This document shows, piece by piece, positions 1 to 64,000 of a stretch of DNA of 64,000 bases (positions are counted from its first letter, which is position 1; each line of letters opens with the position of its first letter). A model generated the notes under the pieces. The model saw only the letters and a program-made list of their open reading frames with translations, was not told the origin of the DNA and made no database searches. This stretch comes from Flexivirga endophytica (GTDB taxonomy: Bacteria > Actinomycetota > Actinomycetes > Actinomycetales > Dermatophilaceae): NCBI RefSeq assembly GCF_014640635.1, contig NZ_BMHI01000002.1, forward strand, positions 372,001 to 436,000, given 5' to 3'. The translations under genes and the position numbers were made by a program.

Positions 1-2
1 CA

Positions 3-263
3 CCCGCTTGGGCAGGGTGTGCGACGAGGATGACGGTCCGGGTCGGCACCTCGACGTATCGGGTGCCGGTCAAGGCGACATACAACGCCTGCACGTCCGA
101 CGGTGGGAACGGAACGCCGGCCTGCGGCAGCGACGGCAAGCCGCCGCCGCTGCCTGCCGGCGATTACGTGGTCACCACGTATGCGGTCAGCACGAAGCTG
201 CCCGTGCCGTCCGAGGCGTCGCTCACCGTCGTTCCTCAGGGCACGGATCCCGCGAGCGCTTGA
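3..263 (+). CDS. C-terminal end of a truncated, probably exported protein
   Basis: The reading frame is open from the window edge to a TGA at 261-263, so only the last ~86 residues are visible. The fragment has a beta-rich look with alternating polar and aliphatic residues, two cysteines and a segment PLPAGDYVVTTYAV that resembles an Ig-like or proteinase-inhibitor-like fold of secreted proteins. No start, signal peptide or catalytic motif can be seen because the 5' part is outside the window. I do not recognise the family. The internal ATG at 30 is probably not the true start, because codons upstream are still open. Confidence 0.55.
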   Translation, partial: PAWAGCATRMTVRVGTSTYRVPVKATYNACTSDGGNGTPACGSDGKPPPLPAGDYVVTTYAVSTKLPVPSEASLTVVPQGTDPASA

Positions 264-288
264 CGTGCTGTGGCGCGCGAGGTCACGC

Positions 289-561
289 TCAACTCGATCG
301 AGTGAGACTGCCGTCCTCGCCGACGACGAGACGCACCGAGGCCCGCGGCTCGACCGGCAACGAAGCCGGTCCGGTCGCAGAGGCGGAGTGATGTGCCGTG
401 GCCGCACGCGCACCGGCGGAGCCCGCGGTCGCGGCCTGCGCGGCCGGAGTCGCGCCGGCGCCGACGATCAGGATCGCGGCGCTGCCGAGCACAGCTCGGC
501 CCGCGCGACGCAGGAATCCGGAGGAGTCGTCATTCCGCAGAAGAGCGCTGGTGGTGTTCAT
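289..561 (-). CDS. Small putative exported protein
   Basis: A 90-residue frame reading away from the desaturase. It has a positively charged N-terminus (about residues 9-23), a hydrophobic stretch AVLGSAAILIVGAGA and a likely signal-peptidase site after AAQA near residue 41. The mature part would be only ~50 residues, rich in Ala, Ser and Gly, with no recognisable domain. ATG at 561 was chosen over a GTG at 570; neither has a strong ribosome site. It fills an otherwise empty gap between two genes, and the signal peptide is the only evidence that it is real. Confidence 0.4.
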   Translation of the reverse strand: MNTTSALLRNDDSSGFLRRAGRAVLGSAAILIVGAGATPAAQAATAGSAGARAATAHHSASATGPASLPVEPRASVRLVVGEDGSLTRSS

Positions 562-642
562 GCGGACCACTCAACCGACCGCCCGTATGGGCGACCTGTG
601 TGAGCTCTATGCCGGCCCGATGGGGCCCGAGCGTGTCGCCGG

Positions 643-1905
643 TCAGGCGGTGCGGGGCGGCGGCTTCGGCAGCGCGAGGCGTGCGAGGCGGCGCTTCTCC
701 TTGTTGGGGGAGTAGACGGCCTTGACGGTCTCCCACTTGTTCTCGTCCGGCAGCGCCAGCTGGCAGATCTTCTTCCAGGTCTGGAAGAGCTGCTTGGGCA
801 ACGGACCCGTGGTGTAGGGCAGGCCGTACTTGCGGCATACGGCGCGCATCTTCGGAGCCACCTCGATGTAGCGGTTCGAGGGCAGGTCCGGGAAGCAGTG
901 GTGCTCGATCTGGTGCGACAGGTTGCCGGTCAGGATGTGGAACAGCTTGGAGCCGGACAGGTTGGCCGAGCCGAGCATCTGGCGGATGTACCAGTCACCG
1001 CGCGTCTCACCGTCGATCATCTCCTCGGTGAAGACCTCGACACCGTCGGGGAAGTGCCCGCAGAAGATGACCGCGTGCGCCCACACGTTGCGGATGCAGT
1101 TGGCGGCGACGGTGCCGGCCAAACCGCGTTTGAAGGAGTTGCCGACCAGCAGGCCGGCTGCGGGAGTGGCGATGTAGTCCTTGGCGACCATCCGGATCGC
1201 CTTCTTCTTCAAGGCCGCAAGGTCGGAGTCGAACTCCTCCTTGGTCTTCAGGTTGGCCTTGACCATGTCCCACTCGAGGTCGTATGACGCGATGCCCCAC
1301 TCGAACAGCGGCGACAGCGCGGCGTTGACGATCGGGTTGAAGATGTCGCGCGGCTGCCACGGCTGGTCGTCGCTGACCCGCAGGATGTTGTAGCCGACGT
1401 CACGGTCCTTGCCCAGCACGTTGGTCCAGGTGTGGTGGATGTCGTTGTGGGTGTGCTGCCAGCCGCGGGCCGGCGCCACGAAGTCCCACTCCCAGGTGGT
1501 GGAGTGGATGTCGGGGTCGCGCATCCAGTCCCACTGACCGTGCAGCACGTTGTGCCCGATCTCCATGTTCTCCAGGACCTTGCAGAGCGCGATCGCGCCG
1601 GTGCCGATCGCCCAGCCGGTCTTGCTCTTGCTGAAGGCGAGGGTGATGCGACCGCCGGCGTCCAGGCCGCGGGCGATGCGGATCACCCGGCGGATGTATG
1701 CCGCGTCGGAGGCGCCGCGTTCGGCGATGACCTCGTCCCGGATGGCGTCCAGCTCGGCGCCGAGCTGGTGCACCTGCTCATCGGAGAGGTGCGCGGCCTC
1801 GGCGGGCCGCACCAGCGGCGCGCCGGTCGTGGGCAGCACCCCCGTGCGCTTCTTGGGCGCAGTGGTGGTCTCGATGGTCTCGGTGGTCTCAGTCGTCAGG
1901 GTCAC
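643..1905 (-). CDS. Membrane fatty acid (acyl-CoA) desaturase
   Basis: A 420-residue di-iron desaturase that introduces a double bond into acyl-CoA or phospholipid acyl chains. The three histidine boxes are intact: HNVLH (118-122), HTHNDIHH (151-158) and HQIEHH (331-336), the last being typical of the DesA3 stearoyl-CoA Delta9 desaturase group. The N-terminal 20 residues are Thr/Glu-rich and probably not structural. The start is a GTG at 1905. The ferredoxin reductase that would supply electrons ends 18 nt upstream on the same strand, so the two form an operon. This matches the Mycobacterium DesA3/Rv3230c pairing. Substrate and regiospecificity are inferred from the family. Confidence 0.9.
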   Translation of the reverse strand: MTLTTETTETIETTTAPKKRTGVLPTTGAPLVRPAEAAHLSDEQVHQLGAELDAIRDEVIAERGASDAAYIRRVIRIARGLDAGGRITLAFSKSKTGWAIGTGAIALCKVLENMEIGHNVLHGQWDWMRDPDIHSTTWEWDFVAPARGWQHTHNDIHHTWTNVLGKDRDVGYNILRVSDDQPWQPRDIFNPIVNAALSPLFEWGIASYDLEWDMVKANLKTKEEFDSDLAALKKKAIRMVAKDYIATPAAGLLVGNSFKRGLAGTVAANCIRNVWAHAVIFCGHFPDGVEVFTEEMIDGETRGDWYIRQMLGSANLSGSKLFHILTGNLSHQIEHHCFPDLPSNRYIEVAPKMRAVCRKYGLPYTTGPLPKQLFQTWKKICQLALPDENKWETVKAVYSPNKEKRRLARLALPKPPPRTA

Positions 1906-1923
1906 GAGCTTCAGGGTCCTTGA

Positions 1924-2979
1924 TCAGATGTCGAGGTGGCAGGTCCCGGCGGCAGCCGAGATGCAGGTCTGGATGAGGTCGCCTTCGGTGTCGTTGATCT
2001 CGCCGGTGCGCAAGTCGCGCACCTGGCCGGACAGTAGCGGAGTGAGGCAGGTCCGGCAGATGCCCATCCGGCAACCACTCGGCATCAGCACACCCGCTTC
2101 TTCGCCGACCTCGAGCAGGGGGGTGCTCGCGTCGGCCTCGACCTCGCGGTCGGACTTCTCGAAGATCACCGTGCCACCGTTGCCGCTGACTTCGGTGAGC
2201 TTGGCGGTTTCGAAGCGTTCAACGGTCAAACTGCCGGGAAGGTTCGCGTCCCGCCAGAGATTCTCGGCGTTGTCCAGCATCGCGGCCGGGCCACAGACGT
2301 AGGTCTTGCGACTGCGCCAGTCGGGGCACAGGGCGTCGATCTCGGCCACCGAGCCGAAGTCGATGCGGCCGTCCTCAGCCGTGTAGCGATGCACGACGTG
2401 GAAACCGTCGTGCCGGTCCGCGAGGTCGCCCAGTTCCTCGCCGAACAGAGCGGATTCGCGGTCGTGCGCAGAGTGGATCAGCACGACGTCGGCGTCCGCG
2501 CGCTTGGGCAACAAGGTGCGGATCATCGACATCACCGGGGTGATGCCGCTGCCGCCGGTCAGCATCAGCAACGGCCGTGGCCCGGTCGGCAGCAGGAACT
2601 CGCCCTGCGGCGGAGCCAGGAAGAAGATGTCGCCGACATGGGTCTCGTGCGCCAGATGAGCCGAGACCTTGCCGCACGCCGTGACGGTGATCTCCGGGTC
2701 GCCGCCGGCCGGAGCGGACAGCGAGTAGGAGCGCCATTGGCGCACGCCGTCGATCTCCACACCGATGCGCGCCCACTGGCCCGCATCGTGCGAGGACCAG
2801 CCGTCGCCGGGCCGGAACGCGATCGTTGTGGACTGCGCCGTCTCGGGCCGCACCGCCGTCACCACGCCACGCAACTGGCGGGCGGAGGACAGCGGGTTGA
2901 TCAGCGCGAGGAAGTCATGTGGCGGCGCAGGATGCGTGAACACAGAGGCAGCGCGCATCGCGACCGACTTCAAACCCAT
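1924..2979 (-). CDS. Ferredoxin/flavodoxin reductase with C-terminal 2Fe-2S domain, desaturase partner
   Basis: 351 residues with three modules. A FAD-binding beta barrel carries RSYSLSA, an NAD(P) domain carries GGSGITPVMSM, and a plant-type 2Fe-2S ferredoxin domain at the C-terminus carries CRMGICRTC plus a later TC cysteine. This is the layout of Rv3230c, the electron donor of DesA3, and the adjacent desaturase supports that job. The frame is open upstream to 3063, but ATG 2979 is preferred: a TACAGT box lies 7 nt before it, fitting a leaderless transcript. The gene is divergent from the PucR-type regulator at 3075. Confidence 0.88.
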   Translation of the reverse strand: MGLKSVAMRAASVFTHPAPPHDFLALINPLSSARQLRGVVTAVRPETAQSTTIAFRPGDGWSSHDAGQWARIGVEIDGVRQWRSYSLSAPAGGDPEITVTACGKVSAHLAHETHVGDIFFLAPPQGEFLLPTGPRPLLMLTGGSGITPVMSMIRTLLPKRADADVVLIHSAHDRESALFGEELGDLADRHDGFHVVHRYTAEDGRIDFGSVAEIDALCPDWRSRKTYVCGPAAMLDNAENLWRDANLPGSLTVERFETAKLTEVSGNGGTVIFEKSDREVEADASTPLLEVGEEAGVLMPSGCRMGICRTCLTPLLSGQVRDLRTGEINDTEGDLIQTCISAAAGTCHLDI

Positions 2980-2986
2980 GGCACCT

Positions 2987-2992
2987 ACTGTA
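2987..2992 (-). promoter_or_regulatory. -10 element for ferredoxin reductase/desaturase operon
   Basis: TACAGT on the minus strand, 7 nt before the ATG at 2979. The spacing puts the transcription start at or near the start codon, so the mRNA is probably leaderless. No clear -35 is visible. Confidence 0.4.
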
Positions 2993-3074
2993 ATTGGCTT
3001 GGCGCGCTCATTCATCCGTCCCGGGCCTACAATGAGAACCACAGTTTTAGCGCACGAGCACAAAAGGCTCTGGT

Positions 3075-4346
3075 ATGACGACCCGACACCCCGACCGAGA
3101 GGCAGCCGACGGATCGGCTGATGAGGTGGGGCGCGGCCGGGATGCGACCCCGCGCCGAACCCTGATCGGCTCCGAGATGCCGTGGTCCGCGCTTCCCCGG
3201 GACGTCAGTGAACTGCTCTCGGAGTCGTTGCCGGAAGTGGTCGAGGAGATCGTCTCTCGCATTCCCCAGGAGGTGCCCGAGTACTCCCGCCCCCTGGAAG
3301 GCGAATTCGGCACCGCCGTACGCCGCGGCGTCGAGATCGCGCTCGGTCGGCTGTTCGTCGACCTGCCCGGCCGTGACGAGCCCGCGCTCATGCCGGACAC
3401 CCGCGCGGTCTATCGGCAGATCGGCGTGGGCGAGGCTCGCACCGGTCGCTCGCTGGAGGCACTGCTGTCGGCATACCGGCTGGGTGCGCGAGTGACGTTC
3501 CGTGCCGTCTCCGCGATCACCGACCGGGTCGGTCTCGAGCCGCGGCTGATGCTGCCGCTGGGAGAGTCGATCTTCGTCTACATCGACGAGATCTCGGCGG
3601 CCAGCATCGAAGGGTTCACTGAGGAACAGTCACGCCAGGTCGGCGAGCGCGACCGGCGACGCGAGTCGCTGCTGCGCAGGATGCTGGCCGGCAACCTGCC
3701 GGAGGTCGAGGCTCGCCGGCTGGCCGGGCGGGCCGGCTGGCCGATCCCGGCGCGACTGGTCGCGGTGGTGCTGCCGAGCGAGGACGGCGAGGGCCTGCGC
3801 GCCGCGCTGGGGGACGACGCGTTGATCAGTGGACGCACCGGTGAGGTCGTCATACTGCTACGCGCGCCGGAGTCCTCAGCCGAGCGCGACCGGCTGGCCA
3901 CGAAGTTGGGTGGCCGGCCGGCCTGGGTCGGGCCGGTTCGCCCATGGGACAAGGCCGAGGAGTCCTACCGGGCCGCAACCGTCGCGGCGGCATCACCTGC
4001 ACTCGCGCGGGACGGAGCCGGTGTCCGGTGGGTCGACGACAACCTGACCGCGATCGCGCTGCACGCGGACCCGCTGGTGATGGCCGCCCTGGCCGCCCGC
4101 TGCCTGGAACCCATGTCGCAGCTGCGGCCCGAGCAGCGTGACCGGCTCGCCGAGACCCTGCTGGTCTGGCTGAAACATCGCGGCGAGCGCGGCCGGATCG
4201 CCCAGGAGCTGCACGTGCACCCGCAGACCGTCGGCTATCGGCTCGGCCAGCTGCGGGACGTCTTCGCCGACGACCTGGACGACGCCGATCGTCGGTTCGA
4301 GCTCGAGCTGGTGTTGCGGGCGGGACATCGCCCGGCTCCCGACTGA
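3075..4346 (+). CDS. PucR/CdaR-type transcriptional regulator
   Basis: 423 residues ending in a PucR C-terminal helix-turn-helix (about 365-415, containing ELHVHPQTVGYRLGQLRDVF). This is preceded by a GGDEF-like/CdaR middle region and an N-terminal RsbT-like regulatory part (about 40-190). The start at 3075 has an AAAGG ribosome site about 7 nt upstream. It is transcribed divergently from the ferredoxin reductase/desaturase pair with only 95 bp between them. A role as regulator of that pair, sensing a lipid signal or redox state, is inferred from position only. The HTH assignment is firm. Confidence 0.82.
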   Translation: MTTRHPDREAADGSADEVGRGRDATPRRTLIGSEMPWSALPRDVSELLSESLPEVVEEIVSRIPQEVPEYSRPLEGEFGTAVRRGVEIALGRLFVDLPGRDEPALMPDTRAVYRQIGVGEARTGRSLEALLSAYRLGARVTFRAVSAITDRVGLEPRLMLPLGESIFVYIDEISAASIEGFTEEQSRQVGERDRRRESLLRRMLAGNLPEVEARRLAGRAGWPIPARLVAVVLPSEDGEGLRAALGDDALISGRTGEVVILLRAPESSAERDRLATKLGGRPAWVGPVRPWDKAEESYRAATVAAASPALARDGAGVRWVDDNLTAIALHADPLVMAALAARCLEPMSQLRPEQRDRLAETLLVWLKHRGERGRIAQELHVHPQTVGYRLGQLRDVFADDLDDADRRFELELVLRAGHRPAPD

Positions 4347-4422
4347 CGCGTGGACGTGTTCGACAGGTCGGACAGCGGGAAGGTAACTACTGATCGGATG
4401 ACCCAGGAGGAGATGAGCAGCG

Positions 4423-4827
4423 ATGGCACTGCGATGGGACAGCCTGGTGGTCGACTGTGGCGACCCGGAGAAACTCGCGCGCTGGTGGGCGAACGTCCTC
4501 GGCTGGCGGGTGGTGCTGGACACGGACGAGGAGGTGGTGATCGCTCCCGAGCACGCCACCGGTTCGGGTCCGATGTCGGCAACCGAGTGGCGCACGCTCG
4601 GCCCGGTGATCGTTTTCGGTGTCGGCGTGGACGAGAAACAGGTGAAGAACCGGCTGCACATCGATCTCGCGCCGCACCTGTCCGACGACCGCGACGCCGA
4701 GATCGCGCGGCTGCTCGAACTCGGGGCGACCCATGTGGACATCGGGCAGACCGAAGACCTGCCGTGGACGGTCCTGGCGGACCCGGAGGGCAACGAATTC
4801 TGCGTGCTCAGCGCACGCGAGCGTTGA
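4423..4827 (+). CDS. VOC-superfamily (glyoxalase-like) protein
   Basis: 134 residues with the vicinal-oxygen-chelate pattern: an N-terminal beta-strand LVVDCGDPEKLARWWANVLGW and a C-terminal DPEGNEFCVL. Both are signatures of the actinobacterial glyoxalase-like domain used as antibiotic-resistance, isomerase or dioxygenase-like proteins. A candidate metal residue is His in RLHIDLAP (about residue 67), with Glu near the C-terminal NEFC. A strong AGGAGG lies 12 nt upstream of the ATG. The substrate is unknown. Confidence 0.8.
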   Translation: MALRWDSLVVDCGDPEKLARWWANVLGWRVVLDTDEEVVIAPEHATGSGPMSATEWRTLGPVIVFGVGVDEKQVKNRLHIDLAPHLSDDRDAEIARLLELGATHVDIGQTEDLPWTVLADPEGNEFCVLSARER

Positions 4828-4885
4828 GCAGGGCCCTGTACCGAATCGTGTCCTACGCCAAATCCCACGGCCGCCTCCGGTCTCG

Positions 4886-4891
4886 TAGGTT
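4886..4891 (+). promoter_or_regulatory. -10 element, leaderless-type, for alpha/beta hydrolase
   Basis: TAGGTT, 7 nt before the GTG at 4899. This spacing fits a leaderless transcript; there is no Shine-Dalgarno sequence at this start. Confidence 0.4.
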
Positions 4892-4898
4892 GGTGGCC

Positions 4899-5834
4899 GT
4901 GACCACAGCGAAACTTCGTGAGCGGTATGTCGATCTCGACGGTGTCCGCGTTCATTACGTGACGGAGGACGGGCCCAAGGACGGCCCGCGTTTCGTCCTG
5001 GTGCACGGCCTGGGTGGTTCCTGGGCCAATTGGGCCGACGTCATGCCGTCGCTGGCCGAGCGTGGTCGCGTCGTCGCACTCGATCTCGGTGGTCACGGGC
5101 TCACCCGGACGTCGCCCGAGCAGTCGACGGTCACGGCCAACCTGCAGTTGCTGCGTCGTTTCGTGCTCAGCACCTGCGAGGACCGCCCTGCCGTCGTCGT
5201 GGGCAACTCGATGGGCGGGTTGCTGGCAGCGCAGCTCGCCGCGCTGGACAAGCGAGCAGTCGCCGGAGCGGTGTTGATCGATCCCGCCATACCGCCGACG
5301 CCCGTGGGTCGTCCGGACCCGATGGTGCTCGTCGGGTTCGGCATCAGCGCCATGCCGGTTGTCGGCCCGCGGATGCTCGCCGGTCAGGGGAAGCGAGTGC
5401 CGGTGGAGAAGCAGGTCGAGTTCACCATGCGGCTGGTGACCTCCGACTTCGACCGGATCAGCCCCGAGCTCTACAAACTGCACCTGGACGAAGCGCTCCA
5501 GCGACCGGACCGTGTCGGCAACACGGACGCGCAATACTTGTCGGCGACCAAATCGCTGCTCTGGCAACTGTTTCGGCGGGGGCGCTTCGCCCAGCAGATG
5601 CACCGGATCATCCAGCCGACGCTGCTGTTGCACGGCGCACAGGATCGTCTCGTGCACGTGCGGACCGCTCGCGCGCTGGCCGCTGCGCACCCGCACTGGA
5701 CGTATGTCGAGGGCGCCGACAAGGGCCACACGCCGATGCTCGACCACCCTGAATGGGTCGCCGACGAGATCCTTCGCTGGGCCGATTCGCACCCCGCTGC
5801 GATCGCGCGAGGGGCGCTCTCCGCCGGGGCATGA
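4899..5834 (+). CDS. Alpha/beta-fold hydrolase
   Basis: 311 residues with a complete alpha/beta-hydrolase triad. The oxyanion segment is HGLGG (36-40), the nucleophile Ser104 lies in GNSMGG, the acid Asp249 in GAQDR and the base His277 in KGHTP. Length and motif order fit lactonase, epoxide hydrolase-like and haloperoxidase-like enzymes; the substrate cannot be told. The frame is open well upstream to 4350, but that part is a shadow of the VOC gene. GTG 4899 is chosen because the conserved fold begins directly after it and a TAGGTT box sits 7 nt before it. Confidence 0.85.
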   Translation: MTTAKLRERYVDLDGVRVHYVTEDGPKDGPRFVLVHGLGGSWANWADVMPSLAERGRVVALDLGGHGLTRTSPEQSTVTANLQLLRRFVLSTCEDRPAVVVGNSMGGLLAAQLAALDKRAVAGAVLIDPAIPPTPVGRPDPMVLVGFGISAMPVVGPRMLAGQGKRVPVEKQVEFTMRLVTSDFDRISPELYKLHLDEALQRPDRVGNTDAQYLSATKSLLWQLFRRGRFAQQMHRIIQPTLLLHGAQDRLVHVRTARALAAAHPHWTYVEGADKGHTPMLDHPEWVADEILRWADSHPAAIARGALSAGA

Positions 5835-5893
5835 GCGATCGCAGCGAACGACGTCTGAGCGCAGGGCAACGTCGAGACCCGAGGAACAAGGGG

Positions 5894-5918
5894 ATCGCGG
5901 TGACGAGGGTCACGCGAT
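5894..5918. promoter_or_regulatory. Inverted repeat ATCGCGgTGAC-gagg-GTCACGCGAT
   Basis: Ten-base arms with one extra G, separated by four bases, in the 120-bp gap between the hydrolase and the lipoprotein. It could be an operator for the lipoprotein or a terminator for the hydrolase. No T-run follows, which favours an operator. Confidence 0.35.
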
Positions 5919-5928
5919 TTGGAAACTG

Positions 5929-5950
5929 ACAGAATCCCCGGGCATTCTGT
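5929..5950. promoter_or_regulatory. Palindrome ACAGAAT-n8-ATTCTGT before lipoprotein gene
   Basis: Perfect 7-base arms around an 8-base centre that itself contains CCCGGG. It ends four bases before the ATG at 5955. The position suggests control of the lipoprotein at transcription or translation. Confidence 0.4.
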
Positions 5951-5954
5951 TGCG

Positions 5955-6566
5955 ATGCGCACTACCCAGGCCCACGCCCGTCGACTGAGCGTCGTCGCTG
6001 CCGCTGCATGCGGTGTCGTCGCACTGAGCGCCTGCTCCGGCGGCGACTCCACGGGTGCCTCTACCTCCCCCGCCTCCTCGAGCACCGCGACGACCTCGTC
6101 GTCGACGACCTCCAGCAGCGCACCGTCCGCCAGCCGTTCGGTGATGAACAGCGCGAGCTCGTCCTCGAAGTCGGCCTCGTCCTCGAAGTCGTCCAAGCCG
6201 TCGTCGTCCAGCAGCGCGAAGAAGAGCACCAAGCCCGCGGTCAAGACGGACCCGGTCGCCGCCTGCAAGACCGCCAACACCAAGAGCAACGCCGCGATCA
6301 GCCAGTGGAACACCGCGGTGAGCTCGCAGTCCAAGAGCAAGCTGGACGCGGCCGCCAAGAACTTCCGCACCACCGCCACCACGCTGCGCGGGCTGGAGAA
6401 GAAGGCCGGCCAGAAGAGCTTCACCGTGCGCGTCAAGGCCGTCGCCGGCGACCTCGACACGATGGCCGCCAACCGCTTCGCCGGCAAGACTGTCGACCCG
6501 TCGACATACAACACCGACTCGGAGAAGCTGCGTTCCTACTGCCAGAAGGTCCTCACGAGCCAGTAG
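5955..6566 (+). CDS. Lipoprotein with Ser/Lys-rich linker
   Basis: 203 residues. The signal peptide has a twin-basic n-region and a lipobox LSAC at about residues 25-28, predicting a lipid-anchored cell-surface protein. Residues ~30-100 are low-complexity Ser/Ala/Lys. The remainder is a small helical domain of about 100 residues containing two cysteines (in AACKTANT and SYCQKV) that may form a disulfide. The family is not recognised. ATG 5955 was chosen over an upstream TTG because it begins the signal peptide. The 3' end overlaps the convergent coiled-coil gene by 14 bp. Confidence 0.75.
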   Translation: MRTTQAHARRLSVVAAAACGVVALSACSGGDSTGASTSPASSSTATTSSSTTSSSAPSASRSVMNSASSSSKSASSSKSSKPSSSSSAKKSTKPAVKTDPVAACKTANTKSNAAISQWNTAVSSQSKSKLDAAAKNFRTTATTLRGLEKKAGQKSFTVRVKAVAGDLDTMAANRFAGKTVDPSTYNTDSEKLRSYCQKVLTSQ

Positions 6567-7422
6567 TGCTGTCGGCTTCGGCCGCGTCGACGGACTCCTC
6601 GGCCGCTGTTCGCGCGGCCGACGCCTCCTCGGCTCGGGTGCGGGCCCGTTTTGCCGTCTGCCGGGCTGCCTTCAGCGCGCGCTCGGCAAGCTCGGCCGAC
6701 TTCAGTGCCGCATCCTCAGCGCGTCGAGCTGCTGACAATGTGGTGCGGGCGTCGGCGAGACGCCGCTGCGCGGCCAGTCGCTCCTGCTCGGCGGAGCGTT
6801 CCGCCGCCTGCTGAGCCTCCTCCTTCGTGGGCTGGGTGGCGTCGTCCGTGGGCTCAGCAGCAGACGGTGCCGCGGTCGAGGCGGCGTCCGGTGCGCTCGC
6901 CTCGGGTGACTCGGCCGGCAGGGGAGCGGCCACGGCGTCGCTGAGGTCCACTTCTCCGAAACCGCTGTAGCGCAGGCTGTTCACCAACCGCCCGCTGCCT
7001 ACGGCGTGCCCGGCGTCGGCGTCGGCCACTGCTGCGGTGAACGTGTCGGAGAGCTGCTCGCGCACGGACCCCGAGACCGGCTCGTCCGCTGAGTCGACGA
7101 TGTCCTGCACCAGCCGGGTGATCAGCGAATTGCGCTCGGCGCTCAGGGATTTCATCGACTTCACGTCCAGCGTGGACTGCGCTCCGCGGAGCCGCCCGCC
7201 GAGGTCGAGGAGGTCGTCGATGCCCGACCTGTCGGGGTCGCGGCGGAACTGGTTGATCAGCGCCGCAGCTGCGGAGGGGCGACGCAGTTGCTTGATGCGG
7301 TCGGCGAGTTCCTTGTCTCCGGCAGCTCGCGCCTGCTTGGCCGCGGCGTCGCGCTGAGCGATGAACTCATCCGGGGGCCCGGCATACAACTGCTCGACAG
7401 TGGTGTCGAAATCGGCTGCCAT
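6553..7422 (-). CDS. Hypothetical protein with C-terminal coiled coil
   Basis: 289 residues. The N-terminal ~150 residues are helical and recur in actinobacterial hypothetical proteins that open like MAADFDTTVEQLY. A Pro/Ala/Ser linker follows at about 160-200. The C-terminal ~85 residues are a highly charged Ala/Glu/Arg coiled coil. There is no signal peptide or membrane segment, so it is probably cytoplasmic. ATG 7422 begins the conserved part; the upstream extension to 7458 looks unlikely. Its function is unknown. It is convergent with the lipoprotein and divergent from the FAD dehydrogenase. Confidence 0.7.
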   Translation of the reverse strand: MAADFDTTVEQLYAGPPDEFIAQRDAAAKQARAAGDKELADRIKQLRRPSAAAALINQFRRDPDRSGIDDLLDLGGRLRGAQSTLDVKSMKSLSAERNSLITRLVQDIVDSADEPVSGSVREQLSDTFTAAVADADAGHAVGSGRLVNSLRYSGFGEVDLSDAVAAPLPAESPEASAPDAASTAAPSAAEPTDDATQPTKEEAQQAAERSAEQERLAAQRRLADARTTLSAARRAEDAALKSAELAERALKAARQTAKRARTRAEEASAARTAAEESVDAAEADSTTGS

Positions 7423-7526
7423 GAGGCAAGTCAACAGCACCGGGCGACCGAGTCGCACGACTCACGCACCCCGGAAGCGGTACCGGCGGGTAGGTTGGTG
7501 CGACCTCGACTTCGAAAGGTGCACCC

Positions 7527-9194
7527 ATGGATGCTGACGTGATCATCGTCGGGGCCGGCCTCGCCGGACTCGTCGCAGCGGGCGAGCTCGTGACCGCAGG
7601 CAAGAAGGTCATCATCGTCGACCAGGAGAGCGCGGCCAACCTCGGCGGGCAGGCCTGGTGGTCCTTCGGTGGCCTGTTCTTCGTCGACTCGCCCGAACAG
7701 CGCCGGATGGGCATCAAGGACTCCGTCGACCTCGCCTGGCAGGACTGGCAGGGCAGTGCCGGGTTCGACCGGCTGGACGACGAGGACAGCTGGGCCAGCA
7801 AGTGGGCGCGTGCGTATGTCGACTTCGCGGCCGGGGAGAAGCGCGCCTGGCTGAAGGAACGCGGCATGGGCTGGCTGGGGATCGTCGGTTGGGCCGAGCG
7901 GGGCGACGGCCGGGCGAACGGTCACGGCAACTCGGTGCCGCGCTTCCACATCACCTGGGGCACCGGCACGGGCGTGGTCAAGCCGTTCGTCGACACCGCG
8001 CTCGCCGCGGTCGAGACCGGACATGTGCGATTCCTGCACCGACACCGCGTTGACGAGTTGATCCGCGACGGCGCTGCGGTGACCGGCGTGCGCGGCCGGA
8101 TCCTCAAGGAGGACAACGTTCCTCGTGGCGAGGAGTCATCGCGGGACGAGGTCGGCGACTTCGAGCTGAGCGCGCAGGCCGTCATCGTGAGCAGTGGAGG
8201 CATCGGCGGCAACCACGAGATGGTCCGCAAGTGGTGGCCGCAACGGTTGGGCACCGCGCCGCGAGAGATGATCACCGGGGTGCCGGCATACGTCGACGGC
8301 CGGATGGTCGAGATCACCGAGCAGGCCGGTGCGCGGACCGTCAATCGCGATCGCATGTGGCACTACGTGGAAGGCATCCGCAACTGGGACCCGGTGTGGC
8401 CGCAGCACGCCATCCGCATCCTGCCCGGACCGTCGCCGCTGTGGTTCGACGCGCTCGGGCGGCGGTTGCCGTATCCCTACCTGCCGGGTTTCGACACGCT
8501 CGGGACACTTCGGCACCTGCGGACGACGCCGGACCTGGCGCCATACGACCACTCGTGGTTCGTGGTGACCCAGAAGATCATCGAGAAGGAGTTCGCGCTG
8601 TCGGGCTCCGAGCAGAACCCGGACATCACGAACAAGGACCTGAAGCTGCTCGCGTCGCGGGTGCGCAAGGGCGCGCCGGGACCGGTGGAGGCGTTCAAAC
8701 AGAAGGGCGCGGATTTCGTTGTCGCAGATGATATTTCGACTCTTGTCGACCGGATGAACGCGTTGACCCCGGAGCCGCTGCTGGATGCCACCAAGGTGGA
8801 GCAGCAGATCGTCGAGCGGGACCGCGAGGTGGCGAACCCATTCACCAAGGATGCGCAGTTGACCGCCATACACGGTGCGCGGCGCTATCGCGGGGACCGG
8901 TTGATCCGGGTCGCGAAACCGCACCGCATCCTCGACCCGGCAGCCGGTCCGCTGATCGGTGTCAAGCTGCACGTGCTTACCCGAAAGTCGTTGGGAGGCC
9001 TGCAGACCGACCTGCAGTCCCGGGTGCTCGACCCCGCTGGGCAGCCGATTGAGGGCCTGTTCGCTGCGGGCGAGGCTGCCGGTTTCGGCGGTGGCGGCGT
9101 GCACGGGTACAACTCGCTGGAGGGCACCTTCCTGGGCGGTTGCATCTTCTCCGGGCGGTCGGCCGGCCGCGCGGCGGCCGCGCAGGTGGGTTGA
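7527..9194 (+). CDS. FAD-binding dehydrogenase (Rv0785/KstD-like family)
   Basis: 555 residues, a full-length member of the FAD-dependent dehydrogenase/succinate-dehydrogenase flavoprotein family. The dinucleotide-binding motif GAGLAGLVAAGEL begins at residue 9. The FAD-binding C-terminal segment GLFAAGEAAGFGGGGVHGYN is near the end. This is the architecture of Rv0785 and of 3-ketosteroid Delta1-dehydrogenase relatives. GAAAGGTG precedes the ATG and a TAGGTT box lies further upstream. The substrate is unknown; steroid or other cyclic ketones are possible by family. The TGA overlaps the ATG of the Nudix gene, so the two are co-translated. Confidence 0.87.
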   Translation: MDADVIIVGAGLAGLVAAGELVTAGKKVIIVDQESAANLGGQAWWSFGGLFFVDSPEQRRMGIKDSVDLAWQDWQGSAGFDRLDDEDSWASKWARAYVDFAAGEKRAWLKERGMGWLGIVGWAERGDGRANGHGNSVPRFHITWGTGTGVVKPFVDTALAAVETGHVRFLHRHRVDELIRDGAAVTGVRGRILKEDNVPRGEESSRDEVGDFELSAQAVIVSSGGIGGNHEMVRKWWPQRLGTAPREMITGVPAYVDGRMVEITEQAGARTVNRDRMWHYVEGIRNWDPVWPQHAIRILPGPSPLWFDALGRRLPYPYLPGFDTLGTLRHLRTTPDLAPYDHSWFVVTQKIIEKEFALSGSEQNPDITNKDLKLLASRVRKGAPGPVEAFKQKGADFVVADDISTLVDRMNALTPEPLLDATKVEQQIVERDREVANPFTKDAQLTAIHGARRYRGDRLIRVAKPHRILDPAAGPLIGVKLHVLTRKSLGGLQTDLQSRVLDPAGQPIEGLFAAGEAAGFGGGGVHGYNSLEGTFLGGCIFSGRSAGRAAAAQVG

Positions 9195-9694
9195 TGGCCT
9201 CCGAGCAGATCGGACCGGTGCGGCGGCTCGGCCTGCGCCTCTTCCGGCTGGTGCCGTCGCCGGTCGTGTGGCCGTTCATCCGGATCGCATCGCCGACCTT
9301 CACGGTCGGAGCGGTGGCGCTCATCGAGTATGACGGGCGGCTCCTCGCGCTGCGGCAGAGTCACCGGCGTGGGGTGAGCCTTCCCGGTGGGTTGGTCGAG
9401 AAGGGCGAGCACCCTGCGGAAAGCGTCGCGCGAGAAGTGATGGAGGAGACCGGGATCCGCATCGACGCCGGCGACGTCATCGCGACCACGTTCGAGACGA
9501 AACTGCGGCACATCGACGTGCTGTTCCGGGTCACGTGCGACCGCGAGCCGGTGGTGGACGTCGGGAGCGAGGCGACGTCATACGAATGGCTGCCCCTGGA
9601 CGATTGGACCGACGTGGACCGGGCCACGGCGCGTGTGCTTGCCGCGGTGCGCGCAGTGCACCACGAGCCACGGCCGGGGTCGGTGTTGGACTGA
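9194..9694 (+). CDS. Nudix hydrolase
   Basis: 166 residues with a Nudix box running from GGLVEKGEHPAESVAREV through MEETGI (GX5EX7REVMEETGI), so it should hydrolyse a nucleoside diphosphate linked to another group, using Mg2+. The first ~45 residues form an amphipathic or hydrophobic extension (LFRLVPSPVVWPFIRI) that may contact the membrane. The ATG overlaps the stop of the FAD dehydrogenase (TGATG), which implies translational coupling. A role in cleaning up or recycling a nucleotide cofactor is inference only. Confidence 0.85.
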   Translation: MASEQIGPVRRLGLRLFRLVPSPVVWPFIRIASPTFTVGAVALIEYDGRLLALRQSHRRGVSLPGGLVEKGEHPAESVAREVMEETGIRIDAGDVIATTFETKLRHIDVLFRVTCDREPVVDVGSEATSYEWLPLDDWTDVDRATARVLAAVRAVHHEPRPGSVLD

Positions 9695-9734
9695 CCGGTC
9701 GTCCACCCACCGGGCGTTTTGCGGACATGCGTGG

Positions 9735-9761
9735 GCCGCAGCACCCGTGGGGTGCTGCGGC
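9735..9761. terminator. Hairpin between Nudix gene and convergent small gene
   Basis: Perfect 12-base arms GCCGCAGCACCC / GGGTGCTGCGGC around a 3-base loop, between two convergent genes. There is no long T-run, as is usual in high-GC genomes. It probably serves both strands. Confidence 0.6.
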
Positions 9762-9816
9762 CGCGTCCGGTCCGAGGCGTCAGAAGCCAAGTGGTGCTCT
9801 CCTGCGCCCCGCTCGA

Positions 9817-9966
9817 TCAACGCCGCTTGATGACGCTCCAACCGCCGGGACCGACGGCGAGACCGACGACGATCAGCACGATGCCCAGAATGATGCCGCC
9901 CTTGATGAGGGTGACTATCCCGGCAATCACGAGAATGACTGCCGCGATCCACAACAGAAACGTCAT
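9817..9966 (-). CDS. Small hydrophobic membrane protein, 49 residues
   Basis: Residues 1-43 form two closely spaced membrane helices rich in Ile, Val, Leu and Gly, followed by GPGGWSVIKRR with a basic tail. A strong AAGGAG lies 7 nt before the ATG, which is why this start was chosen over the longer open frame. Small proteins of this shape recur in actinobacteria and are usually annotated as hydrophobic proteins; the role is unknown. It is convergent with the Nudix gene across a hairpin. Confidence 0.7.
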   Translation of the reverse strand: MTFLLWIAAVILVIAGIVTLIKGGIILGIVLIVVGLAVGPGGWSVIKRR

Positions 9967-10190
9967 GATCTGCTCCTTACGGCGGGGCCCGCACATGGCG
10001 ACGTCCGCGGATGATGGTCGGCACGTTCCGACCGAGGCAGGAACACTTTCACGAACCTCATACCACTTCAAGCTTCTTCCACGGCCGACGAAGTGAATGT
10101 CGTTGTTGTCGTGCCGATCCGATGTCCTACCCCGCACCGCCCGAGAGAAAACGGTTGCCGGCGACGGGTCAGGTCACAATAGTCGTGCGA

Positions 10191-10946
10191 ATGACGAACG
10201 AGAGGTCGCAGAGCTTCGGCGTCGCGGCCGCGGCATACGAGCGGTATCGACCGGAGTATCCGGCTGAGGTGGTCCAGCTCGTTCGCGAGTATGCCGGGCG
10301 TCCGATCGAATCGTCCCTGGAGCTCGGCGCGGGCACCGGCAAGGCGACCAGAGTGTTTGTGCGACAGGGCATTCCGGTCACAGCGAGTGAGCCGGACTCT
10401 GGGATGGTCGCGCAGTTGCAGCAGTCGGTTCCGGATGTGCCGACGATCACCGCGACGCTCGAGGCGCTACCTCGGGTCGAGCCGGTCGACCTGGTCTTCG
10501 TCGCTGCCGCCTTGCACTGGACCGATCCGGTCGGGCGTTGGGATCGGGTTGCGGACTTGCTCGTGCCCGGTGGCGTCTTTGCGAACTTCGGCGGCGCACC
10601 CGAGCTGGCGGATGCGGGGCTGGCAGCAGCCGTGGCGGCGGCCCAAAGGCCGTGGCTGGTCGATGATTCGCCGGCAGGACCGGTGGAGCTGTCCGACGAC
10701 GGATTGCACTGGCCGGCAACCGAACTCGTGGCGGACCGGCGCTTCACCGATGTCCGTGAGCTCGTGGTCGAGCAGCGGTTGACACTGCGTGCCGCCGACT
10801 GGATCGGCTATCTGTCGACCGTCTCGGCATACCTCGTGCTGTCCGACGAGGACCGGGTCGCTGTGCTCGCGGCGATCCGTGACGTCCTGCCCGAGACGGT
10901 CGAACTCCTGGCCGACCTCACGGTGCACCTCGCCCGCCGGGTGTGA
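10191..10946 (+). CDS. Class I SAM-dependent methyltransferase
   Basis: 251 residues. Motif I LELGAGTGKAT (about 41-51) binds S-adenosylmethionine. The acidic residue of motif II (SEPD, about 66) and the motif-IV region DLVFVAAALHWTDP are also present. The N-terminus SFGVAAAAYERYRPEYP is typical of the UbiE/Methyltransf_11 group of small-molecule methyltransferases. The ATG was chosen because the family begins there; upstream sequence is open but non-coding in character. Substrate unknown. It runs convergently toward the mannosyltransferase. Confidence 0.83.
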   Translation: MTNERSQSFGVAAAAYERYRPEYPAEVVQLVREYAGRPIESSLELGAGTGKATRVFVRQGIPVTASEPDSGMVAQLQQSVPDVPTITATLEALPRVEPVDLVFVAAALHWTDPVGRWDRVADLLVPGGVFANFGGAPELADAGLAAAVAAAQRPWLVDDSPAGPVELSDDGLHWPATELVADRRFTDVRELVVEQRLTLRAADWIGYLSTVSAYLVLSDEDRVAVLAAIRDVLPETVELLADLTVHLARRV

Positions 10947-10960
10947 AGCCCTGGAGCGCT

Positions 10961-12298
10961 TCAGATCGCGTAGGGATAGATCCCGAGCATGTAAGCACCG
11001 AACCACGCGCTGGTGACCGTGGTGGCGACGCCGACGGTCACCTGGGTGGTCCGTGAGCGTTGTGCAAGGGCGAGCGCGACGGGAGTGAGCAGCACGAACG
11101 CGGGCAGCAGCAGTCGCACGCGGGAGTTCATCAGGCCGGTCGACAGCAGCACCGTGGAGGCGGCGAGTGTGCCGTAAAGGCTCACCTGCCAGGGCAATCG
11201 GGTCACGAACGCAAGCACGATCAGGCAGACGGTCGCCAGGATCACCCAGGCGGTGAAGACATCGCCCGCTGTCTGGTTGAGCGACAACGTGTCCCGCAGG
11301 TAACGCAGCGTCGAGAGGCCGACGTCGAAGCGGGTGTCCCAGCCGTCGCTCTGGACCTGGAACCAACCGTTGGGCGCGCCTACGCGGATGCCGACGAACA
11401 CGATCCAGCCGAGCCAGCCGAGCGGGGCGATCGCCCCACCCACCCATGGCCGCCAGCCGTCCCGGCGGGCCAGGAACGCCGCGATCAGCAGCACCGCGAT
11501 CAGTCCGACAGCCGTGGTGCGTGTGGCGCCGGCGCACACGGTGAGCAAACCCGCTGCGATCCAACGCTTTTCGAGGATCATCCACAACGCCCAGCCGGCG
11601 AATGCGCAATAGATCGCCTCGGTGTAGGCCATCGTCAGCACGACGCTCATCGGTGTGGCGGCGAAGAGGACGGCCATCAGGAGACCGGTGCGGTCGCCAC
11701 GGTCCTCGTCTGCGGGCCATCTGCGCAGTGCACACCACCGGCCGATCCGGTATGCCGCGACGGTCGCCGCCGCTCCGGCGACCAGGCTGATCGCGATCGC
11801 TGCGGCATACGTGCTCATGCCGGGCAGTGCGTCGAGGGCCCGCACGACCATCGGGTAGCCGGGGAAGAAGGCGTATGCCGTGTCGGGGGAGTGCCCGCCG
11901 TGCGCGTCCGTCAGGTGGGCCGGGATGTCGTCGTAGCCGCGGCCGGCGAGTGCCAGCATCCACTGGCCGTCCCAGGACGCGAGCATGTCGTGCAGGGACT
12001 TACCGTTGCGGTCCCCGACATACAGCAGCCACCACGCACCGACGGTGCGTACCACCACGAAGATTACGACCCCGGAGAGCCAGGACCGGGCCGCGGGGGT
12101 GTCCGCCCAGTGATCGTGTCGGGGCGGTGTCGCGACGCTCAGAGGTACTGCCCGGTCGGGGTCGTCGGCAGGTCGTGGCCCGCCTCGCCGCTGTGCCCGG
12201 CGGGCAGTCCGCGTCGCATGGCCTGCAACTGTGCTTGTGCCGCCATCTGCTGGGCGACGATCGCGGTCTGTATGCCGTGGAAGAGTCCTTCGAGCCAA
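10961..12298 (-). CDS. Polytopic mannosyltransferase (PIG-V-like, GT-C fold)
   Basis: Integral membrane protein with about ten helices. The GT-C hallmark is an acidic motif after the first helix, here SWDGQWML, followed by FFPGYPMVVR. Members use polyprenyl-phosphate mannose and act at the outer face of the membrane. The start is uncertain. The only usual start codon ahead of the first helix is TTG 12298, which would overlap bpa by 160 bp and add an Arg-rich segment. The conserved part begins near 12130. A GTG at 12058 would cut into the first helix. The true start may be a rare codon near the bpa stop. Confidence 0.7.
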   Translation of the reverse strand: MARRTLPRHTDRDRRPADGGTSTVAGHATRTARRAQRRGGPRPADDPDRAVPLSVATPPRHDHWADTPAARSWLSGVVIFVVVRTVGAWWLLYVGDRNGKSLHDMLASWDGQWMLALAGRGYDDIPAHLTDAHGGHSPDTAYAFFPGYPMVVRALDALPGMSTYAAAIAISLVAGAAATVAAYRIGRWCALRRWPADEDRGDRTGLLMAVLFAATPMSVVLTMAYTEAIYCAFAGWALWMILEKRWIAAGLLTVCAGATRTTAVGLIAVLLIAAFLARRDGWRPWVGGAIAPLGWLGWIVFVGIRVGAPNGWFQVQSDGWDTRFDVGLSTLRYLRDTLSLNQTAGDVFTAWVILATVCLIVLAFVTRLPWQVSLYGTLAASTVLLSTGLMNSRVRLLLPAFVLLTPVALALAQRSRTTQVTVGVATTVTSAWFGAYMLGIYPYAI

Positions 12299-12705
12299 CC
12301 GACCAGCTGGGCCTGGGCGATGCGCAGCTCGGCGTCGCTCGGCGCCTCGTCGGTGAACGGGAGGGCGATGCGCTCGAGCTCCTCGACGAGTTCAGGGGCC
12401 AGACCTTCCTTCAGCTCCCCGATCGACCGCTGGTGGATGTCGGCCAGCCGCCGGCGACCGGCGTCGTCGAGCGGAGCGTTGCGGACCTCTTCGAGCAACT
12501 GCTTGATCATCGAGCCGATCCGCATGACCTTCGCGGGCTGTTCCACCAGATCCGCGGGGTTCTCCTCGACGGTCGTGTTGGCCTCGGTGTCGTCGCCGTC
12601 GTCATCGCTCTTGGGCGGGCTCGCCACGCCCATACCGTCCTGGGTCACGACGACGATCCGTTGCTGGTCGTCCTGGGTCTCCTGCTTGGGCTCGTCAGGC
12701 GTCAT
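12139..12705 (-). CDS. bpa: Bacterial proteasome activator Bpa/PafE
   Basis: 188 residues. The protein ends in GQYL, the C-terminal activation motif by which Mycobacterium Bpa docks on the 20S proteasome and opens its gate without ATP. A four-helix core (about 55-160) matches the family in length and order, and the N-terminal 50 residues are acidic and disordered. The ring complex delivers unfolded proteins to the proteasome. The prcBA genes are not in the window, so presence of a proteasome is inferred from this gene. AGGATGGG precedes the ATG. The mannosyltransferase follows on the same strand. Confidence 0.88.
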   Translation of the reverse strand: MTPDEPKQETQDDQQRIVVVTQDGMGVASPPKSDDDGDDTEANTTVEENPADLVEQPAKVMRIGSMIKQLLEEVRNAPLDDAGRRRLADIHQRSIGELKEGLAPELVEELERIALPFTDEAPSDAELRIAQAQLVGWLEGLFHGIQTAIVAQQMAAQAQLQAMRRGLPAGHSGEAGHDLPTTPTGQYL

Positions 12706-12772
12706 ACGCCCATCCTGCCAAACCGCCGGTCCACATCGTCTTCGATGTATTGCACGAAGGAAATCGGGGTGA

Positions 12773-13741
12773 TCATGTTGTCAGTAGCAGCTTGCCGACG
12801 TGCTGGGACTCGGCGAGCGCGCGGTGGGCGTCAGCTGCCCGGTCCAAGGGCAACGTCTCCTGCACGATCGGTCGCACGGTGCCGCTCTCCAGCAGCGGCC
12901 AGACGTGCTCGCGGACGCTTGCCACGACCTTGGCCTTGTCGGCGCGGTCGCGCGCCCGCAGGCCGAGCGCGATGATCGAGCCGCGCTTGGCCAGCAACGC
13001 CGCGATGTCCAGCTCGGCCTTGCGGCCACCCTGCATGCCGATGATGTCCAGCCGCCCGTCCTTGGCCAGTGCCTCGACGTTGCGGGAGAGGTACTTCGCG
13101 CCCACGACGTCCAGGATCACGTCGGCGCCGCCCTCGACGGCGACGACTTCGACGAAATCCTGCTCGCGGTAGTTGATCAGTATGTCGGCGCCCAGCTCCG
13201 CACAGCGCTCCAGCTTCTCCGCGGAGCCCGCGGTCACCGCGACCCGGGAGCCGAACGCCTTGGCCAGCTGGATCGCCATCGTCCCGATGCCGCTGGACCC
13301 ACCGTGCGCGAGCAGCAGCTCGCCCGGGTGCAGCCGCGCGGTCATGAACACGTTGGACCAGACGGTGCACACGACCTCCGGCAACGCAGCCGCCTCGACG
13401 AGGTCAAGGCCGGTGGGCACGGGCAGGAGTTGCCCGACGGGCACCGCGACCTGCTCGGCATACCCGCCACCGGCCAGCAGGGCGCAGACCCGATCACCGA
13501 CCGACCAGCCGCTGACGGCCGAGCCCACGGCGCTGATCGTGCCGCTGACCTCGAGGCCGGGGATGTCGGACTCGCCCTCGGGTGGTGGATAAAACCCTTG
13601 GCGTTGCATGAGGTCCGCGCGGTTGACGCCCGCGGCCGCCACGTCGACGAGCACCTCGTCGTCGCCGATCGTGGGTGCGGGGATCTCGGAGAGGGTCAGC
13701 ACGGACTCGTCGCCGAAGCTCGGCAGGGTGATCGCACGCAT
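12773..13741 (-). CDS. NAD(P)H:quinone oxidoreductase, MDR family
   Basis: 322 residues of the zinc-free medium-chain dehydrogenase/reductase family. It has a GroES-like N-terminal domain (AAAGVNRADLMQRQGFYPPP, about 38-57) and a Rossmann domain with HGGSSGIGTMAIQLAK near 140. The zinc ligands of true alcohol dehydrogenases are absent. This fits QorA or human PIG3-like quinone oxidoreductases, which use NADPH to reduce quinones. ATG 13741 has a TAACGT box 7 nt upstream, so the transcript is probably leaderless. The gene stands alone, next to a methyltransferase. Confidence 0.85.
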   Translation of the reverse strand: MRAITLPSFGDESVLTLSEIPAPTIGDDEVLVDVAAAGVNRADLMQRQGFYPPPEGESDIPGLEVSGTISAVGSAVSGWSVGDRVCALLAGGGYAEQVAVPVGQLLPVPTGLDLVEAAALPEVVCTVWSNVFMTARLHPGELLLAHGGSSGIGTMAIQLAKAFGSRVAVTAGSAEKLERCAELGADILINYREQDFVEVVAVEGGADVILDVVGAKYLSRNVEALAKDGRLDIIGMQGGRKAELDIAALLAKRGSIIALGLRARDRADKAKVVASVREHVWPLLESGTVRPIVQETLPLDRAADAHRALAESQHVGKLLLTT

Positions 13742-13748
13742 GGTGTCG

Positions 13749-13754
13749 ACGTTA
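13749..13754 (-). promoter_or_regulatory. -10 element, leaderless-type, for quinone oxidoreductase
   Basis: TAACGT on the minus strand, 7 nt before the ATG at 13741. It lies in the short gap after the upstream methyltransferase gene, so the reductase may be transcribed on its own. Confidence 0.38.
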
Positions 13755-13755
13755 G

Positions 13756-14397
13756 TCAGTCGCGCTCGATCTGTGTGCGCAGCACCGCCCACTGGTAGTG
13801 CAGGTCGCTCTGGGCCTCGGCCGGCCACGTCTCGAAGGATTCGACGATCCCGTGTCGGCCGAGGGCAGCGCGCAGGTCGTCGTCGCTGCGCAGGGCGAAG
13901 AACCGGGGTGGCCCGTATGACGCGTCGCCCCAGTGCTGTTCGCGGGTCGTCTCCGCGCCCCAGACACCGATCGCCACGGGCGCGCCGGGTCGGACCACGC
14001 GCACCAACTCGGAGATGGCCGTGTCGAGGTCGTCGTCGGCGATGTGCAGCAGCGTGCTGGCCGTGTATGCCGCCTCGAACTCGCCCGTCTCGAAGGGGAG
14101 TTCGAGGACCGAGCCGGTCCGGACGTCGAGCCCGGCCTCGACACAGAGCGCCACGCTCGCGGGTGCCAGGTCGATGCCCCGTATGGCGAAACCGGAGTCC
14201 CGGAAGGCGATCGAGTCGCGACCCGGGCCGGTGCCGACCTCGACGATCGACGAGCGCCCCTCCTGCTGCAACAAGGTGACGAACGTGTCGCGGTGCTCGA
14301 GACGGTCGGCCGGGAGGTGGTTCGCCCGGCGATCGCGAGCCTCGTTGTCGTAGTAGGTGCGCAGGTCGGCTTCACGCTCGGCACGGGTGCTCGTCAC
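13756..14397 (-). CDS. Class I SAM-dependent methyltransferase
   Basis: 213 residues. Motif I IVEVGTGPGRDS (about 51-62) and GIDLAPASVALC (motif II) define a Methyltransf_25/11-type enzyme. HIADDDLDTAISELVRVVRP is the post-IV helix typical of small-molecule methyltransferases. The GTG at 14397 has GGAAGGATG 5-8 nt upstream and begins the conserved helix; the longer open frame to 15360 is a shadow of the monooxygenase. It lies 14 bp upstream of the quinone oxidoreductase on the same strand. Substrate unknown. Confidence 0.82.
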   Translation of the reverse strand: MTSTRAEREADLRTYYDNEARDRRANHLPADRLEHRDTFVTLLQQEGRSSIVEVGTGPGRDSIAFRDSGFAIRGIDLAPASVALCVEAGLDVRTGSVLELPFETGEFEAAYTASTLLHIADDDLDTAISELVRVVRPGAPVAIGVWGAETTREQHWGDASYGPPRFFALRSDDDLRAALGRHGIVESFETWPAEAQSDLHYQWAVLRTQIERD

Positions 14398-14502
14398 GTG
14401 AGCATCCTTCCACCAGCGGTGACCGAGGAGTGAAGGCGCGAAGCGGGGGAACGTCTCGAGGTCCCGCTCGGCGGGAATGACCGCGTTGTCGACGCCGTTC
14501 GC

Positions 14503-15612
14503 ATGGATATGAGTGCCCCGGACGTGACGACGCTGCAGCGCGCAGCCGTCGTGATCGGTGCCGGACAGGCCGGGTTGTCGGCCGCGCACTTCCTGCGCAA
14601 GGGCGGACTCGCGCCGGGCATCGACTTCGACGTGCTGGACGCCAATCCCACGCCGGGTGGCGCGTGGAGCCACCGCTGGGACGCGCTGACCCTGGACGAC
14701 GTTCACGGCATACACGACCTGCCCGACTTCCCGCTCGGCCGGCCCGACCCGACCGAGCCGGCACGCGAGGTGGTCAAGCGCTACTACGGCGACTACGAAC
14801 GGCACGAGGATCTCCGCGTGCAGCGGCCCTGGAAGGTGACCTCCGTCGAGGAGGCCGGCGACGGGCGACTGCTCGTGCAGGCTGCGCACGACGATGCACG
14901 ACGCGCCTACGTCACTGACGCCGTGGTCAGTGCGACCGGCACCTGGGACCGGCCGTATGTGCCTCGTTATCCGGGGCGTTTCGGTGGGCAGCAGCTGACC
15001 ACCCGCGATTTCCGCGCGCCCGAGGACTTCCGCGGCAAGCGCGTTCTCGTCGTAGGCGGCGGAGCGTCCGCGGTGCAGTTCCTCCTGCTTCTCGAGCGGT
15101 ATGACGTCGCCACCGTCTGGTCCACCCGCCGCCCGCCGCAGTGGACGGAGCGCACCGTCGACCCGCGCTGGGGCGCCGAGGTGGAGCGGCGCGTCGCAGC
15201 GAAGACGCGTGCCGGCCTGCCGGCGGGTTCGGTCGTCTCCAACACCGGTCTGCTGCGACGTCCGGAGTATGAGGCCGGCATCGCCCGCGGCACGCTCGTC
15301 AGCCGTGGCCGGATCGCCCGGCTCACCGAGCACGGTGTCGATTTCACGGACGGCAGCCACGAGGACGTCGACGTGATCCTCTGGGCGACCGGATTCCGCG
15401 CATCACTGGGACATCTCGCGCCACTGAAGCTGCGCGAATCCGGTGGCGGGTTGCTCGTGGCGCGCGACGACGTGTCGCTGGTCAAGGAGCCTCGGCTCTT
15501 CGTGGTGGGATACGGCCCGAGCGCCTCCACGCTGGGTGCGACGCGTGCCGGCCGCCGGGCCGCGCGTGGGGTGCTTCGCCTGCTCGCTGAGCAATCGCGC
15601 GGAGCGGCCTGA
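14503..15612 (+). CDS. Flavin-containing monooxygenase-like NAD(P)/FAD oxidoreductase
   Basis: 369 residues with two dinucleotide-binding motifs: GAGQAGLSAAHFL near residue 19 for FAD and VVGGGASAVQ near residue 183 for NADPH. A late DVILWATGFR is the ATG-type motif of flavin monooxygenases and related Baeyer-Villiger enzymes. It is shorter than typical FMOs (about 450), consistent with the bacterial NAD(P)-binding/pyridine nucleotide-disulfide oxidoreductase subgroup. The ATG at 14503 is followed by a second in-frame ATG two codons later; either may be used. It is convergent with the IclR regulator. Substrate unknown. Confidence 0.83.
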   Translation: MDMSAPDVTTLQRAAVVIGAGQAGLSAAHFLRKGGLAPGIDFDVLDANPTPGGAWSHRWDALTLDDVHGIHDLPDFPLGRPDPTEPAREVVKRYYGDYERHEDLRVQRPWKVTSVEEAGDGRLLVQAAHDDARRAYVTDAVVSATGTWDRPYVPRYPGRFGGQQLTTRDFRAPEDFRGKRVLVVGGGASAVQFLLLLERYDVATVWSTRRPPQWTERTVDPRWGAEVERRVAAKTRAGLPAGSVVSNTGLLRRPEYEAGIARGTLVSRGRIARLTEHGVDFTDGSHEDVDVILWATGFRASLGHLAPLKLRESGGGLLVARDDVSLVKEPRLFVVGYGPSASTLGATRAGRRAARGVLRLLAEQSRGAA

Positions 15613-15625
15613 GATCTCCATGCCG

Positions 15626-16402
15626 TCATTCGGCGGGGTGCGGTGGCGGGATACGGTGGCCGAGGCGTCGGCTCAGGTCGGCGGCTGCCGAGCGCACGGC
15701 CGCGACGAGTGGACCGGCCGCCGGCGGGTCCTCCGCCGGATAGGTCACCGCGATGCCGGCCGCGGGACTGCCGTTGTGGTCCAGCGCGGCCACCGCGACG
15801 GAGGCGAATCCGATGGAGACGGAGCCGGTCTCGACGGCATACCCGCGTCTGCGCACTTGGGCGAGTTCCGAGTTGAGGGCAGTGAGCGACAGCGGCCCGA
15901 GTCCGTTGCGCTGCACGAACGACTCGCGGTCGGGGTAGAGCGCACGCACCTGCTGGGCGGGCAGCGCCGCGAGCAGTGCCAGCCCCGACGCGGTCACGGC
16001 TGCCGGCAGACGCACGCCGACGTCGGTGACCAGTGACGGCCGCCGGGGAGCGCGCTCCTCGATCACGTAGAACACGTCGCGTCCGTGCAACACCGCGAGG
16101 TGCGCGTTGTGCGTGGTGCCCTCGACCAACCGGCTGAGCACCGGTCGGGCGATGCGCTGCAGCGGGGCCTGGCGGACGTAAGCCGTCCCGAGCTCGAACG
16201 CGGCGACACCCAGGCCCCAGCGGCGTTCGTCGGACAGATGCGTCACGAAACCGGTGTCCGCGAGGACGGCCAGCAAGTGGTAGGTCGAGGACCGCGGTAG
16301 CTGCAGCTCGCGGGCGATCGCGGCGGCCGGCATCGGCTCCGCGTGCCGGGCCAGCAACTGCAGCAGTGCAAGGGCCGAGGCTGCTGCGGGGGCGTTCGCC
16401 AT
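15626..16402 (-). CDS. IclR-family regulator of histidine utilisation
   Basis: 258 residues. An N-terminal winged helix (about 8-70, with LPRSSTYHLLAVLADTGFV) is followed by an IclR ligand-binding domain (about 85-245). It is transcribed divergently from hutH, with a perfect TGTCTCA/TGAGACA palindrome between them, so it very probably controls the hut operon and itself. The usual inducer would be urocanate or histidine by analogy with other hut regulators; that is inference. The ATG at 16402 begins the conserved part; the open frame upstream is a shadow of hutH. Confidence 0.87.
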   Translation of the reverse strand: MANAPAAASALALLQLLARHAEPMPAAAIARELQLPRSSTYHLLAVLADTGFVTHLSDERRWGLGVAAFELGTAYVRQAPLQRIARPVLSRLVEGTTHNAHLAVLHGRDVFYVIEERAPRRPSLVTDVGVRLPAAVTASGLALLAALPAQQVRALYPDRESFVQRNGLGPLSLTALNSELAQVRRRGYAVETGSVSIGFASVAVAALDHNGSPAAGIAVTYPAEDPPAAGPLVAAVRSAAADLSRRLGHRIPPPHPAE

Positions 16403-16411
16403 ACGGTGCAG

Positions 16412-16429
16412 TGTCTCAGATATGAGACA
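16412..16429. promoter_or_regulatory. Operator palindrome of the hut divergon
   Basis: TGTCTCA-gata-TGAGACA, perfect 7-base arms with a 4-base spacer. It is the only strong palindrome in the 72-bp gap between the IclR gene and hutH. It is the natural binding site for the IclR regulator acting in both directions. Confidence 0.7.
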
Positions 16430-16474
16430 GAAAGGCCCGATCGCCGCTATCAGTGCATCGCAGGTGGGTATTGC

Positions 16475-18025
16475 ATGGATCATATGAGCGAATCCGTAGT
16501 TGTTGGTCTCGGCGCCCTCTCCATCGCCGATGTCGTCGCCGTCGCCCGCCACGGAGCGCGGGTGGAGGTGTCCGAAGAGGCACTGGCGGAGGTCGCGCGC
16601 AGCCGATCGATCATCGAGCAGCTGGCCGATGACCCCATTCCGCACTACGGCGTCTCCACCGGTTTCGGGGCGTTGGCGACCAAGCACATCCCGGTCGAGT
16701 CGCGCGCCCAACTGCAGCGCTCGCTGGTGCGCTCGCACGCCGCCGGTTCCGGCCCCGAGGTCGAGCGCGAGGTGGTGCGCGCACTGATGCTGCTGCGCAT
16801 CAGCACCCTGGCGACCGGTCGCACGGGCGTCCGCCCGGAGGTCCTGGAGACGTATGTCGGGATGCTCAACGCCGGCATCTCGCCCTGTGTCCGGGAGTAC
16901 GGCTCGCTCGGTTGCTCCGGTGACCTGGCGCCGCTGGCCCACTGTGCACTTGCTCTGATGGGCGAGGGCGAGGTCCGGAACGCCGACGGCGAGCAGCAGA
17001 CCGCCGACGAAGCGCTCGCGGCCGCCGGCCTGACGCCGGTCGAGCTGCGCGAGAAGGAAGGCCTGGCGCTGATCAACGGCACCGACGGCATGCTCGGCAT
17101 GCTCTGCCTGGCGATCACCGACCTGACCGCGCTGACCAAGGTCGCCGACATCACTGCGGCTATGTCGGTCGAGGGCCTGCTCGGCACCGATGACGTCTTC
17201 GCCGCCGACCTGCACGAGCTGCGCCCGCAGCGCGGCCAGGGCGACAGCGCCGCAAACCTGCGGAACCTGTTGAAGGACAGCGAGATCCGCGAGAGCCACC
17301 GTGACCCCGCGGCGTGCACGCGCGTCCAGGACGCCTACTCGTTGCGTTGCTCGCCGCAGGTGGCCGGCGGCGCACGCGACACGATCGCGCACGCCACGAG
17401 TGTCGCCGACGCCGAGCTGGCGTCAGCCGTCGACAATCCCGTCGTCACCAAGGACGGCCGCGTCGAGTCCAACGGCAACTTCCACGGCGCACCCGTCGCC
17501 TACGTGCTGGACTTCCTCGCCATCGTGACGGCCGATTTGGCCAGCATCAGTGAGCGTCGCACCGATCGCTTCCTCGACGTGGCGCGCAGCAACGGTCTCC
17601 CGCCCTTCCTGGCCGACGACCCCGGTGTCGACTCCGGCCACATGATCGCCCAATACACCCAGGCGGCAATCGTTTCCGAGTTGAAGCGGCTCGCGAACCC
17701 AGCGTCTGTCGACTCGATCCCCTCGAGCGCGATGCAGGAGGACCACGTCTCGATGGGTTGGTCCGCGGCACGCAAGCTGCGCCGTTCGGTGGACGGGCTG
17801 CGCCGCGTGCTCGCGGTCGAGTTGCTCACCGCCGCCCGTGGCATCCGGCTGCGCGAGCCGCTCCGGCCCGGGCCCGCGACAGCTGCCGTCATCGACGCAC
17901 TGCCGAACATCGGCGTCCCCGGCCCGGACCGCTACCTCGCCCCGGAGATCGAGCAGGCGGTCGAGTTCGTGAGCAGTGGCAGCGCCCTCGCTGCAGCGGA
18001 GAAGGTCACCGGGGTGTTGCGGTGA
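16475..18025 (+). CDS. hutH: Histidine ammonia-lyase
   Basis: 516 residues; it deaminates L-histidine to urocanate, the first step of histidine degradation. The segment SLGCSGDLAPLAH supplies the cyclised MIO cofactor from Cys147-Ser148-Gly149. Most family members have Ala-Ser-Gly here. Other family signatures are YGVSTGFGALA and a C-terminal SMGWSAARKLR. AGGTGGG lies 6 nt before ATG 16475; a second ATG at 16484 is possible. It is the first gene of the hut operon, 72 bp from the divergent IclR regulator. Confidence 0.95.
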   Translation: MDHMSESVVVGLGALSIADVVAVARHGARVEVSEEALAEVARSRSIIEQLADDPIPHYGVSTGFGALATKHIPVESRAQLQRSLVRSHAAGSGPEVEREVVRALMLLRISTLATGRTGVRPEVLETYVGMLNAGISPCVREYGSLGCSGDLAPLAHCALALMGEGEVRNADGEQQTADEALAAAGLTPVELREKEGLALINGTDGMLGMLCLAITDLTALTKVADITAAMSVEGLLGTDDVFAADLHELRPQRGQGDSAANLRNLLKDSEIRESHRDPAACTRVQDAYSLRCSPQVAGGARDTIAHATSVADAELASAVDNPVVTKDGRVESNGNFHGAPVAYVLDFLAIVTADLASISERRTDRFLDVARSNGLPPFLADDPGVDSGHMIAQYTQAAIVSELKRLANPASVDSIPSSAMQEDHVSMGWSAARKLRRSVDGLRRVLAVELLTAARGIRLREPLRPGPATAAVIDALPNIGVPGPDRYLAPEIEQAVEFVSSGSALAAAEKVTGVLR

Positions 18026-18033
18026 GGCGGTCC

Positions 18034-18096
18034 GGTCTCGATACGCCTCGCCTAGCGGCTCGGCTACTCGACCCGCAATAGCTCCGCTACTCGACC
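18034..18096. repeat. Dispersed repeat, family A, intergenic copy
   Basis: Begins GGTCTCGATACG and ends CTACTCGACC, with a second truncated CTACTCGACC end at 18087-18096. This is the inverse orientation of the copies at 21234, 28706 and 59872. It occupies most of the gap between hutH and hutU, and its inverted ends could form a hairpin within the operon transcript. Confidence 0.7.
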
Positions 18097-18133
18097 AGCT
18101 TGAACTGACTGACAACGAAAGGATCTGACGATC

Positions 18134-19789
18134 ATGGAAGGTGCACGTCCCGTCCGCGCCCCGCGCGGCACCAAGCTCACCGCACAGTCCTGGGCGGCCG
18201 AGGCCCCGATGCGCATGCTGATGAACAACCTCGACCCGGAGGTTGCGGAGCACCCCGACGAGCTCGTTGTGTATGGCGGCACCGGCCGTGCGGCCCGTGA
18301 CTGGCGGTCCTTCGACGCGATGGTCCGCACGCTGGAGAAGCTGAAGGCCGACGAGACGATGCTGGTGCAGTCCGGCCGTCCGGTGGGCGTCATGCAGACC
18401 CACGAATGGGCACCGCGTGTGCTGATCGCCAACTCCAATCTCGTTCCGGACTGGGCGAATTGGCCCGAGTTCCGTCGCCTGGAGCAGTTGGGTCTGACGA
18501 TGTACGGCCAGATGACCGCGGGTTCCTGGATCTACATCGGCACCCAGGGCATCGTGCAGGGCACCTACGAGACCTTCGCGGCGGTTGCCGAGAAGCGCTT
18601 CGGCGGCACCCTCGCGGGCACCCTGACGTTGACCGGCGGTTGCGGTGGCATGGGTGGCGCCCAGCCGCTCGCGGTCACGATGAACGACGGTGCGTGCCTG
18701 ATCGTCGACGTCGACGAGTCGCGGCTGCGCCGCCGGGTCGACCACCGCTACCTCGACGAGGTAGCGGACAACCTGGACGACGCGATCGACAAGGCCGTCG
18801 CCGCGAAGAACGACCGTCGTGCCTGGTCGGTCGGTGTCGTCGGCAACGCGGCCGAGATCTACCCCGAGCTGCTGCGGCGTGGTGTGCCGATCGACATTGT
18901 CACCGACCAGACCAGCGCTCACGACCCGCTTTCCTATCTGCCCGAAGGCATTTCGCCGGACGACTGGCACGACTACGCGGACAAGAAGCCGGAGGAGTTC
19001 ACCGACCGCGCCCGCGAATCCATGGCCAAGCACGTGCAGGCGATGGTGGAGTTCCAGGACGGCGGCGCCGAGGTCTTCGACTACGGCAACTCGATCCGCG
19101 ACGAAGCCCGACTGGGTGGCTACGACCGCGCCTTCGAGTTCCCCGGGTTCGTCCCGGCATACATCCGCCCGCTGTTCTGCGAGGGCAAGGGCCCGTTCCG
19201 CTGGGCGGCGCTCTCGGGTGACCCGAAGGACATCTACGCGACCGACAAGGCCGTGATGGACCTCTTCCCGGACAACGACCGGTTGCAGAAGTGGATGCGC
19301 GGCGCCCGCGAGAAGATCGCCTTCCAGGGCTTGCCGGCCCGCATCTGCTGGCTCGGCTACGGCGAGCGTGACAAGGCAGGCCTGGCGATCAACGACCTCG
19401 TCGCGAGCGGAGAGGTAAGCGCGCCGATCGTCATCGGACGCGACCACCTGGACTGCGGGTCGGTCGCCTCGCCATACCGCGAAACCGAAGCGATGGCAGA
19501 CGGATCCGACGCGATCGCCGACTGGCCACTGCTCAACGCGTTGGTCAATACCAGCTCCGGTGCGAGCTGGGTGTCCATCCACCACGGTGGCGGCGTCGGC
19601 ATCGGCCGGTCCATCCACGCGGGTCAGGTGTCCCTGGCGGACGGCACGCCGCTGGCCGCGCAGAAGCTGGCGCGAGTGCTGAGCAACGACCCGGGCATGG
19701 GTGTCATCCGGCACGTCGACGCGGGCTACGAGCGCGCCGAGGACGTGGCAGCCGAACGCGGCGTGCGCGTCCCGATGCAGGAGGGTTGA
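18134..19789 (+). CDS. hutU: Urocanate hydratase
   Basis: 551 residues, the usual length. It converts urocanate to 4-imidazolone-5-propionate using tightly bound NAD+. Recognisable family segments are [14 protein letters not shown] (NAD-binding glycine-rich region, about 170), [13 protein letters not shown] and the C-terminal [17 protein letters not shown]. It is the second gene of the hut operon and is separated from hutH by a dispersed repeat. It is followed within 6 bp by the permease, suggesting a single transcript. Confidence 0.96.
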
Positions 19790-19794
19790 GGCCA

Positions 19795-21219
19795 GTGGCG
19801 GCCGGCGGCGGTCAGTGGGAGAAGCGCAGCATCGAGGTGGTGCCCGCCAACGAGCGGCACGGCTCTCCGATCAACCAGTTCACGCTGTGGTTCGGCGCGA
19901 ACATGCAGATCACCGCGGTCGTCGACGGGGCGCTCGCCGTGGTCTTCGGGGCCGACGCGATGTGGGCGATCATCGGCCTGCTGATCGGCAACCTGCTCGG
20001 TGGTGCAGTCATGGCGCTGCACTCCGCGCAGGGTCCGCACCTCGGTCTGCCGCAGATGATCAGCAGCCGTGCGCAGTTCGGCGTGCTCGGCGCCGCGCTG
20101 CCGCTGGTGCTCGTGGTGATCATGTATCTCGGCTTCGCCGCCACGGGCACGGTGCTCTCCGGGCAGGCGATCAACAAGATCCTGCACGTCGATGCGAAGC
20201 CGGTGGGGATCATCATCTTCGGTGTCCTGACCTTCATCGTGGCAGCGTTCGGCTACCGCTGGATCCACAAATTGGGTCGTCTGGCAACGGTGCTCGGCTT
20301 CTTCGGCTTCGCGTATCTCACCTTCCGGGTCTTCCACGAGAACAGCGCGCACACCCTCTTCGGCTCGCCGCACTTCGACGGCGCGCCGTTCCTGCTGGCG
20401 ATCGCCCTGGGTGCCGGCTGGCAGCTGACCTTCGGCCCGTATGTCGCCGACTACTCGCGCTATCTGCCGCGAAACACCACTATTTCCAGCACTTTCTGGG
20501 CGACCCTCGGCGGCAGCGTGATCGGCTCGATGTGGTCGATGACCCTCGGAGCACTGATCGCGTCGATCCCGAAGTCGACCTTCCTGGACAACCAGGTCGG
20601 ATTCGTCGGTGACCTCGCCGGTGGTGGCGCAATCGCGTTCGTGATCTACATCGTCATCGTCGTCGGGAAGTTGACCGTCAACACGCTGAATGCGTATGGC
20701 GGTTCGATGACCTTGCTCACGACCACAACGGCATTCACTCGTCGCGCAACGGTGCGTCCGGTCGTCCGGATCGCCTTCGTCTTCGGCTTCCTGGCCTGTT
20801 CGATCGTCGTCGCCCTCGCCGGCTCCGCGAATTTCCTGGACAACTTCAAGAACTTCGTCCTGTTGTTGCTGACCGTCTTCATCCCGTGGAGCGCGATCAA
20901 TCTGGTCGACTACTACCTGGTCTCCAAGGAGCGGGTCGACGTCCCGGCGCTGTACGACGAAACGGGTCGCTACGGGCGCTACAACGTGTGCGGGCTGGCG
21001 ACCTACGTGATCGGTGTGGTCGTGCAGATACCGTTCCTGTCGCAGAGTCTTTACACCGGACCGATCGCGAAATCACTTGATGGCGCTGACGTCTCCTGGA
21101 TCGTCGGCCTGGTCGTCACCTCGGTCGTCTACTACCCGTGGGCGCGTGCCACCAGCCGGCCGCCGGAGCGGACCATCCTGCCCGACGACCTCGAGGAGTT
21201 GGAGGAGGAACTCGTATGA
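19795..21219 (+). CDS. NCS1-family permease in hut operon
   Basis: 474 residues, twelve predicted membrane helices, of the nucleobase:cation symporter-1 (cytosine/purine/allantoin permease) family. NERHGSPINQFTLWFGANMQ is the conserved opening, and FGPYVADYSRYLP lies in the middle. Within a hut operon the cargo is most likely histidine or urocanate rather than a nucleobase; this is inferred from context. GTG 19795 has AGGAGG 10 nt upstream at the end of hutU. The stop overlaps the next gene's start (ATGA), so translation is coupled. Confidence 0.85.
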   Translation: MAAGGGQWEKRSIEVVPANERHGSPINQFTLWFGANMQITAVVDGALAVVFGADAMWAIIGLLIGNLLGGAVMALHSAQGPHLGLPQMISSRAQFGVLGAALPLVLVVIMYLGFAATGTVLSGQAINKILHVDAKPVGIIIFGVLTFIVAAFGYRWIHKLGRLATVLGFFGFAYLTFRVFHENSAHTLFGSPHFDGAPFLLAIALGAGWQLTFGPYVADYSRYLPRNTTISSTFWATLGGSVIGSMWSMTLGALIASIPKSTFLDNQVGFVGDLAGGGAIAFVIYIVIVVGKLTVNTLNAYGGSMTLLTTTTAFTRRATVRPVVRIAFVFGFLACSIVVALAGSANFLDNFKNFVLLLLTVFIPWSAINLVDYYLVSKERVDVPALYDETGRYGRYNVCGLATYVIGVVVQIPFLSQSLYTGPIAKSLDGADVSWIVGLVVTSVVYYPWARATSRPPERTILPDDLEELEEELV

Positions 21220-22493
21220 CGGACTCACACGCTGGTCGAGTGCCGGGGGAGCGAAGCGGAGGAGGTGTATCGAGACCAAGTGCCGCAGGAACTTCGGCCA
21301 GCTTCGACCGGATGTGGGCGGACCTCGACCCGGTGGGCCGTGCGTCCTCCGGCGGCTACCGGCGCTTCGCCTGGACCGCGGAGGACCACACACTGCGTGA
21401 GTGGTTCGCGGCCGAGTGCGCCGGTCGCGGGCTCGATCTGGTCGAGGACCGGATGGGCAACCAGTGGGCGTGGTGGGGCGACCCGGACACCGACGGACCC
21501 GGGGTCGTCGTCGGGTCACACCTGGACTCCGTGCCCGACGGTGGCGCGTACGACGGCCCCCTGGGCGTCGTCTCCGGACTCGCCGCCGTCGATGCGTTGC
21601 GGGAGAGGGGCTTCAAGCCCGAGCGTCCCATCGCCGTCGTCAACTTCGGTGACGAGGAGGGTGCACGATTCGGAGTGGCCTGCGCCGGCTCGCGGGTGAT
21701 CACCGGAGCCATGACCGCCGATCGCGCGCTGAGCCTCACCGATGCGGACGGCGTCACGATGGCCGAGGCGCTACGTCGCGCGGGCCGCACGCCGGACACG
21801 ATCGGGCGGGACCCCGACACCCTGCGCCGCATCGGGCAGTTCGTCGAGTTGCACGTGGAACAGGGACGGGCGCTGGCCGACCTCGATCCGACGACCTCCG
21901 CCGTGGCCATCGGCACCGACATCTGGCCGCACGGTCGCTGGCGGATCGACCTGCCCGGCACGGCGAACCACGCCGGGACGACGGCATTGGCCGACCGGCA
22001 GGACGCGATGATGTCCGCCGCCGAGGTCGTGCTCGCCGCACGATCGGCCGCTGCGACCAACGGCTGCGTCGCCACCACCGGCAAGATCTCGGTCGAGCCG
22101 GGCGGGGTGAACGCCATACCGTCGCACGTGACGCTATGGCTCGATGCACGTGGTTCGGACCAGAACGCCGTGCACACAACGGTTTCCGCGATCGCGGACG
22201 CTACGCGCCGGTTCGGCGGCACCCTCTCCGAGGAGTCCTGGACCGAGACGACCCGCTTCGACGACGACCTGTCCGGTCGGCTCCGCGACATCCTCGGCGA
22301 GCAGACACCGATGCTCGGCACCGGTGCCGGCCACGACGCCGGGGTGCTCGCGACTGCAGGAGTGTCCACCTCGATGCTCTTCGTCCGCAACCCGACCGGT
22401 GTGTCCCACTCCCCGGAGGAGTTCGCCGAGCGTGACGACTGCCTGCGTGGTGTCGACGCTCTCGCGACCGTCGTGGAGGAGCTCTCCTCATGA
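21216..22493 (+). CDS. M20-family amidohydrolase (allantoate amidohydrolase-like), candidate N-formylglutamate hydrolase
   Basis: 425 residues of the hydantoinase/carbamoylase branch of M20 metallopeptidases. Metal-binding segments are GSHLDSVPDGGAYDGPLG (about 99-116), GDEEGARF (about 148), FVELHVEQG (about 209) and a late SHSPEE. NHAGTTALADR belongs to the dimerisation lid. These enzymes hydrolyse N-carbamoyl or ureido groups using two metals. In this hut operon the classical HutG types are missing, so release of glutamate from N-formylglutamate is the likely task (inference). Residues ~7-21 are encoded by a dispersed repeat, giving an unconserved N-terminus. Confidence 0.82.
   Translation: MTDSHAGRVPGERSGGGVSRPSAAGTSASFDRMWADLDPVGRASSGGYRRFAWTAEDHTLREWFAAECAGRGLDLVEDRMGNQWAWWGDPDTDGPGVVVGSHLDSVPDGGAYDGPLGVVSGLAAVDALRERGFKPERPIAVVNFGDEEGARFGVACAGSRVITGAMTADRALSLTDADGVTMAEALRRAGRTPDTIGRDPDTLRRIGQFVELHVEQGRALADLDPTTSAVAIGTDIWPHGRWRIDLPGTANHAGTTALADRQDAMMSAAEVVLAARSAAATNGCVATTGKISVEPGGVNAIPSHVTLWLDARGSDQNAVHTTVSAIADATRRFGGTLSEESWTETTRFDDDLSGRLRDILGEQTPMLGTGAGHDAGVLATAGVSTSMLFVRNPTGVSHSPEEFAERDDCLRGVDALATVVEELSS
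21234..21277 (+). repeat. Dispersed repeat, family A, inside the M20 amidohydrolase gene
   Basis: Begins GGTCGAGTGCCGGGGGAGCG and ends GTATCGAGACC, matching the copies at 18034 (inverse), 28706 and 59872. It starts 18 bases into the coding sequence and is read in frame, giving the N-terminal residues RVPGERSGGGVSRP. Confidence 0.75.
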
Positions 22494-22524
22494 GCATCCG
22501 CCGGACACTTCGCGGGGACCACGC

Positions 22525-23850
22525 ATGACGACCTACTGGGCCGAATATGCGCTGCTGCCCGACGGAGTGGCACGCGACGTCCTGTTCCGCATCGAGGGTG
22601 ACGTGTTCGACGCGGTCGAGGCGGGCCGGTCGCAGGGCGACGCGCACCGCTTGCCCGGAGTCGTGCTCCCGGGCTTCGCGAACACGCACAGTCACGCGTT
22701 CCACCGCGCGCTGCGCGGCCGCACCCACGCCGGCGGCGGCACGTTCTGGACCTGGCGCGAGGTCATGTATGACGCCGCGCGCCGACTCGACCCGGACAAC
22801 TACCTCGCGTTGGCCAGGGTGACCTACGCGGAGATGGCGCTGTCCGGGATCACCAGTGTCGGAGAGTTCCACTACGTGCACCACACGCCGGACGGCACGC
22901 CATACGCCGATCCGAACGCGATGGGGGAGGCGCTGCAGCAAGCCGCCAGGGAGGCAGGTGTGCGACTGACGCTGCTCGACACCTGTTATCTCGCAGGGGG
23001 TTTGACCGCGGACGGTCATCAACCACTCGCGCCGGAGCAGCGCCGTTTCGGCGACGGCGACGTCTCGTCGTGGGCGCGCCGCGTCTCCTACCTGCAGCCG
23101 GACGGCACCAACCTGGTCGGCACCGCGATCCACTCTGTGCGGGCGGTGCCGCGTGAGCAACTGCGCGAGCTCGTCCACTACGTGTCGAACGGCCAGACCG
23201 CACAGGTGATGCACGCGCACGTCTCCGAGCAGCCCGCGGAGAACGAAGCGGCGCAGGCCTTCTACGGGATGACTCCGGTGCAGCTGCTGGCCGACGCTGG
23301 TGCCGTCGGCCCGAATTTCAGCGCCGTGCACGCTACCCACCTCACACCCGACGACATCGCAACCCTCGGTCGCGCAAGGGCCGTCGCGGCCTTCTGCCCG
23401 ACGACCGAGCGCGACCTCGCCGACGGCATCGGCCCGGCACGTGAATTACTCGACGCCGGAGTGCGATTGAGCCTTGGATCCGATCAGCATGCAGTGATCG
23501 ACATGTTCGAGGAAGTGCGCGGTGTCGAGTCACACGAGCGGCTGCGCACGCTGCAGCGTGGCCGGCTCTCGCAGCCTGAACTGCTCGCCGCAGCCTCCGC
23601 GCATGCGACGATCGGCTGGCACGGTGCGGGCTCGCTGCAGGCGGGCGCGAAGGCGGACCTCGTTGCAGTCGACCTCGAATCACCCCGAACCGCAGGCATA
23701 CCGGCCGAGTTCGTGCTCACGGCGGCCACCGCCGCCGACGTCACGGACGTGATCCGTGACGGAGAAGCGGTGGTCACCGACCGCCGGCATCGGCTCGGCG
23801 ACGTCGGTCGACTGTTGACCGAAGCCATCGACACCCTCTGGGAGAACTGA
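22525..23850 (+). CDS. hutF: Formimidoylglutamate deiminase
   Basis: 441 residues of the amidohydrolase superfamily. Metal ligands lie in [14 protein letters not shown] (about 54-67), HAHVSEQ (about 232) and HATHLTPDD (about 270); the catalytic Asp lies in LGSDQHA (about 318). HutF removes ammonia from N-formimino-L-glutamate to give N-formyl-L-glutamate. This makes the pathway the five-step version that needs a later deformylase. The ATG follows a 31-bp gap that contains a fragment of repeat family B (ACTTCGCGGGGACC). Its stop overlaps the start of hutI. Confidence 0.93.
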
Positions 23851-25031
23851 TGAGCACCACTGCCATCACCGGCATCAGCGAACTCGTCACCAACGACGCA
23901 ACGCATCCCGATGGCGACGGTTCGCCGCTCGGTCTGATCCCGGACGCCTCGGTCGTCGTCGCGGACGGCCGCATCGAGTGGGTGGGCCGCCGTGAAGAGC
24001 TCACCGCCACCGACGACCGACGGGACCTCGGCGGGCGCGCCGTCATACCGTGTTTCGTGGACAGCCACAGTCACCTGGTCTTCGCCGGTGATCGCTCGGC
24101 GGAGTTCGCGGCCCGGATGACCGGTGAGCCGTATGACGGCGGCGGCATCGCCGTGTCGATGAAAGCGACCCGGGCCGCCACCGACGACGAGCTGCGCGCA
24201 CTGGTCGCACGTCGGGTCGAGGAGATGCACGCGCAGGGCACCGGCGTCGTCGAGATCAAGAGCGGCTACGGGCTCGATGCCCACAACGAAGCACGCGCTT
24301 TGCGGATTGCCCGCGAATTCACCGACGAGACAACGTTCCTCGGCGCACACGTGGTCCCGCCGGAGTTTCGCGACAGCTACACCGGTCGCAACGACTACGT
24401 CGAGCTGGTCTGTGGAGACATGCTGGCTGCGTGCGCGCCATACGCTCGGTGGATCGATGTCTTCTGCGAGCCCAACAGCGCCTTCGCGTTCACCGGTGAG
24501 GAGTCCGAGCGCGTGCTGCGTGCCGGTGCGGCAGCGGGTCTGGAGCTGCGCGTCCACGGAAATCAACTGGGCCACGGCCCCGGTGCGCAGCTGGCCGTCG
24601 CACTCGACGCGGCAAGCGTCGACCACTGCACATACCTGTCCGACGACGACGTCGACGCATTGGCCGGATCGTCAACGGTGGCAACGTTGTTGCCCGGTGT
24701 GGAGTTCTCGACGAAGTCGCCCTACCCGGACGCGCGCCGGCTGATCGATGCCGGTGTCAGCCTGGCCCTCGCCAGCGACTGCAACCCGGGCACGTGCTAC
24801 TCCAGCTCGATCCCGTTCGCGATCGCAGTCGCGGTCCGCGACATGGGTATGACGCCCGCCGAAGCACTGCACGCGGCGACTGCAGGCGCGGCCAAATCGC
24901 TGCGCCGCAACGACATCGGCGTCATCCGAGCGGGTGCGCGCGCAGAGCTCACCACGCTGGACGCGCCGTCATACCTGCACCTGGCCTATCGGCCCGGCGT
25001 ACCGATCGCGTCGGCTCTGCGCTTCCCGTGA
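23850..25031 (+). CDS. hutI: Imidazolonepropionase
   Basis: 393 residues of the amidohydrolase superfamily. Zinc-binding [16 protein letters not shown] (about 71-86) is followed by KSGYGLD, the His pair of the barrel (HVVPPEF; HGNQLG) and the Asp in LASDCNPG (about 312). It hydrolyses 4-imidazolone-5-propionate to N-formiminoglutamate, the step between HutU and HutF. Its ATG overlaps the hutF stop (TGATG), so the pair is coupled. It is the last gene of the hut operon; a convergent lipoprotein ends seven bases downstream. Confidence 0.95.
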
Positions 25032-25038
25032 GTGTTCG

Positions 25039-25782
25039 TCAGTAGTAGGTCTCTTCCGCAAGCCGCCCGCGCCACGCATTGAAGTCGGACGCCGAGACCT
25101 TCGTGAACGACTTCGCGGTGCTGCAGTAGCTGGTGTAGCTGAGCGCCAGATCGCCGTCGCGATAGGCAACGACCTGAGCCCTGGCCTTGCCGTAATCGAC
25201 ATACGCCGCAGCCATTTTCACCTGGCCGACGTCGTTGATGTGTCCGACGAAAGCAGTCATCTTGATGATGCTGTGGTTACGGTAGGCAGGCTTCGGCTTC
25301 CCGGGGAAGAGCGCCGAGTTTGCCTCAGCAGTGACCTCGAGCACGTCCCGCGCGGTCATCGGATTCTTGCCTCCGGCGCCGTCGAGTTGCCACAGCCGGA
25401 CGTAACAGCCCGGCTTGACGTGCCACTGCTGCAGGCCGTCCTGTTCCTTGGGGAGTTTCGTCCAGGACGGCGGGTCCGTGGGGATGCGCCAGATGAGATC
25501 CTTGGCCGGCTTGCCGGCCCGCCATGCCGCCCTGATCCGGGCCTTCTCCGCGGTGTTGGCGGCTGCGGATGTCGTTGCCACACCGGAGGGCGCGCTCGTC
25601 GGGACGGCGGTGGTCGGAGTCGCGCTCGTTGCTGATGCGCTCGGTGTCGTCGCGATGGCCGTCGGAGTCATCAGCCCACTCGACGCGTGGTCGGCGCATC
25701 CGGCCACGGACACACCCAGCGCACCCGCCACCACGGCGCCGACGGTGACGACGGGTCTCTGGTGGCCGCCCCAGCTGTTCAC
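25039..25782 (-). CDS. Lipoprotein, paralogue of the adjacent gene
   Basis: 247 residues. GTG 25782 is chosen because it aligns with the start of the neighbouring paralogue and the same WGG residues follow. The signal peptide ends in VSVAGC, a plausible lipobox. A Thr/Ala/Pro linker (about 35-80) precedes a globular domain of ~165 residues. That domain contains KPAKDLIWRIPTDPPSW, three cysteines and AYVDYGKARAQVVAYRDGDLAL. The family is not recognised. The same domain in the next gene has KDLTWRYPAPPTSW and SLVDYGKIRSRIVAYRKGDYAL. Probably surface-anchored; function unknown. Confidence 0.75.
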   Translation of the reverse strand: MNSWGGHQRPVVTVGAVVAGALGVSVAGCADHASSGLMTPTAIATTPSASATSATPTTAVPTSAPSGVATTSAAANTAEKARIRAAWRAGKPAKDLIWRIPTDPPSWTKLPKEQDGLQQWHVKPGCYVRLWQLDGAGGKNPMTARDVLEVTAEANSALFPGKPKPAYRNHSIIKMTAFVGHINDVGQVKMAAAYVDYGKARAQVVAYRDGDLALSYTSYCSTAKSFTKVSASDFNAWRGRLAEETYY

Positions 25783-25848
25783 GGGACCGGAGACTACCGG
25801 CCGCGGCACCGCTCGCGGTGCCGCGGCGTCATACGAACGAGCGCCGAG

Positions 25849-26592
25849 TCAGTACTTCGTGTGTGCCTGGAGCTTGTCGATGAACGGGTCGAGCTCCGTC
25901 TTCGATGCGGTCTTGAAGAGATTGGCGTCGCCGCAGACGCTCTGGGCGGTCAACGCGTAGTCGCCCTTGCGGTAGGCGACGATACGGGAGCGGATCTTGC
26001 CGTAGTCGACCAGTGACTCCTCCATCTGCACCTTCGCGGTGCCGTTGAAGCCGTCGATGACATTGGGCACCATGCGTGTCGTCCGGTCGTGATACTTCGG
26101 CTTGGTCCCGGGAAATGCCGAGGACGTCTGCTCGGCGGTGTGCTCGAGCACCTGCCCCGACGTGGGCGTCTTGTTGGTGCCGATGCCGGCCGGCTGCGAC
26201 AGCGTGACGACGCACTTGCTGCGGACCTTCCACTGCAGGGTGCCGTCGTCCGTCTTCAGCTTCTGCCACGACGTCGGCGGAGCCGGGTAGCGCCACGTCA
26301 GGTCCTTGGGCGGGGTCCCGGCGACGATCTTGGCCTGTATGTCGGCGGCGTTGAGCGTTGACGAGGCAGTGCCCGTCGGCGCCGTGCTGCTCGAGGCCGC
26401 ACTCGCCGAGGGCTCCGGCGACTTCGAGGACTGCGGCGACTCCGAACTCGTGGTCGACGATCCCGACGACCCGCTCCCGGACGGCGGCGACGTGACTGCG
26501 CCCGAAGACCCGTCGTTGCACGCGGCCAGCGCCACGGTCAGCACCCCAGCAGCCGCCACGGCGACCGCCCTACTTCCTCCCCATGTGTTCAT
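25849..26592 (-). CDS. Lipoprotein, paralogue of the adjacent gene
   Basis: 247 residues, exactly the same length as its neighbour. The signal peptide has a clear lipobox LAAC at about residues 22-25. A Ser/Pro/Thr linker (about 28-80) leads to a ~165-residue domain that aligns along its whole length with the domain of the adjacent gene and keeps cysteines in SKCVVTL and SVCGDAN. The pair arose by tandem duplication with later divergence; the low-complexity linkers differ fully. The family and role are unknown. The gap of 66 bp between them suggests co-transcription. Confidence 0.77.
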   Translation of the reverse strand: MNTWGGSRAVAVAAAGVLTVALAACNDGSSGAVTSPPSGSGSSGSSTTSSESPQSSKSPEPSASAASSSTAPTGTASSTLNAADIQAKIVAGTPPKDLTWRYPAPPTSWQKLKTDDGTLQWKVRSKCVVTLSQPAGIGTNKTPTSGQVLEHTAEQTSSAFPGTKPKYHDRTTRMVPNVIDGFNGTAKVQMEESLVDYGKIRSRIVAYRKGDYALTAQSVCGDANLFKTASKTELDPFIDKLQAHTKY

Positions 26593-26652
26593 GCGGCCCG
26601 ACCCTACTGGGCCGTTCGGCCGGAGCGGTGGGCCTCGTCCGCGGGTCGGACG

Positions 26653-27630
26653 TCAGAGCCAGTTCTTCCGGCGGAAGGCGGCATACAGAGCCACCACGAG
26701 AAGCACCATGAGCACCGTGCTGAACCAGAAGCCCGAGTGCTGGCCGAACCCGGGGTAGGGCACGTTCTGCCCGTACCACCCGGTGACGAGGGTGGGCACC
26801 GCGATGATCGCGGCCCATGACGTCAGCTTCTTCATGATGTTGTTCAGAGCCGCGTCGCCGAGGGCCAGGTTGGTGTCCTGCACCGACTCCAGGGTGTCGC
26901 GCAGCGACTCGGACCACTCGGCGACGCGCATGGTGTGGTCGTAGAGATCCTCGTAGAAGGGCAGCAGATCGTGCTGCTCCTCGTCCGCTCCGACTCGGCG
27001 CAGGAGCATCGTGACGACCTCCCGCATCGGCAACGCCACCCGGCGCATCCGGCCGATCCGCTTGTGCAAGGTGAACGCTTCCCGGGCGATCGCCGGGCCG
27101 GCGTGCTGCTCGGCGAAAAGTCGTTCCTCCAGCGCGTCCACCTGCTCGTCGATCCGGGTGGTCACGTCGAAATAGCCGTCGACGGCCGTGTCCAGGATGG
27201 TGTGCAGCAATGCCTTCGAGCCGAGGCGGATCAGGTCCGGGTTGTCGTCGAAAGCCGACTCGACGTCGTCGATCGGGAAGTTGCCGCCGAGTCGCACCGT
27301 CACCACGGCGTGTGGCAGCACGATCACCGACATGCGATGCAGGTCGCCGTCCTGGGCGGCGTTGGACACGGTGAAGCAGGTGATGAAGAAGTAGGACTTG
27401 AAGCGCACCGCCTTGGGGCGCTCGTGGACCGTCAATGCATCCTCGACGGTGTGCTGATCGAGGCCGATCGCCTCGGCCAGTTCGTGGATGTCGTCGTGCT
27501 GGGGGTCGAGCAGGTCGATCCAGGTCAGGCTGTCGTCCTGCGACAGCAGCCCCGGCAGGTCGGAGAACGCGACGTCACTGCGATCGAGTGCACCGGCCCG
27601 CCAGACACGGGTCCGACGCTCGCAGGTCAT
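26653..27630 (-). CDS. corA: CorA-family divalent cation transporter
   Basis: 325 residues. It has a cytoplasmic alpha/beta N-terminal domain and a long helix, then two C-terminal membrane helices (about 265-285 and 300-320). The pore motif between them reads YGQNVP instead of the classical YGMNFE, a variant seen in actinobacterial members, and the basic end AAFRRKNWL is typical. It forms a pentameric Mg2+ (or Co2+/Ni2+) channel in the membrane. The ATG overlaps the stop of the DUF4333 gene by four bases (ATGA). Confidence 0.9.
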   Translation of the reverse strand: MTCERRTRVWRAGALDRSDVAFSDLPGLLSQDDSLTWIDLLDPQHDDIHELAEAIGLDQHTVEDALTVHERPKAVRFKSYFFITCFTVSNAAQDGDLHRMSVIVLPHAVVTVRLGGNFPIDDVESAFDDNPDLIRLGSKALLHTILDTAVDGYFDVTTRIDEQVDALEERLFAEQHAGPAIAREAFTLHKRIGRMRRVALPMREVVTMLLRRVGADEEQHDLLPFYEDLYDHTMRVAEWSESLRDTLESVQDTNLALGDAALNNIMKKLTSWAAIIAVPTLVTGWYGQNVPYPGFGQHSGFWFSTVLMVLLVVALYAAFRRKNWL

Positions 27631-27935
27631 CCCTTGCGCTTGATGCTGTAGCTCACCTTGTCGCCGTCGACCTTGTCGACGACCGCGGTCACAGTCTGCT
27701 TCTTGCCGTCGATCTCGACGGTGCAGTCCGTGGTGGCCTTGACCTTGGCCTTCAGGTTGTCGTCGCACGTGACGTCGCCGACCTTGGAGCCGGTCGCCGC
27801 CGCGCTGACCTTCTCCTTGATCTGCGACTGCAGGTCACCCTTCTTGACAACCTTGTCACCGCATCCGGCCAGCAGCCCGACGACCGCGACGCCCGCCGCG
27901 AGACCGGCCGCACCACGGCGGACAGAGTTCTTCAT
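27627..27935 (-). CDS. DUF4333 lipoprotein
   Basis: 102 residues. The signal peptide has a lipobox LLAGC near residues 21-25. A DUF4333 domain follows, with two conserved cysteines (in VTCDDNLKAK and TDCTVEIDGKK) and a predicted four-stranded sheet. It is an exported, lipid-anchored protein of unknown function common in actinobacteria. GGAGGG lies just before the ATG. It overlaps corA by four bases, so the two are translated together; a link to cation transport is possible but unproven. Confidence 0.82.
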   Translation of the reverse strand: MKNSVRRGAAGLAAGVAVVGLLAGCGDKVVKKGDLQSQIKEKVSAAATGSKVGDVTCDDNLKAKVKATTDCTVEIDGKKQTVTAVVDKVDGDKVSYSIKRKG

Positions 27936-28022
27936 GGACCCTCCAGCTGTCATGCGCATCACGGGCGAGAGTTTACGTGCTGTGCCGCCCGGTTGGTATG
28001 TCGCGCGTGGTCGGCCTGCTCG

Positions 28023-29348
28023 TCATACGTCGCCGAGCAACTGCACGGGTCGCTCGACGGCGTCGGCGACGAAGCGCAGGAAGCCGCCCGCGACGCCGCC
28101 GTCACAGACACGGTGGTCGAAGGTCAGGCCGAGCTGGACGACCTTGCGCACGGCGAGCTCGCCGTCGACCACCCACGGACGCTCGAAGACGCGGCCGACG
28201 CCCAGCATCGCTGCTTCGGGGTGGTTGATGATCGGTGTGCTGCCGTCGACCCCGAAGACGCCGTAGTTGTTCAGCGTGAACGTGCCACCGGTCAGGTCGG
28301 CCGGTGCGAGCGTGCCGTCGCGGGCCGCGTCGACCAGTTGCACCATGCGCTCGGCGAGCTGCCGGGTCGTCAGCCGGTCGGCGTCGTGCACGACCGGCAC
28401 GACGAGGCCGCGCGGAGAGTCCGCCGCGAACCCCAGGTGTATGGCGCCATGGCGCACGATCTCCTGGCGCTCGGTGTCGACCGAGGAGTTCAGCTCCGGG
28501 TACTCGCCCAGCCCGGCGACGCAGATACGGCCCAGCAGCGCCAGCAGCCCGCCGCGCTCCAGGCCGATCACCCGGCGGGCCTCGACCAGACCGGTCGCGT
28601 CCGCGTCGACCCACGTCGTGGCGTCCGGGATCTCGCGGCGGGAAGTGGTCAGCTTGTCGGCGACGAGCCTGCGGATGCCGGTCAGCGGCACACGTTCATC
28701 ACGCTGGTCGAGTAGTGGAGGAGCGGAGCGGGGGAGCGTATCGAGACCCGCCACCGCAGCCTCGACGTCGGTGCGGCGGATGATGCCGTCGGGGCCGGGC
28801 GTGACCGCCCCCAGGTCGAGGCCGCGCTCGGAGGCCAGCCGACGCACGATCGGTGAGATGACCTTCGGCGCTCCACCCCCATGCCGAATGACGGCTTTTT
28901 CGCCGAGTGACGGTGCAATAGGACCGTCACTCGCCGAGGAAGCCGTCACTCGCGGTGGGGTGGTGGGTGGGGTCGCGGCCCCTGTGTGCTGACGTCGGCG
29001 GGCGGCACGACGCCCGGACGAGCCGGAGGAACCGACGTCGGTGGTGCCGTATCCCACCAGCACCGCGCCGGAGCCGTCGTTCTCGACATCGCCGGTTGCT
29101 TCCGTGCTGCCGGAAGCGACTGTCAGCAAAGGGGATCCGACCTCGATCGTGTCGCCCTCGGCGCCGTGGCGGGTGTGCACCCGGCCGGCATACGGGCAGG
29201 GCACCTCGACGGTCGCCTTGGCGGTCTCGACGACGACGACGTGCTGGTCGATGGCGACCTCGTCGCCGTCGGCGACCAGCCACTCGACGAGATCGGCCTC
29301 GGTCAGGCCTTCGCCGAGGTCGGGCAGGTTGAAGGTCTGCTCAGCCAC
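28023..29348 (-). CDS. bkdC: Branched-chain 2-oxoacid dehydrogenase E2 (dihydrolipoyl acyltransferase)
   Basis: 441 residues in the order lipoyl domain (1-80, lipoyl Lys44 in ETAKATVEV), flexible linker, E1/E3-binding domain (about 163-198, ISPIVRRLASERGLDL), second linker and catalytic domain (about 215-441). The active-site DHRVCDGG (HX3DG) is intact. It transfers branched acyl groups to CoA. Both linkers carry dispersed repeats read in frame: family C at residues ~132-155 and family A at ~201-214. Its start overlaps the E1beta stop by eight bases. No E3 gene is present nearby. Confidence 0.9.
   Translation of the reverse strand: MAEQTFNLPDLGEGLTEADLVEWLVADGDEVAIDQHVVVVETAKATVEVPCPYAGRVHTRHGAEGDTIEVGSPLLTVASGSTEATGDVENDGSGAVLVGYGTTDVGSSGSSGRRAARRRQHTGAATPPTTPPRVTASSASDGPIAPSLGEKAVIRHGGGAPKVISPIVRRLASERGLDLGAVTPGPDGIIRRTDVEAAVAGLDTLPRSAPPLLDQRDERVPLTGIRRLVADKLTTSRREIPDATTWVDADATGLVEARRVIGLERGGLLALLGRICVAGLGEYPELNSSVDTERQEIVRHGAIHLGFAADSPRGLVVPVVHDADRLTTRQLAERMVQLVDAARDGTLAPADLTGGTFTLNNYGVFGVDGSTPIINHPEAAMLGVGRVFERPWVVDGELAVRKVVQLGLTFDHRVCDGGVAGGFLRFVADAVERPVQLLGDV
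28706..28748 (-). repeat. Dispersed repeat, family A, inside the E2 gene
   Basis: On the plus strand it begins GGTCGAGTAGTGGAGGAGCG and ends GTATCGAGACC. It lies between the subunit-binding domain and the catalytic domain of E2, and encodes the linker residues GLDTLPRSAPPLLDQ in the antisense frame of the repeat. Confidence 0.78.
28883..28953 (-). repeat. Dispersed hairpin repeat, family C, inside the E2 gene
   Basis: Long interrupted palindrome built from CCGAGTGACGG units, nearly the same as the copy at 63136-63212 in front of recR. Read on the minus strand it encodes [19 protein letters not shown] of the first E2 linker. The recR copy would encode almost the same peptide. Confidence 0.85.
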
Positions 29349-30354
29349 GCGCGCCCACTCCCGCGAACGTCAGGTCGGGCTGGTCGTCCCACTGCAGGCG
29401 AGAGATCGCGTCCAGGATGCGTTCGACACCAGGCAGATAGGTCTGCTCCAGCATCGGCGCCGGGTATGGCGTCGGCAGCCCACTCACTCGCGCGACCGGC
29501 GCGGCCAGTGAGTGGAAGCAGCGCTCGGTCACGCGTGCGGCGACTTCGCCGGACACGCCCGCGAAGCCCTGCGCCTCGGCGACGACGACACAACGGCCGG
29601 TACGGCGCACCGACTGCACGACGGTCTCGTCGTCGAAGGGCACGATGGTGCGCAGGTCGATGACCTCGACGCTCCAGCCCTCCTCTGCGGCGGCTTCGGC
29701 AGCCTTGAGAGCGGTCGGCACGGAGGGCCCGTAGGTGACGATCGTGACGTCGTCGCCGTCTCGGCGGACCTTCGCCTTGCCGAAAGCCGGGCGTTTGCAG
29801 GGGAGTTCGATGTCCTGCTTGGACCAGTAGAGCGCCTTGGGCTCCATGAAGATCACCGGGTCGGGATCATCGATCGCCTCGCGCAGCAGGCTGTAGGCAT
29901 CGGCCGCGTCGGACGGGGTGACGACCTTCAGCCCGGGCGTGTGCGCGTAGTAGCCCTCGCTGGAGTCACAGTGGTGCTCGACACCGCCGATGCCGCCGGC
30001 ATACGGGACCCGGATGACCATCGGCAGGCCGACAGCACCCGAGGTCCGGTTGCGCATCTTGGCGACGTGCGAGGTGATCTGCTCGAATGCCGGGTAGGCG
30101 AACGCGTCGAACTGCATCTCGACGACCGGCCGAAAACCAGTGAGGCACATACCGATTGCGAAGCCGACGATGCCCGCCTCGGCGAGCGGGGTGTCGAAGC
30201 AGCGGTCCTCGCCGAACTTTTCGGTGAGACCGTCGGTGATCCGGAAGACTCCACCGAGGGTGCCGACGTCCTCGCCGAAGACCATGACGTTGTCGTCTGC
30301 GGTCAGCGCGTCGCGCAGCGCGGTGTTGAGCGCGCCGCCCATTGTGACTGTCAT
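29341..30354 (-). CDS. bkdB: Branched-chain 2-oxoacid dehydrogenase E1 beta subunit
   Basis: 337 residues, the normal length. N-terminal Transketolase-type pyrimidine-binding domain has GEDVGTLGGVFRIT (about 28-41) with the catalytic Glu of the ThDP site near 59 (DTPLAEAGIVGFAIG). The C-terminal transketolase domain contains GCVVVAEAQ-like and EVAARVTERCF segments. Together with the alpha subunit it decarboxylates branched-chain 2-oxoacids. It overlaps the alpha gene by four bases (ATGA) and the E2 gene by eight, a tightly coupled operon. Confidence 0.93.
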   Translation of the reverse strand: MTVTMGGALNTALRDALTADDNVMVFGEDVGTLGGVFRITDGLTEKFGEDRCFDTPLAEAGIVGFAIGMCLTGFRPVVEMQFDAFAYPAFEQITSHVAKMRNRTSGAVGLPMVIRVPYAGGIGGVEHHCDSSEGYYAHTPGLKVVTPSDAADAYSLLREAIDDPDPVIFMEPKALYWSKQDIELPCKRPAFGKAKVRRDGDDVTIVTYGPSVPTALKAAEAAAEEGWSVEVIDLRTIVPFDDETVVQSVRRTGRCVVVAEAQGFAGVSGEVAARVTERCFHSLAAPVARVSGLPTPYPAPMLEQTYLPGVERILDAISRLQWDDQPDLTFAGVGARG

Positions 30355-31466
30355 TCTCCGACCTCCGCGTCGAGCTCTGCGCGAACCATCGCGCGCGCTT
30401 CTTCCAGTTGAGGTGTGCGCTGCGCAAAAACGTTGTCGAACAACGACATCGGGTCAACAGCGGGCTCGAGATTCATCCGCTCACGCAGGTCGGCGGCCCT
30501 CGCTTCGGCCTCGGCGTTCGCGGCCGCCACCATGTCGTCGTTGAGCTCGCCCCGTGCCCGCAGCCAGGCCTCGACCCGTGCGATCGGGTCGCGCTCCAGC
30601 CACGCGGTGACCTCGTCGGAGGAGCGGTAGCGGGTGGCATCGTCGGCGTTGGTGTGCGCGTCCATGCGGTAGGTGTGTGCCTCGATGAGGAATGGCCCCT
30701 TGCCGCTGCGGCAGTGCTCGAGCGCGACGTCCATGACCGCGAGCACCGCGGCCGGGTCGTTGCCGTCGACCTGCTCGGAGGGGACGCCGTACCCAATTCC
30801 CTTGTAGGCCAACGACGGTGCCTTGGTCTGCTTGGAGAGCGGGACGCTGATGGCGTATTTGTTGTTCTGGACGAAGAAGACGACCGGCGCCTCGAAGACG
30901 GCCGCGAAGTTGAGCGCCTCGTGGAAGTCGCCCTCGCTCGTTGCGCCATCACCGATGAAGGCCAGCGCGACGTGATCGGTGCCGCGTCGCCTCTCGCCGT
31001 ATGCCGCGCCGGCCGCGTGCACCAGCTGCGTCGACAGCGGCGTGCACTGCGCCGCAGTCTTGGTCGCGATCGGGTCGTAGCCGCAGTGGCTGTCGCCGCG
31101 CAGCAGGGAGAGCACCTCGATCGGGTCGATGCCACGGGTCACCAGGGCCATCGACTCACGGTAGGTCGGGAAGAGCCAGTCGCCGCTGCCGATCGAGAGC
31201 GTCGCACCGACCTGGCAGGCCTCCTGGCCGCGGGAGCTCGGGTAGACCGCGAGCCGGCCCTGCTTGGTCAACGCGGTGGCCTGCACGTCGAAGCGGCGTC
31301 CGACGACCATCGCGTGCCACGTCGCACGCAGCCGTGCCGCGCTCGGCATCGAGTAGTCGCGGCGGGTGCCGGACTGCTCGACCTCCGCGCCGGTCGGGTC
31401 GATCAGTTGCACCGGGTTGGGCGACGGCAGCAGCGCAGCCGTCATCGTCTCGGCTGTGGTCTCCAT
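30351..31466 (-). CDS. bkdA: Branched-chain 2-oxoacid dehydrogenase E1 alpha subunit
   Basis: 371 residues. The thiamine-diphosphate motif runs from GDGATSEGDFHEALN (GDG) to VFFVQNNKYAIS (NN) at about residues 168-200. SSRGQEACQVGATL and YRMDAHTNADDATRYR (phosphorylation-loop region of the family) are also present. The longer N-terminus and the DDATRYR loop favour the branched-chain over the pyruvate enzyme. The ATG at 31466 is the first gene of the operon. It is divergent from the Lrp-type regulator, with palindromes between them. Confidence 0.92.
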   Translation of the reverse strand: METTAETMTAALLPSPNPVQLIDPTGAEVEQSGTRRDYSMPSAARLRATWHAMVVGRRFDVQATALTKQGRLAVYPSSRGQEACQVGATLSIGSGDWLFPTYRESMALVTRGIDPIEVLSLLRGDSHCGYDPIATKTAAQCTPLSTQLVHAAGAAYGERRRGTDHVALAFIGDGATSEGDFHEALNFAAVFEAPVVFFVQNNKYAISVPLSKQTKAPSLAYKGIGYGVPSEQVDGNDPAAVLAVMDVALEHCRSGKGPFLIEAHTYRMDAHTNADDATRYRSSDEVTAWLERDPIARVEAWLRARGELNDDMVAAANAEAEARAADLRERMNLEPAVDPMSLFDNVFAQRTPQLEEARAMVRAELDAEVGE

Positions 31467-31487
31467 CACACCAGTGTCGCGCCGACC

Positions 31488-31537
31488 GGGCATATTGCCC
31501 AGATCTATGCCCAACGACAAGACGTATGGCGTCATAC
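31488..31537. promoter_or_regulatory. Operator region between bkd operon and Lrp-type regulator
   Basis: Two palindromes occur in the 78-bp divergent gap: GGGCATATTGCCC (31488-31500, arms GGGCA/TGCCC) and GTATG-gcgt-CATAC (31524-31537). A half site CTATGCCC lies between them. This spacing suits an Lrp-family octamer wrapping DNA. Confidence 0.5.
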
Positions 31538-31544
31538 TCGACGT

Positions 31545-32063
31545 ATGGCGAAGCGAGTGTCCAAAAATGGCGCGCGAGGACCAGGCTCGCCCGGACAGTC
31601 GGCGGAGCACCGCGCACTGGACGAGGTCGACCTGCAGATCATCGGAGCGCTGGAGCGTGACGCACGGCTGTCGGTGCGTGCGCTGGCCGAGCAGTTGCAC
31701 CTTTCCCGGGCGGCGACCTACGCACGGCTGCAGCGACTGCTGGACGACGGAGTGATCGAAGGCTTCTCCGCGCGGGTCGTGCCGCACCTGGCGGGTTTGC
31801 AGACGACGGCATACATCGCCCTGCAGATCGAGCAGAACACCTGGCGGTCGGTGTCGGCCGCGCTCGCCGAGTTGGACTACATCGACTCGATCTCGCTGCT
31901 GGGCTCGGACTTCGACGTGCTGGTCCTCGCGCACGCGCCGGACAACCAGGCGCTGCGGACGCTGGTGCTCGAGCGCATCCAGGCGATCCCCGGCATCATC
32001 GGCACACGAACCTGGTTGTCGTTCGAGGAGATCCGCGGCGCAGGTGCCCCTTGGGAGCGATAA
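31545..32063 (+). CDS. Lrp/AsnC-family regulator, probable bkd regulator
   Basis: 172 residues. The N-terminal helix-turn-helix (about 28-75, LDEVDLQIIGALERDARLS and LHLSRAATYARLQRLLDDGVI) is followed by a RAM ligand-binding domain (about 90-165). The first 25 residues are basic and disordered. It is divergent from bkdA, the same arrangement as BkdR in other bacteria. Control of the bkd operon in response to branched-chain amino acids or their oxoacids is therefore likely (inference). The start ATG lies in a GTATG-rich operator region, consistent with autoregulation. Confidence 0.86.
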   Translation: MAKRVSKNGARGPGSPGQSAEHRALDEVDLQIIGALERDARLSVRALAEQLHLSRAATYARLQRLLDDGVIEGFSARVVPHLAGLQTTAYIALQIEQNTWRSVSAALAELDYIDSISLLGSDFDVLVLAHAPDNQALRTLVLERIQAIPGIIGTRTWLSFEEIRGAGAPWER

Positions 32064-32067
32064 GGGC

Positions 32068-32451
32068 TCAGCGCAACAGGTCGCCCCGGCCGAAGAGCTC
32101 GGCGGTGGCCGCGGCGGACGGTGAACCGGCGTCCACGTCCGCGCCGGCCTCCAGGAGCAACCACACGATGGTGTCCTCACCCTTGAAAACCGCACCGGCC
32201 AAGGGGGACTGACCGCGGTCGTTGAGTCGGTTGACATCGGCGCCGCGTTCGAGCAGCGCGGACACCACAGCGGCCTGCCCGTGGTATGCCGCCAGCATCA
32301 GCAAGGTGTTGCCACTGACATCGGCGAGGTCCACCGGCATACCGCCGTCGAGCTTGCCGAGCAGCGCGTCGAGGTTGCCACCGCGCACGAGGTCAGCGCA
32401 CGCAGCGGCGTGGTCCGCCGTTGCCGCATCGGCCGGGTTCGCGTTGCTCAT
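32068..32451 (-). CDS. Ankyrin-repeat protein
   Basis: 127 residues with about three ankyrin repeats. These are SGNTLLMLAAYHGQAAVVSA (about 46-65), LLERGADVNRLNDRGQSPLA and VFKGEDTIVWLLLEAGADVD. It is small, soluble and without other domains, so a protein-protein interaction role is all that can be said. A TAGGGT box lies 6 nt before the ATG, consistent with a leaderless mRNA. It is convergent with the Lrp-type regulator, five bases apart. Confidence 0.87.
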   Translation of the reverse strand: MSNANPADAATADHAAACADLVRGGNLDALLGKLDGGMPVDLADVSGNTLLMLAAYHGQAAVVSALLERGADVNRLNDRGQSPLAGAVFKGEDTIVWLLLEAGADVDAGSPSAAATAELFGRGDLLR

Positions 32452-32457
32452 AAGGCG

Positions 32458-32463
32458 ACCCTA
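32458..32463 (-). promoter_or_regulatory. -10 element, leaderless-type, for ankyrin gene
   Basis: TAGGGT on the minus strand, 6 nt before the ATG at 32451. There is no purine-rich ribosome site in front of this start. Confidence 0.4.
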
Positions 32464-32508
32464 ACTTACCCGCGGCCTGAGCAGAAGACGCCGAGAACCC
32501 AGCGCTCG

Positions 32509-32835
32509 TCAGGCCTTGGCGACCTTCTTGTCGGCCTTCTTCTGTGCCTCGGACTTCGCCTTGGCCTTCTCGACCGGCGGAGGCAGGTGCCCGGCCGTCT
32601 TGGTGTAGTAGTCCGACGCCTTGCGCTGTGCGTAGGCCCGGAAGCCACCCGCGATGGCCGACGAGACCACCGCGAAGATCGCGACCTGCATCGCGGAGTA
32701 GTCCGGGTCGTGCTTGTCGACGGGCGGCGTGCCGCCGGTCGCGGTCTTCCAGCTTGCCGTCGTGGCCTTCTTCGCGGCCTTGCCCGCGGCGATGCCGGAC
32801 ACCGTGAGGAGCACTTTGTACGCGATCCCAGCCAT
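32509..32835 (-). CDS. DUF4235 membrane protein
   Basis: 108 residues. It has a hydrophobic N-terminal helix (MAGIAYKVLLTVSGIAAGKA), a second helix around 50-70 (AMQVAIFAVVSSAIAGGFRA) and a Lys/Ala-rich C-terminal tail. This is the DUF4235 pattern, a small actinobacterial membrane protein of unknown function. The ATG is preceded at a distance by GGAGA. The longer open frame upstream is rejected because it is Arg-rich and unlike any family member. Confidence 0.82.
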   Translation of the reverse strand: MAGIAYKVLLTVSGIAAGKAAKKATTASWKTATGGTPPVDKHDPDYSAMQVAIFAVVSSAIAGGFRAYAQRKASDYYTKTAGHLPPPVEKAKAKSEAQKKADKKVAKA

Positions 32836-33036
32836 GAGCTTCGTAATCTCCGTTCCGTATGCCGACGCGGTTGCCCCGCGCCACGCCTGTCCTTCTCCGA
32901 GCCTGCCACATCCGCGGCGCCTGCGGCGAGGCGTCACACGCGCGGGGCGCCATACGAACATCAGCCGAACGGCGAGCCGACCCGCGACGTCCCTGCGATG
33001 TCCCCGAACTGACCGACGGTTTCCTTAACGTTTGTT

Positions 33037-33042
33037 TACTAT
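33037..33042 (+). promoter_or_regulatory. -10 element, leaderless-type, for PAP2 gene
   Basis: TACTAT, 7 nt before ATG 33050. It overlaps a possible earlier ATG at 33041, which is why the later start is preferred. Confidence 0.4.
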
Positions 33043-33049
33043 GTGTTCA

Positions 33050-34147
33050 ATGGTCGCTTCGGGGGAGAACAACGTCCCCACGTCGTTCTCCGCCCGGGTG
33101 TCGTGGGACATCGTCCGCTGGTGGGTCATCGGCCTGTATGCCGTTGTCCTCGTTGCCTTCTGCGCGACCTGGGGCGTCCCGATGGACCGCGTCGGACTCA
33201 CCTTGTGGATCATCGCCGGGCTGAGTGCCGCCTGCATCGGCAAGGGCCTGCGCGCCTGGGGCCGGATGATGCTCGACTGGCTCCCGTTCCAGGGGATCCT
33301 GCTCGCCTACGACTACAGCTATGGTGCGGCGTCGCACTTCACCGGCGGTCTCATCGGCGGCTTTCCGCAGGAGGGCGCACACAACAGCGTCGGTATGCCG
33401 CTGCACGTCACCTTCCCGGTCGACGTCGACAAGTGGTTGTTCGGTGGCACCTTGCCCAACCAGTGGGTGCAGGAGCACCTCAGCGGCGCGGTGCAGCAGG
33501 CGCCGTGGTGGTCGGTGTTCATCACGCTCTGCTACATCAGCCACTTCATGGTCTCGCCGATCGTCGCCGCCGTGCTGTGGGTCAAGAAGCGCACGATGTT
33601 CCGCGCCTGGGCGGCGCTGTTGGTCGCACTCGCGGTGGCGGGCATCGCGACCTACTTCCTCTTCCCGATGAGCCCGCCGTGGCTGGCGTCCCAGCAGGGT
33701 TACATCGACGGGCCGGAGGTGCTGCGGATCTCCGGGCAGGGCTGGGCCTGGCTCGACTTCCGCGGCGCTGCGCAGGTGCTCGGCGACGCCCAGAACCGCT
33801 CCAACCCGGTGGCCGCGATGCCGTCGCTGCACATGGCGACGTCGACGCTGGTGGTGGGCTTCTTCTGGTTCAACTCACGCCGCTGGGTGCGGCCGCTGCT
33901 GCTGCTCTACCCGGCGCTGATGGCGTTCACGCTCGTCTACTCCGGTGAGCACTACGTGGTCGACGAGATCGCCGGCGTGTTCTACGCGCTGGTGCTGCTC
34001 GCGGCCTGGCGGGTGCTGCACCGCCGGCCGTTGCACCTGCCGCGCAAGCTCGGCGGGCAAGGCGTCCTAGCGAGCTGGAAAGTGGCGGACGGTGAGACAC
34101 TGCTCGACCCGACCGACCGGCCCGTGGACGTCGTTCAGCACGGATGA
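33050..34147 (+). CDS. PAP2-superfamily membrane phosphatase/phosphotransferase
   Basis: 365 residues, about six membrane helices. The PAP2 active-site blocks are visible: AAMPSLHMAT (about 256-265, with His) and YSGEHYVVDEIAG (about 295-307, the His/Asp nucleophile block). The long N-terminal part resembles the inositolphosphotransferase (Aur1/Ipt-like) branch used in phosphoinositol lipid synthesis, so transfer rather than simple hydrolysis is possible. Start ATG 33050 is chosen for the TACTAT box 7 nt upstream; ATG 33041 is the alternative. Its 3' end overlaps the convergent thioesterase gene by 81 bp. Confidence 0.85.
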   Translation: MVASGENNVPTSFSARVSWDIVRWWVIGLYAVVLVAFCATWGVPMDRVGLTLWIIAGLSAACIGKGLRAWGRMMLDWLPFQGILLAYDYSYGAASHFTGGLIGGFPQEGAHNSVGMPLHVTFPVDVDKWLFGGTLPNQWVQEHLSGAVQQAPWWSVFITLCYISHFMVSPIVAAVLWVKKRTMFRAWAALLVALAVAGIATYFLFPMSPPWLASQQGYIDGPEVLRISGQGWAWLDFRGAAQVLGDAQNRSNPVAAMPSLHMATSTLVVGFFWFNSRRWVRPLLLLYPALMAFTLVYSGEHYVVDEIAGVFYALVLLAAWRVLHRRPLHLPRKLGGQGVLASWKVADGETLLDPTDRPVDVVQHG

Positions 34148-34897
34148 AGTGAGCCCGAGCCCGGTGGGCCCGAAGGTCACGCTGGTGTCCAACCCGATCA
34201 GTGCCGGGTCCGGCTCGCGCACGAAATGCAGGGTCAGGTCGACATTCGGGAACATCAACTCCGTCGGACGCACCCGCGTCGCGATGCCGTTGGCCGTGTC
34301 GACGAGCATCGTGTATGCCGCGATCGGCGCTGCCTCCACGCCGTCGATGAGATCGCAGTCGGTGCGGACCCAGACCTGACGGCGCCCCTCGCGCCCGCCG
34401 GGGACCGCCGCGACCTGCAGGGAGCGGATGTAGCCGCCCGGCCACTCCAGGGTGCTGTCCAGCTGCTCGGTGTCGCCGCCCGGTCCGGGCATCGCCGGCA
34501 ACTCGTTGCCCGCGACATCGCTCATGTCGGAGACCGCGAGCCGCCACGCGCGGGCGCGGATGATGGTGCGACCGCCGATGGTCAGCGTCGCCTCGAGCAA
34601 CTCGATGGTGCGACCCGGGCGGATCGTCTCGACGTGGATCGTGCTCTCCTGCAACGGAATCATGCCCAGAATCTCGAACGAGATGCGGCCGATCTGGGTG
34701 TCGTCGCGCCGCTCGTGCATGGCGAGCTCGTGCGCGATGAGGCCGCTGATCGGCGCCATGTGTTGCTCGGTCTCCTGCCAAGCGCCCTGGACGTGGATCG
34801 TCGGCCGGTAGACGCCCGGCCGGACCGGGACGTAGTAGGCCAGTGGGTCGGTGGTCTCGGCGGAGTCGGCGGAGCTGGCGGCGTTCTGGTCGGTCAC
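34067..34897 (-). CDS. Acyl-CoA thioesterase-like (double hot-dog) protein
   Basis: 276 residues. Two hot-dog domains are suggested by RPTIHVQGAWQETEQHMAPISGLIAHEL (the opening helix region) and by a second half beginning VWVRTDCDLIDG. It ends in a family-typical GLGLTSSVLNDVHGPVGR. This fits the acyl-CoA thioesterase/TesB-like family of actinobacteria; the substrate is unknown. GTG 34897 has a TACGCT box 8 nt upstream. The C-terminal 27 codons are antisense to the end of the PAP2 gene; both appear real because this end is the conserved one. Confidence 0.78.
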   Translation of the reverse strand: MTDQNAASSADSAETTDPLAYYVPVRPGVYRPTIHVQGAWQETEQHMAPISGLIAHELAMHERRDDTQIGRISFEILGMIPLQESTIHVETIRPGRTIELLEATLTIGGRTIIRARAWRLAVSDMSDVAGNELPAMPGPGGDTEQLDSTLEWPGGYIRSLQVAAVPGGREGRRQVWVRTDCDLIDGVEAAPIAAYTMLVDTANGIATRVRPTELMFPNVDLTLHFVREPDPALIGLDTSVTFGPTGLGLTSSVLNDVHGPVGRVEQCLTVRHFPAR

Positions 34898-34905
34898 GGG
34901 ACAGC

Positions 34906-34911
34906 AGCGTA
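34906..34911 (-). promoter_or_regulatory. -10 element, leaderless-type, for thioesterase-like gene
   Basis: TACGCT on the minus strand, 8 nt before GTG 34897. It lies in the gap after the kinase gene, so the thioesterase could have its own transcript. Confidence 0.35.
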
Positions 34912-34929
34912 GGCGCGGCGGTGCCCGCG

Positions 34930-36378
34930 TCAGTCCGCGGGCGCGGCAGCGGTCAGACCGAGGGCGTCGACGAGCGCCGGTAGACCGGACTCCCACCCGG
35001 CCGAGACGTTGCGCACCTTCCAGGTGTCGCCGCGCCGGTAGATCCGGGCGAGCACCGCGGCCCGCTCCCCGCCGAGTCGTGCCGGGAGGTGGAACTCCTC
35101 CCGCTGGTCGGCGCCCTCGGCATACAAGGTGGTGCGCAGGTCCGGCAGGTCGCCCAGCGTCGCGGGTTCGTCGACCGCCATACCGAGGACCACGGCGTGC
35201 ACCTCCGGGCCGAGCGCTGCCGCATCGAACTCGATGCGACCCGAGTCCGACAGTCGCACAACGCCATCCGCGGACCTGCGGTTGTTGAAGAAGACCAGGC
35301 TCTCGTCGCCCAACGCGCGGCCGTCGGCGTCGAGCTCGCACGCGATCAGGTCGACGCTGGCTGCGTCGGTGGCCTCGACCCGCAGCGAGAGCTGCGTGCC
35401 GGACAGCGGAGCGTTCTGGCCACGGGACAGGGTGAAGATCGCTTGACGTTGCGGAGCGCCGGCCGCCGTCTGCGGGACCGGTGTCGTCGGGCCGCCGTCC
35501 GGCAGGTGCGCGACACGGACCGGCGCGATCCGGTGCGTGGTCGCGGGTGCCGCGCCGATCGCGGCCTGCAACTGCTCGGCGAGCGCGACCGCACCGTGCG
35601 GCCGAGCATCCGGGTCCTTGGCCAGGGTCGCGTGCACAACTCGGCGCAGTGGCTCGGACACCGAGTCCGGGAGGGTCGGCACCGGCTGCTGGACGTGCGC
35701 CAGTGCGAAGCCGACGGCCGTGTCGGCCTGGAAGGGCAGGTGTCCCACGAGCATCTGGTAGGCGACGACACCGAGCGAGTAGAGGTCCGACTGGGCCGTC
35801 GCCTCCTTGCCGATCGCGGCCTCCGGCGCGAGGTACTGCGGCGTACCCATCACTTCGCCCGCACGGGTCATCGATGACGCGTCCAAGGCGCGGGCAATGC
35901 CGAAATCGGTGAGTTTCGCGACGGATTCGTCGTCGACGACGATGTTGGCGGGCTTCACGTCACGGTGCACGATGCCCTTGGCGTGCGCGGCGTGCAACGC
36001 GTTCGCCGCCTGCACCAGCAGGTGCACCGCGTCGGCCTCCTGCATCGGGGCGGACTGCGCGATGACCTTGGACAGGGGGTCGCCGTCCACCAGCTCCAGC
36101 ACCAGGAACGCCGTGCCATGGTCCTCGCCGTAGTCGTAGACCTGAGCGATGTTGCCATGGCTGAGCTTGGCCGCGTTGCGGGCCTCGATGCGGAAGCGAG
36201 CCACGAACTCCGGGTCGTCGGTCAGGTTGGTCCGCAGCAGCTTGATCGCCACCGGTCGCTCCAGCACGGAGTCGGTCCCGCGCCATACCTCACCCATGCC
36301 GCCGCCGGCGATGCGCGAGGCCAGCACGTAGCGGCCACCGACCTCGGTGCCATCTGTGCGCTGCATCCCTCGAGTCAC
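34930..36378 (-). CDS. Ser/Thr protein kinase with C-terminal TerD-like domain
   Basis: 482 residues. The Hanks kinase domain (about 16-275) has the Gly loop GGGMGEVWRG, Lys in VAIKLL, HRDVKPANIVV, DFGIAR and the GTPQYLAPEA activation end. After a Pro/Ala linker, residues ~320-475 form a TerD-like domain (FTLSRGQNAPLSG, ELDADGRALGDESLVFFNNR), a Ca2+-binding fold of tellurite/stress proteins. No membrane helix is seen, unlike PknB, so it is cytoplasmic. GTG 36378 has AGGAGG 8 nt upstream; ATG 36366 is the alternative. The kinase may modify stress proteins recruited by TerD (inference). Confidence 0.87.
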   Translation of the reverse strand: MTRGMQRTDGTEVGGRYVLASRIAGGGMGEVWRGTDSVLERPVAIKLLRTNLTDDPEFVARFRIEARNAAKLSHGNIAQVYDYGEDHGTAFLVLELVDGDPLSKVIAQSAPMQEADAVHLLVQAANALHAAHAKGIVHRDVKPANIVVDDESVAKLTDFGIARALDASSMTRAGEVMGTPQYLAPEAAIGKEATAQSDLYSLGVVAYQMLVGHLPFQADTAVGFALAHVQQPVPTLPDSVSEPLRRVVHATLAKDPDARPHGAVALAEQLQAAIGAAPATTHRIAPVRVAHLPDGGPTTPVPQTAAGAPQRQAIFTLSRGQNAPLSGTQLSLRVEATDAASVDLIACELDADGRALGDESLVFFNNRRSADGVVRLSDSGRIEFDAAALGPEVHAVVLGMAVDEPATLGDLPDLRTTLYAEGADQREEFHLPARLGGERAAVLARIYRRGDTWKVRNVSAGWESGLPALVDALGLTAAAPAD

Positions 36379-36505
36379 CCCCCAGACCTCCTCGCGCGTT
36401 GTGGTGTGCAGCCTAACGACGTCCACGACACGGTCGCGCGTTCCATGCGTCAACCGCGGCGGCATACATTGGTGCTCGAACTTTTCGACCCGAGCAAGGA
36501 AGACA

Positions 36506-37804
36506 GTGAGCAGTCTGCGCGGCATGTTCGCCGACACCAGACCGTTGCAGGTGCCGGCCTTCCGGCGGCTCTGGAGCGCCAACATCATCACGGTCATCGG
36601 CGCCCAGCTGACCGTGGTCGCGGTGCCGGCCCAGATCTACGCCGAGACGCACAGCTCGGCATACGTCGGGTTGACCGGGGTCTTCGGGCTGGTGCCGCTG
36701 GTGATCTTCGGGCTGTATGGCGGGGCGCTCGCCGACGTGATGGACCGCCGGCGGCTGCTGATGATCTCCACCGTCGGGCTGATCGTGTGCAGCGGTCTCT
36801 TCTGGGCGCAGGCCATGATGCACGTCGACAACGTGTGGGTGATCCTCACGCTCTTCGCGGTCCAGCAGGCGTTCTTCGCGGTGAACCAGCCGACCCGGTC
36901 GGCGATCCTGCCGCGACTGATCCCGCTGACCCAACTGCCGGCGGCGAACTCGCTGAACATGACGGTCATGCAGTTCGGTGCGATCGCAGGACCGCTCGTG
37001 GGTGGTGCGCTGATCCCGGTGCTGGGCTTCCAATACCTCTATCTGACCGACACCATCTGCCTGTTCGCGACGCTGTGGGCCGTGGTCACGCTGCCTGCGA
37101 TGCCGCCGACGCACGACGGCACGTCGAAAGCCGGACTGCGTTCCGTCATCGACGGATTCATCTACCTGCGCGGCCACAAGGTGCTACTGATGTCGTTCCT
37201 GGTCGACATCATCGCAATGGTCTTCGGTATGCCGCGAGCGCTCTTCCCGGAGGTCGCGCACGAGAGCTTCGGTGGTCCGACCGACGGCGGGCTCGCCTTC
37301 GCGTTGCTCTTCGCCGCCATACCGGCCGGTGCGGTGCTCGGCGGCATCTTCTCCGGTTGGGTGTCGCGTGTCGAGCGGCAGGGCCTGGCCGTGATCAACG
37401 CGATCGTCGTGTGGGGTGCGGCGATGGTGCTGTTCGGCGTCGGAGTCGGGCTGGCCGACGGTCGCGCGGACGTGTTCCTGCTGCTCGCGCTCGCCGGGCT
37501 GGTGATCGGCGGTGCGGCCGACATGGCGTCGGCCGCGTTCCGGTCCACGATGTTGATGGAGTCGGCGAACGATGACGTGCGCGGCCGGTTGCAGGGCGTC
37601 TTCACGGTCGTCGTCGCAGGTGGTCCCCGGGTGGCCGATGTGGTGCACGGTGGCGCGGCCGCGGTCGTCGGCACGTCGGTCGCCGCGACCGGCGGTGGGG
37701 TGCTGGTGATCGTGCTGGTTGTGGTGGCCGCGCTCGCCATACCCGTGTTCGTGCGGTACCGCGTGGTGCGTCCGACAGTGTCCGCGGCCGTGCCCAAACC
37801 CTGA
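36506..37804 (+). CDS. MFS transporter, EntS/MFS_3-like exporter
   Basis: 432 residues with twelve predicted helices. MFADTRPLQVPAFRRLW at the N-terminus and GGALADVMDRRRLL in loop 2-3 are the marks of the EntS-type (enterobactin exporter-like) MFS_3 group. The family exports siderophores, macrolides or other small molecules; cargo is unknown. GTG 36506 is preceded by AAGGA at 6 nt. It is divergent from the kinase gene. A palindromic repeat region follows it. Confidence 0.85.
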   Translation: MSSLRGMFADTRPLQVPAFRRLWSANIITVIGAQLTVVAVPAQIYAETHSSAYVGLTGVFGLVPLVIFGLYGGALADVMDRRRLLMISTVGLIVCSGLFWAQAMMHVDNVWVILTLFAVQQAFFAVNQPTRSAILPRLIPLTQLPAANSLNMTVMQFGAIAGPLVGGALIPVLGFQYLYLTDTICLFATLWAVVTLPAMPPTHDGTSKAGLRSVIDGFIYLRGHKVLLMSFLVDIIAMVFGMPRALFPEVAHESFGGPTDGGLAFALLFAAIPAGAVLGGIFSGWVSRVERQGLAVINAIVVWGAAMVLFGVGVGLADGRADVFLLLALAGLVIGGAADMASAAFRSTMLMESANDDVRGRLQGVFTVVVAGGPRVADVVHGGAAAVVGTSVAATGGGVLVIVLVVVAALAIPVFVRYRVVRPTVSAAVPKP

Positions 37805-37816
37805 CACCCCCCTTGT

Positions 37817-37910
37817 GCCGAGAGGACAGGCAATGGCCGGGAGGACAGGGAAAACCGCCCGAATCGGGCCTGTTTTGCCTGTCCTCTCGACGAACGGGTG
37901 TCCTCTCGGC
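37817..37910. repeat. Palindromic repeat region (family D) between convergent genes
   Basis: GCCGAGAGGACAGGC (37817-37831) is mirrored by GCCTGTCCTCTCG (37877-37889) and TGTCCTCTCGGC (about 37899-37910), with an imperfect extra unit GGGAGGACAGGG. It can form a long hairpin and lies between the MFS gene and the convergent MMPL gene, so it may act as a two-way terminator. Confidence 0.6.
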
Positions 37911-37917
37911 GAGAGGG

Positions 37918-40059
37918 TTAGTTCACTCCGGACGATGCCAACTCGCCCTCGGAGGACTCAGCCGGCGGGGCCTTCTCGTCGGCGTGGCCTGGCCACCACG
38001 CGAGGTGCCCGATCAGCGCGGTGAGCGCCGGCGTGAAGATCGTCGCCATCAGGAACGCCGCCATCACGATGCCGCAGGACAGCGCGAAGCCCATCGACGA
38101 CAGCAGCGAATTGCCGGCCAGCATCAGCGACCCGAACGACCCGGCGAGGATCAGCCCGGCCGCGCCGATCGTCGGCCCGGCATGCCGGATGGCGACCGCA
38201 GCCGCATCCCGCGGCGACAGACCCTGCTGCGCCTCCTCCCGCAACCGCGACACCATCAGAATGTTGTAGTCCGTCCCGAGCGCCACCACGAACATGTACA
38301 TGATCAGCGGCAGCATGAACATCAGACCGCTCTCACCCTGGATCCCCTGGAAGATCAACGTCGTTGCGCCCAGCGTCGCCAGGAAGCCCAGGCCGACCGA
38401 CACCATGAGGTACCACGGCGCGACCAGGCTGCGCAGCAGCAGACCGAGCACGATCATGATCAGGATCGCGGCGACCGGGAAGACCAGCGCGTAGTCGCGG
38501 TTCATCGCCGATTTGATGTCGACGTAGACCGAGGTGATACCGCCGACATACGCCTTCGAACCGTCGGGTGCCGCCTGGTGCGCGACGTCCCGCAGCGGCC
38601 CGGCGACGGTGTTCAGCGCCTCGTCCGACTCCGGGCTGTCGGCGAGGATCACCGAGAAGTCGGCGGTCCTGCCGTCCTTGGACAGCGTCGCCTCGCCGAC
38701 CTGGCCGACGCCGTCGACCTTCGCCAGCTTCGCCTTGTATGCCGCCAGTGCGGACGTGTCGAGCCGAGAGCTCGACTGGACATAGACGTCGGTCGGCTCC
38801 GTCGCTCCGGCAGGCATGTCGCGCTCCAGATCGTGCAGTGCGACAACGGATTCGGCGTCCTTGGGCATCGACGAGCCGGCCAGGTCGAACGTGGGCTTGA
38901 ACCCGAGCGCGCTGATCGCGAGCACCAGCATGATGACACCGGAGACGGCTGCGAAGACGGCAGGACGCTTGCCGACGGCACGCCCGATGGATGCGTAGCG
39001 AGCGCCGGTGGGCTCCTTCTGCCAGGCCTTGCTCGGCCAGAAGACCTTCGTGCCCAGCAGGGACACGACGGCCGGCACCAACGTGAGGCCGGCGACCAGG
39101 GTGACGGCGACCGCGATCGCGAGTGACGGACCCATGGCCCGCAGCATGCCGAGCGACGACAGGGCCATCGCCAGGAACGCGATGATCACGACGCCGGCCG
39201 CCGACGCGATGGCCTCGCCGACGCGGGTCACGGCGGTCACCATGGCCTGCTTCGGATCCTCGCCCGCCCGCAGCCGCTCGCGGTAGCGGAACATCAGGAA
39301 GAGGATGTAGTCGGTGCCGACACCGAAGAGGACGACGATCAGCAGCTGGTTGATCGAGCTGTCGGCCTTCAGCCCGAAACCCTTGGCAGCGAAGCCGATC
39401 AGACCGTTGGCGACCTGGCTGACGACGCCGATCAGCACGATCGGCAGGAAGGCGATGATCGGGCTGCGGAAGATCACCAGCAGCAGCACGATGATCAGCA
39501 GGATGGTCGCGATGCCGATGATGGCGTCCGAGTTGCCGGACGCCTCCTGCTGATCGAGGCTCTGTGCGATCGTGCCGGTGGTGCCCACCTTGATGTCGGT
39601 GTCGCGGGTGAGTTTGCGCAGCTCGACACGGATGTCCTTCGCCGTGTCGTTGAGCTCCTTGTAGTTGCTGTTCGTCTGCTCCGGTGTCTTGATGAGCAGC
39701 GTCTGCACGAGCTTCTTGGGCGACGCGGGCGCCGGGATCACCTGCTCGACGTTCTTGATCTTCGCGGCCTTCAGGTCCGCGGCGAACCCCTTCACCTTCG
39801 CCTGGTCGGCGGCGGTGAGCGGCTTGTCGTCGGTCCGCTGGAAGACACCGATCATCGACGGCGTGAACGCGGCCGGGAACGCCTCCTGCTGCAGGTCGGC
39901 GGCCTTGATGGATTCGTAGTGACGGGGCAGGAAGTCGCTCTCGTCGCTGCTGTTGGGCAGCGCGGGCGCGAACGCGACGATCGCGATCGCAGCGACGATC
40001 CATCCCGCGATGATCTGCCACGGGTGTTTGACGACATACCGGCCGAGGCTGGCGAACAT
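37918..40059 (-). CDS. MMPL-family RND transporter
   Basis: 713 residues with two repeats of one helix, a periplasmic-type domain and five helices. Each repeat carries the MMPL signature GTDY: GTDYILFLMFRYRERL (about 250-266) and GTDYNILMVSRLREE (about 590-604). Family members export lipids or hydrophobic compounds using the proton gradient. AGGAGAGCA precedes the ATG. It stands alone, convergent with the MFS gene. Cargo is unknown; no lipid synthesis genes are adjacent. Confidence 0.9.
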   Translation of the reverse strand: MFASLGRYVVKHPWQIIAGWIVAAIAIVAFAPALPNSSDESDFLPRHYESIKAADLQQEAFPAAFTPSMIGVFQRTDDKPLTAADQAKVKGFAADLKAAKIKNVEQVIPAPASPKKLVQTLLIKTPEQTNSNYKELNDTAKDIRVELRKLTRDTDIKVGTTGTIAQSLDQQEASGNSDAIIGIATILLIIVLLLVIFRSPIIAFLPIVLIGVVSQVANGLIGFAAKGFGLKADSSINQLLIVVLFGVGTDYILFLMFRYRERLRAGEDPKQAMVTAVTRVGEAIASAAGVVIIAFLAMALSSLGMLRAMGPSLAIAVAVTLVAGLTLVPAVVSLLGTKVFWPSKAWQKEPTGARYASIGRAVGKRPAVFAAVSGVIMLVLAISALGFKPTFDLAGSSMPKDAESVVALHDLERDMPAGATEPTDVYVQSSSRLDTSALAAYKAKLAKVDGVGQVGEATLSKDGRTADFSVILADSPESDEALNTVAGPLRDVAHQAAPDGSKAYVGGITSVYVDIKSAMNRDYALVFPVAAILIMIVLGLLLRSLVAPWYLMVSVGLGFLATLGATTLIFQGIQGESGLMFMLPLIMYMFVVALGTDYNILMVSRLREEAQQGLSPRDAAAVAIRHAGPTIGAAGLILAGSFGSLMLAGNSLLSSMGFALSCGIVMAAFLMATIFTPALTALIGHLAWWPGHADEKAPPAESSEGELASSGVN

Positions 40060-40329
40060 TGCTCTCCTGGGGTCGAAACGCGAGCTGGGTGAAGGAGTCG
40101 GGCCACGACGGAAATCGGCCCATGAGGCTTATTCTGCGTTGGCGGTTGCGGTCGCGAGCTCCCTGCAACGCCACCGCATCCCAAGCCTCCTGTGTTGGTT
40201 CAGAGGACTTCATGGTCGATGATGCACGCTCGCATGGCCTGTCGCATTCGACTAAGGGCTGATCCTTCTCCCCCTTCAGTATGAGATGCCGTTCCCCGGC
40301 CGGCGCGCTCGTCCTGAGACGATGAGCCG
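40060..40329. other. Intergenic region before RlmM-like gene
   Basis: 270 bp between divergent genes. Small open frames here are Arg-rich and have no ribosome site. I see no convincing palindrome or RNA gene; it should hold the promoters for the MMPL transporter and the methyltransferase. Confidence 0.4.
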
Positions 40330-41349
40330 GTGGAACCACCCGTGCTCTTCTCCGTCGCGCCCGACTACTACCGCTTCGCCGTCGCCGAGTTGCGCGCTGC
40401 GCTGGATGTGACGAAGGCACAACGCGTCGGACCGGACGCCGGTGTGGTGCACCTGGGCTCCGGCTCGCTGCAGGAGGCCGCGGATGCGTGCTGGGGTGGT
40501 GAGATCCCGCTCGTTCGCCACCTGGCGCGCGCGGACGCCGTGCGTGGCGCCGGCAGTTTCGAGACGGCGGACGAACTGGCCGACTGGGCGAGCAGCGTGC
40601 TGCTTGCGTCGCTCGAGGTCGGAGACACGATCAGCCTGCACACCTGGGAAAGCGGGGACGCTGAGTTCGCGCCGGGCAAGGTGCGGCGTCCGTTGCTGGA
40701 AGCGTTGATGGACAACGGAATCCGGGTGGTGACCAGTGGCGCCGACATCGTCGGCAGCGTGTGCATCGGCACCGACCGGATCACTGCGGGCGTCAATCCG
40801 AGCGAGCTGTCACTGTGCGACTGGCCCGGCGGTCGTATCCGCTTGGCGACCGTGCCGGAGCAGGTGTCACGCGCCGAGTTCAAGCTCGAGGAGCTCTTCT
40901 CGTATGTCGGTGCACCCTCCGGTGACGTCGCTGTGGACCTCGGCGCCAGCCCGGGCGGGTGGACGAGAATCGTGCATTCGCAGGGTTTTCGGCAGGTGCA
41001 CGCAGTGGATCCGGCCGCACTCGACGAGCGGGCGCTGGCGCTCGACGGCGTCATACATCATCGACAGACGGCCGGCGACTTCGTCAAGGAGTATGACGGC
41101 GAGCCCGTCGATCTCATCGTCAACGACATGCGCATGGTGCCGCAGCTGACCGCGCACACGATGGTCGACGCGGCTGCGCTGCTGCGGCCGGGCGGCCTGG
41201 CGGTGATCACCCTGAAGTTGGGCACCAACAACCCGGAGAAGCAGATCGACGACGCGCTGGAAGTGCTTGTGGCGGCATACGATCCGAGCTTCATGCGGCA
41301 GCTGCAGCACAACCGTCACGAGGTCACCGTGGTGGCGACCCGGCGCTGA
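40330..41349 (+). CDS. RlmM/FtsJ-like rRNA 2'-O-methyltransferase
   Basis: 339 residues. The C-terminal half is an RrmJ/FtsJ Rossmann methyltransferase: SRAEFKLEELF, motif I AVDLGASPGGWT (about 196-207), DMRMVPQ and LKLGTNNPEKQ at the end. The N-terminal half (about 1-150) has a THUMP-like pattern, matching the two-domain layout of RlmM, which methylates the ribose of C2498 in 23S rRNA. Catalytic residues are inferred as the K-D-K set common to FtsJ enzymes. GTG is the start at 40330. It is convergent with the GDPD gene. Confidence 0.8.
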   Translation: MEPPVLFSVAPDYYRFAVAELRAALDVTKAQRVGPDAGVVHLGSGSLQEAADACWGGEIPLVRHLARADAVRGAGSFETADELADWASSVLLASLEVGDTISLHTWESGDAEFAPGKVRRPLLEALMDNGIRVVTSGADIVGSVCIGTDRITAGVNPSELSLCDWPGGRIRLATVPEQVSRAEFKLEELFSYVGAPSGDVAVDLGASPGGWTRIVHSQGFRQVHAVDPAALDERALALDGVIHHRQTAGDFVKEYDGEPVDLIVNDMRMVPQLTAHTMVDAAALLRPGGLAVITLKLGTNNPEKQIDDALEVLVAAYDPSFMRQLQHNRHEVTVVATRR

Positions 41350-41352
41350 GGC

Positions 41353-42168
41353 TCACCAGTGCAGTGCCTGGCTCGGGACGTCGGTGATGATCACGTTGGC
41401 GTGCAGGCTGCGAAGCCTGGTGAACTGCGCCTTGGCGTCGACGGTCCATACCGCCACCTGCATCCCCTTGCCGTGGATGGCCGCGTGCAGGCCGGTGTGC
41501 CAGTTGGCAGCGTTGTACGAAACGTCATAGCAGTTCTTGCTTTTCGCCGTTGTGATATCCGCTGCGGACACCGACTTCTCCAGGCACGAGACGCGGATGC
41601 CGGGATGCGCGGCGTGGATGGTCGCCGCGGTGTTGCGCCACGCGAAGTCCTGCACGATCGCCCGACCCGTCATGTTCTTCTCGGCGAGCCGCTGCACGAG
41701 CAGCTTTGCGGCCGTGCGCTGTCCGGCAGCCGGCTCGCCGTGATGCTTGACCTCCACGCGGAAGACCGCACTCTTGTTGGACGACGCCAGGAACGCCCGG
41801 AGCACATCGGCCAGCTTGGTGGGTCGCGCACCGTCGGCGCACCGCAACGCGCTGACCTGGGCCCAGGTCGACCCGGTGATGGTCCGTGACGAGTGGCAGT
41901 TCTGCAGCGAGTCGTCGTGGTGCAGCACGCCGACCTGATCGGTCGTGAAGTAGACGTCGCCCTCGATGTCCCTGACACCGTGCGAGAGCGCACCGTTGAT
42001 CGCCTTGAGCGAGTTGTCGATGCCGTAGTCGCCACCGCGGTGCGCTGACACCTTCCCGTATGTCGCTGCGGCTCCGGCGGAGTCGCACGCGACGACTGTC
42101 CCGGCACTCGCTGCGGAGAGCACGACCACCGCAGTGAGGACACGCCGTTGCCGTTGCTTGGATTCCAT
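41353..42168 (-). CDS. Secreted glycerophosphodiester phosphodiesterase
   Basis: 271 residues. An N-terminal export signal (about 8-28) is followed by a GDPD TIM barrel. The active-site set is visible as HRGGDYGIDN (about 44), the acidic pair DIEGDVYF (about 66-73) and LHHDDSL (about 84). FRVEVKHHG continues the barrel. It would hydrolyse glycerophosphodiesters to glycerol-3-phosphate and an alcohol outside the membrane, with Ca2+ or Mg2+. The upstream open frame is not part of the protein because the signal peptide starts at ATG 42168. Confidence 0.87.
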   Translation of the reverse strand: MESKQRQRRVLTAVVVLSAASAGTVVACDSAGAAATYGKVSAHRGGDYGIDNSLKAINGALSHGVRDIEGDVYFTTDQVGVLHHDDSLQNCHSSRTITGSTWAQVSALRCADGARPTKLADVLRAFLASSNKSAVFRVEVKHHGEPAAGQRTAAKLLVQRLAEKNMTGRAIVQDFAWRNTAATIHAAHPGIRVSCLEKSVSAADITTAKSKNCYDVSYNAANWHTGLHAAIHGKGMQVAVWTVDAKAQFTRLRSLHANVIITDVPSQALHW

Positions 42169-42199
42169 GTGTTGCACCCTGCCATTCCCTCGTCCGGTA

Positions 42200-43198
42200 T
42201 CAGTAGAGATAGGGATTGCCCGACGAGTCCCACTTGATGACGCCGACATACGCCTGCCGGGTGCTCGTGCCCTTCAAGGTGGCGTGGAACGCGATGCGGG
42301 TGGTGGCCCCGTCCTGCAGCAGCTCGGCGCCGCCGGGACTGATGAACGCCTGACCGAGGCGGTTGTTCATCGTCATACGCTTGACGAAGTGGAAGCCGCC
42401 GGGGTCCTGGAAGGTCGGCGCCGCCCAGGCCTCGGTGCGATATCCGGTGCCGGCGAAGGCGCCACGGGAGACGAACATCCAGACCTTGCCCCCGTGTGCG
42501 ACGAAGGTGGGCGCCTCCATCGTCTCCGAGCTCGTCGTCGCGGCCAGTCGCTTGCGGTCACCGGCGATGACCCTGGTCCCGGTGGCTGCGTCGACCGGCA
42601 CCGAGACGATGCTGAAGAAGCGTGGGTCGGAGTAGCGGCCCTTCTTGTAGACCAGGTACCGCTTCCCGTTCTTCGCGAGATACATCGTCGGATCGATCGC
42701 CTCGTAGGCGCTGGAGCTGCACACGCGCGTTCCGGCATACCGGAAACCGTGGGTAGGTGACGTCGACGTGGCGATCCCGATGCAGTCGTTGTTGTAACCG
42801 CCCGCCTTGTTCCATGCGGTGAAGTACATGACGTAGAGCGGCTTGCCGTCCTTGGTCACCCGGAAGACGTGCGGCGCCCAGTGGTGGCGGCCGTATTTCG
42901 GCGCGGTGCCGTTCCACGTCGACGGGTAGTCGCCGGTCGGAGAGCTGAGGCCCTTGACCGCGTACTTGCCCTGTGGGGTCGTCGACGTCGCCACCGGGAA
43001 GCCGTCGCCGGTCGAATAGAGGTAGTAGGTGGACCCGAACTTCGCGAACCCCGGGTCCGGGAAGTTGCGGCTGATGACCTGGGACACGTGACTGGCGCGA
43101 CCGGCGGCATGAGCGTCCACCGTGCCGACTCCCGAGCCGGCGACCGCAAGAGCCGCGGTCACCACGGCGGCACTGCGCAGGATGTTCTTGGTGTGCAT
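42200..43198 (-). CDS. Secreted glycoside hydrolase, family 43-like
   Basis: 332 residues with a signal peptide cleaved near VDAHAAG. The five-bladed propeller of GH43 is indicated by NFPDPGFAKFGSTYYLYST (catalytic base Asp), AIDPTMYLAKNGKRYLVY (pKa-modulating Asp) and ETMEAPTFVAHGGKVWMF (acid Glu). These are the three invariant carboxylates. GH43 enzymes cleave arabinan, xylan or galactan side chains; the exact glycan is unknown. The ATG at 43198 has a GGGGGAC site upstream. It lies 31 bp upstream of the GDPD gene on the same strand. Confidence 0.86.
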   Translation of the reverse strand: MHTKNILRSAAVVTAALAVAGSGVGTVDAHAAGRASHVSQVISRNFPDPGFAKFGSTYYLYSTGDGFPVATSTTPQGKYAVKGLSSPTGDYPSTWNGTAPKYGRHHWAPHVFRVTKDGKPLYVMYFTAWNKAGGYNNDCIGIATSTSPTHGFRYAGTRVCSSSAYEAIDPTMYLAKNGKRYLVYKKGRYSDPRFFSIVSVPVDAATGTRVIAGDRKRLAATTSSETMEAPTFVAHGGKVWMFVSRGAFAGTGYRTEAWAAPTFQDPGGFHFVKRMTMNNRLGQAFISPGGAELLQDGATTRIAFHATLKGTSTRQAYVGVIKWDSSGNPYLY

Positions 43199-43327
43199 CG
43201 GACCGTCCCCCTTGTGGGCTGTCGTTGCTGACAGTCCAAGAAGGTAGGAAGGTCCACTGCGAAACCGCTGCGAGCCCGCTGCGATGCGTGGCACCACGTG
43301 TCGGGATCGAGTGGTTGAGTGGACGGC

Positions 43328-43852
43328 ATGGCAGAGACGGCAGATGTGACCACCGAGATCCTGACCGACGCATTCACCCGGGTCCGCGAAGGACTGCCGC
43401 AGCAACTCGACGGACTGACCGCCGAGCAGGTGCTGTGGCGGCCGGGGCCGGACGCCAACCCGATCGGTTGGCTGGCCTGGCACCTGGCACGTGTCCAGGA
43501 CGACCATCTGGCGGGTGTCGGCGACGTCGAGCAGGCCTGGACGCGTGGCTGGTCCCAGCGTTTCGGGCTCCCGTATGACGACATGACGATCGGCTACGGC
43601 CAGACCAGCGACGAGGTCGGGCGGTTCAGCGTCACCGACACCGATCTGCTCGTCGGCTACTACTCGGACGTCCATGACCTCACCCTGAAAGTGTTGCAAA
43701 CACTACGGACTCCGGCCGACTACGAGCGCATCGTCGACGAGCGATGGGATCCGCCGGTGACCGCCGCGGTGCGGATCACGTCGGTGATCGGCGACATCAC
43801 GCAACACCTGGGCCAGCTCTCCTACGTGCGGGGATTGTTGGACAAACATTGA
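43328..43852 (+). CDS. DinB/DUF664-family protein
   Basis: 174 residues in a four-helix DinB bundle. Metal-binding candidates are the His in AWHLARVQDDHL (about 53-64) and the His in DITQHLGQLSYVRG (about 160). In actinobacteria many DinB/DUF664 proteins are mycothiol-dependent transferases, so a role in detoxification is possible. The second ATG at 43328 begins the usual family opening; the earlier one at 43319 is also possible. It is divergent from the GH43 gene. Confidence 0.82.
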   Translation: MAETADVTTEILTDAFTRVREGLPQQLDGLTAEQVLWRPGPDANPIGWLAWHLARVQDDHLAGVGDVEQAWTRGWSQRFGLPYDDMTIGYGQTSDEVGRFSVTDTDLLVGYYSDVHDLTLKVLQTLRTPADYERIVDERWDPPVTAAVRITSVIGDITQHLGQLSYVRGLLDKH

Positions 43853-43943
43853 ACGTCCCTTTAACAACCCTGGTCGGGTCGGGCGCGTCCTACCGGTGAG
43901 AGGCCGATCGGCGAGAGATCGGCCGTGAGCAGGGGTGACCACG

Positions 43944-44708
43944 ATGAACCGCACGTCAATACGTTCTGCTCTCACCGCGACCGGCGTCGGTATGGCGCTC
44001 CTCCTCGCCGGTTGCGGGTCTGGAGGATCGGACTCTGCCGCGGGAGCGAAATCACTGACCACCGTTGCGGATTCGACGACATCGAGCCAGACCCGGACCG
44101 ACTCCGGCACTTCGAGCTCGTCGACCGCGGGCAGCGCGAGCAGCGCATCGGACACGTCGTCGGCCACACCGACCTCGGCGTCGAAGCGGGCGGCTACGGC
44201 GCCGCCTGCAGCCAAGAGGTCGAAGACGAAGCCACCGGTGAAGCCGTCGATCCATCCGTCGGCCGGTGACAAGCCGGTCCCGCTGTGCACCGTCGGTCAG
44301 TTGCACATCACCGTCGGTGGTGGCAACGCCGACATGCAGGGCGCTCACCGCTCACTGCGGTTCACCAACATCGGCGACAAGACGTGCAAGCTGACCGGTG
44401 CCCCCGGGGTGTCCTACCGCTCCGCCGGCCGGGGCGGTCATCAGATCGGGCTGCCGGCGCACCGCATCATCGGGCATCAGCCGATCGTGTTGATTCCCAA
44501 CGCAATCGGCTCTGCCGGCATCTTCATCTCCAGTGCGCCGCGCAAGAGCGGGTGCGCCAAGGTGACCGCGCGCGGCATACGGGTCTATCCGCCGGACTCC
44601 TACAAGGCGGCGTTCGTCCCGATGCCCGAGGTCGTCTGCGCATCGGCGACGTCCGGCCCCTACCTGAAGGTCGGCCCGATCCTGCCGGGTCCGAACCACA
44701 CGGTATGA
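43944..44708 (+). CDS. DUF4232 lipoprotein
   Basis: 254 residues. Signal peptide with lipobox LLAGC near residues 20-24, then a Ser/Thr/Ala-rich linker (about 25-105). The C-terminal DUF4232 domain (about 113-250) contains LCTVGQLHITVGGGNADMQG, FTNIGDKTCKLTGAPGV and a late cysteine pair. DUF4232 domains are extracellular beta-sandwiches common in actinobacteria; the function is unknown. ATG 43944 has AGGGGTGA just upstream. Confidence 0.84.
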   Translation: MNRTSIRSALTATGVGMALLLAGCGSGGSDSAAGAKSLTTVADSTTSSQTRTDSGTSSSSTAGSASSASDTSSATPTSASKRAATAPPAAKRSKTKPPVKPSIHPSAGDKPVPLCTVGQLHITVGGGNADMQGAHRSLRFTNIGDKTCKLTGAPGVSYRSAGRGGHQIGLPAHRIIGHQPIVLIPNAIGSAGIFISSAPRKSGCAKVTARGIRVYPPDSYKAAFVPMPEVVCASATSGPYLKVGPILPGPNHTV

Positions 44709-44752
44709 CGCTCTGCCCGCATCCGCACCAGCTCTATTTCTGATTCACTGCA

Positions 44753-45121
44753 CTAGTCGGTGGACGGCAACGCGCAGGACGGTGTCCCGCCGGGCAACTG
44801 ATGGCGGTGCCGCGCGACCCAGCCGTAGGTGAGTCGCGCGGCTGGGTCGACGCCCGGCAGGGTGATGATCCGGCCGATCATGCGCAGCGGTGCGCGGCCT
44901 GTTCGCAGCACCGCGGCGATCGCTCGGTGGCCGTAGACGACCGAACCGTCGGCGTGGACGAACGGCATCTCGACCACGGCTCGCTCCGCCGAGACCCCGA
45001 GCGCCTCGAGATCGACCGACTGCAACGCAGTCACGTCGATGTCCAAGCGCAGTCTCGGCACGAACCCGGCGGCCTTCGTGCAGAAGCCACAGTCGGCGTC
45101 ATACAACAAGGTCGGCCTCAT
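44753..45121 (-). CDS. DCC-family (DUF393) thiol-disulfide oxidoreductase-like protein
   Basis: 122 residues. The N-terminal DADCGFCTKAAGF carries the paired cysteines of the DCC family, here CGFC, similar to a thioredoxin-like redox site. GHRAIAAVLR is the conserved helix in the middle. A TACCGT box and an AAGG both lie just before ATG 45121. It lies immediately downstream of a tandem-repeat region and tRNA-Ser. The redox partner is unknown. Confidence 0.82.
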   Translation of the reverse strand: MRPTLLYDADCGFCTKAAGFVPRLRLDIDVTALQSVDLEALGVSAERAVVEMPFVHADGSVVYGHRAIAAVLRTGRAPLRMIGRIITLPGVDPAARLTYGWVARHRHQLPGGTPSCALPSTD

Positions 45122-45294
45122 GCCTTGACGGTACAGCGCGACCGCTCCACCGAAAGTGCAGGAAGTGTCGTTCCGAGTCGCGTATGCCGACACGGTTTGC
45201 ACTCTCGTGAAGAAGTGGCGGTAGGAGCCGTCGCGCCGAGCCGCCTCGTTCCTCGGCGCCTCGGGCGCTCCTCCCAAATCCCGCTGTCTCCAAT

Positions 45295-45341
45295 AAAAAA
45301 TGAGGGACCCGACGAAACTGCTGTCGGGTCCCTCATTTTTT
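45295..45341. terminator. Rho-independent terminator, duplicated copy 1
   Basis: AAAAAATGAGGGACCCGAC mirrored by GTCGGGTCCCTCATTTTTT around a 9-base loop. It works on both strands. It is the outer copy created by the tandem duplication. Confidence 0.8.
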
Positions 45342-45425
45342 GGCGGTGGCGGTGGGAGCCGTCGCGCCGAGCCGCCTCGTTCCTCGGCGCCTCGGGCGCT
45401 CCTCCCAAATCCCGCTGTCTCCAAT

Positions 45426-45472
45426 AAAAAATGAGGGACCCGACGAAACTGCTGTCGGGTCCCTCATTTTTT
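45426..45472. terminator. Rho-independent terminator of tRNA-Ser, copy 2
   Basis: Same perfect hairpin as copy 1, 131 bp away, with A and T tracts on either side. It starts right at the CCA end of the tRNA, so it ends the tRNA transcript on the minus strand. Confidence 0.85.
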
Positions 45473-45561
45473 GGCGGTGGCGGTGGGATTTGAACCCACG
45501 GTGGAGTTGCCCCCACACAACATTTCGAGTGTTGCACCTTCGGCCGCTCGGACACGCCACC
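45472..45561 (-). tRNA. tRNA-Ser (anticodon CGA)
   Basis: The minus strand folds as a class II tRNA. The acceptor stem is GGTGGCG/CGCCACC with discriminator G and an encoded CCA. The anticodon stem is CAACA/TGTTG around the loop CTCGAAA, so the anticodon is CGA (codon UCG). A long variable arm (GGGGGCAACTCC) and the T-arm GTGGGTTCAAATCCCAC follow. It is followed directly by its terminator. Confidence 0.95.
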
Positions 45562-45615
45562 GCCGAAGAGGCTACCGGACAGTCCGCGTGACGCCAAAAC
45601 GGGGCTGGGGGCGTG

Positions 45616-46143
45616 TCACGAGGGGCAGCCGGGCGGCGGGGTGACAGTGGTCGGGGGCGCGGAGGAGACCGTCCGCGCGTCGTCGCCGAGCACCAGGTCG
45701 ACCGAGTCGTCGGTGCGGCCGTCCTCGACCAGCTGAGCGTCGGGCGCGTACTTCTTGACGTATTCGGTGGCGTTCTTCTTGCCGTTGGGACCGAACCGGA
45801 TCTGACCGGCGCCGGAGAGGATTTCCTTGTAGGGGTCGTTGCTGACGGTGCCGACGCGGAAGCCGTGGGACGTCATGGCGATGCCGGTGTCTTTCGCCTG
45901 GCCGCTGTCCCGCGAGGCGTTGTAGATGTTCAGCACGAAGACGGACTGTGGCGGGGGAGTCGGTGTGACGTCGCACGACGACGACGGCGCCGGTGCGGCA
46001 ACGCCGTCCTTGTTCATGTAGTTGACGGCATACAGGAATGCGCCGAACACCAGGGCCGCAGCCACCAGGATGACGATGATGGCGCGGCGGTGCCGGCGGC
46101 GTCGCGCCTGCGCGAGGCCGCCGTCTTCGCGGACGTAGCTCAC
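45616..46143 (-). CDS. Membrane-anchored LytR_C-domain protein
   Basis: 175 residues. A basic N-terminus and one membrane helix (about 20-42) are followed by a Pro/Ser linker and a single LytR C-terminal domain. That domain has SVFVLNIYNASRDSGQAKDTG, IRFGPNGKKNATEY and VDLVLGDD. LytR_C domains sit at the outer membrane face and are often linked to cell-wall glycopolymer ligases. No LCP domain is present. It overlaps the upstream small gene by four bases. A paralogue with two such domains lies at 48068. Confidence 0.83.
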   Translation of the reverse strand: MSYVREDGGLAQARRRRHRRAIIVILVAAALVFGAFLYAVNYMNKDGVAAPAPSSSCDVTPTPPPQSVFVLNIYNASRDSGQAKDTGIAMTSHGFRVGTVSNDPYKEILSGAGQIRFGPNGKKNATEYVKKYAPDAQLVEDGRTDDSVDLVLGDDARTVSSAPPTTVTPPPGCPS

Positions 46144-46433
46144 AGCGCTAGAACCCGTGCGTGCAACACGGGTCGTTGTTGCAGTGCTGCTCGCAGCGCG
46201 CGGTGCAGTCCGTCTTCAAGATAGAGATCCCCCTGCCAGGACACGACGTGCGCGAAGATGTCGCCGTAGAAGGTCGAGTCCTCCGACAACAACGTGTCCA
46301 GGTCGAGCGTGCGCTTGATCGTCACCAGCTCATCCAGTCGGACGACGCGCGGCGACACCGAACGCCAGTCCTTCGGACTCACCAGACCGTGATCCGGGTA
46401 GGGGCGCCCTTCGCCCACCGCCTTGAAGATCAC
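46140..46433 (-). CDS. Conserved actinobacterial 97-residue protein (VapB-like annotation in the family)
   Basis: 97 residues opening MIFKAVGEGRPYPDHGL and continuing with VRLDELVTIKRTLDLDTLL and GDLYLEDGLHRALRAALQQR. I recall this sequence type as widespread in actinobacteria, always small and often before a LytR_C gene. Automatic pipelines may call it a VapB-type antitoxin. No toxin gene is near, so an antitoxin role is doubtful here. GTG 46433 has a TAAGCT box 6 nt upstream. Function unknown. Confidence 0.75.
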   Translation of the reverse strand: MIFKAVGEGRPYPDHGLVSPKDWRSVSPRVVRLDELVTIKRTLDLDTLLSEDSTFYGDIFAHVVSWQGDLYLEDGLHRALRAALQQRPVLHARVLAL

Positions 46434-46439
46434 GCTGAC

Positions 46440-46445
46440 AGCTTA
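46440..46445 (-). promoter_or_regulatory. -10 element, leaderless-type, for the 97-residue protein gene
   Basis: TAAGCT on the minus strand, 6 nt before GTG 46433. It faces the promoter of the HerA-like gene across a 71-bp gap. Confidence 0.38.
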
Positions 46446-46490
46446 ATGGCGAGGTTGCCCAGAACCTGCCGCGCACCCGCGTGGCGCGAC

Positions 46491-46496
46491 TATTCT
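46491..46496 (+). promoter_or_regulatory. -10 element, leaderless-type, for HerA-like gene
   Basis: TATTCT, 8 nt before GTG 46505. It supports this GTG over an earlier GTG at 46481, which would lie upstream of the transcript start. Confidence 0.4.
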
Positions 46497-46504
46497 CGGG
46501 CAGC

Positions 46505-48064
46505 GTGACGGATTCCACGGCGAGCGGACAGCTCGAAGAGATCAAGAACGGCTACTCCTTCGACAGCGAGGTGATCGAGCTCGGCGCCGCTGTCATCGAC
46601 GATGCGGCCCATGCGGACGTGCCGGTCCGGCTCCCGGTCTCGATGATGAACAGGCACGGACTGGTCGCCGGCGCGACCGGCACCGGCAAGACCAAGACGC
46701 TGCAGCTGATGGCCGAGCAGCTCTCGACCGCCGGCGTCCCGGTCTTCCTGGCCGACATCAAGGGTGACGTCTCGGGCATCGCGTCCCCGGGCGAAGGCGG
46801 CGAGAAGATCGATGCGCGCGCCAAGGACGTCGGCCAGGACTGGAAGGCGACCGCCTTCCCGACCGAGTTCCTGTCCCTCGGGGGCAAGGGCAAGGGCGTC
46901 CCGATCCGCGCGACCATCACCTCGTTCGGCCCCACCCTCCTTTCCAAGGTGCTCGGGCTCAACGACACGCAGGAGTCCTCGCTCGGCCTGGTCTTCCACT
47001 ACGCCGACAAGCGTGGTCTCAGCCTGCTGGACCTGAAGGACCTGACCGCCGTCATCCAGTTCCTCGTCTCGGACGAGGGCAAGGAGGACCTCAAGGGTCT
47101 GGGTGGTCTGTCGTCGTCGACGGCCGGCGTCATACTGCGCAACCTGATCGCGTTCTCCGACCAGGGCGCGGAGGCGTTCTTCGGTGAGCCCGAGTTCGAC
47201 ACCGCCGACCTGACCCGGGTCGCCGAGGACGGACGGGGCGTCGTCACCTGCCTCGAGGTCCCCGGTGTGCAGGACAAGCCGGCGTTGTTCTCCACCTTCC
47301 TGATGTGGTTGCTGGCCGACCTCTTCCACGACCTGCCCGAGGTCGGCGACGCCGACAAACCCAAACTGGTCTTCTTCTTCGACGAGGCGCACCTGCTCTT
47401 CAACGACGCGTCTCCGGCATTCCTGACGGCGATCGAGCAGACCGTGAAGCTGATCCGCTCCAAAGGCGTCGGCATCTTCTTCGTCACCCAGACGCCCAAG
47501 GACGTCCCCAACGACGTGCTGTCCCAGCTCGGCAACCGCGTGCAGCACGCGCTGCGCGCGTTCACCCCGGACGACGCCAAGGCGCTCAGGGCCACGGTGC
47601 AGACCTTCCCGACCAGTGGCTACGACCTGGAGAAGCTGCTGACCTCGCTCGGCACCGGCGAAGCGGTCATCACCGTGCTGTCCGAGAAGGGTGCGCCGAC
47701 CCCGGTCGCGTGGACCCGGATGCGCGCACCGCTGTCGCTGATGGCACCGTCGCCGGCCGAGACGATGGACGGCATCATCGCGAAATCGCCTCTCGCGCCG
47801 AAGTACTCGGAGGCCGTCGACCGCGAGTCGGCATACGAGATGCTCAACAAGAAGCTGGCCGATGCGCCCACCGATGACGCCGAGAGCGGCAAGGAAGCTG
47901 CGGCGCCGAAGGAGAAGGCGGAGCCGAAGAAGAAGGACGAGCCCGGCATGGTCGAGCAGGTCGTGAAGTCCTCGGCGTTCAAGTCGGTGTTGCGATCTGC
48001 CGGCACCGTGCTGGGCCGCGAGATCACCCGCGGCATCTTCGGCACCGCTCGCCGCAGGCGCTGA
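46505..48064 (+). CDS. HerA-like ATPase, DUF853 family
   Basis: 519 residues. Walker A GATGTGKTKT (about 62-71) and Walker B KLVFFFDEAHLLF (about 287-299) place it in the HerA/FtsK-type ATPase superfamily. FVTQTPKDVPNDVLSQLGNR is the DUF853-specific block before the sensor region. A Lys/Glu/Ala-rich segment precedes the C-terminal helices. The group is related to archaeal HerA DNA translocases, but no nuclease partner (NurA) is adjacent, so the DNA role is unproven. It sits between LytR_C genes. Confidence 0.86.
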   Translation: MTDSTASGQLEEIKNGYSFDSEVIELGAAVIDDAAHADVPVRLPVSMMNRHGLVAGATGTGKTKTLQLMAEQLSTAGVPVFLADIKGDVSGIASPGEGGEKIDARAKDVGQDWKATAFPTEFLSLGGKGKGVPIRATITSFGPTLLSKVLGLNDTQESSLGLVFHYADKRGLSLLDLKDLTAVIQFLVSDEGKEDLKGLGGLSSSTAGVILRNLIAFSDQGAEAFFGEPEFDTADLTRVAEDGRGVVTCLEVPGVQDKPALFSTFLMWLLADLFHDLPEVGDADKPKLVFFFDEAHLLFNDASPAFLTAIEQTVKLIRSKGVGIFFVTQTPKDVPNDVLSQLGNRVQHALRAFTPDDAKALRATVQTFPTSGYDLEKLLTSLGTGEAVITVLSEKGAPTPVAWTRMRAPLSLMAPSPAETMDGIIAKSPLAPKYSEAVDRESAYEMLNKKLADAPTDDAESGKEAAAPKEKAEPKKKDEPGMVEQVVKSSAFKSVLRSAGTVLGREITRGIFGTARRRR

Positions 48065-48067
48065 GCC

Positions 48068-48889
48068 TCAGGAAGAAGAAGACGCCGTCGGCGTCGTCGC
48101 GCACTTCGACGACGTCGGCGACGGGCTCTTCGGCGGCACGGTCGCCTTCGCCACCGGCACGATGGCGCTGTCCTTCCACTTGCTGCCTATCACCACGTCC
48201 ACCTTGGTGCCCTTGCGGTGATCGTTGAGCATCCGGACGTCCTTGAACTGCAGGGCTGCTCGCCGCGCAGCCGGCTCACCCTGGGTGCCGTAGCGGATGA
48301 TGACGGCGTGGTCGGGGTAGAAGTCGCTGGTGTTGCCGACCTTGGCGACGTGGAAACCGCGCTTGGTCAGCAGCGCGGAGAGTTGGCCCGCCGTGCCCGG
48401 TATGACGAAAGCGTTGAGCACGTTGACCGTCACCTTCGACGGCTTCGGCGGCGGCACCGGGACGAGTGCGAACTTCTCGCCGATCACCACGTCGACGCTG
48501 GGGTTGGTGCGGTCGTCCTGCTCCAGCTTCGCGTCCTTGATCTGTTGGGCCAGCGTCAGCGCGATCTGCTTGCCGTTGGCGCCATAACGGATCTCGGCAT
48601 GCTTCGGCGGCTGCCCGCCCTTGGGGTCGTTACCGGTGTCGATGACGTGCACCCCGCGCCAGGTCAGCTGTGACGCCACGCTCGCGGCCTGGCCGGCCTT
48701 GCCGCCGGCGTTCCAGACATTGGCGTGGATCGTGTTCAGCGCGATCTTCATCGTCGGCGTGGACGGTGCGTTGAGGCACGACTCGGTCGCCGTGTCATGG
48801 TGGTTCCCGGTGGTGCACGCGACGAGTGCGGGCATCGTCAGTGCTATGGCGACCGTGGCCCCCGCCACGCGTCTCCCCGTCAGCCCCAT
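48068..48889 (-). CDS. Lipoprotein with two LytR_C domains
   Basis: 273 residues. The signal peptide ends in a lipobox LVAC near residues 21-24. Two LytR_C domains follow. The first has IHANVWNAGGKAGQAASVAS and AEIRYGANGKQ; the second has VTVNVLNAFVIPGTAGQLSA and VIIRYGTQGEP. A Ser/Pro/Thr tail closes the protein. The repeat of 'RYG.+G' and 'VDVVIG' ends makes the duplication clear. TAGGAACC precedes ATG 48889. It is convergent with the HerA-like gene, four bases apart. Likely a cell-wall protein; partner unknown. Confidence 0.82.
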   Translation of the reverse strand: MGLTGRRVAGATVAIALTMPALVACTTGNHHDTATESCLNAPSTPTMKIALNTIHANVWNAGGKAGQAASVASQLTWRGVHVIDTGNDPKGGQPPKHAEIRYGANGKQIALTLAQQIKDAKLEQDDRTNPSVDVVIGEKFALVPVPPPKPSKVTVNVLNAFVIPGTAGQLSALLTKRGFHVAKVGNTSDFYPDHAVIIRYGTQGEPAARRAALQFKDVRMLNDHRKGTKVDVVIGSKWKDSAIVPVAKATVPPKSPSPTSSKCATTPTASSSS

Positions 48890-49008
48890 GGTTCCTACCT
48901 GTGCGCACCGATAGATCTTGTGGCACACAGTATGAGTTGTTCTCATGTGAATCCCGCGCACCCCCGCGTGGCGGTTTGGTCACAATGCGGTGCCGTCGCG
49001 GCGATCCG

Positions 49009-50250
49009 TCACCGTCGAAGGGCCGCGGCCTTCGTGTGCAGGTAGTGCTGCTCGGGGATCGAGTCGGTCAGGGCGGCTGCCTGCGCGTAGCACTCGGCTG
49101 CCTCGGCGTCCCCGATCGCCTCCAGCAGATGCGCTCGGGCGGCGATGATCCGGTGATCCCGAGGACGTTGCCGCAGCAGCGGTTCCAGCGCTGCGAGGCC
49201 GGCTCGGGCGCCGTCGACCTCGCTGAGCGCGATCGCCGCGCCGAGGTCGACCGCCGGACTGGGGGCGACGTCCTGGAGCATGCGGTACAGCTGCAGGATC
49301 TCGGCCCAGTCGGTGTCGGCGAAGGTGGCCGCGGTCGCATGGACCGCGGCGATGGCCGCCTGCAGTTGGAAGGGACCGACCGGTCCACGCGGCAGCGCGT
49401 CCTCCAGGAGTATGACGGCGCGGTCGATCTGGTCCCGGTGCCACCGCGACCTGTCCTGGTCCGCGAGCGGGACCAGCGCTGCCTGCTCGGTGCGGGCGGG
49501 TGTGCGCGCGTCCACCAGCAGCATGAGTGCCAGCAGTCCGGCCGTCTCGGCGTCGCGTGGCAGCGCCCGGTGCAGCTGATCGGTGAGCCGGATCGCGTTG
49601 CGCGTCAGGCCGGTGTCGATCAGGTCCGGACCCGCGCCGGCCGAGGATCCGGCGGTGAACGTCAGATGCAGCACGTGCCGTACGGCGTGCAGCCGTTGCG
49701 GCAGTTCGGCCGGCGCCACCGGTCCGAAGCGGGCCCCGGCGAGGCTCTTCTTGGCGCGGCTGATCCGTTGCGCTGCGGTCGTGGTCGGGATCAGCAGACC
49801 GGCAGCTACCTGCTCGGTCGTGAGACCGGCCACCGCTCGCAGGGTGAGTGCGACCGCGGCGGGTGCGCTCAGGGACGGGTGGCAGCACAAGACGAGCAGT
49901 TGCAGGGAGTCGTCGCGGTCCGTGGTGCGGTCGGCCCACCCGGTCGGCCGGTCCTGTTCGGAGGTGTAGGCGTCGCGCAGCTCGCGCCGCGCGCGGGCAG
50001 TGTCGGTACGGGTCATGTCCACCAGGCGGCGGCCGGCGACCCGGATCAGCCAGCCGCGGGGGTTGCGTGGGATGCCGCCGGAGGTCCACTGCCGGAGCGC
50101 AGCGATGAGAGCCTCCTGGGCGGCATCCTCACAGTCTGCGAGTGGCCGACCGCCCCGCAGCAGCGCAGCCAGGACGTATGGCGCCTGCCTGCGCCATACG
50201 TCCTCGATCTGCACGGAAACGCCCGCGGCAGTATGCGACACGGCCCGCAC
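49009..50250 (-). CDS. ECF42-type RNA polymerase sigma factor with C-terminal extension
   Basis: 413 residues. The sigma-2 region (about 10-75) and sigma-4 region (about 115-180, TEQVAAGLLIPTTTAAQRISRAK) are followed by a long helical C-terminal domain (about 190-413, TPR-like/DUF6596). This is the layout of the ECF42 group. The YciI/DGPF gene just upstream on the same strand is the usual partner of that group, with nine bases between. No anti-sigma factor is present. Several GTG starts are possible (50250, 50241, 50214). The regulated genes are unknown. Confidence 0.86.
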   Translation of the reverse strand: MRAVSHTAAGVSVQIEDVWRRQAPYVLAALLRGGRPLADCEDAAQEALIAALRQWTSGGIPRNPRGWLIRVAGRRLVDMTRTDTARARRELRDAYTSEQDRPTGWADRTTDRDDSLQLLVLCCHPSLSAPAAVALTLRAVAGLTTEQVAAGLLIPTTTAAQRISRAKKSLAGARFGPVAPAELPQRLHAVRHVLHLTFTAGSSAGAGPDLIDTGLTRNAIRLTDQLHRALPRDAETAGLLALMLLVDARTPARTEQAALVPLADQDRSRWHRDQIDRAVILLEDALPRGPVGPFQLQAAIAAVHATAATFADTDWAEILQLYRMLQDVAPSPAVDLGAAIALSEVDGARAGLAALEPLLRQRPRDHRIIAARAHLLEAIGDAEAAECYAQAAALTDSIPEQHYLHTKAAALRR

Positions 50251-50259
50251 CGTGGCCGG

Positions 50260-50646
50260 TCAGGCCTCGCAGCCGGGCTGCATGGTGGGACGCAACTCGA
50301 TCGTGTCACCGGGGCAGGAGAACGCGGCCGCGATCTCCGCGGCACGCTCGCGGCTCTCGACATCGAGGACGAAGAAACCGGCCAGGTGCTCCTTGCCCTC
50401 GGCATACGGCCCGTCGCTGGGCACCGGGGCGCCGGCGTAGTGGAACACCTGCGAGGAGGTCGGGTCGCCCAGCGCGCAGCCGTAGACAACCTCGCCGTTG
50501 GCATCGGCCTCGCCGAACACCTTGTCCCAGTGGGCGCCGAGCTCGTCCTTCGTCTGCTGAGGCAGCGCTTGGTATTCGGCGGTGTGATCGCTCGTCGGAT
50601 GCGCCCACGGCTTCGGGTTCGAGTGGATCAGGACTATGAACTTCAT
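50260..50646 (-). CDS. YciI-like (DGPF domain) protein, partner of ECF42 sigma factor
   Basis: 128 residues. The opening MKFIVLIHSNP and the block PSDGPYAEGKEHLAGFFVLD (DGPF motif) define the YCII-related family. These proteins precede ECF42 sigma factors in many actinobacteria and are thought to act in signal perception or as small enzymes; the mechanism is not established. GAGGAG lies before the ATG. The gene ends nine bases before the sigma gene. Confidence 0.88.
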   Translation of the reverse strand: MKFIVLIHSNPKPWAHPTSDHTAEYQALPQQTKDELGAHWDKVFGEADANGEVVYGCALGDPTSSQVFHYAGAPVPSDGPYAEGKEHLAGFFVLDVESRERAAEIAAAFSCPGDTIELRPTMQPGCEA

Positions 50647-50745
50647 GCGAGTTCTCCTCGTCAACGGGGGACGTCTCTCGTCCCTCCACCGCTACGTCGG
50701 AACTATCGCACCGAATTCGACATACCCGTGGCGTTCGCCCGGCGG

Positions 50746-52377
50746 TCAGTGGCGGCGCGGACGCTCGAGGCGGAAGCTCTCGAAGGCGGTCAGCTGCCCG
50801 CCGACACCGGTCACGTCGTAGTAGGTGACGGTGATCGAGGTCTTGCCGCCGTGCCAGCCGGGGTCGACCGCGAACGACGCGAACCCGTGGGAGTGTGCCG
50901 GGTTGCGCACGGCCGACCACGGCGCGTCTTCCTTGACGTATGTCGGAGTTCGCTTGCCGTTGCTGCCTTTTGAGCCGACGGAGGTGATGACGCGGCAGGC
51001 CGGCGGGTTGTAGAAGAGTTGGTTCGACGGGGCCGAGGTGCCCCCACCACCGATCACCATGTGCACAGTCCCCTTCGTCGTGTCGACGACCTCGGTGTCG
51101 GTCGCCCGCGGCAATGGGGTGCGGGTCTCGTTGTCCTGCTGGCCGCGGATCGGGTGTGAGCGTTCGTAGTGGTGCTCGTGACCGCACACGACGAGGTCGA
51201 CGCCATACCGGTCGAAGAGGGGGAGCCACTCCTCGCGGACGCCGAGATCGGCGCCGTTGAACTGGCCCGCGGTCGAGACGGCGACCTGGTGCATGCAGAT
51301 GACGATCCAGTCGATGTCCTTGTCACGGCTCGCGTCGCGCAGTGTCGACTCCAACCACCGCTTCTGCGCGCCGTCGGAATAGCCGCGCACGTAACTGTCG
51401 CCACCGTCCTGATAGCAGACGTCGTCGTTGGCGATCGAGATCACCCGCACCGAGCCGACGGTGAAGGAGTACCAGAGGCCGCGGGTCGTGTCGGTCTGTC
51501 CGGAGGTCTTCGGCAGCTCGAAGAACGTCTGGTATGCCGCGTACCCGATCGGACCGTTGCCGAGCTCGTTCTCGTGGTTGCCGGCCGACGGCATCCACGG
51601 CCGGTGCCGTGCGCTGCGTGAGTTGTTCGCCCAGAAGTCCCACCAGGTGCGGACCCGGTCGGTCGCGAGGTTGGCGTAGCAGAGGTCGCCGTTGAACAGG
51701 TGGAAGAGCGGCTGGAGCTGCTCGACGCCGAGGGTCGTGTCACCGGCCGCGAACGATCCCAGATTGTCGTTGGCCATGATCGTCTTGCCGTCGGCATCCT
51801 TGACCTGCTTGCCGACCGTCGGTGTGCCCTGATCGCCGAAACTGGTGAAACTGAAGGCCTTTCGGCCGTGCGGGGCGGTGCGGAAGCTGCCGCCCTCGGC
51901 GGTCGCGCCATCGTGGGTCGCCAGGTAGAGGTAGTTCGAATCCGCTTGCAGGCCACTGATCTTCGCGTGGTGCGCGTAGACCGTCGTGTCCGACTTGGCG
52001 TCGACGTAGCTGCGCGTCGTGGCCGGGTGCGAGCGGCGGTAGCCGTACTCGGTGCCGAGCAGCACTCTGGCCTTCCGGACCGGTTGGAGGGTGTGCCAGG
52101 AGATGACGACCTCGCGGCGGGCGTCGGAGCCGAATTGGGTGTGCAGCCCGGCGACAGGCGGCGTCGTGTCGCTGTCCCCTGCGGTGGTTGGCTTCGCGAC
52201 ACGCGGTGTCGAGTCGGCCGGTTCGGCGCTCGCCGCGCCTGACTCGAAGAAGCCGGTGGCGGCCATCGCGGCGCCAGTCGTCAGACCCGCGACCACCTGC
52301 CGGCGGCCTAGTCGCCTGCCGAAAACGGCCGCGTCCGCGGCATCGTGGAAACCCGTCGTGTTCTCGTCATCAGTCAC
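50746..52377 (-). CDS. Tat-exported purple acid phosphatase-like metallophosphoesterase
   Basis: 543 residues. The N-terminal signal contains twin arginines in RRLGRRQVVAGLTTGAAM, a Tat-type pattern. A fibronectin-like domain (about 70-170) precedes the catalytic domain. Metal ligands are visible as SFGDQG (about 182), GDLCYAN (about 231), AGNHENE (about 265), CMHQ (about 361) and GHEHHYERS (about 395). It probably hydrolyses phosphate esters outside the cell. The start is a GTG at 52377. It is flanked by the tRNA-Ser/terminator region. Confidence 0.88.
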   Translation of the reverse strand: MTDDENTTGFHDAADAAVFGRRLGRRQVVAGLTTGAAMAATGFFESGAASAEPADSTPRVAKPTTAGDSDTTPPVAGLHTQFGSDARREVVISWHTLQPVRKARVLLGTEYGYRRSHPATTRSYVDAKSDTTVYAHHAKISGLQADSNYLYLATHDGATAEGGSFRTAPHGRKAFSFTSFGDQGTPTVGKQVKDADGKTIMANDNLGSFAAGDTTLGVEQLQPLFHLFNGDLCYANLATDRVRTWWDFWANNSRSARHRPWMPSAGNHENELGNGPIGYAAYQTFFELPKTSGQTDTTRGLWYSFTVGSVRVISIANDDVCYQDGGDSYVRGYSDGAQKRWLESTLRDASRDKDIDWIVICMHQVAVSTAGQFNGADLGVREEWLPLFDRYGVDLVVCGHEHHYERSHPIRGQQDNETRTPLPRATDTEVVDTTKGTVHMVIGGGGTSAPSNQLFYNPPACRVITSVGSKGSNGKRTPTYVKEDAPWSAVRNPAHSHGFASFAVDPGWHGGKTSITVTYYDVTGVGGQLTAFESFRLERPRRH

Positions 52378-52514
52378 ACCGGTGAGACTGCCGAGTCGGC
52401 CTTGCGGGCACGCGGCATACAGGTGAATCCGCGGCGTACATCCAGCACCTCGCGGTGAGCGGAGGATAGGACAACCGTCGCTGCGCTCCTCCCGAATCGT
52501 GCGCCTCGCGGAAA

Positions 52515-52559
52515 AGCTGAGAGGGACCGTCCGAAGATCGTGGACGGTCCCTCTCAGCT
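52515..52559. terminator. Terminator of tRNA-Ser (GGA)
   Basis: AGCTGAGAGGGACCGTCC mirrored by GGACGGTCCCTCTCAGCT, perfect 18-base arms with a 9-base loop. On the minus strand a short T-run follows. It directly follows the CCA end of the tRNA. Confidence 0.85.
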
Positions 52560-52560
52560 T

Positions 52561-52648
52561 TGGCGGAGGATAGGGGATTCGAACCCCTGAGAGCTTTCAC
52601 TCAACACGCTTTCCAAGCGTGCGCACTAGGCCACTATGCGAATCCTCC
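52561..52648 (-). tRNA. tRNA-Ser (anticodon GGA)
   Basis: The minus strand folds as a class II tRNA. The acceptor stem is GGAGGAT/ATCCTCC with discriminator G and encoded CCA. The anticodon stem is CACGC/GCGTG around TTGGAAA, giving anticodon GGA (codons UCC/UCU). A long variable arm and the T-arm AGGGGTTCGAATCCCCT follow. With the other tRNA-Ser, two serine tRNAs lie in 7 kb. Confidence 0.95.
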
Positions 52649-52734
52649 GCCGAGGAGAATACCTGCTCACCGCCCGGACACCGAATCGGGATCGAAGCGG
52701 CGGTCTCGATTGCGTATGACGGGCCTGCGTGTTC

Positions 52735-52740
52735 TACAGT
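52735..52740 (+). promoter_or_regulatory. -10 element for SRP RNA gene
   Basis: TACAGT, 7 nt before the predicted 5' end of the SRP RNA near 52748. The -35 region is not obvious. Confidence 0.35.
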
Positions 52741-52747
52741 TGGCGCC

Positions 52748-52840
52748 GGACCCCTCGTGCGGTGGTACCTCTCCGAACTCCCCCAGGGCAGGAATGCAGC
52801 AAGGGTAGGAGAGCTCTTCCAGGTGTGCGGGGGGTTCTTT
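52748..52840 (+). ncRNA. ffs: Small signal recognition particle RNA (4.5S-type)
   Basis: The core CCCCCAGGGCAGGAATGCAG followed by CAAGGGTAGG matches the SRP domain IV loop and tetraloop region bound by Ffh. The outer arms GGACCCC and GGGGTTC pair to close the hairpin, and a T-rich stretch ends it. The gene lies near dnaX, as it does in many actinobacteria. It guides membrane-protein targeting. Confidence 0.9.
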
Positions 52841-52847
52841 TACACCC

Positions 52848-53014
52848 CACGAAGTTCTCCGCTCGTACCTCGCTCCGATACTTCGCGGGGACCCCGGATG
52901 AGCGCCCACGAAGTTCTCCGCTCGTACCTCGCTCCGATACTTCGCGGGGACCCCGGATGAGCGCCCACGAAGTTCTCCGCTCGTACCTCGCTCCGATACT
53001 TCGCGGGGACCCCG
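52848..53014. repeat. Family B repeat, three tandem 59-bp copies
   Basis: Copies start at 52848, 52907 and 52966 with a period of exactly 59; the last is cut short. Each unit contains CGAAGTTCTCCGCTCG, CTCCGATACTTCGCGG and GATGAGCGCC. The ends CGAAGT/ACTTCG are inverted. Relatives occur inside dnaX (59976) and as a fragment before hutF (22505). The unit is too long to be a CRISPR repeat with spacers. Confidence 0.88.
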
Positions 53015-53046
53015 AACCGCGTCAGAGATGTCGTTCGCTCATGCCG

Positions 53047-54660
53047 TCACCCGCTCGGCGATGGCGAAGGCGACTTGGACTCGTCCGGTGACACACAGCC
53101 CGGCGGTTTGGACCGCACCGGCTTGAAGTCGCTGCTCAGCCGGACCGGACCACTGGTCGGCATGGTGACCCGCAACCAGCCGTCGTTGTCGACGATGCAC
53201 GCGGTCTCCGGCCGCTTGGTCAGCGGATTGACCGCGCCGATGTATCCCGAATAACGCACCTTCAGGTCGATCGGTCTGTCCGCAGTCGCGTTGAGCGTGA
53301 CGCCGTGCGAGTCGATCTTGAGGACGTCGCCGCCCTTGGCCAACGGTGCCGGGTTGACGACCCGGTAGAGCTGCCAGTCCGAGTTGCTCCAGGTCAGCTT
53401 CAGGTAGGGCAGCCCGCCCCGCACGAGCTCGGCCTCGTCCCGGGAGGCGTAGTCGATCGGGGCCTTGGGCACGGCCACCCAACCGACCGCGAGCGAGTCC
53501 AGCCACTGGCGGTAGCTGACCGGGTTGAGCAGGCCCTTCTTGTAGAAGATCGTGTTGTCCGCCTGGTCGGCCTGCCGGTCCCAGCCGCGGGCGATCGAGA
53601 ACGACGCCAGGTAGACCGATCCCCAGTGGTTCTTGGTGTCCACGACCTCGACCCGCCGGCCGATCACCTCCTGGCCGAGCTGCTTCTGATCGGTCTTCAG
53701 CGCCGCCGCGAGCGGTTGGTAATAGACGTAACTGCTCGACGGCTGACCGGCCAGGTGCAACTGGTTGACCAGGTCGCTGACCGGCCAGATCGCGACCACC
53801 AGGGCGCACACCCAGGCGAGGGAGTCGCGGATCTCGGCATACGCGATGATCGCCGGCACCGCCGCGAGCCAGGCCAGCCGAGTCGCGTTGGTGCCGATCG
53901 CCAGCGGCACGATCAGCAGTGGCAGGAACGACACGGCGAGGACGGCGGCGGTCGCACGGATGAGCTTGTGCTGGCACACGCCGAACACCACGATGCAGCT
54001 GAGCATCGCCGGTGCCGCATCGGTGATCGGGAACGGCATCCTGCCGGTGCCCGGGAAGAGGATCGCCATCGCCAGCCCGGAGACCAGCAGCACCGCGGCG
54101 CAGATGCCTGCGGTACGCCGATAGTCGGGGCGCAGTATGGCGACGACGATCGCGATGATGCCGACGAAGAAGCCGGCCAGTGGTGAGCCGAGGAAGGACA
54201 ACAGGGCCAGCGCGACGGCGGACTTCTCACGATGGTTGCGCATCGCGACCAGTGCCCAGATGGCCAGCGCTGCACCGACGGTGAACGTGACGCGACCGTT
54301 GAGCAGGTCGGCGGCCTGCGCGATGGTGATCGCGACCGCACCGGCACGGGGGCGCGGTGCCTTCTCGACGAGGAGCGCCCCGCCATACGCACTGAGGATG
54401 ACGGCCGCGACGCCGGTGAGGCGGATGCCGAAGGTCGCCATCGAGAACGGCACGAACGCGCTGTAACTGGGCAACGTGATACCGCCGAACCAGCCACCCC
54501 ACCAGACGGGGGCGCCGCCGACCTGAGCGACCTTGGCGCGGGCGACCTGTGCCGCGAGATCCGGGACCTGCGGTGTCCACACGATGTAGAGCAGTGCGAA
54601 CACCACCGCGCACGCCGTTGCCAACGCCGTCGGCGAGCGCAGCCGGCGCGACGAGAGCAT
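53047..54660 (-). CDS. Large polytopic membrane protein, possible GT-C-like
   Basis: 537 residues with about ten to eleven membrane helices in the first ~330 residues and a soluble C-terminal domain of ~200 residues. An acidic motif PDLAAQVARA follows the first helix, and a WWGGWFGG segment follows it, which recalls GT-C membrane glycosyltransferases and their extracellular loop. There is no firm family match. ATG 54660 is used; GTG 54669 is possible with AAAGG just upstream. The C-terminal Ser/Pro tail is low complexity. Function unknown. Confidence 0.6.
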   Translation of the reverse strand: MLSSRRLRSPTALATACAVVFALLYIVWTPQVPDLAAQVARAKVAQVGGAPVWWGGWFGGITLPSYSAFVPFSMATFGIRLTGVAAVILSAYGGALLVEKAPRPRAGAVAITIAQAADLLNGRVTFTVGAALAIWALVAMRNHREKSAVALALLSFLGSPLAGFFVGIIAIVVAILRPDYRRTAGICAAVLLVSGLAMAILFPGTGRMPFPITDAAPAMLSCIVVFGVCQHKLIRATAAVLAVSFLPLLIVPLAIGTNATRLAWLAAVPAIIAYAEIRDSLAWVCALVVAIWPVSDLVNQLHLAGQPSSSYVYYQPLAAALKTDQKQLGQEVIGRRVEVVDTKNHWGSVYLASFSIARGWDRQADQADNTIFYKKGLLNPVSYRQWLDSLAVGWVAVPKAPIDYASRDEAELVRGGLPYLKLTWSNSDWQLYRVVNPAPLAKGGDVLKIDSHGVTLNATADRPIDLKVRYSGYIGAVNPLTKRPETACIVDNDGWLRVTMPTSGPVRLSSDFKPVRSKPPGCVSPDESKSPSPSPSG

Positions 54661-54898
54661 GACGTCCACGGTACCTTTCGACCCCCTGCGGTCCCTGTGG
54701 TTGCGCGCGCTGGTGGGCCGCGCAACCGGTGTCCATTCTGCCTCTCCTGCAGCTTCGGTCGGCACCCACGAACGCACGAGGCATGTCCCGGGACATCTTT
54801 CCCGGCGCGACGGGACAGCACACCGTTCCGGATGGGACGCCGCGCGGCACATCGTTGCCCGATCGCCGCACCCTCGGCGACCTCGAAGGGAGACCGAC

Positions 54899-55762
54899 AT
54901 GACTCACCGCACAGGACGTTCGCTGGCGGCGCTCGCCGCCGCCGGACTGACCATCGCCCTCACCGCAGGCACGAGCAGCGCAGATCCGATCGCGCCCGCC
55001 GCCCCGGTCGCGAACAGCATCACCATCACCTCGACCGGCGACAACTACCTCCTGCACGGCGGCATCCGGCCAGGCACGGCAACCGTCCGCTGGGTCAACG
55101 CCGATGACGAGATGCACATGATGGCGTTTGCGCGGCTCAAGCCCGGCGTCACCCTCGACAAGATCCGGGCCGCGCTGGCCCAGGGCGAGGAGAACGCCTA
55201 CCCGCTGCTGGCCGACGGGCCGGACATGGCGTATGGCGGGCCCGGCATGGTGACAGCGGGGCAGGGCGAGACGGTGACGATGACGCACCTGCGAGCCGGT
55301 GCCTACGTGCTCGTCTGCTTCATGATGGAGCCGGACGGCACGCCGCACTGGGCCGAGGGAATGGTGCGGATCCTCCAGGTCCGCGGCGCCGCCGAGACCG
55401 AGGCGCCGGCCACCGCCGGCACGATCACCGTCGACGACGACGGCATCAACCTGCCCGCCGGCTTCACCGGCCACGGGACGTATGCCGTTGTCGACACCGG
55501 CACGGCCCCGCATTCGTTCTCGCTGGCACGACTCGACCAGGGCACCAGTCTGCTCGACTTCGCCGACTCGGTGGGAATGGCATCGGGGATGGGCACTCAG
55601 CCGTCTGGTGGTGCACTGGTCTCGGGGATCGACTCGCTCAACCCCGGCCAGACGGCATACGTCACTCTGGACCTGGCGGCCGGCCATTACGGCTACCTGT
55701 CGCCGTGGGACATGGAGGGCCCGGCGCTGCCGCCGCAGAGCGGGGAAGTGACGATCCCCTGA
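54899..55762 (+). CDS. Secreted cupredoxin-like protein
   Basis: 287 residues with a signal peptide cleaved near SSADPIAPAAPVA. Two cupredoxin-like beta-sandwich halves are suggested by the repeated pattern 'ATVRWVNADDEMHMMAF...VLVCFMMEPDG' (about 61-145) and 'TYAVVDTGTAPHSFSLARL...GYLSPW' (about 195-270). Candidate copper ligands (H, C, M) occur in the first half: EMHMMAF and LVCFMMEPDGTPHW. Metal binding is inferred from the fold. AGGGAG precedes the ATG. It is upstream of the sensor kinase, 167 bp apart, on the same strand. Confidence 0.65.
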   Translation: MTHRTGRSLAALAAAGLTIALTAGTSSADPIAPAAPVANSITITSTGDNYLLHGGIRPGTATVRWVNADDEMHMMAFARLKPGVTLDKIRAALAQGEENAYPLLADGPDMAYGGPGMVTAGQGETVTMTHLRAGAYVLVCFMMEPDGTPHWAEGMVRILQVRGAAETEAPATAGTITVDDDGINLPAGFTGHGTYAVVDTGTAPHSFSLARLDQGTSLLDFADSVGMASGMGTQPSGGALVSGIDSLNPGQTAYVTLDLAAGHYGYLSPWDMEGPALPPQSGEVTIP

Positions 55763-55893
55763 ACGCACCCACCCCGGTTGGCGGCCGTCGTGCCGAGCGC
55801 CCTCGGGAAATGTCCGCCTCGCCATACCCGACCGGAGCACCATGGGGTGTGGCACTCCGAACGGCCGCATCGTCCGTCACCGCGACGCCAAGT

Positions 55894-55918
55894 GGTACGC
55901 CACTTCCGCGTGGGTACC
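55894..55918. promoter_or_regulatory. Inverted repeat upstream of sensor kinase gene
   Basis: GGTACGCCAC mirrored by GTGGGTACC (one base missing) with a short spacer, ending about ten bases before the ATG at 55930. It may be an operator or part of the promoter of the two-component pair. Confidence 0.35.
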
Positions 55919-55929
55919 ATCTGGGCCGA

Positions 55930-57960
55930 ATGCTCTTGTCCGGCAGGGGATTACCGGCGCTGCGCCGGGTGCTGGTGGTCTCCGGATCGGTCGGGCTCGT
56001 TGTCCTCGTCGGGCTGCACGTCCTCAACCGCGGCACCCCCGTGGACACCTGGGGACTCGGCAACACCGTGCTCGGCTTCGGGCTGGGGCTGACCGGCGCG
56101 CTGCTCACCGCTCGCTTCCCGGGCAATCCGATCGGCTGGATCTTCCTGGTCGGCGGCGTCGGGCAGAGCCTGTGCGGAGCATCGCGGGAGTGGGCGATCT
56201 ACGCCGCGCTGACCGACCCCGGCTCACTGCCGGCACCGGAGTGGGCGGCCTGGGCGAGCGGCTGGCTGCAGCAGATCGGGCTGGCCACCTTGCCGCTCGT
56301 CCTGCTGCACTTCCCCGATGGCCGGCTCGTGTCATCGGGCTGGCGGCACGTGCGCAGGCTCGTCGTCGTGGTGATGGGCGCGACCCTGGTGTTGTCCGCC
56401 GTCCAGCCGGGCCGGTTCGAACCCGACGTGCCGCTGACCAACCCGATGGGCATCGACGCGATACCCGGTGACGCGCTGTGGCCTGCCTTGTCGGCCGCCA
56501 CCGTGCTCGTCGTGCTGCTCGCGGCAGTCAGCCTGCTGGTGCGCTGGCGCCGATCCGATGTCGAGGACCGGCAGCGGATGCGCTGGGTCACCGCAAGTGC
56601 GGGCCTGCTCGCCGCCGAGGTCGTCTTCGAGATGACGGTCAACCTCGGTTCGATCCAGCATTACACCGCGTCGATCGCGCTACTGCTCTTCGTCGGGACC
56701 ATCGGGTATGCCGTGCTGCGACACCACCTCTGGGATCTCGACGTGCTTGTCAACGTCTCGGTCGTCTGCACCGTGCTGACCGCCGTCGCCCTGGGCATCG
56801 TCATGCTCTCGGCCGTCGTGGTCGACGCGATCGTCGGATCCGCGTCGGTCTGGCCGGTGGCGGGGGCGATCCTGCTCGTCATACTCCTGTTCCGGCCGTT
56901 GCGGCACGGAATCCAGTCCGCCACCGACCGGGTGCTCTACGGTCGTCGGCCCGACCCGCACCGCACGCTGGCCGGTCTGGGCCGGAGGGTCGGATCGACG
57001 GGGGCGGCCGAGCCGGTGCTCGCCGAGGCGGTCGACGCCATCGCGGCTGCGTTCCTGCGCCTCGATCACGTCGCCATCCGGACGGCCGACGGTGTCGTCT
57101 CCCGCGGCACCGCGCGTGCCGAACTCGTAGGGCTACCAATTGTTTTCCGAGGTACTCAGATCGGCCGGCTGGAGGTGGCCGCCCGTCCGGGAGCAGCGCT
57201 GCGCGGAAAGCCGCTGGCACAGATGCACGAGCTCGCCGACGAAGTCGCGCCGCTGGTCCACGCGGTCATCCTGCGTGAGGCGGTCGATCAGCTGCGGCGT
57301 GAACTCGCCTCCGCTCGAGAGGAGGAACGGCGCCGCCTGCGCCGGGACATCCACGACGGGATCGGGCCGGCGCTCGCCGCGGTCGCCCTACAGGTCGACG
57401 GCGCCGCCACGCTGGTCGACAGCTGCCCCGAGGTGGTCAAGGAGGTCCTGCTCCGGGTGGCCGGTCAGGTCGGTGACGTGCTGGCCGACATCCGACGGTT
57501 GGTGCACGAACTGCGCCCTCCGGTGCTCGACGCGCTCGGGCTCTCGGCGGCCGTCGCGCAACTCGCGACGACCTTCGCCATACCCTCCGCGGCGAAGTCG
57601 CCGGGCCTGCTGGTGACGGTGGATACACCGGACTCGCTCGGGAAACTGCCGGCCGCGGTCGAGGTCACGGCATACCGGGTCGTCGCGGAGGCGCTGAGCA
57701 ACGTCGCCCGCCACTCCGGTGCCGGGACGGCGACGGTCGTCCTCGCGCGGGGTCCCGGGCTGCTGCGCGTCGTGGTCGAGGACGACGGGGTCGGCCCGCC
57801 GCCGGACGGGCCCTACGGCGTGGGGACCATTTCGATGATCGAGCGAGCGACCGCGATCGGTGGGGACTGCACGATCGGGTCATCGGCCACGGGCGGGGTG
57901 CGGGTCAGTGCCCTGCTGCCGTTGGGGGACGGTCCCGCTCGGGACGAGGAGGTGTCGTGA
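55930..57960 (+). CDS. NarL-type sensor histidine kinase
   Basis: 676 residues. About nine membrane helices fill residues 10-330. After a linker, the HisKA_3 dimerisation domain has the phospho-acceptor His in RRLRRDIHDGIGPALAAV (about 467-484). The HATPase_c domain follows, with VAEALSNVARHSGA (N-box) and DDGVGPPPDGPYGVGT. A GAF-like segment may occupy about 350-440. The signal is unknown; the membrane helices could sense envelope state. ATG 55930 begins the first helix. The stop overlaps the response regulator start (GTGA). Confidence 0.87.
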   Translation: MLLSGRGLPALRRVLVVSGSVGLVVLVGLHVLNRGTPVDTWGLGNTVLGFGLGLTGALLTARFPGNPIGWIFLVGGVGQSLCGASREWAIYAALTDPGSLPAPEWAAWASGWLQQIGLATLPLVLLHFPDGRLVSSGWRHVRRLVVVVMGATLVLSAVQPGRFEPDVPLTNPMGIDAIPGDALWPALSAATVLVVLLAAVSLLVRWRRSDVEDRQRMRWVTASAGLLAAEVVFEMTVNLGSIQHYTASIALLLFVGTIGYAVLRHHLWDLDVLVNVSVVCTVLTAVALGIVMLSAVVVDAIVGSASVWPVAGAILLVILLFRPLRHGIQSATDRVLYGRRPDPHRTLAGLGRRVGSTGAAEPVLAEAVDAIAAAFLRLDHVAIRTADGVVSRGTARAELVGLPIVFRGTQIGRLEVAARPGAALRGKPLAQMHELADEVAPLVHAVILREAVDQLRRELASAREEERRRLRRDIHDGIGPALAAVALQVDGAATLVDSCPEVVKEVLLRVAGQVGDVLADIRRLVHELRPPVLDALGLSAAVAQLATTFAIPSAAKSPGLLVTVDTPDSLGKLPAAVEVTAYRVVAEALSNVARHSGAGTATVVLARGPGLLRVVVEDDGVGPPPDGPYGVGTISMIERATAIGGDCTIGSSATGGVRVSALLPLGDGPARDEEVS

Positions 57961-58631
57961 CCGACACCGGGCCGATCAGCGTGCTGATCGTGGACGATCA
58001 CCCGATGTTCCGGGAAGGGCTGCGTTTCGTCCTGTCCGCGGCCGGGGACATCGAGGTGGTCGGCGAGGCTGCGTCCGGGCAGGAGGCGGTCGACCTGGCG
58101 TTGGAACTGCAGCCCGACGTGGTCATCATGGATCTGGCGATGCCGGGCATGCTCGGGATCGAGGCGACCCGGGCCATCGTCACCGCGAGCCCGCACATCG
58201 GCGTGCTGGCACTGACGATGTTCGACGACGACACCAGCGTCTTCGGCGCGATGCGGGCGGGCGCTCGCGGCTACCTCCTCAAGGGCGCCGACCACGCGGT
58301 CATCTCCCAAGCGATCCGGTCGGTTGCGCGCGGTGAGGTGATCGTCGGCAGCACGGTCGCCGCGCACATCCAGCAACTGCTCGCCTCGCCTGCCGCACCA
58401 GCCGCATTCCCGGGTATGACGGCGCGCGAGCAGGAGGTGCTGGAGCTGATCGCCCGCGGCCGCGACAACGCCCGGATCGCGCGTGCTCTGGGCATCTCGG
58501 GCAAGACCGTGCGCAATCACGTGAGCAACGTCTTCACCAAACTGCAGGTAGCCGACCGGGCAGCCGCAATCGTTCGCGCCCGCGAGGCCGGCATCGGTGT
58601 CCCTGGGGGCCGCGAGCACCCGACGGCCTGA
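57957..58631 (+). CDS. LuxR/NarL-type response regulator
   Basis: 224 residues. The receiver domain (1-125) has the acidic pair Asp13-Asp14, the phospho-acceptor Asp59 (VVIMDLAMPG) and Lys in YLLKGAD. The LuxR-type HTH (about 150-210) has LTAREQEVLELIARGRDN and ISGKTVRNHVSNVFTKLQV. It is co-translated with the kinase gene through a GTGA overlap, a cognate pair. Targets are unknown. Confidence 0.92.
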   Translation: MTDTGPISVLIVDDHPMFREGLRFVLSAAGDIEVVGEAASGQEAVDLALELQPDVVIMDLAMPGMLGIEATRAIVTASPHIGVLALTMFDDDTSVFGAMRAGARGYLLKGADHAVISQAIRSVARGEVIVGSTVAAHIQQLLASPAAPAAFPGMTAREQEVLELIARGRDNARIARALGISGKTVRNHVSNVFTKLQVADRAAAIVRAREAGIGVPGGREHPTA

Positions 58632-58677
58632 CCGGGTCTTCGCGCAGTGGACCGTCACGCGTGTGGGCGAAGGCGAA

Positions 58678-58683
58678 TAGAGT
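58678..58683 (+). promoter_or_regulatory. -10 element, leaderless-type, for dnaX
   Basis: TAGAGT, 6 nt before ATG 58690. No ribosome site is seen at this start, consistent with a leaderless transcript. Confidence 0.45.
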
Positions 58684-58689
58684 TTTGGG

Positions 58690-61005
58690 ATGACCACCGC
58701 GCTCTACCGTCGTTATCGGCCCGAGACCTTCGCCGACGTCATCGGCCAGGAGCACGTCACCGAGCCGCTGATGCAGGCGCTGCGGACCGGCCGGGTCAAC
58801 CACGCCTATCTCTTCAGCGGTCCTCGCGGCTGTGGGAAGACGACCTCGGCGCGGATCCTCGCGCGCTGTCTCAACTGCGAGCAGGGGCCGACCCCCACGC
58901 CGTGTGGGCTGTGCGAGTCCTGTGTGGCGCTGGCCCGTGGCGGGTCCGGCACCGTGGACGTGATCGAGATCGACGCGGCCAGTCACGGTGGTGTCGACGA
59001 CGCGCGTGACCTGCGGGAGCGGGCGTCATACGGTCCGGCGCAGTCGCGCTACAAGATCTACATCATCGACGAGGCGCACATGGTGACGCCGCAGGGCTTC
59101 AACGCGCTGCTGAAGATCGTCGAGGAGCCGCCGGAGCACGTGAAGTTCGTCTTCGCGACGACCGAGCCGGAGAAGGTCATCGGGACCATCCGCTCGCGCA
59201 CCCATCACTACCCCTTCCGACTGGTGCCCCCGGCGCGGCTGACCGATTACCTGCAGCAGTTGTGCGACGCCGAGGGCGTCGCCGTCGAGCCTGGTGTGCT
59301 CTCGTTCGTGACGCGCGCGGGTGGCGGGTCGGTGCGTGACTCGTTGTCGGTGCTCGACCAGTTGATCGCCGGGTCGGGGGAAGAAGGACTCACGTATGCC
59401 GGAGCCGCCGCGCTCCTCGGTTTCACCGATGGTGAGCTGCTGGACGCGACCGTCGACGCGCTCGGCGCTCACGACAGCGGTGCGGTCTTCCGGCAGATCG
59501 ACCGGGTGGTCGAATCCGGCCATGACCCAAGGCGATTCATCGAGGACCTGCTCGAGCGGCTGCGCGACCTGATCGTCATCGCCGCCGTCCCGGACGGCGC
59601 GGCGCAGGTGCTGCGCGGTGTGCCGGAGGACCAGTTGGACCGGATGCGCCAGCAGGCGGCATCGTTCGGGCCGGGGGAGCTGTCCCGCGCCGCCGACATC
59701 GTCAACACCGGCCTGTCCGAGATGACCGGCGCCACCGGCCCGCGGCTGCAGCTCGAGCTGATCTGTGCGCGCGTGCTGTTGCCGGCCGTGTCCGGCGAGC
59801 AGGGGTATGCCGCCCGCCTGGACCGGCTCGAGCGCCGGATGGACATCGGTGGCGCGCCCGCGGCCGATGCTGGTCGAGTAGGGCCGAGCCACCGCGAGTC
59901 GCAACCCACAGCCGGTCGAGTAGGGCCGAGCGACGCCGAGGTGCCCGCGGAGTACTCGGGGGCTGCAGGCCCCGACGAAGTATCGGAGGAGCGAAGCGAG
60001 GGAGAGCTTCGTTGGGTGCAGGGCAGCGGAGGAGAAGCTTCGGGGGGTGGCCAGGAGGGCCGTGTCGAGACCCCGCAATCGCAGCCCGTGCAGCAGCAGG
60101 CGCAGCCCGTGCAGCAGCAACCCGAGGCACCGCAGCCCGAACCCGCCGCGGCAGCGGAACCACCCGCGCCGCCCGCGGGCGCGGTGAGCACCGACGCCGT
60201 ACGCCGTGCCTGGCCCGACGTGCTCGACCGCATCGCCCGCAGCAAGCGGGTCACCTGGGCACTGCTCAGCCAGCACGCGCACGTCGCCGACTTCGACGGC
60301 GAGACGCTCGTCCTCGGCACCAGCAGCCCGGGTCTGGCGTCCGCGGTCGAGCGAGCGCCGCACCCCGACGTCGTGGCCGCCGCGCTGTATGACGCCCTCG
60401 GCATCCGCGCTCGCGTGACGGCCCGTGCCGACGCCGGCGCACCCACGCCGAGCCTGCCGCCGGAGCCGGACGAGGGTCCGGGGTCAGGCCCAGGACAGGG
60501 TCCGGGTCAGGGCCCGAGCGCGCCCGGCGACCAAGGTCCTTCCGGTGGCTCCGGGCCACGGAGCAACCCGACTGCTTCCGAGAGCGGTGGCACAGCTGCC
60601 GACATACCGACCGGTCGTCCCGGCCCGCAGCAACCGAGCGGCGGACCGGCCGATGCCGCACCGCCGACCGACCATGCACAGGGCAGCGGGCGGCAGCCGG
60701 CCGCTGCGCAGCCGCCCGCGCGCCGGTCGCGTGCGGCCGAGGCACTCGCCCAGGCAGGGCTCTCCGCGTCCGCCGGCGCATCCGACAGCGGTGGCGGGTG
60801 GGGCTCGGTCAACGCACCGCCTCCGGAGTGGGCGACGGCCGAAAACCCGGCGGCACCAGTCAAATCCGACGAGCCGGCGGAGGCCAAGAAGGAAGAGATC
60901 ACCGAGTCGATGGACGACGAGGACGTCGACGACCCCGGCCAGGTCGGTTTGCCGGTGATGCAGTCGGTCCTCGGTGCCACTGTGATCGATGAGCAGGTCG
61001 ACTGA
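58690..61005 (+). CDS. dnaX: DNA polymerase III subunits gamma/tau
   Basis: 771 residues. The AAA+ clamp-loader domain (about 1-365) has Walker A FSGPRGCGKTTSAR (about 42-55), a zinc module with four cysteines (CLNCEQGPTPTPCGLCESC, about 60-79), DEAH in IIDEAHM and the sensor arginine region. The loader feeds DNA polymerase III. Residues ~395-461 are a linker encoded by dispersed repeats A and B. The C-terminal 300 residues are Pro/Gly-rich with a tau-like domain (about 500-590). A recR gene lies 2.3 kb downstream but ybaB is absent between them. Confidence 0.93.
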   Translation: MTTALYRRYRPETFADVIGQEHVTEPLMQALRTGRVNHAYLFSGPRGCGKTTSARILARCLNCEQGPTPTPCGLCESCVALARGGSGTVDVIEIDAASHGGVDDARDLRERASYGPAQSRYKIYIIDEAHMVTPQGFNALLKIVEEPPEHVKFVFATTEPEKVIGTIRSRTHHYPFRLVPPARLTDYLQQLCDAEGVAVEPGVLSFVTRAGGGSVRDSLSVLDQLIAGSGEEGLTYAGAAALLGFTDGELLDATVDALGAHDSGAVFRQIDRVVESGHDPRRFIEDLLERLRDLIVIAAVPDGAAQVLRGVPEDQLDRMRQQAASFGPGELSRAADIVNTGLSEMTGATGPRLQLELICARVLLPAVSGEQGYAARLDRLERRMDIGGAPAADAGRVGPSHRESQPTAGRVGPSDAEVPAEYSGAAGPDEVSEERSEGELRWVQGSGGEASGGGQEGRVETPQSQPVQQQAQPVQQQPEAPQPEPAAAAEPPAPPAGAVSTDAVRRAWPDVLDRIARSKRVTWALLSQHAHVADFDGETLVLGTSSPGLASAVERAPHPDVVAAALYDALGIRARVTARADAGAPTPSLPPEPDEGPGSGPGQGPGQGPSAPGDQGPSGGSGPRSNPTASESGGTAADIPTGRPGPQQPSGGPADAAPPTDHAQGSGRQPAAAQPPARRSRAAEALAQAGLSASAGASDSGGGWGSVNAPPPEWATAENPAAPVKSDEPAEAKKEEITESMDDEDVDDPGQVGLPVMQSVLGATVIDEQVD
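59872..60072 (+). repeat. Composite dispersed repeat (families A and B) inside dnaX
   Basis: Two starts GGTCGAGTAGGGCCGAG (59872 and 59914), one family B unit CGAAGTATCGGAGGAGCG beginning at 59976, and a closing GTCGAGACC. It stays in frame over 201 bp and encodes the linker with AGRVGPSHRESQ, AGRVGPSDAE and EVSEERSEGELR. Confidence 0.8.
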
Positions 61006-61045
61006 TGCACGAGCGCACCGGGCGGCCACAGGGCAGGGAACGGCG

Positions 61046-61723
61046 ATGACCGGAGGCCCGCTCTATCCCCTCTCGCGGATGACGGTCGCACCGTTGCTCC
61101 GAGCGATCTGGCGCCCGAATGTCGAGGGTCGCGACAACGTCCCGAGGTCCGGAGGCGTGCTGATTGCCAGCAACCACCGATCGTTCGTCGACAGCGTCGT
61201 CATACCGCTCGTCGCGCCGCGCAAAGTGGTCTTCCTCGCCAAGGCCGAATACTTCACCGGCAAAGGCCCCAAGGGGATCGCTTCGCGCACCTGGTTCAAC
61301 GCGATGGGGATGATCCCGGTCGAGCGCGATGACTCGCGGGCCGCGGTCAACTCCCTCGACCAGGCACTGCGGGTGCTGCGCGAGGGCGAGGCATTCGGCA
61401 TCTACCCGGAGGGGACCCGGTCACGGGACGGCCGCCTCTACCGTGGCCGCGTCGGTGTTGCGCACCTGGCGATGCAGGCCGGCGTGCCGGTCGTCCCGGT
61501 CGGCCTCCTCGGCACCCCGGAGGTGCAGCCGATCGGCACCAACATCCCGCGGCTGGCGAAGGTCACCGTGAAGTTCGGAGAGCCGCTCACCTTCGGCGAG
61601 GCATACCGGGCGATGCCGGCCGGTAAGGCGCGGCGCCGGGCGACCGACGAGATCATGGCCGCCATTGCCGCGCTGTCCGGCCAGGAGCGCGCGTCGTCAT
61701 ACAACGAACGCCCGCCGGGCTGA
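61046..61723 (+). CDS. 1-acyl-sn-glycerol-3-phosphate acyltransferase-like (PlsC family)
   Basis: 225 residues. The acyltransferase block I NHRSFVD (HX4D, about 42-48) and block III YPEGTRSRDG (about 119-128) are intact, with a PVERDD-like block II before it. The protein would acylate lysophosphatidate or a related acceptor at the membrane. AGGGA lies 7 nt before ATG 61046. It follows dnaX by 40 bp and is not part of any lipid operon here. Confidence 0.87.
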   Translation: MTGGPLYPLSRMTVAPLLRAIWRPNVEGRDNVPRSGGVLIASNHRSFVDSVVIPLVAPRKVVFLAKAEYFTGKGPKGIASRTWFNAMGMIPVERDDSRAAVNSLDQALRVLREGEAFGIYPEGTRSRDGRLYRGRVGVAHLAMQAGVPVVPVGLLGTPEVQPIGTNIPRLAKVTVKFGEPLTFGEAYRAMPAGKARRRATDEIMAAIAALSGQERASSYNERPPG

Positions 61724-61732
61724 GGGCCGAGA

Positions 61733-62386
61733 TCAGACGAGACCCGCTGCTTTCCAGCGGGTCAGCAACGAATCGACGGCCGCCAGCTCACCTCGCTCGT
61801 GCCACGCGAGCCGGCGGAGCAACTTCGTCGCAGTCCAGACTTCCTTGCCGGGCCGGTGTTGCGCGCTGCGGGGCATGGACGTGAGGACCGACCGCACATG
61901 CCGCTGTGATGCGCGCAGTTCATCCGGAAGCCGCTCGACCCGATCCTTGGCCTGCAGCCCGGTCTGTGGAAGGTAGTAGCGCGATTCGGTGTCACAGATG
62001 TGCCAGAGTGTTTGCCGGATGGTGCGCCAGCGCGCCCAATCGGGCAGGTCGCGGTCCGGATCATCGAAGTCGAGCACTCGCGGAGGCAGTTCGTCGAGCA
62101 TGCCGATCGTCCGCTCCCGTTGTTCCGTCAAGATCGCGAGCGTGCGGTCGAGCTCGGCATCGGAGGCCGGCACGAAGTCCCGCTGAAACGCCTGCTCGTC
62201 GCCGGCCGAGCGCTCCGCAGCGGTCGCGGGTCCGTGATGCGTCGTCCAGGCGGCCATCGCGAGGTCTTCGGACGGCCCCTGCTCGCAGACACCCCACAGG
62301 TCGAGGTCGAAGCTCCACACCGCCGCGCCGTTCGAGGTCGCCATATCGACCGGGCTCTCGAGGTGGACACCACGCGGCGAGTTCAT
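61733..62386 (-). CDS. DinB-like protein with HicB-like N-terminal segment
   Basis: 217 residues. Residues ~20-50 (WSFDLDLWGVCEQGPSEDL) have the pattern of a HicB-type antitoxin or phage-like beta domain. The rest is a DinB-type helical bundle with ARWRTIRQTLWHICDTESRYY (about 130-150) and a later AWHERGELAAVD. A TAACGT box lies 8 nt before ATG 62386, which supports this start over ATG 62344. The combination is uncommon. Function unknown. Confidence 0.68.
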   Translation of the reverse strand: MNSPRGVHLESPVDMATSNGAAVWSFDLDLWGVCEQGPSEDLAMAAWTTHHGPATAAERSAGDEQAFQRDFVPASDAELDRTLAILTEQRERTIGMLDELPPRVLDFDDPDRDLPDWARWRTIRQTLWHICDTESRYYLPQTGLQAKDRVERLPDELRASQRHVRSVLTSMPRSAQHRPGKEVWTATKLLRRLAWHERGELAAVDSLLTRWKAAGLV

Positions 62387-62394
62387 GGCGAAGC

Positions 62395-62400
62395 ACGTTA
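62395..62400 (-). promoter_or_regulatory. -10 element, leaderless-type, for DinB-like gene
   Basis: TAACGT on the minus strand, 8 nt before ATG 62386. It is the only TANNNT box in this short divergent gap on that strand. Confidence 0.35.
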
Positions 62401-62483
62401 CGCCCGCCGAGAGTGCAGTTGCGGTCGTTCGGGCGACGGTGCAACGACCGCTGGTCCACGCCCGGCGCAGAATTCGGTCGTAT

Positions 62484-63110
62484 ATGAAGCCGATTCGCCG
62501 CGAAGATGTCCAGGTGACCTTGCAGCTCGCACCCGATTTCTCGGCCGCGCAGTGGATCAGCGACGAGCTGCGCCGGCAGGACTGGTGGCGGCTGGTGACT
62601 CGGGGACCGCTGGGTTTCGAGGCGTATGCCCGGCTGCGGTTCATCCCCGACCCGGCATACCCGGGTATGTCGGAGAACGACTTCGAGGCACAGGACGACC
62701 TGCCGGACGAGCAGGAGAGCCTGCAACAAGTCGTTGCAACACTGGTCGGGCACACGCAGACACCGGACGATCTCTACTTCGCGATCTGGGACGGCTGGCC
62801 GTCCGGCGTCTCGCAACTCGACGTCCCGAAGTGGTCGCTCACCTATCGCGAGTTCGTCCTGTTGCGAGGCGGATCCGCCGACTTCCAGAAGTGGCGCGCT
62901 CCGCAGTGGCCGGATGAACACGGCAGGGATGACCTGCCGACCCCGGCATACGTCTGGCCGGCCGACCACGAGTGGTGCGTGACCCAGGATGTCGACCCGC
63001 ATTTCGCGGCGATCGGTGGCAGCGCAGCCGCGATCGAGGCGCTGCGCGCGGAGCCCGACCTCGACCTGGTGGCCGACGATCCAGCTGTCGACCCGCCGTT
63101 CTACTTCTGA
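62484..63110 (+). CDS. Hypothetical protein, 208 residues
   Basis: No signal peptide or membrane helix. The sequence has a compact alpha/beta look with LRRQDWWRLVTRGPLGFEAYARL (about 25-47), YFAIWDGWPSG (about 95) and a repeated TP...YVWPADHEWCV segment. I do not recognise the family. ATG 62484 starts the conserved-looking part; the open frame upstream overlaps the divergent DinB gene. It is between DinB and recR and ends just before a palindromic repeat. Confidence 0.55.
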   Translation: MKPIRREDVQVTLQLAPDFSAAQWISDELRRQDWWRLVTRGPLGFEAYARLRFIPDPAYPGMSENDFEAQDDLPDEQESLQQVVATLVGHTQTPDDLYFAIWDGWPSGVSQLDVPKWSLTYREFVLLRGGSADFQKWRAPQWPDEHGRDDLPTPAYVWPADHEWCVTQDVDPHFAAIGGSAAAIEALRAEPDLDLVADDPAVDPPFYF

Positions 63111-63135
63111 CCGTTCCTTCGGACCGACCCGGTTT

Positions 63136-63212
63136 GCCGAGTGACGGCTCTCTCGCCGAGTGACGGTCCGATCGCGCCGTCACTCGGCGAAGAAGCCGTC
63201 ATTCGGCATGGG
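63136..63212 (+). repeat. Family C hairpin repeat upstream of recR
   Basis: Arms GCCGAGTGACGGC and GCCGTCATTCGGC enclose an inner pair CGCCGAGTGACGG / CCGTCACTCGGCG, so a long two-step stem can form. It nearly repeats the sequence inside the E2 gene at 28883-28953, with the same orientation relative to the encoded peptide. Confidence 0.85.
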
Positions 63213-63258
63213 GTGGCGCTGGTGGGCGAGGCGGGCGCGCGTCGTCGGGCCGGGCGAT

Positions 63259-63264
63259 TAGGCT
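63259..63264 (+). promoter_or_regulatory. -10 element, leaderless-type, for recR
   Basis: TAGGCT, 8 nt before GTG 63273, with no ribosome site. It implies that the open frame read through the repeat upstream is not translated as part of RecR. Confidence 0.4.
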
Positions 63265-63272
63265 CGACCACT

Positions 63273-63872
63273 GTGTATGAAGGTGTGGTCCAGGACCTGA
63301 TCGACGAGCTCGGCAAGCTACCGGGAGTCGGTCCGAAATCCGCGCAGCGGATCGCCTTCCACCTGCTGCAGGCCGACCCCGCCGACGTCACCCGGCTGAC
63401 CGAGGTGCTGACGACGGTGCGCGAGAAGGTCCGCTTCTGCGAGCGCTGTTTCAACGTGGCGGAAGACACGTTGTGCCGCATCTGTCAGGACCCGCGCCGC
63501 GACGAGAAGATTCTCTGCGTGGTCGAAGAACCCAAGGACGTCGTCGCCGTCGAGCGGACCCGCGAGTTTCGCGGCCGGTATGCCGTGCTCGGCGGTGCGA
63601 TCAGCCCGATCGACGGCATCGGCCCGGACGACCTGAAGATCACCGAGCTGGTCCGTCGCCTCGGCGAGGAGCCGATCGAGGAGATCATCCTGGCCACCAA
63701 CCCCAACCTCAACGGTGAAGCGACCGCGACCTACCTGTCCCGGCTGCTGCGCACGATGGGCTTGCGCGTCACACGTCTGGCGTCGGGCCTGCCGGTCGGG
63801 GGAGACTTGGAGTATGCCGACGAGGTCACTCTCGGCCGCGCATTCGAAGGACGGAGAGTTGTCGATGCCTGA
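63273..63872 (+). CDS. recR: Recombination protein RecR
   Basis: 199 residues, the normal length. An N-terminal HhH region ([16 protein letters not shown]), a four-cysteine zinc module ([16 protein letters not shown], about 55-70) and a Toprim domain ([13 protein letters not shown] to YAVLGG) are present. RecR works with RecF and RecO to load RecA at gaps. The frame is open upstream through the family C repeat, but GTG 63273 matches family length and has a TAGGCT box 8 nt before it. Its stop overlaps the next gene. Confidence 0.95.
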
Positions 63873-64000
63873 GACACCTGACACCGAAGCCCTACAGGTC
63901 GGTGCGCTGGCCGCGGAGACCGCACAGGACGCACGCGCGTTCTGCGAGTCCGTGCGCCAGCTCGCCTCCGGGTCCGCCCCGGACGCCGCACTGCCCCTGA
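63865..64000 (+). CDS. Start of a DUF5063-like gene downstream of recR (partial)
   Basis: The frame from ATG 63865 stays open to the window end (45 codons). It begins [10 protein letters not shown] and continues with [20 protein letters not shown], the helical opening I recall for the DUF5063 proteins that follow recR in actinobacteria. It overlaps recR by eight bases, so translation is coupled. GGAG lies about 9 nt upstream. The rest of the gene is beyond the edge. Confidence 0.6.

Follow-up and report, generated by a model that had tools for sequence, protein, structure and literature searches.

A linker inside DnaX, the DNA polymerase III gamma/tau subunit of Flexivirga endophytica, is composed of pieces of two short palindromic repeats, here called families A and B, which also occur elsewhere in the genome. 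The reading that we favor, and to which we give a probability of about 0.8, is that a small palindromic mobile element, mostly intergenic and retained in genes at tolerant loops and linkers, has built this part of the protein. The window studied is the whole 64,000-nucleotide stretch G000:C2:372001-436000, where G000 is the F. endophytica genome analyzed, and G001 to G004 designate the other four Flexivirga genomes with which it was compared.

The dnaX reading frame continues without an internal stop across the repeats, and Pfam matches in its product are DNA_pol3_delta2 at residues 19-177, the ATPase lid at 185-229, and the gamma3 domain III at 237-363. Residues 395-461, corresponding to the 201 nt at 59872-60072 and translated as GRVGPSHRESQPTAGRVGPSDAEVPAEYSGAAGPDEVSEERSEGELRWVQGSGGEASGGGQEGRVET, are encoded by two family A starts, a family B composite of about 109 nt, and one family A end, all of them in frame (Table 1). 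This arrangement had been proposed in a sequence-only reading of the region, and direct reading of the letters confirmed its coordinates and phase; the single family B unit mentioned there is present, but as the core of the longer composite. Among the peptides that the insert is predicted from its DNA to encode is VGPSDAEVPAEYSGAAGPDEVSEER. The DNA of the insert matches at least 46 places in its own genome, itself included, with 40 of 150 candidates scored. In an AlphaFold2 model built on a 12-sequence alignment, pLDDT falls below 50 at residues 382-496, between a helix that ends at residue 382 and a confident domain at residues 501-580. Since the mean pLDDT of the whole model is just 58.3 (pTM 0.32), we use only the contrast between the linker and its flanks, based on which the repeat linker is predicted to be disordered.

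Table 1. Coordinates of dnaX and of the repeats in the window
Feature	Position	Strand	Basis or remark
dnaX, DNA polymerase III gamma/tau subunit	58690..61005	+	ORF, 771 aa
First family A 5' end, GGTCGAGTAG, exact	59872..59881	+	codon phase 0
Second family A 5' end, GGTCGAGTAG, exact	59914..59923	+	codon phase 0
Family B composite (nested hairpins), in frame, limits approximate	59941..60049	-	alignment with nine other loci
Core hairpin of family B (limits approximate)	about 59968..60022	-	direct reading, RNA fold
Family A 3' end, GTGTCGAGACC	60062..60072	+	one mismatch to GTATCGAGACC
Repeat-holding linker, residues 383-496, predicted disordered	59836..60177	+	AlphaFold2
Family A element, exact, inside the lipoyl E2 acyltransferase gene	28706..28748	+	gene on minus strand
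Second family A 5' end with an exact family A element (18034-18073)	18034..18098	-	no coding frame by dicodon test
Family A-like element	21232..21277	+	mismatches in both ends
Family B, three tandem 59-nt units	52846..53022	+	third unit diverges at its end

Family A has conserved ends, GNNGGTCGAGTAG ... GTATCGAGACC, placed around a variable interior that forms an inverted repeat, and the ends themselves are imperfectly inverted (GGTC/GACC). Copies were searched for with the pattern GGTCGAGTAG-(6-36)-GTATCGAGACC, which allows 27-57 nt, and those found span 28-57 nt. The five Flexivirga genomes carry 27 (G000), 68 (G001), 8 (G002), 37 (G003), and 33 (G004) exact-ended copies, a total of 173 that includes one overlapping pair (G001:C1:479778-479834), while the reversed pattern used as a control gave no match in any of the five, which excludes chance or shared composition as the source of these copies. 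There are 92 distinct sequences among the 173 elements, whose ends are fixed by the search pattern. Among interiors of 16 nt or more, 81 are distinct, and their mean stem is 3.54, compared to 2.77 with permuted partners (standard deviation 0.08; highest of 500 permutations, 3.04). A G is found three bases before the 5' end in all 173 elements, and also at 268 of the 270 distinct GGTCGAGTAG places in the extracted genome stretches and the window. Exact elements are present in 8 of the 39 genomes searched: outside Flexivirga, among 20 other members of the family, G023 has 61, G022 has 7, and G008 has one, and none was seen in 14 genomes from other families of the order. Plasmids and phages were considered as carriers and set aside after a single 47-nt consensus query returned no match at E 0.01 in either collection.

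That dnaX is not alone in carrying the repeat emerged when coding frames were searched across the five genomes. We used a dicodon coding test, trained on the same loci, which an element passes if a single open frame appears coding both before and after it. For segments of 240 nt, the score is below 0.15 in 5% of the true ones and below -0.13 in 99% of those taken in a wrong frame. By this test 39 of the 173 exact elements, in 31 ORFs, are intragenic (7 of 27 in G000, 10 of 68 in G001, 4 of 8 in G002, 6 of 37 in G003, and 12 of 33 in G004), and the other 134 are not in a coding frame. The test is strict, as 252 of 595 random positions from the same loci fail it too and 343 pass; measured against these, family A elements are depleted in genes about 2.6-fold, although roughly a fifth of them are intragenic. 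Two of the 31 ORFs are doubtful, namely L293, for which no family was found, and L254, where the element precedes the MFS domain. Family scans covered 21 of the 31 ORFs, the remainder being the DnaX of G001 to G004 and L227, L229, L235, L251, L255, and L257. Carriers scoring above curated cut-offs are PurL (1929 bits vs 783), AnmK, RlmD, a DEAH-box helicase, and GlgB. Those named by family from matches below the cut-off are HsdM, ABC transporters, an ECF sigma factor, a lactate-dehydrogenase-family (LldD-like) protein, and a formate-dehydrogenase-like Fe-S protein. Two further carriers come from Pfam, a class I tRNA synthetase, read by us as IleRS, and a lipoyl E2. L212, L262, L283, and L314 had no NCBIfam match, and L293 had no Pfam match. 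In the E2 gene of the window, the element lies in the linker that joins the E3-binding domain to the catalytic domain.

As to how these elements are read, five of the six frames are open in 134 of the 173 copies. Of 30 ORF-frame cases, 24 are read in phase 0 on one or the other strand; these are two of the five usually open frames, and give GRVAEERSGGAYRD-like and GLDTxSxSxPxYSTS-like residues. This count leaves out L293 and L254, and becomes 25 of 33 if both are included. The corresponding p value of 9e-6 is overstated, because orthologues are among the cases. No enrichment for open frames was seen in the intragenic copies, which average 4.41 open frames vs 4.69 in the others.

Family A ends are present in the DnaX linker of each of the five Flexivirga genomes, but these linkers differ in copy number, subtype, and orientation, and thus do not represent one fixed ancestral linker. 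In G001, G002, and G003, the dnaX copies are on the plus strand and read in phase 0 (GRVAEERSGGAYRD), with the 5' end amplified in G003; in G004, four complete elements of reversed orientation (GLDTGSASASPYSTS) form a tandem array, and G000 has the A/B composite. Exact-ended elements are found in dnaX in four of the five genomes, and account for 8 of the 173 copies, whereas 0.09 would be expected by gene length. One of them, 43 nt long and located at C1:483594 in G001, recurs in identical form at C1:1960308, in the IleRS-like gene of that genome. To learn whether distant genera share this exact linker, on which the sequence-only reading had made its claim depend, 79 DnaX loci of a collection were compared (L003 being left out of 80), 66 of which reach at least 120 codons past domain III; the only one with an exact family A end in the 450 nt that follow domain III was that of F. 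caeni, of the same genus, whose DnaX is the same as the 702-aa protein of G002. One of the three genomes of other genera that bear family A does have a copy of its own in the DnaX linker, an exact element in G023 (G023:C4:1664858-1664899, L367), and no element was found in the DnaX linkers of G022 and G008 with up to one mismatch allowed per end. The G023 element adjoins many TPVEP repeats, which look as if they derive from the end of the element. Every Flexivirga species examined (n=5) has a repeat linker in DnaX, so that no empty site was seen within the genus, and the outside comparison for this protein is with other genera.

Empty sites were seen in other genes, however. In a visual comparison of orthologous segments from 13 genes, which covered two to five genomes each (three for AnmK, two for ABC309, ABC211, and HsdM), a shorter or empty site was found in at least one sister species for 10 of them, namely PurL, IleRS-like, AnmK, FdhB-like, helicase, RlmD, LldD-like, ABC309, ECF sigma, and MP314; in the same comparison, E2, HsdM, and ABC211 gave no clean empty site. 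Occupancy was also compared at the DNA level for five genes. In PurL, an exact element of G001 and one with a single mismatch in G004 are both in phase 1, a diverged element of G002 is in phase 0, and G000 and G003 lack an insert. Two family A elements are found in the IleRS-like gene of G001, a reversed one with one mismatch in that of G004, and family B in that of G000, with no insert in G002 and G003; the helicase gene has family A in G000 and G002. G001 and G003, both filled in DnaX, therefore differ in PurL and IleRS.

Family B, which the sequence-only reading had also placed in three tandem units 7 kb from dnaX, was found there, starting 3 nt after a small SRP RNA gene (52746-52842). A tRNA gene lies upstream of the latter on the opposite strand (52564-52648). 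At gathering thresholds, Rfam matches over 52500-61200 were this SRP RNA and tRNA, with none on the repeats. The dnaX composite aligns with nine other loci, whose flanks look unrelated by eye and two of which (L113 and L115) adjoin further family B units; it is 89% identical over 106 nt to G000:C1:349613-349718, inside the IleRS-like gene (L171, G000:C1:349397-349909), where it is read in the same frame as in dnaX. Among the best-matching loci listed, which are not a census, 6 of 43 B-like hairpins are in coding frames, in dnaX, IleRS-like, maltokinase/GlgB-like, helicase-like, and two other genes, the host names other than dnaX coming from reading of the residues. It appears that family B occupies the loop of a family A element (GGTCGAGTAGGGCC ... 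GGCCGTGTCGAGACC), which would make the composite a nested one. Folded as RNA, the core hairpin of dnaX (52 nt) reaches -19.3 kcal/mol with a z of -2.19; apart from the dnaX element of G001 and G003 and the coding strand of the G004 one, five sequences were folded, with z values of -2.84 to -4.17 in four and -2.19 in the fifth.

The window holds other repeats as well. A third palindromic repeat, with an CCGAGTGACGG motif, is found at 28877-28979, where it codes for part of the first E2 linker, and again at 63135-63232, at the start of a gene read as recR; residues resembling the linker that it encodes are seen in the E2 of G001 and G002 and not in that of G003 and G004. A 131-nt tandem duplication, 99% identical and containing terminator-like inverted repeats, occupies 45215-45488, and an inverted repeat with 51-nt arms and GAGAGGACAGG-like units, perhaps another repeat family, lies at 37810-37917.

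These observations document that family A has spread: its copies are dispersed, some are in frame, sister species have empty or shorter sites, and frames and orientations differ. To explain the dnaX linker, we propose that the two families multiplied in Flexivirga genomes, and that a family A copy landing in a gene with the frame kept would remain where additional hydrophilic residues are tolerated, such as interdomain linkers and loops, with tandem amplification and nesting lengthening the insert afterwards. The idea that a dispersed, multiplying repeat was accepted into dnaX as linker sequence, as suggested from the sequence-only reading, is hence supported, and it is mobility, as opposed to another form of copying, that we infer. 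The Y1/RAYT transposase profile (PF01797), which is what the search for a parent element covered, had no match in the five Flexivirga genomes and was found in 5 of 14 controls, including E. coli; no target-site duplication was established either, the orthologues being too diverged to read. A transposition-like spread is what the distribution of family A suggests, probably with near-neutral tolerance by the host proteins, at sites that outside dnaX may likewise be loops, and presumably driven by an enzyme.

It could be argued that the dnaX insert is an ordinary low-complexity tau linker grown by replication slippage, and that the dispersed repeats resemble it through shared composition. Tandem amplification in the G003 and G004 linkers, the 21-nt duplication at 60080-60119 of F. 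endophytica dnaX, and the variable, often Pro/Ala-rich linkers of other genera are all compatible with such growth, but slippage does not place two-ended elements at unrelated loci with a control count of zero, nor a 43-nt dnaX element in identical form in an IleRS-like gene, nor the family B composite at nine other loci, and we consider this explanation very improbable. Just as improbable, in our opinion, is that a hairpin in the dnaX message yields a shorter, gamma-like product. The frameshift site of E. coli dnaX makes such a product by use of the -1 frame, and the Flexivirga inserts come directly after domain III, with a +1 stop 9 to 26 codons past residue 382 in all five species, which is the TAG of the element itself in G000, G001, and G003 and does not derive from an exact element in G002 and G004. 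The -1 frame, however, contains no stop for 15 to 185 codons and ends at no position shared by the five species, and on this ground a frameshift for a gamma product was rejected. Furthermore, the element shared by G001 and G003 folds no better than shuffled sequences (z 0.57). In the G004 element the coding strand folds weakly (z -1.46), even though the plus strand does fold better than shuffles; elements are also found in PurL and IleRS-like genes, where no product of this sort is expected.

Somewhat more credible, and still unlikely, is that the repeats act as coding modules with a function of their own, namely to lengthen or tune flexible linkers, for which they would have been selected and kept for the sake of the protein. 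The same sites do recur, as in DnaX of five species and a second genus, IleRS-like, and PurL, and there is a bias to two hydrophilic frames; yet tolerance at a permissive site would account for both recurrence and frame bias, 134 of the 173 copies are outside a coding frame by our test, and in PurL and IleRS the insert is dispensed with by sister species. A mobile element tolerated at permissive sites is thus the reading we retain. We are considerably less confident of a bolder version of it, which we hold tentatively and would on balance bet against, in which family A is a distinct class of palindromic mobile element, with fixed GNNGGTCGAGTAG ... GTATCGAGACC ends, an exchangeable hairpin interior, and a non-RAYT mover, that returns repeatedly to permissive sites of essential genes (DnaX, IleRS, PurL) across species, frames, and orientations.

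Among known systems, the closest by description are the Rickettsia palindromic elements (RPE; Ogata et al. 2000, 2002), which belong to a different phylum. According to a review, these are fused in frame in 19 Rickettsia reading frames, and are dispersed, palindromic, also intergenic, and tolerated by the conserved proteins that host them (PMC2229807). Family A likewise combines in-frame insertion in conserved genes (31 ORFs, two of them doubtful) with intergenic copies, but its copies measure 28-57 nt, compared to 105-146 bp for RPE (PMC2229807), and have an exchangeable interior between conserved ends. In other bacteria, Di Nocera et al. 2013 described GTAG-tagged REPs inside genes, many of them for DNA synthesis or repair; these have GTAG directly before a variable inverted repeat, are similar in size, and are mostly intergenic with some copies in frame (PMC3733652), and the main text of that paper does not contain the words Actinobacteria, Streptomyces, dnaX, or clamp. 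In family A, GTAG is present by construction, having been included in the pattern used to find copies; the interior inverted repeat is supported by the permutation test, and most copies lie outside coding frames. Family A differs in its conserved outer ends beyond GTAG and in the lack of a Y1 transposase in the five genomes. The absence of a RAYT match is why we do not file family A as a RAYT-associated REP. REPs usually exceed 100 copies per genome, as stated in the abstract of PMC2817692, vs 8 to 68 exact-ended family A copies per Flexivirga genome, a count that excludes diverged and partial ones. Of the traits that define a MITE, namely terminal inverted repeats, a duplicated target site, and a parent transposon, those observed in family A come down to the imperfectly inverted ends (GGTC/GACC). 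In our searches of the open-licence literature, no title among the matches listed concerned this repeat family or DnaX inserts, and searching for the letters of the repeat ends gave, among the matches listed, no paper on bacterial repeats by title. Judging from paper titles, palindromic repeats with coding potential are also said to occur in Wolbachia and Methanocaldococcus.

By analogy, the Flexivirga case is probably best read as one of the RPE or intragenic REP kind in a new lineage, so that palindromic repeats within coding sequence, a phenomenon of Rickettsia and of some bacteria rich in REPs, would now extend to high-GC actinomycetes. It also prompts one to ask what enzyme moves GTAG-type hairpins where the genome has no RAYT, and, if family A were indeed a distinct class, DnaX, IleRS, and PurL would keep gaining new disordered segments. 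As several species can be compared at the same sites, these genomes form a natural experiment that can tell which parts of essential proteins tolerate added sequence, and in which reading frames a repeat persists.
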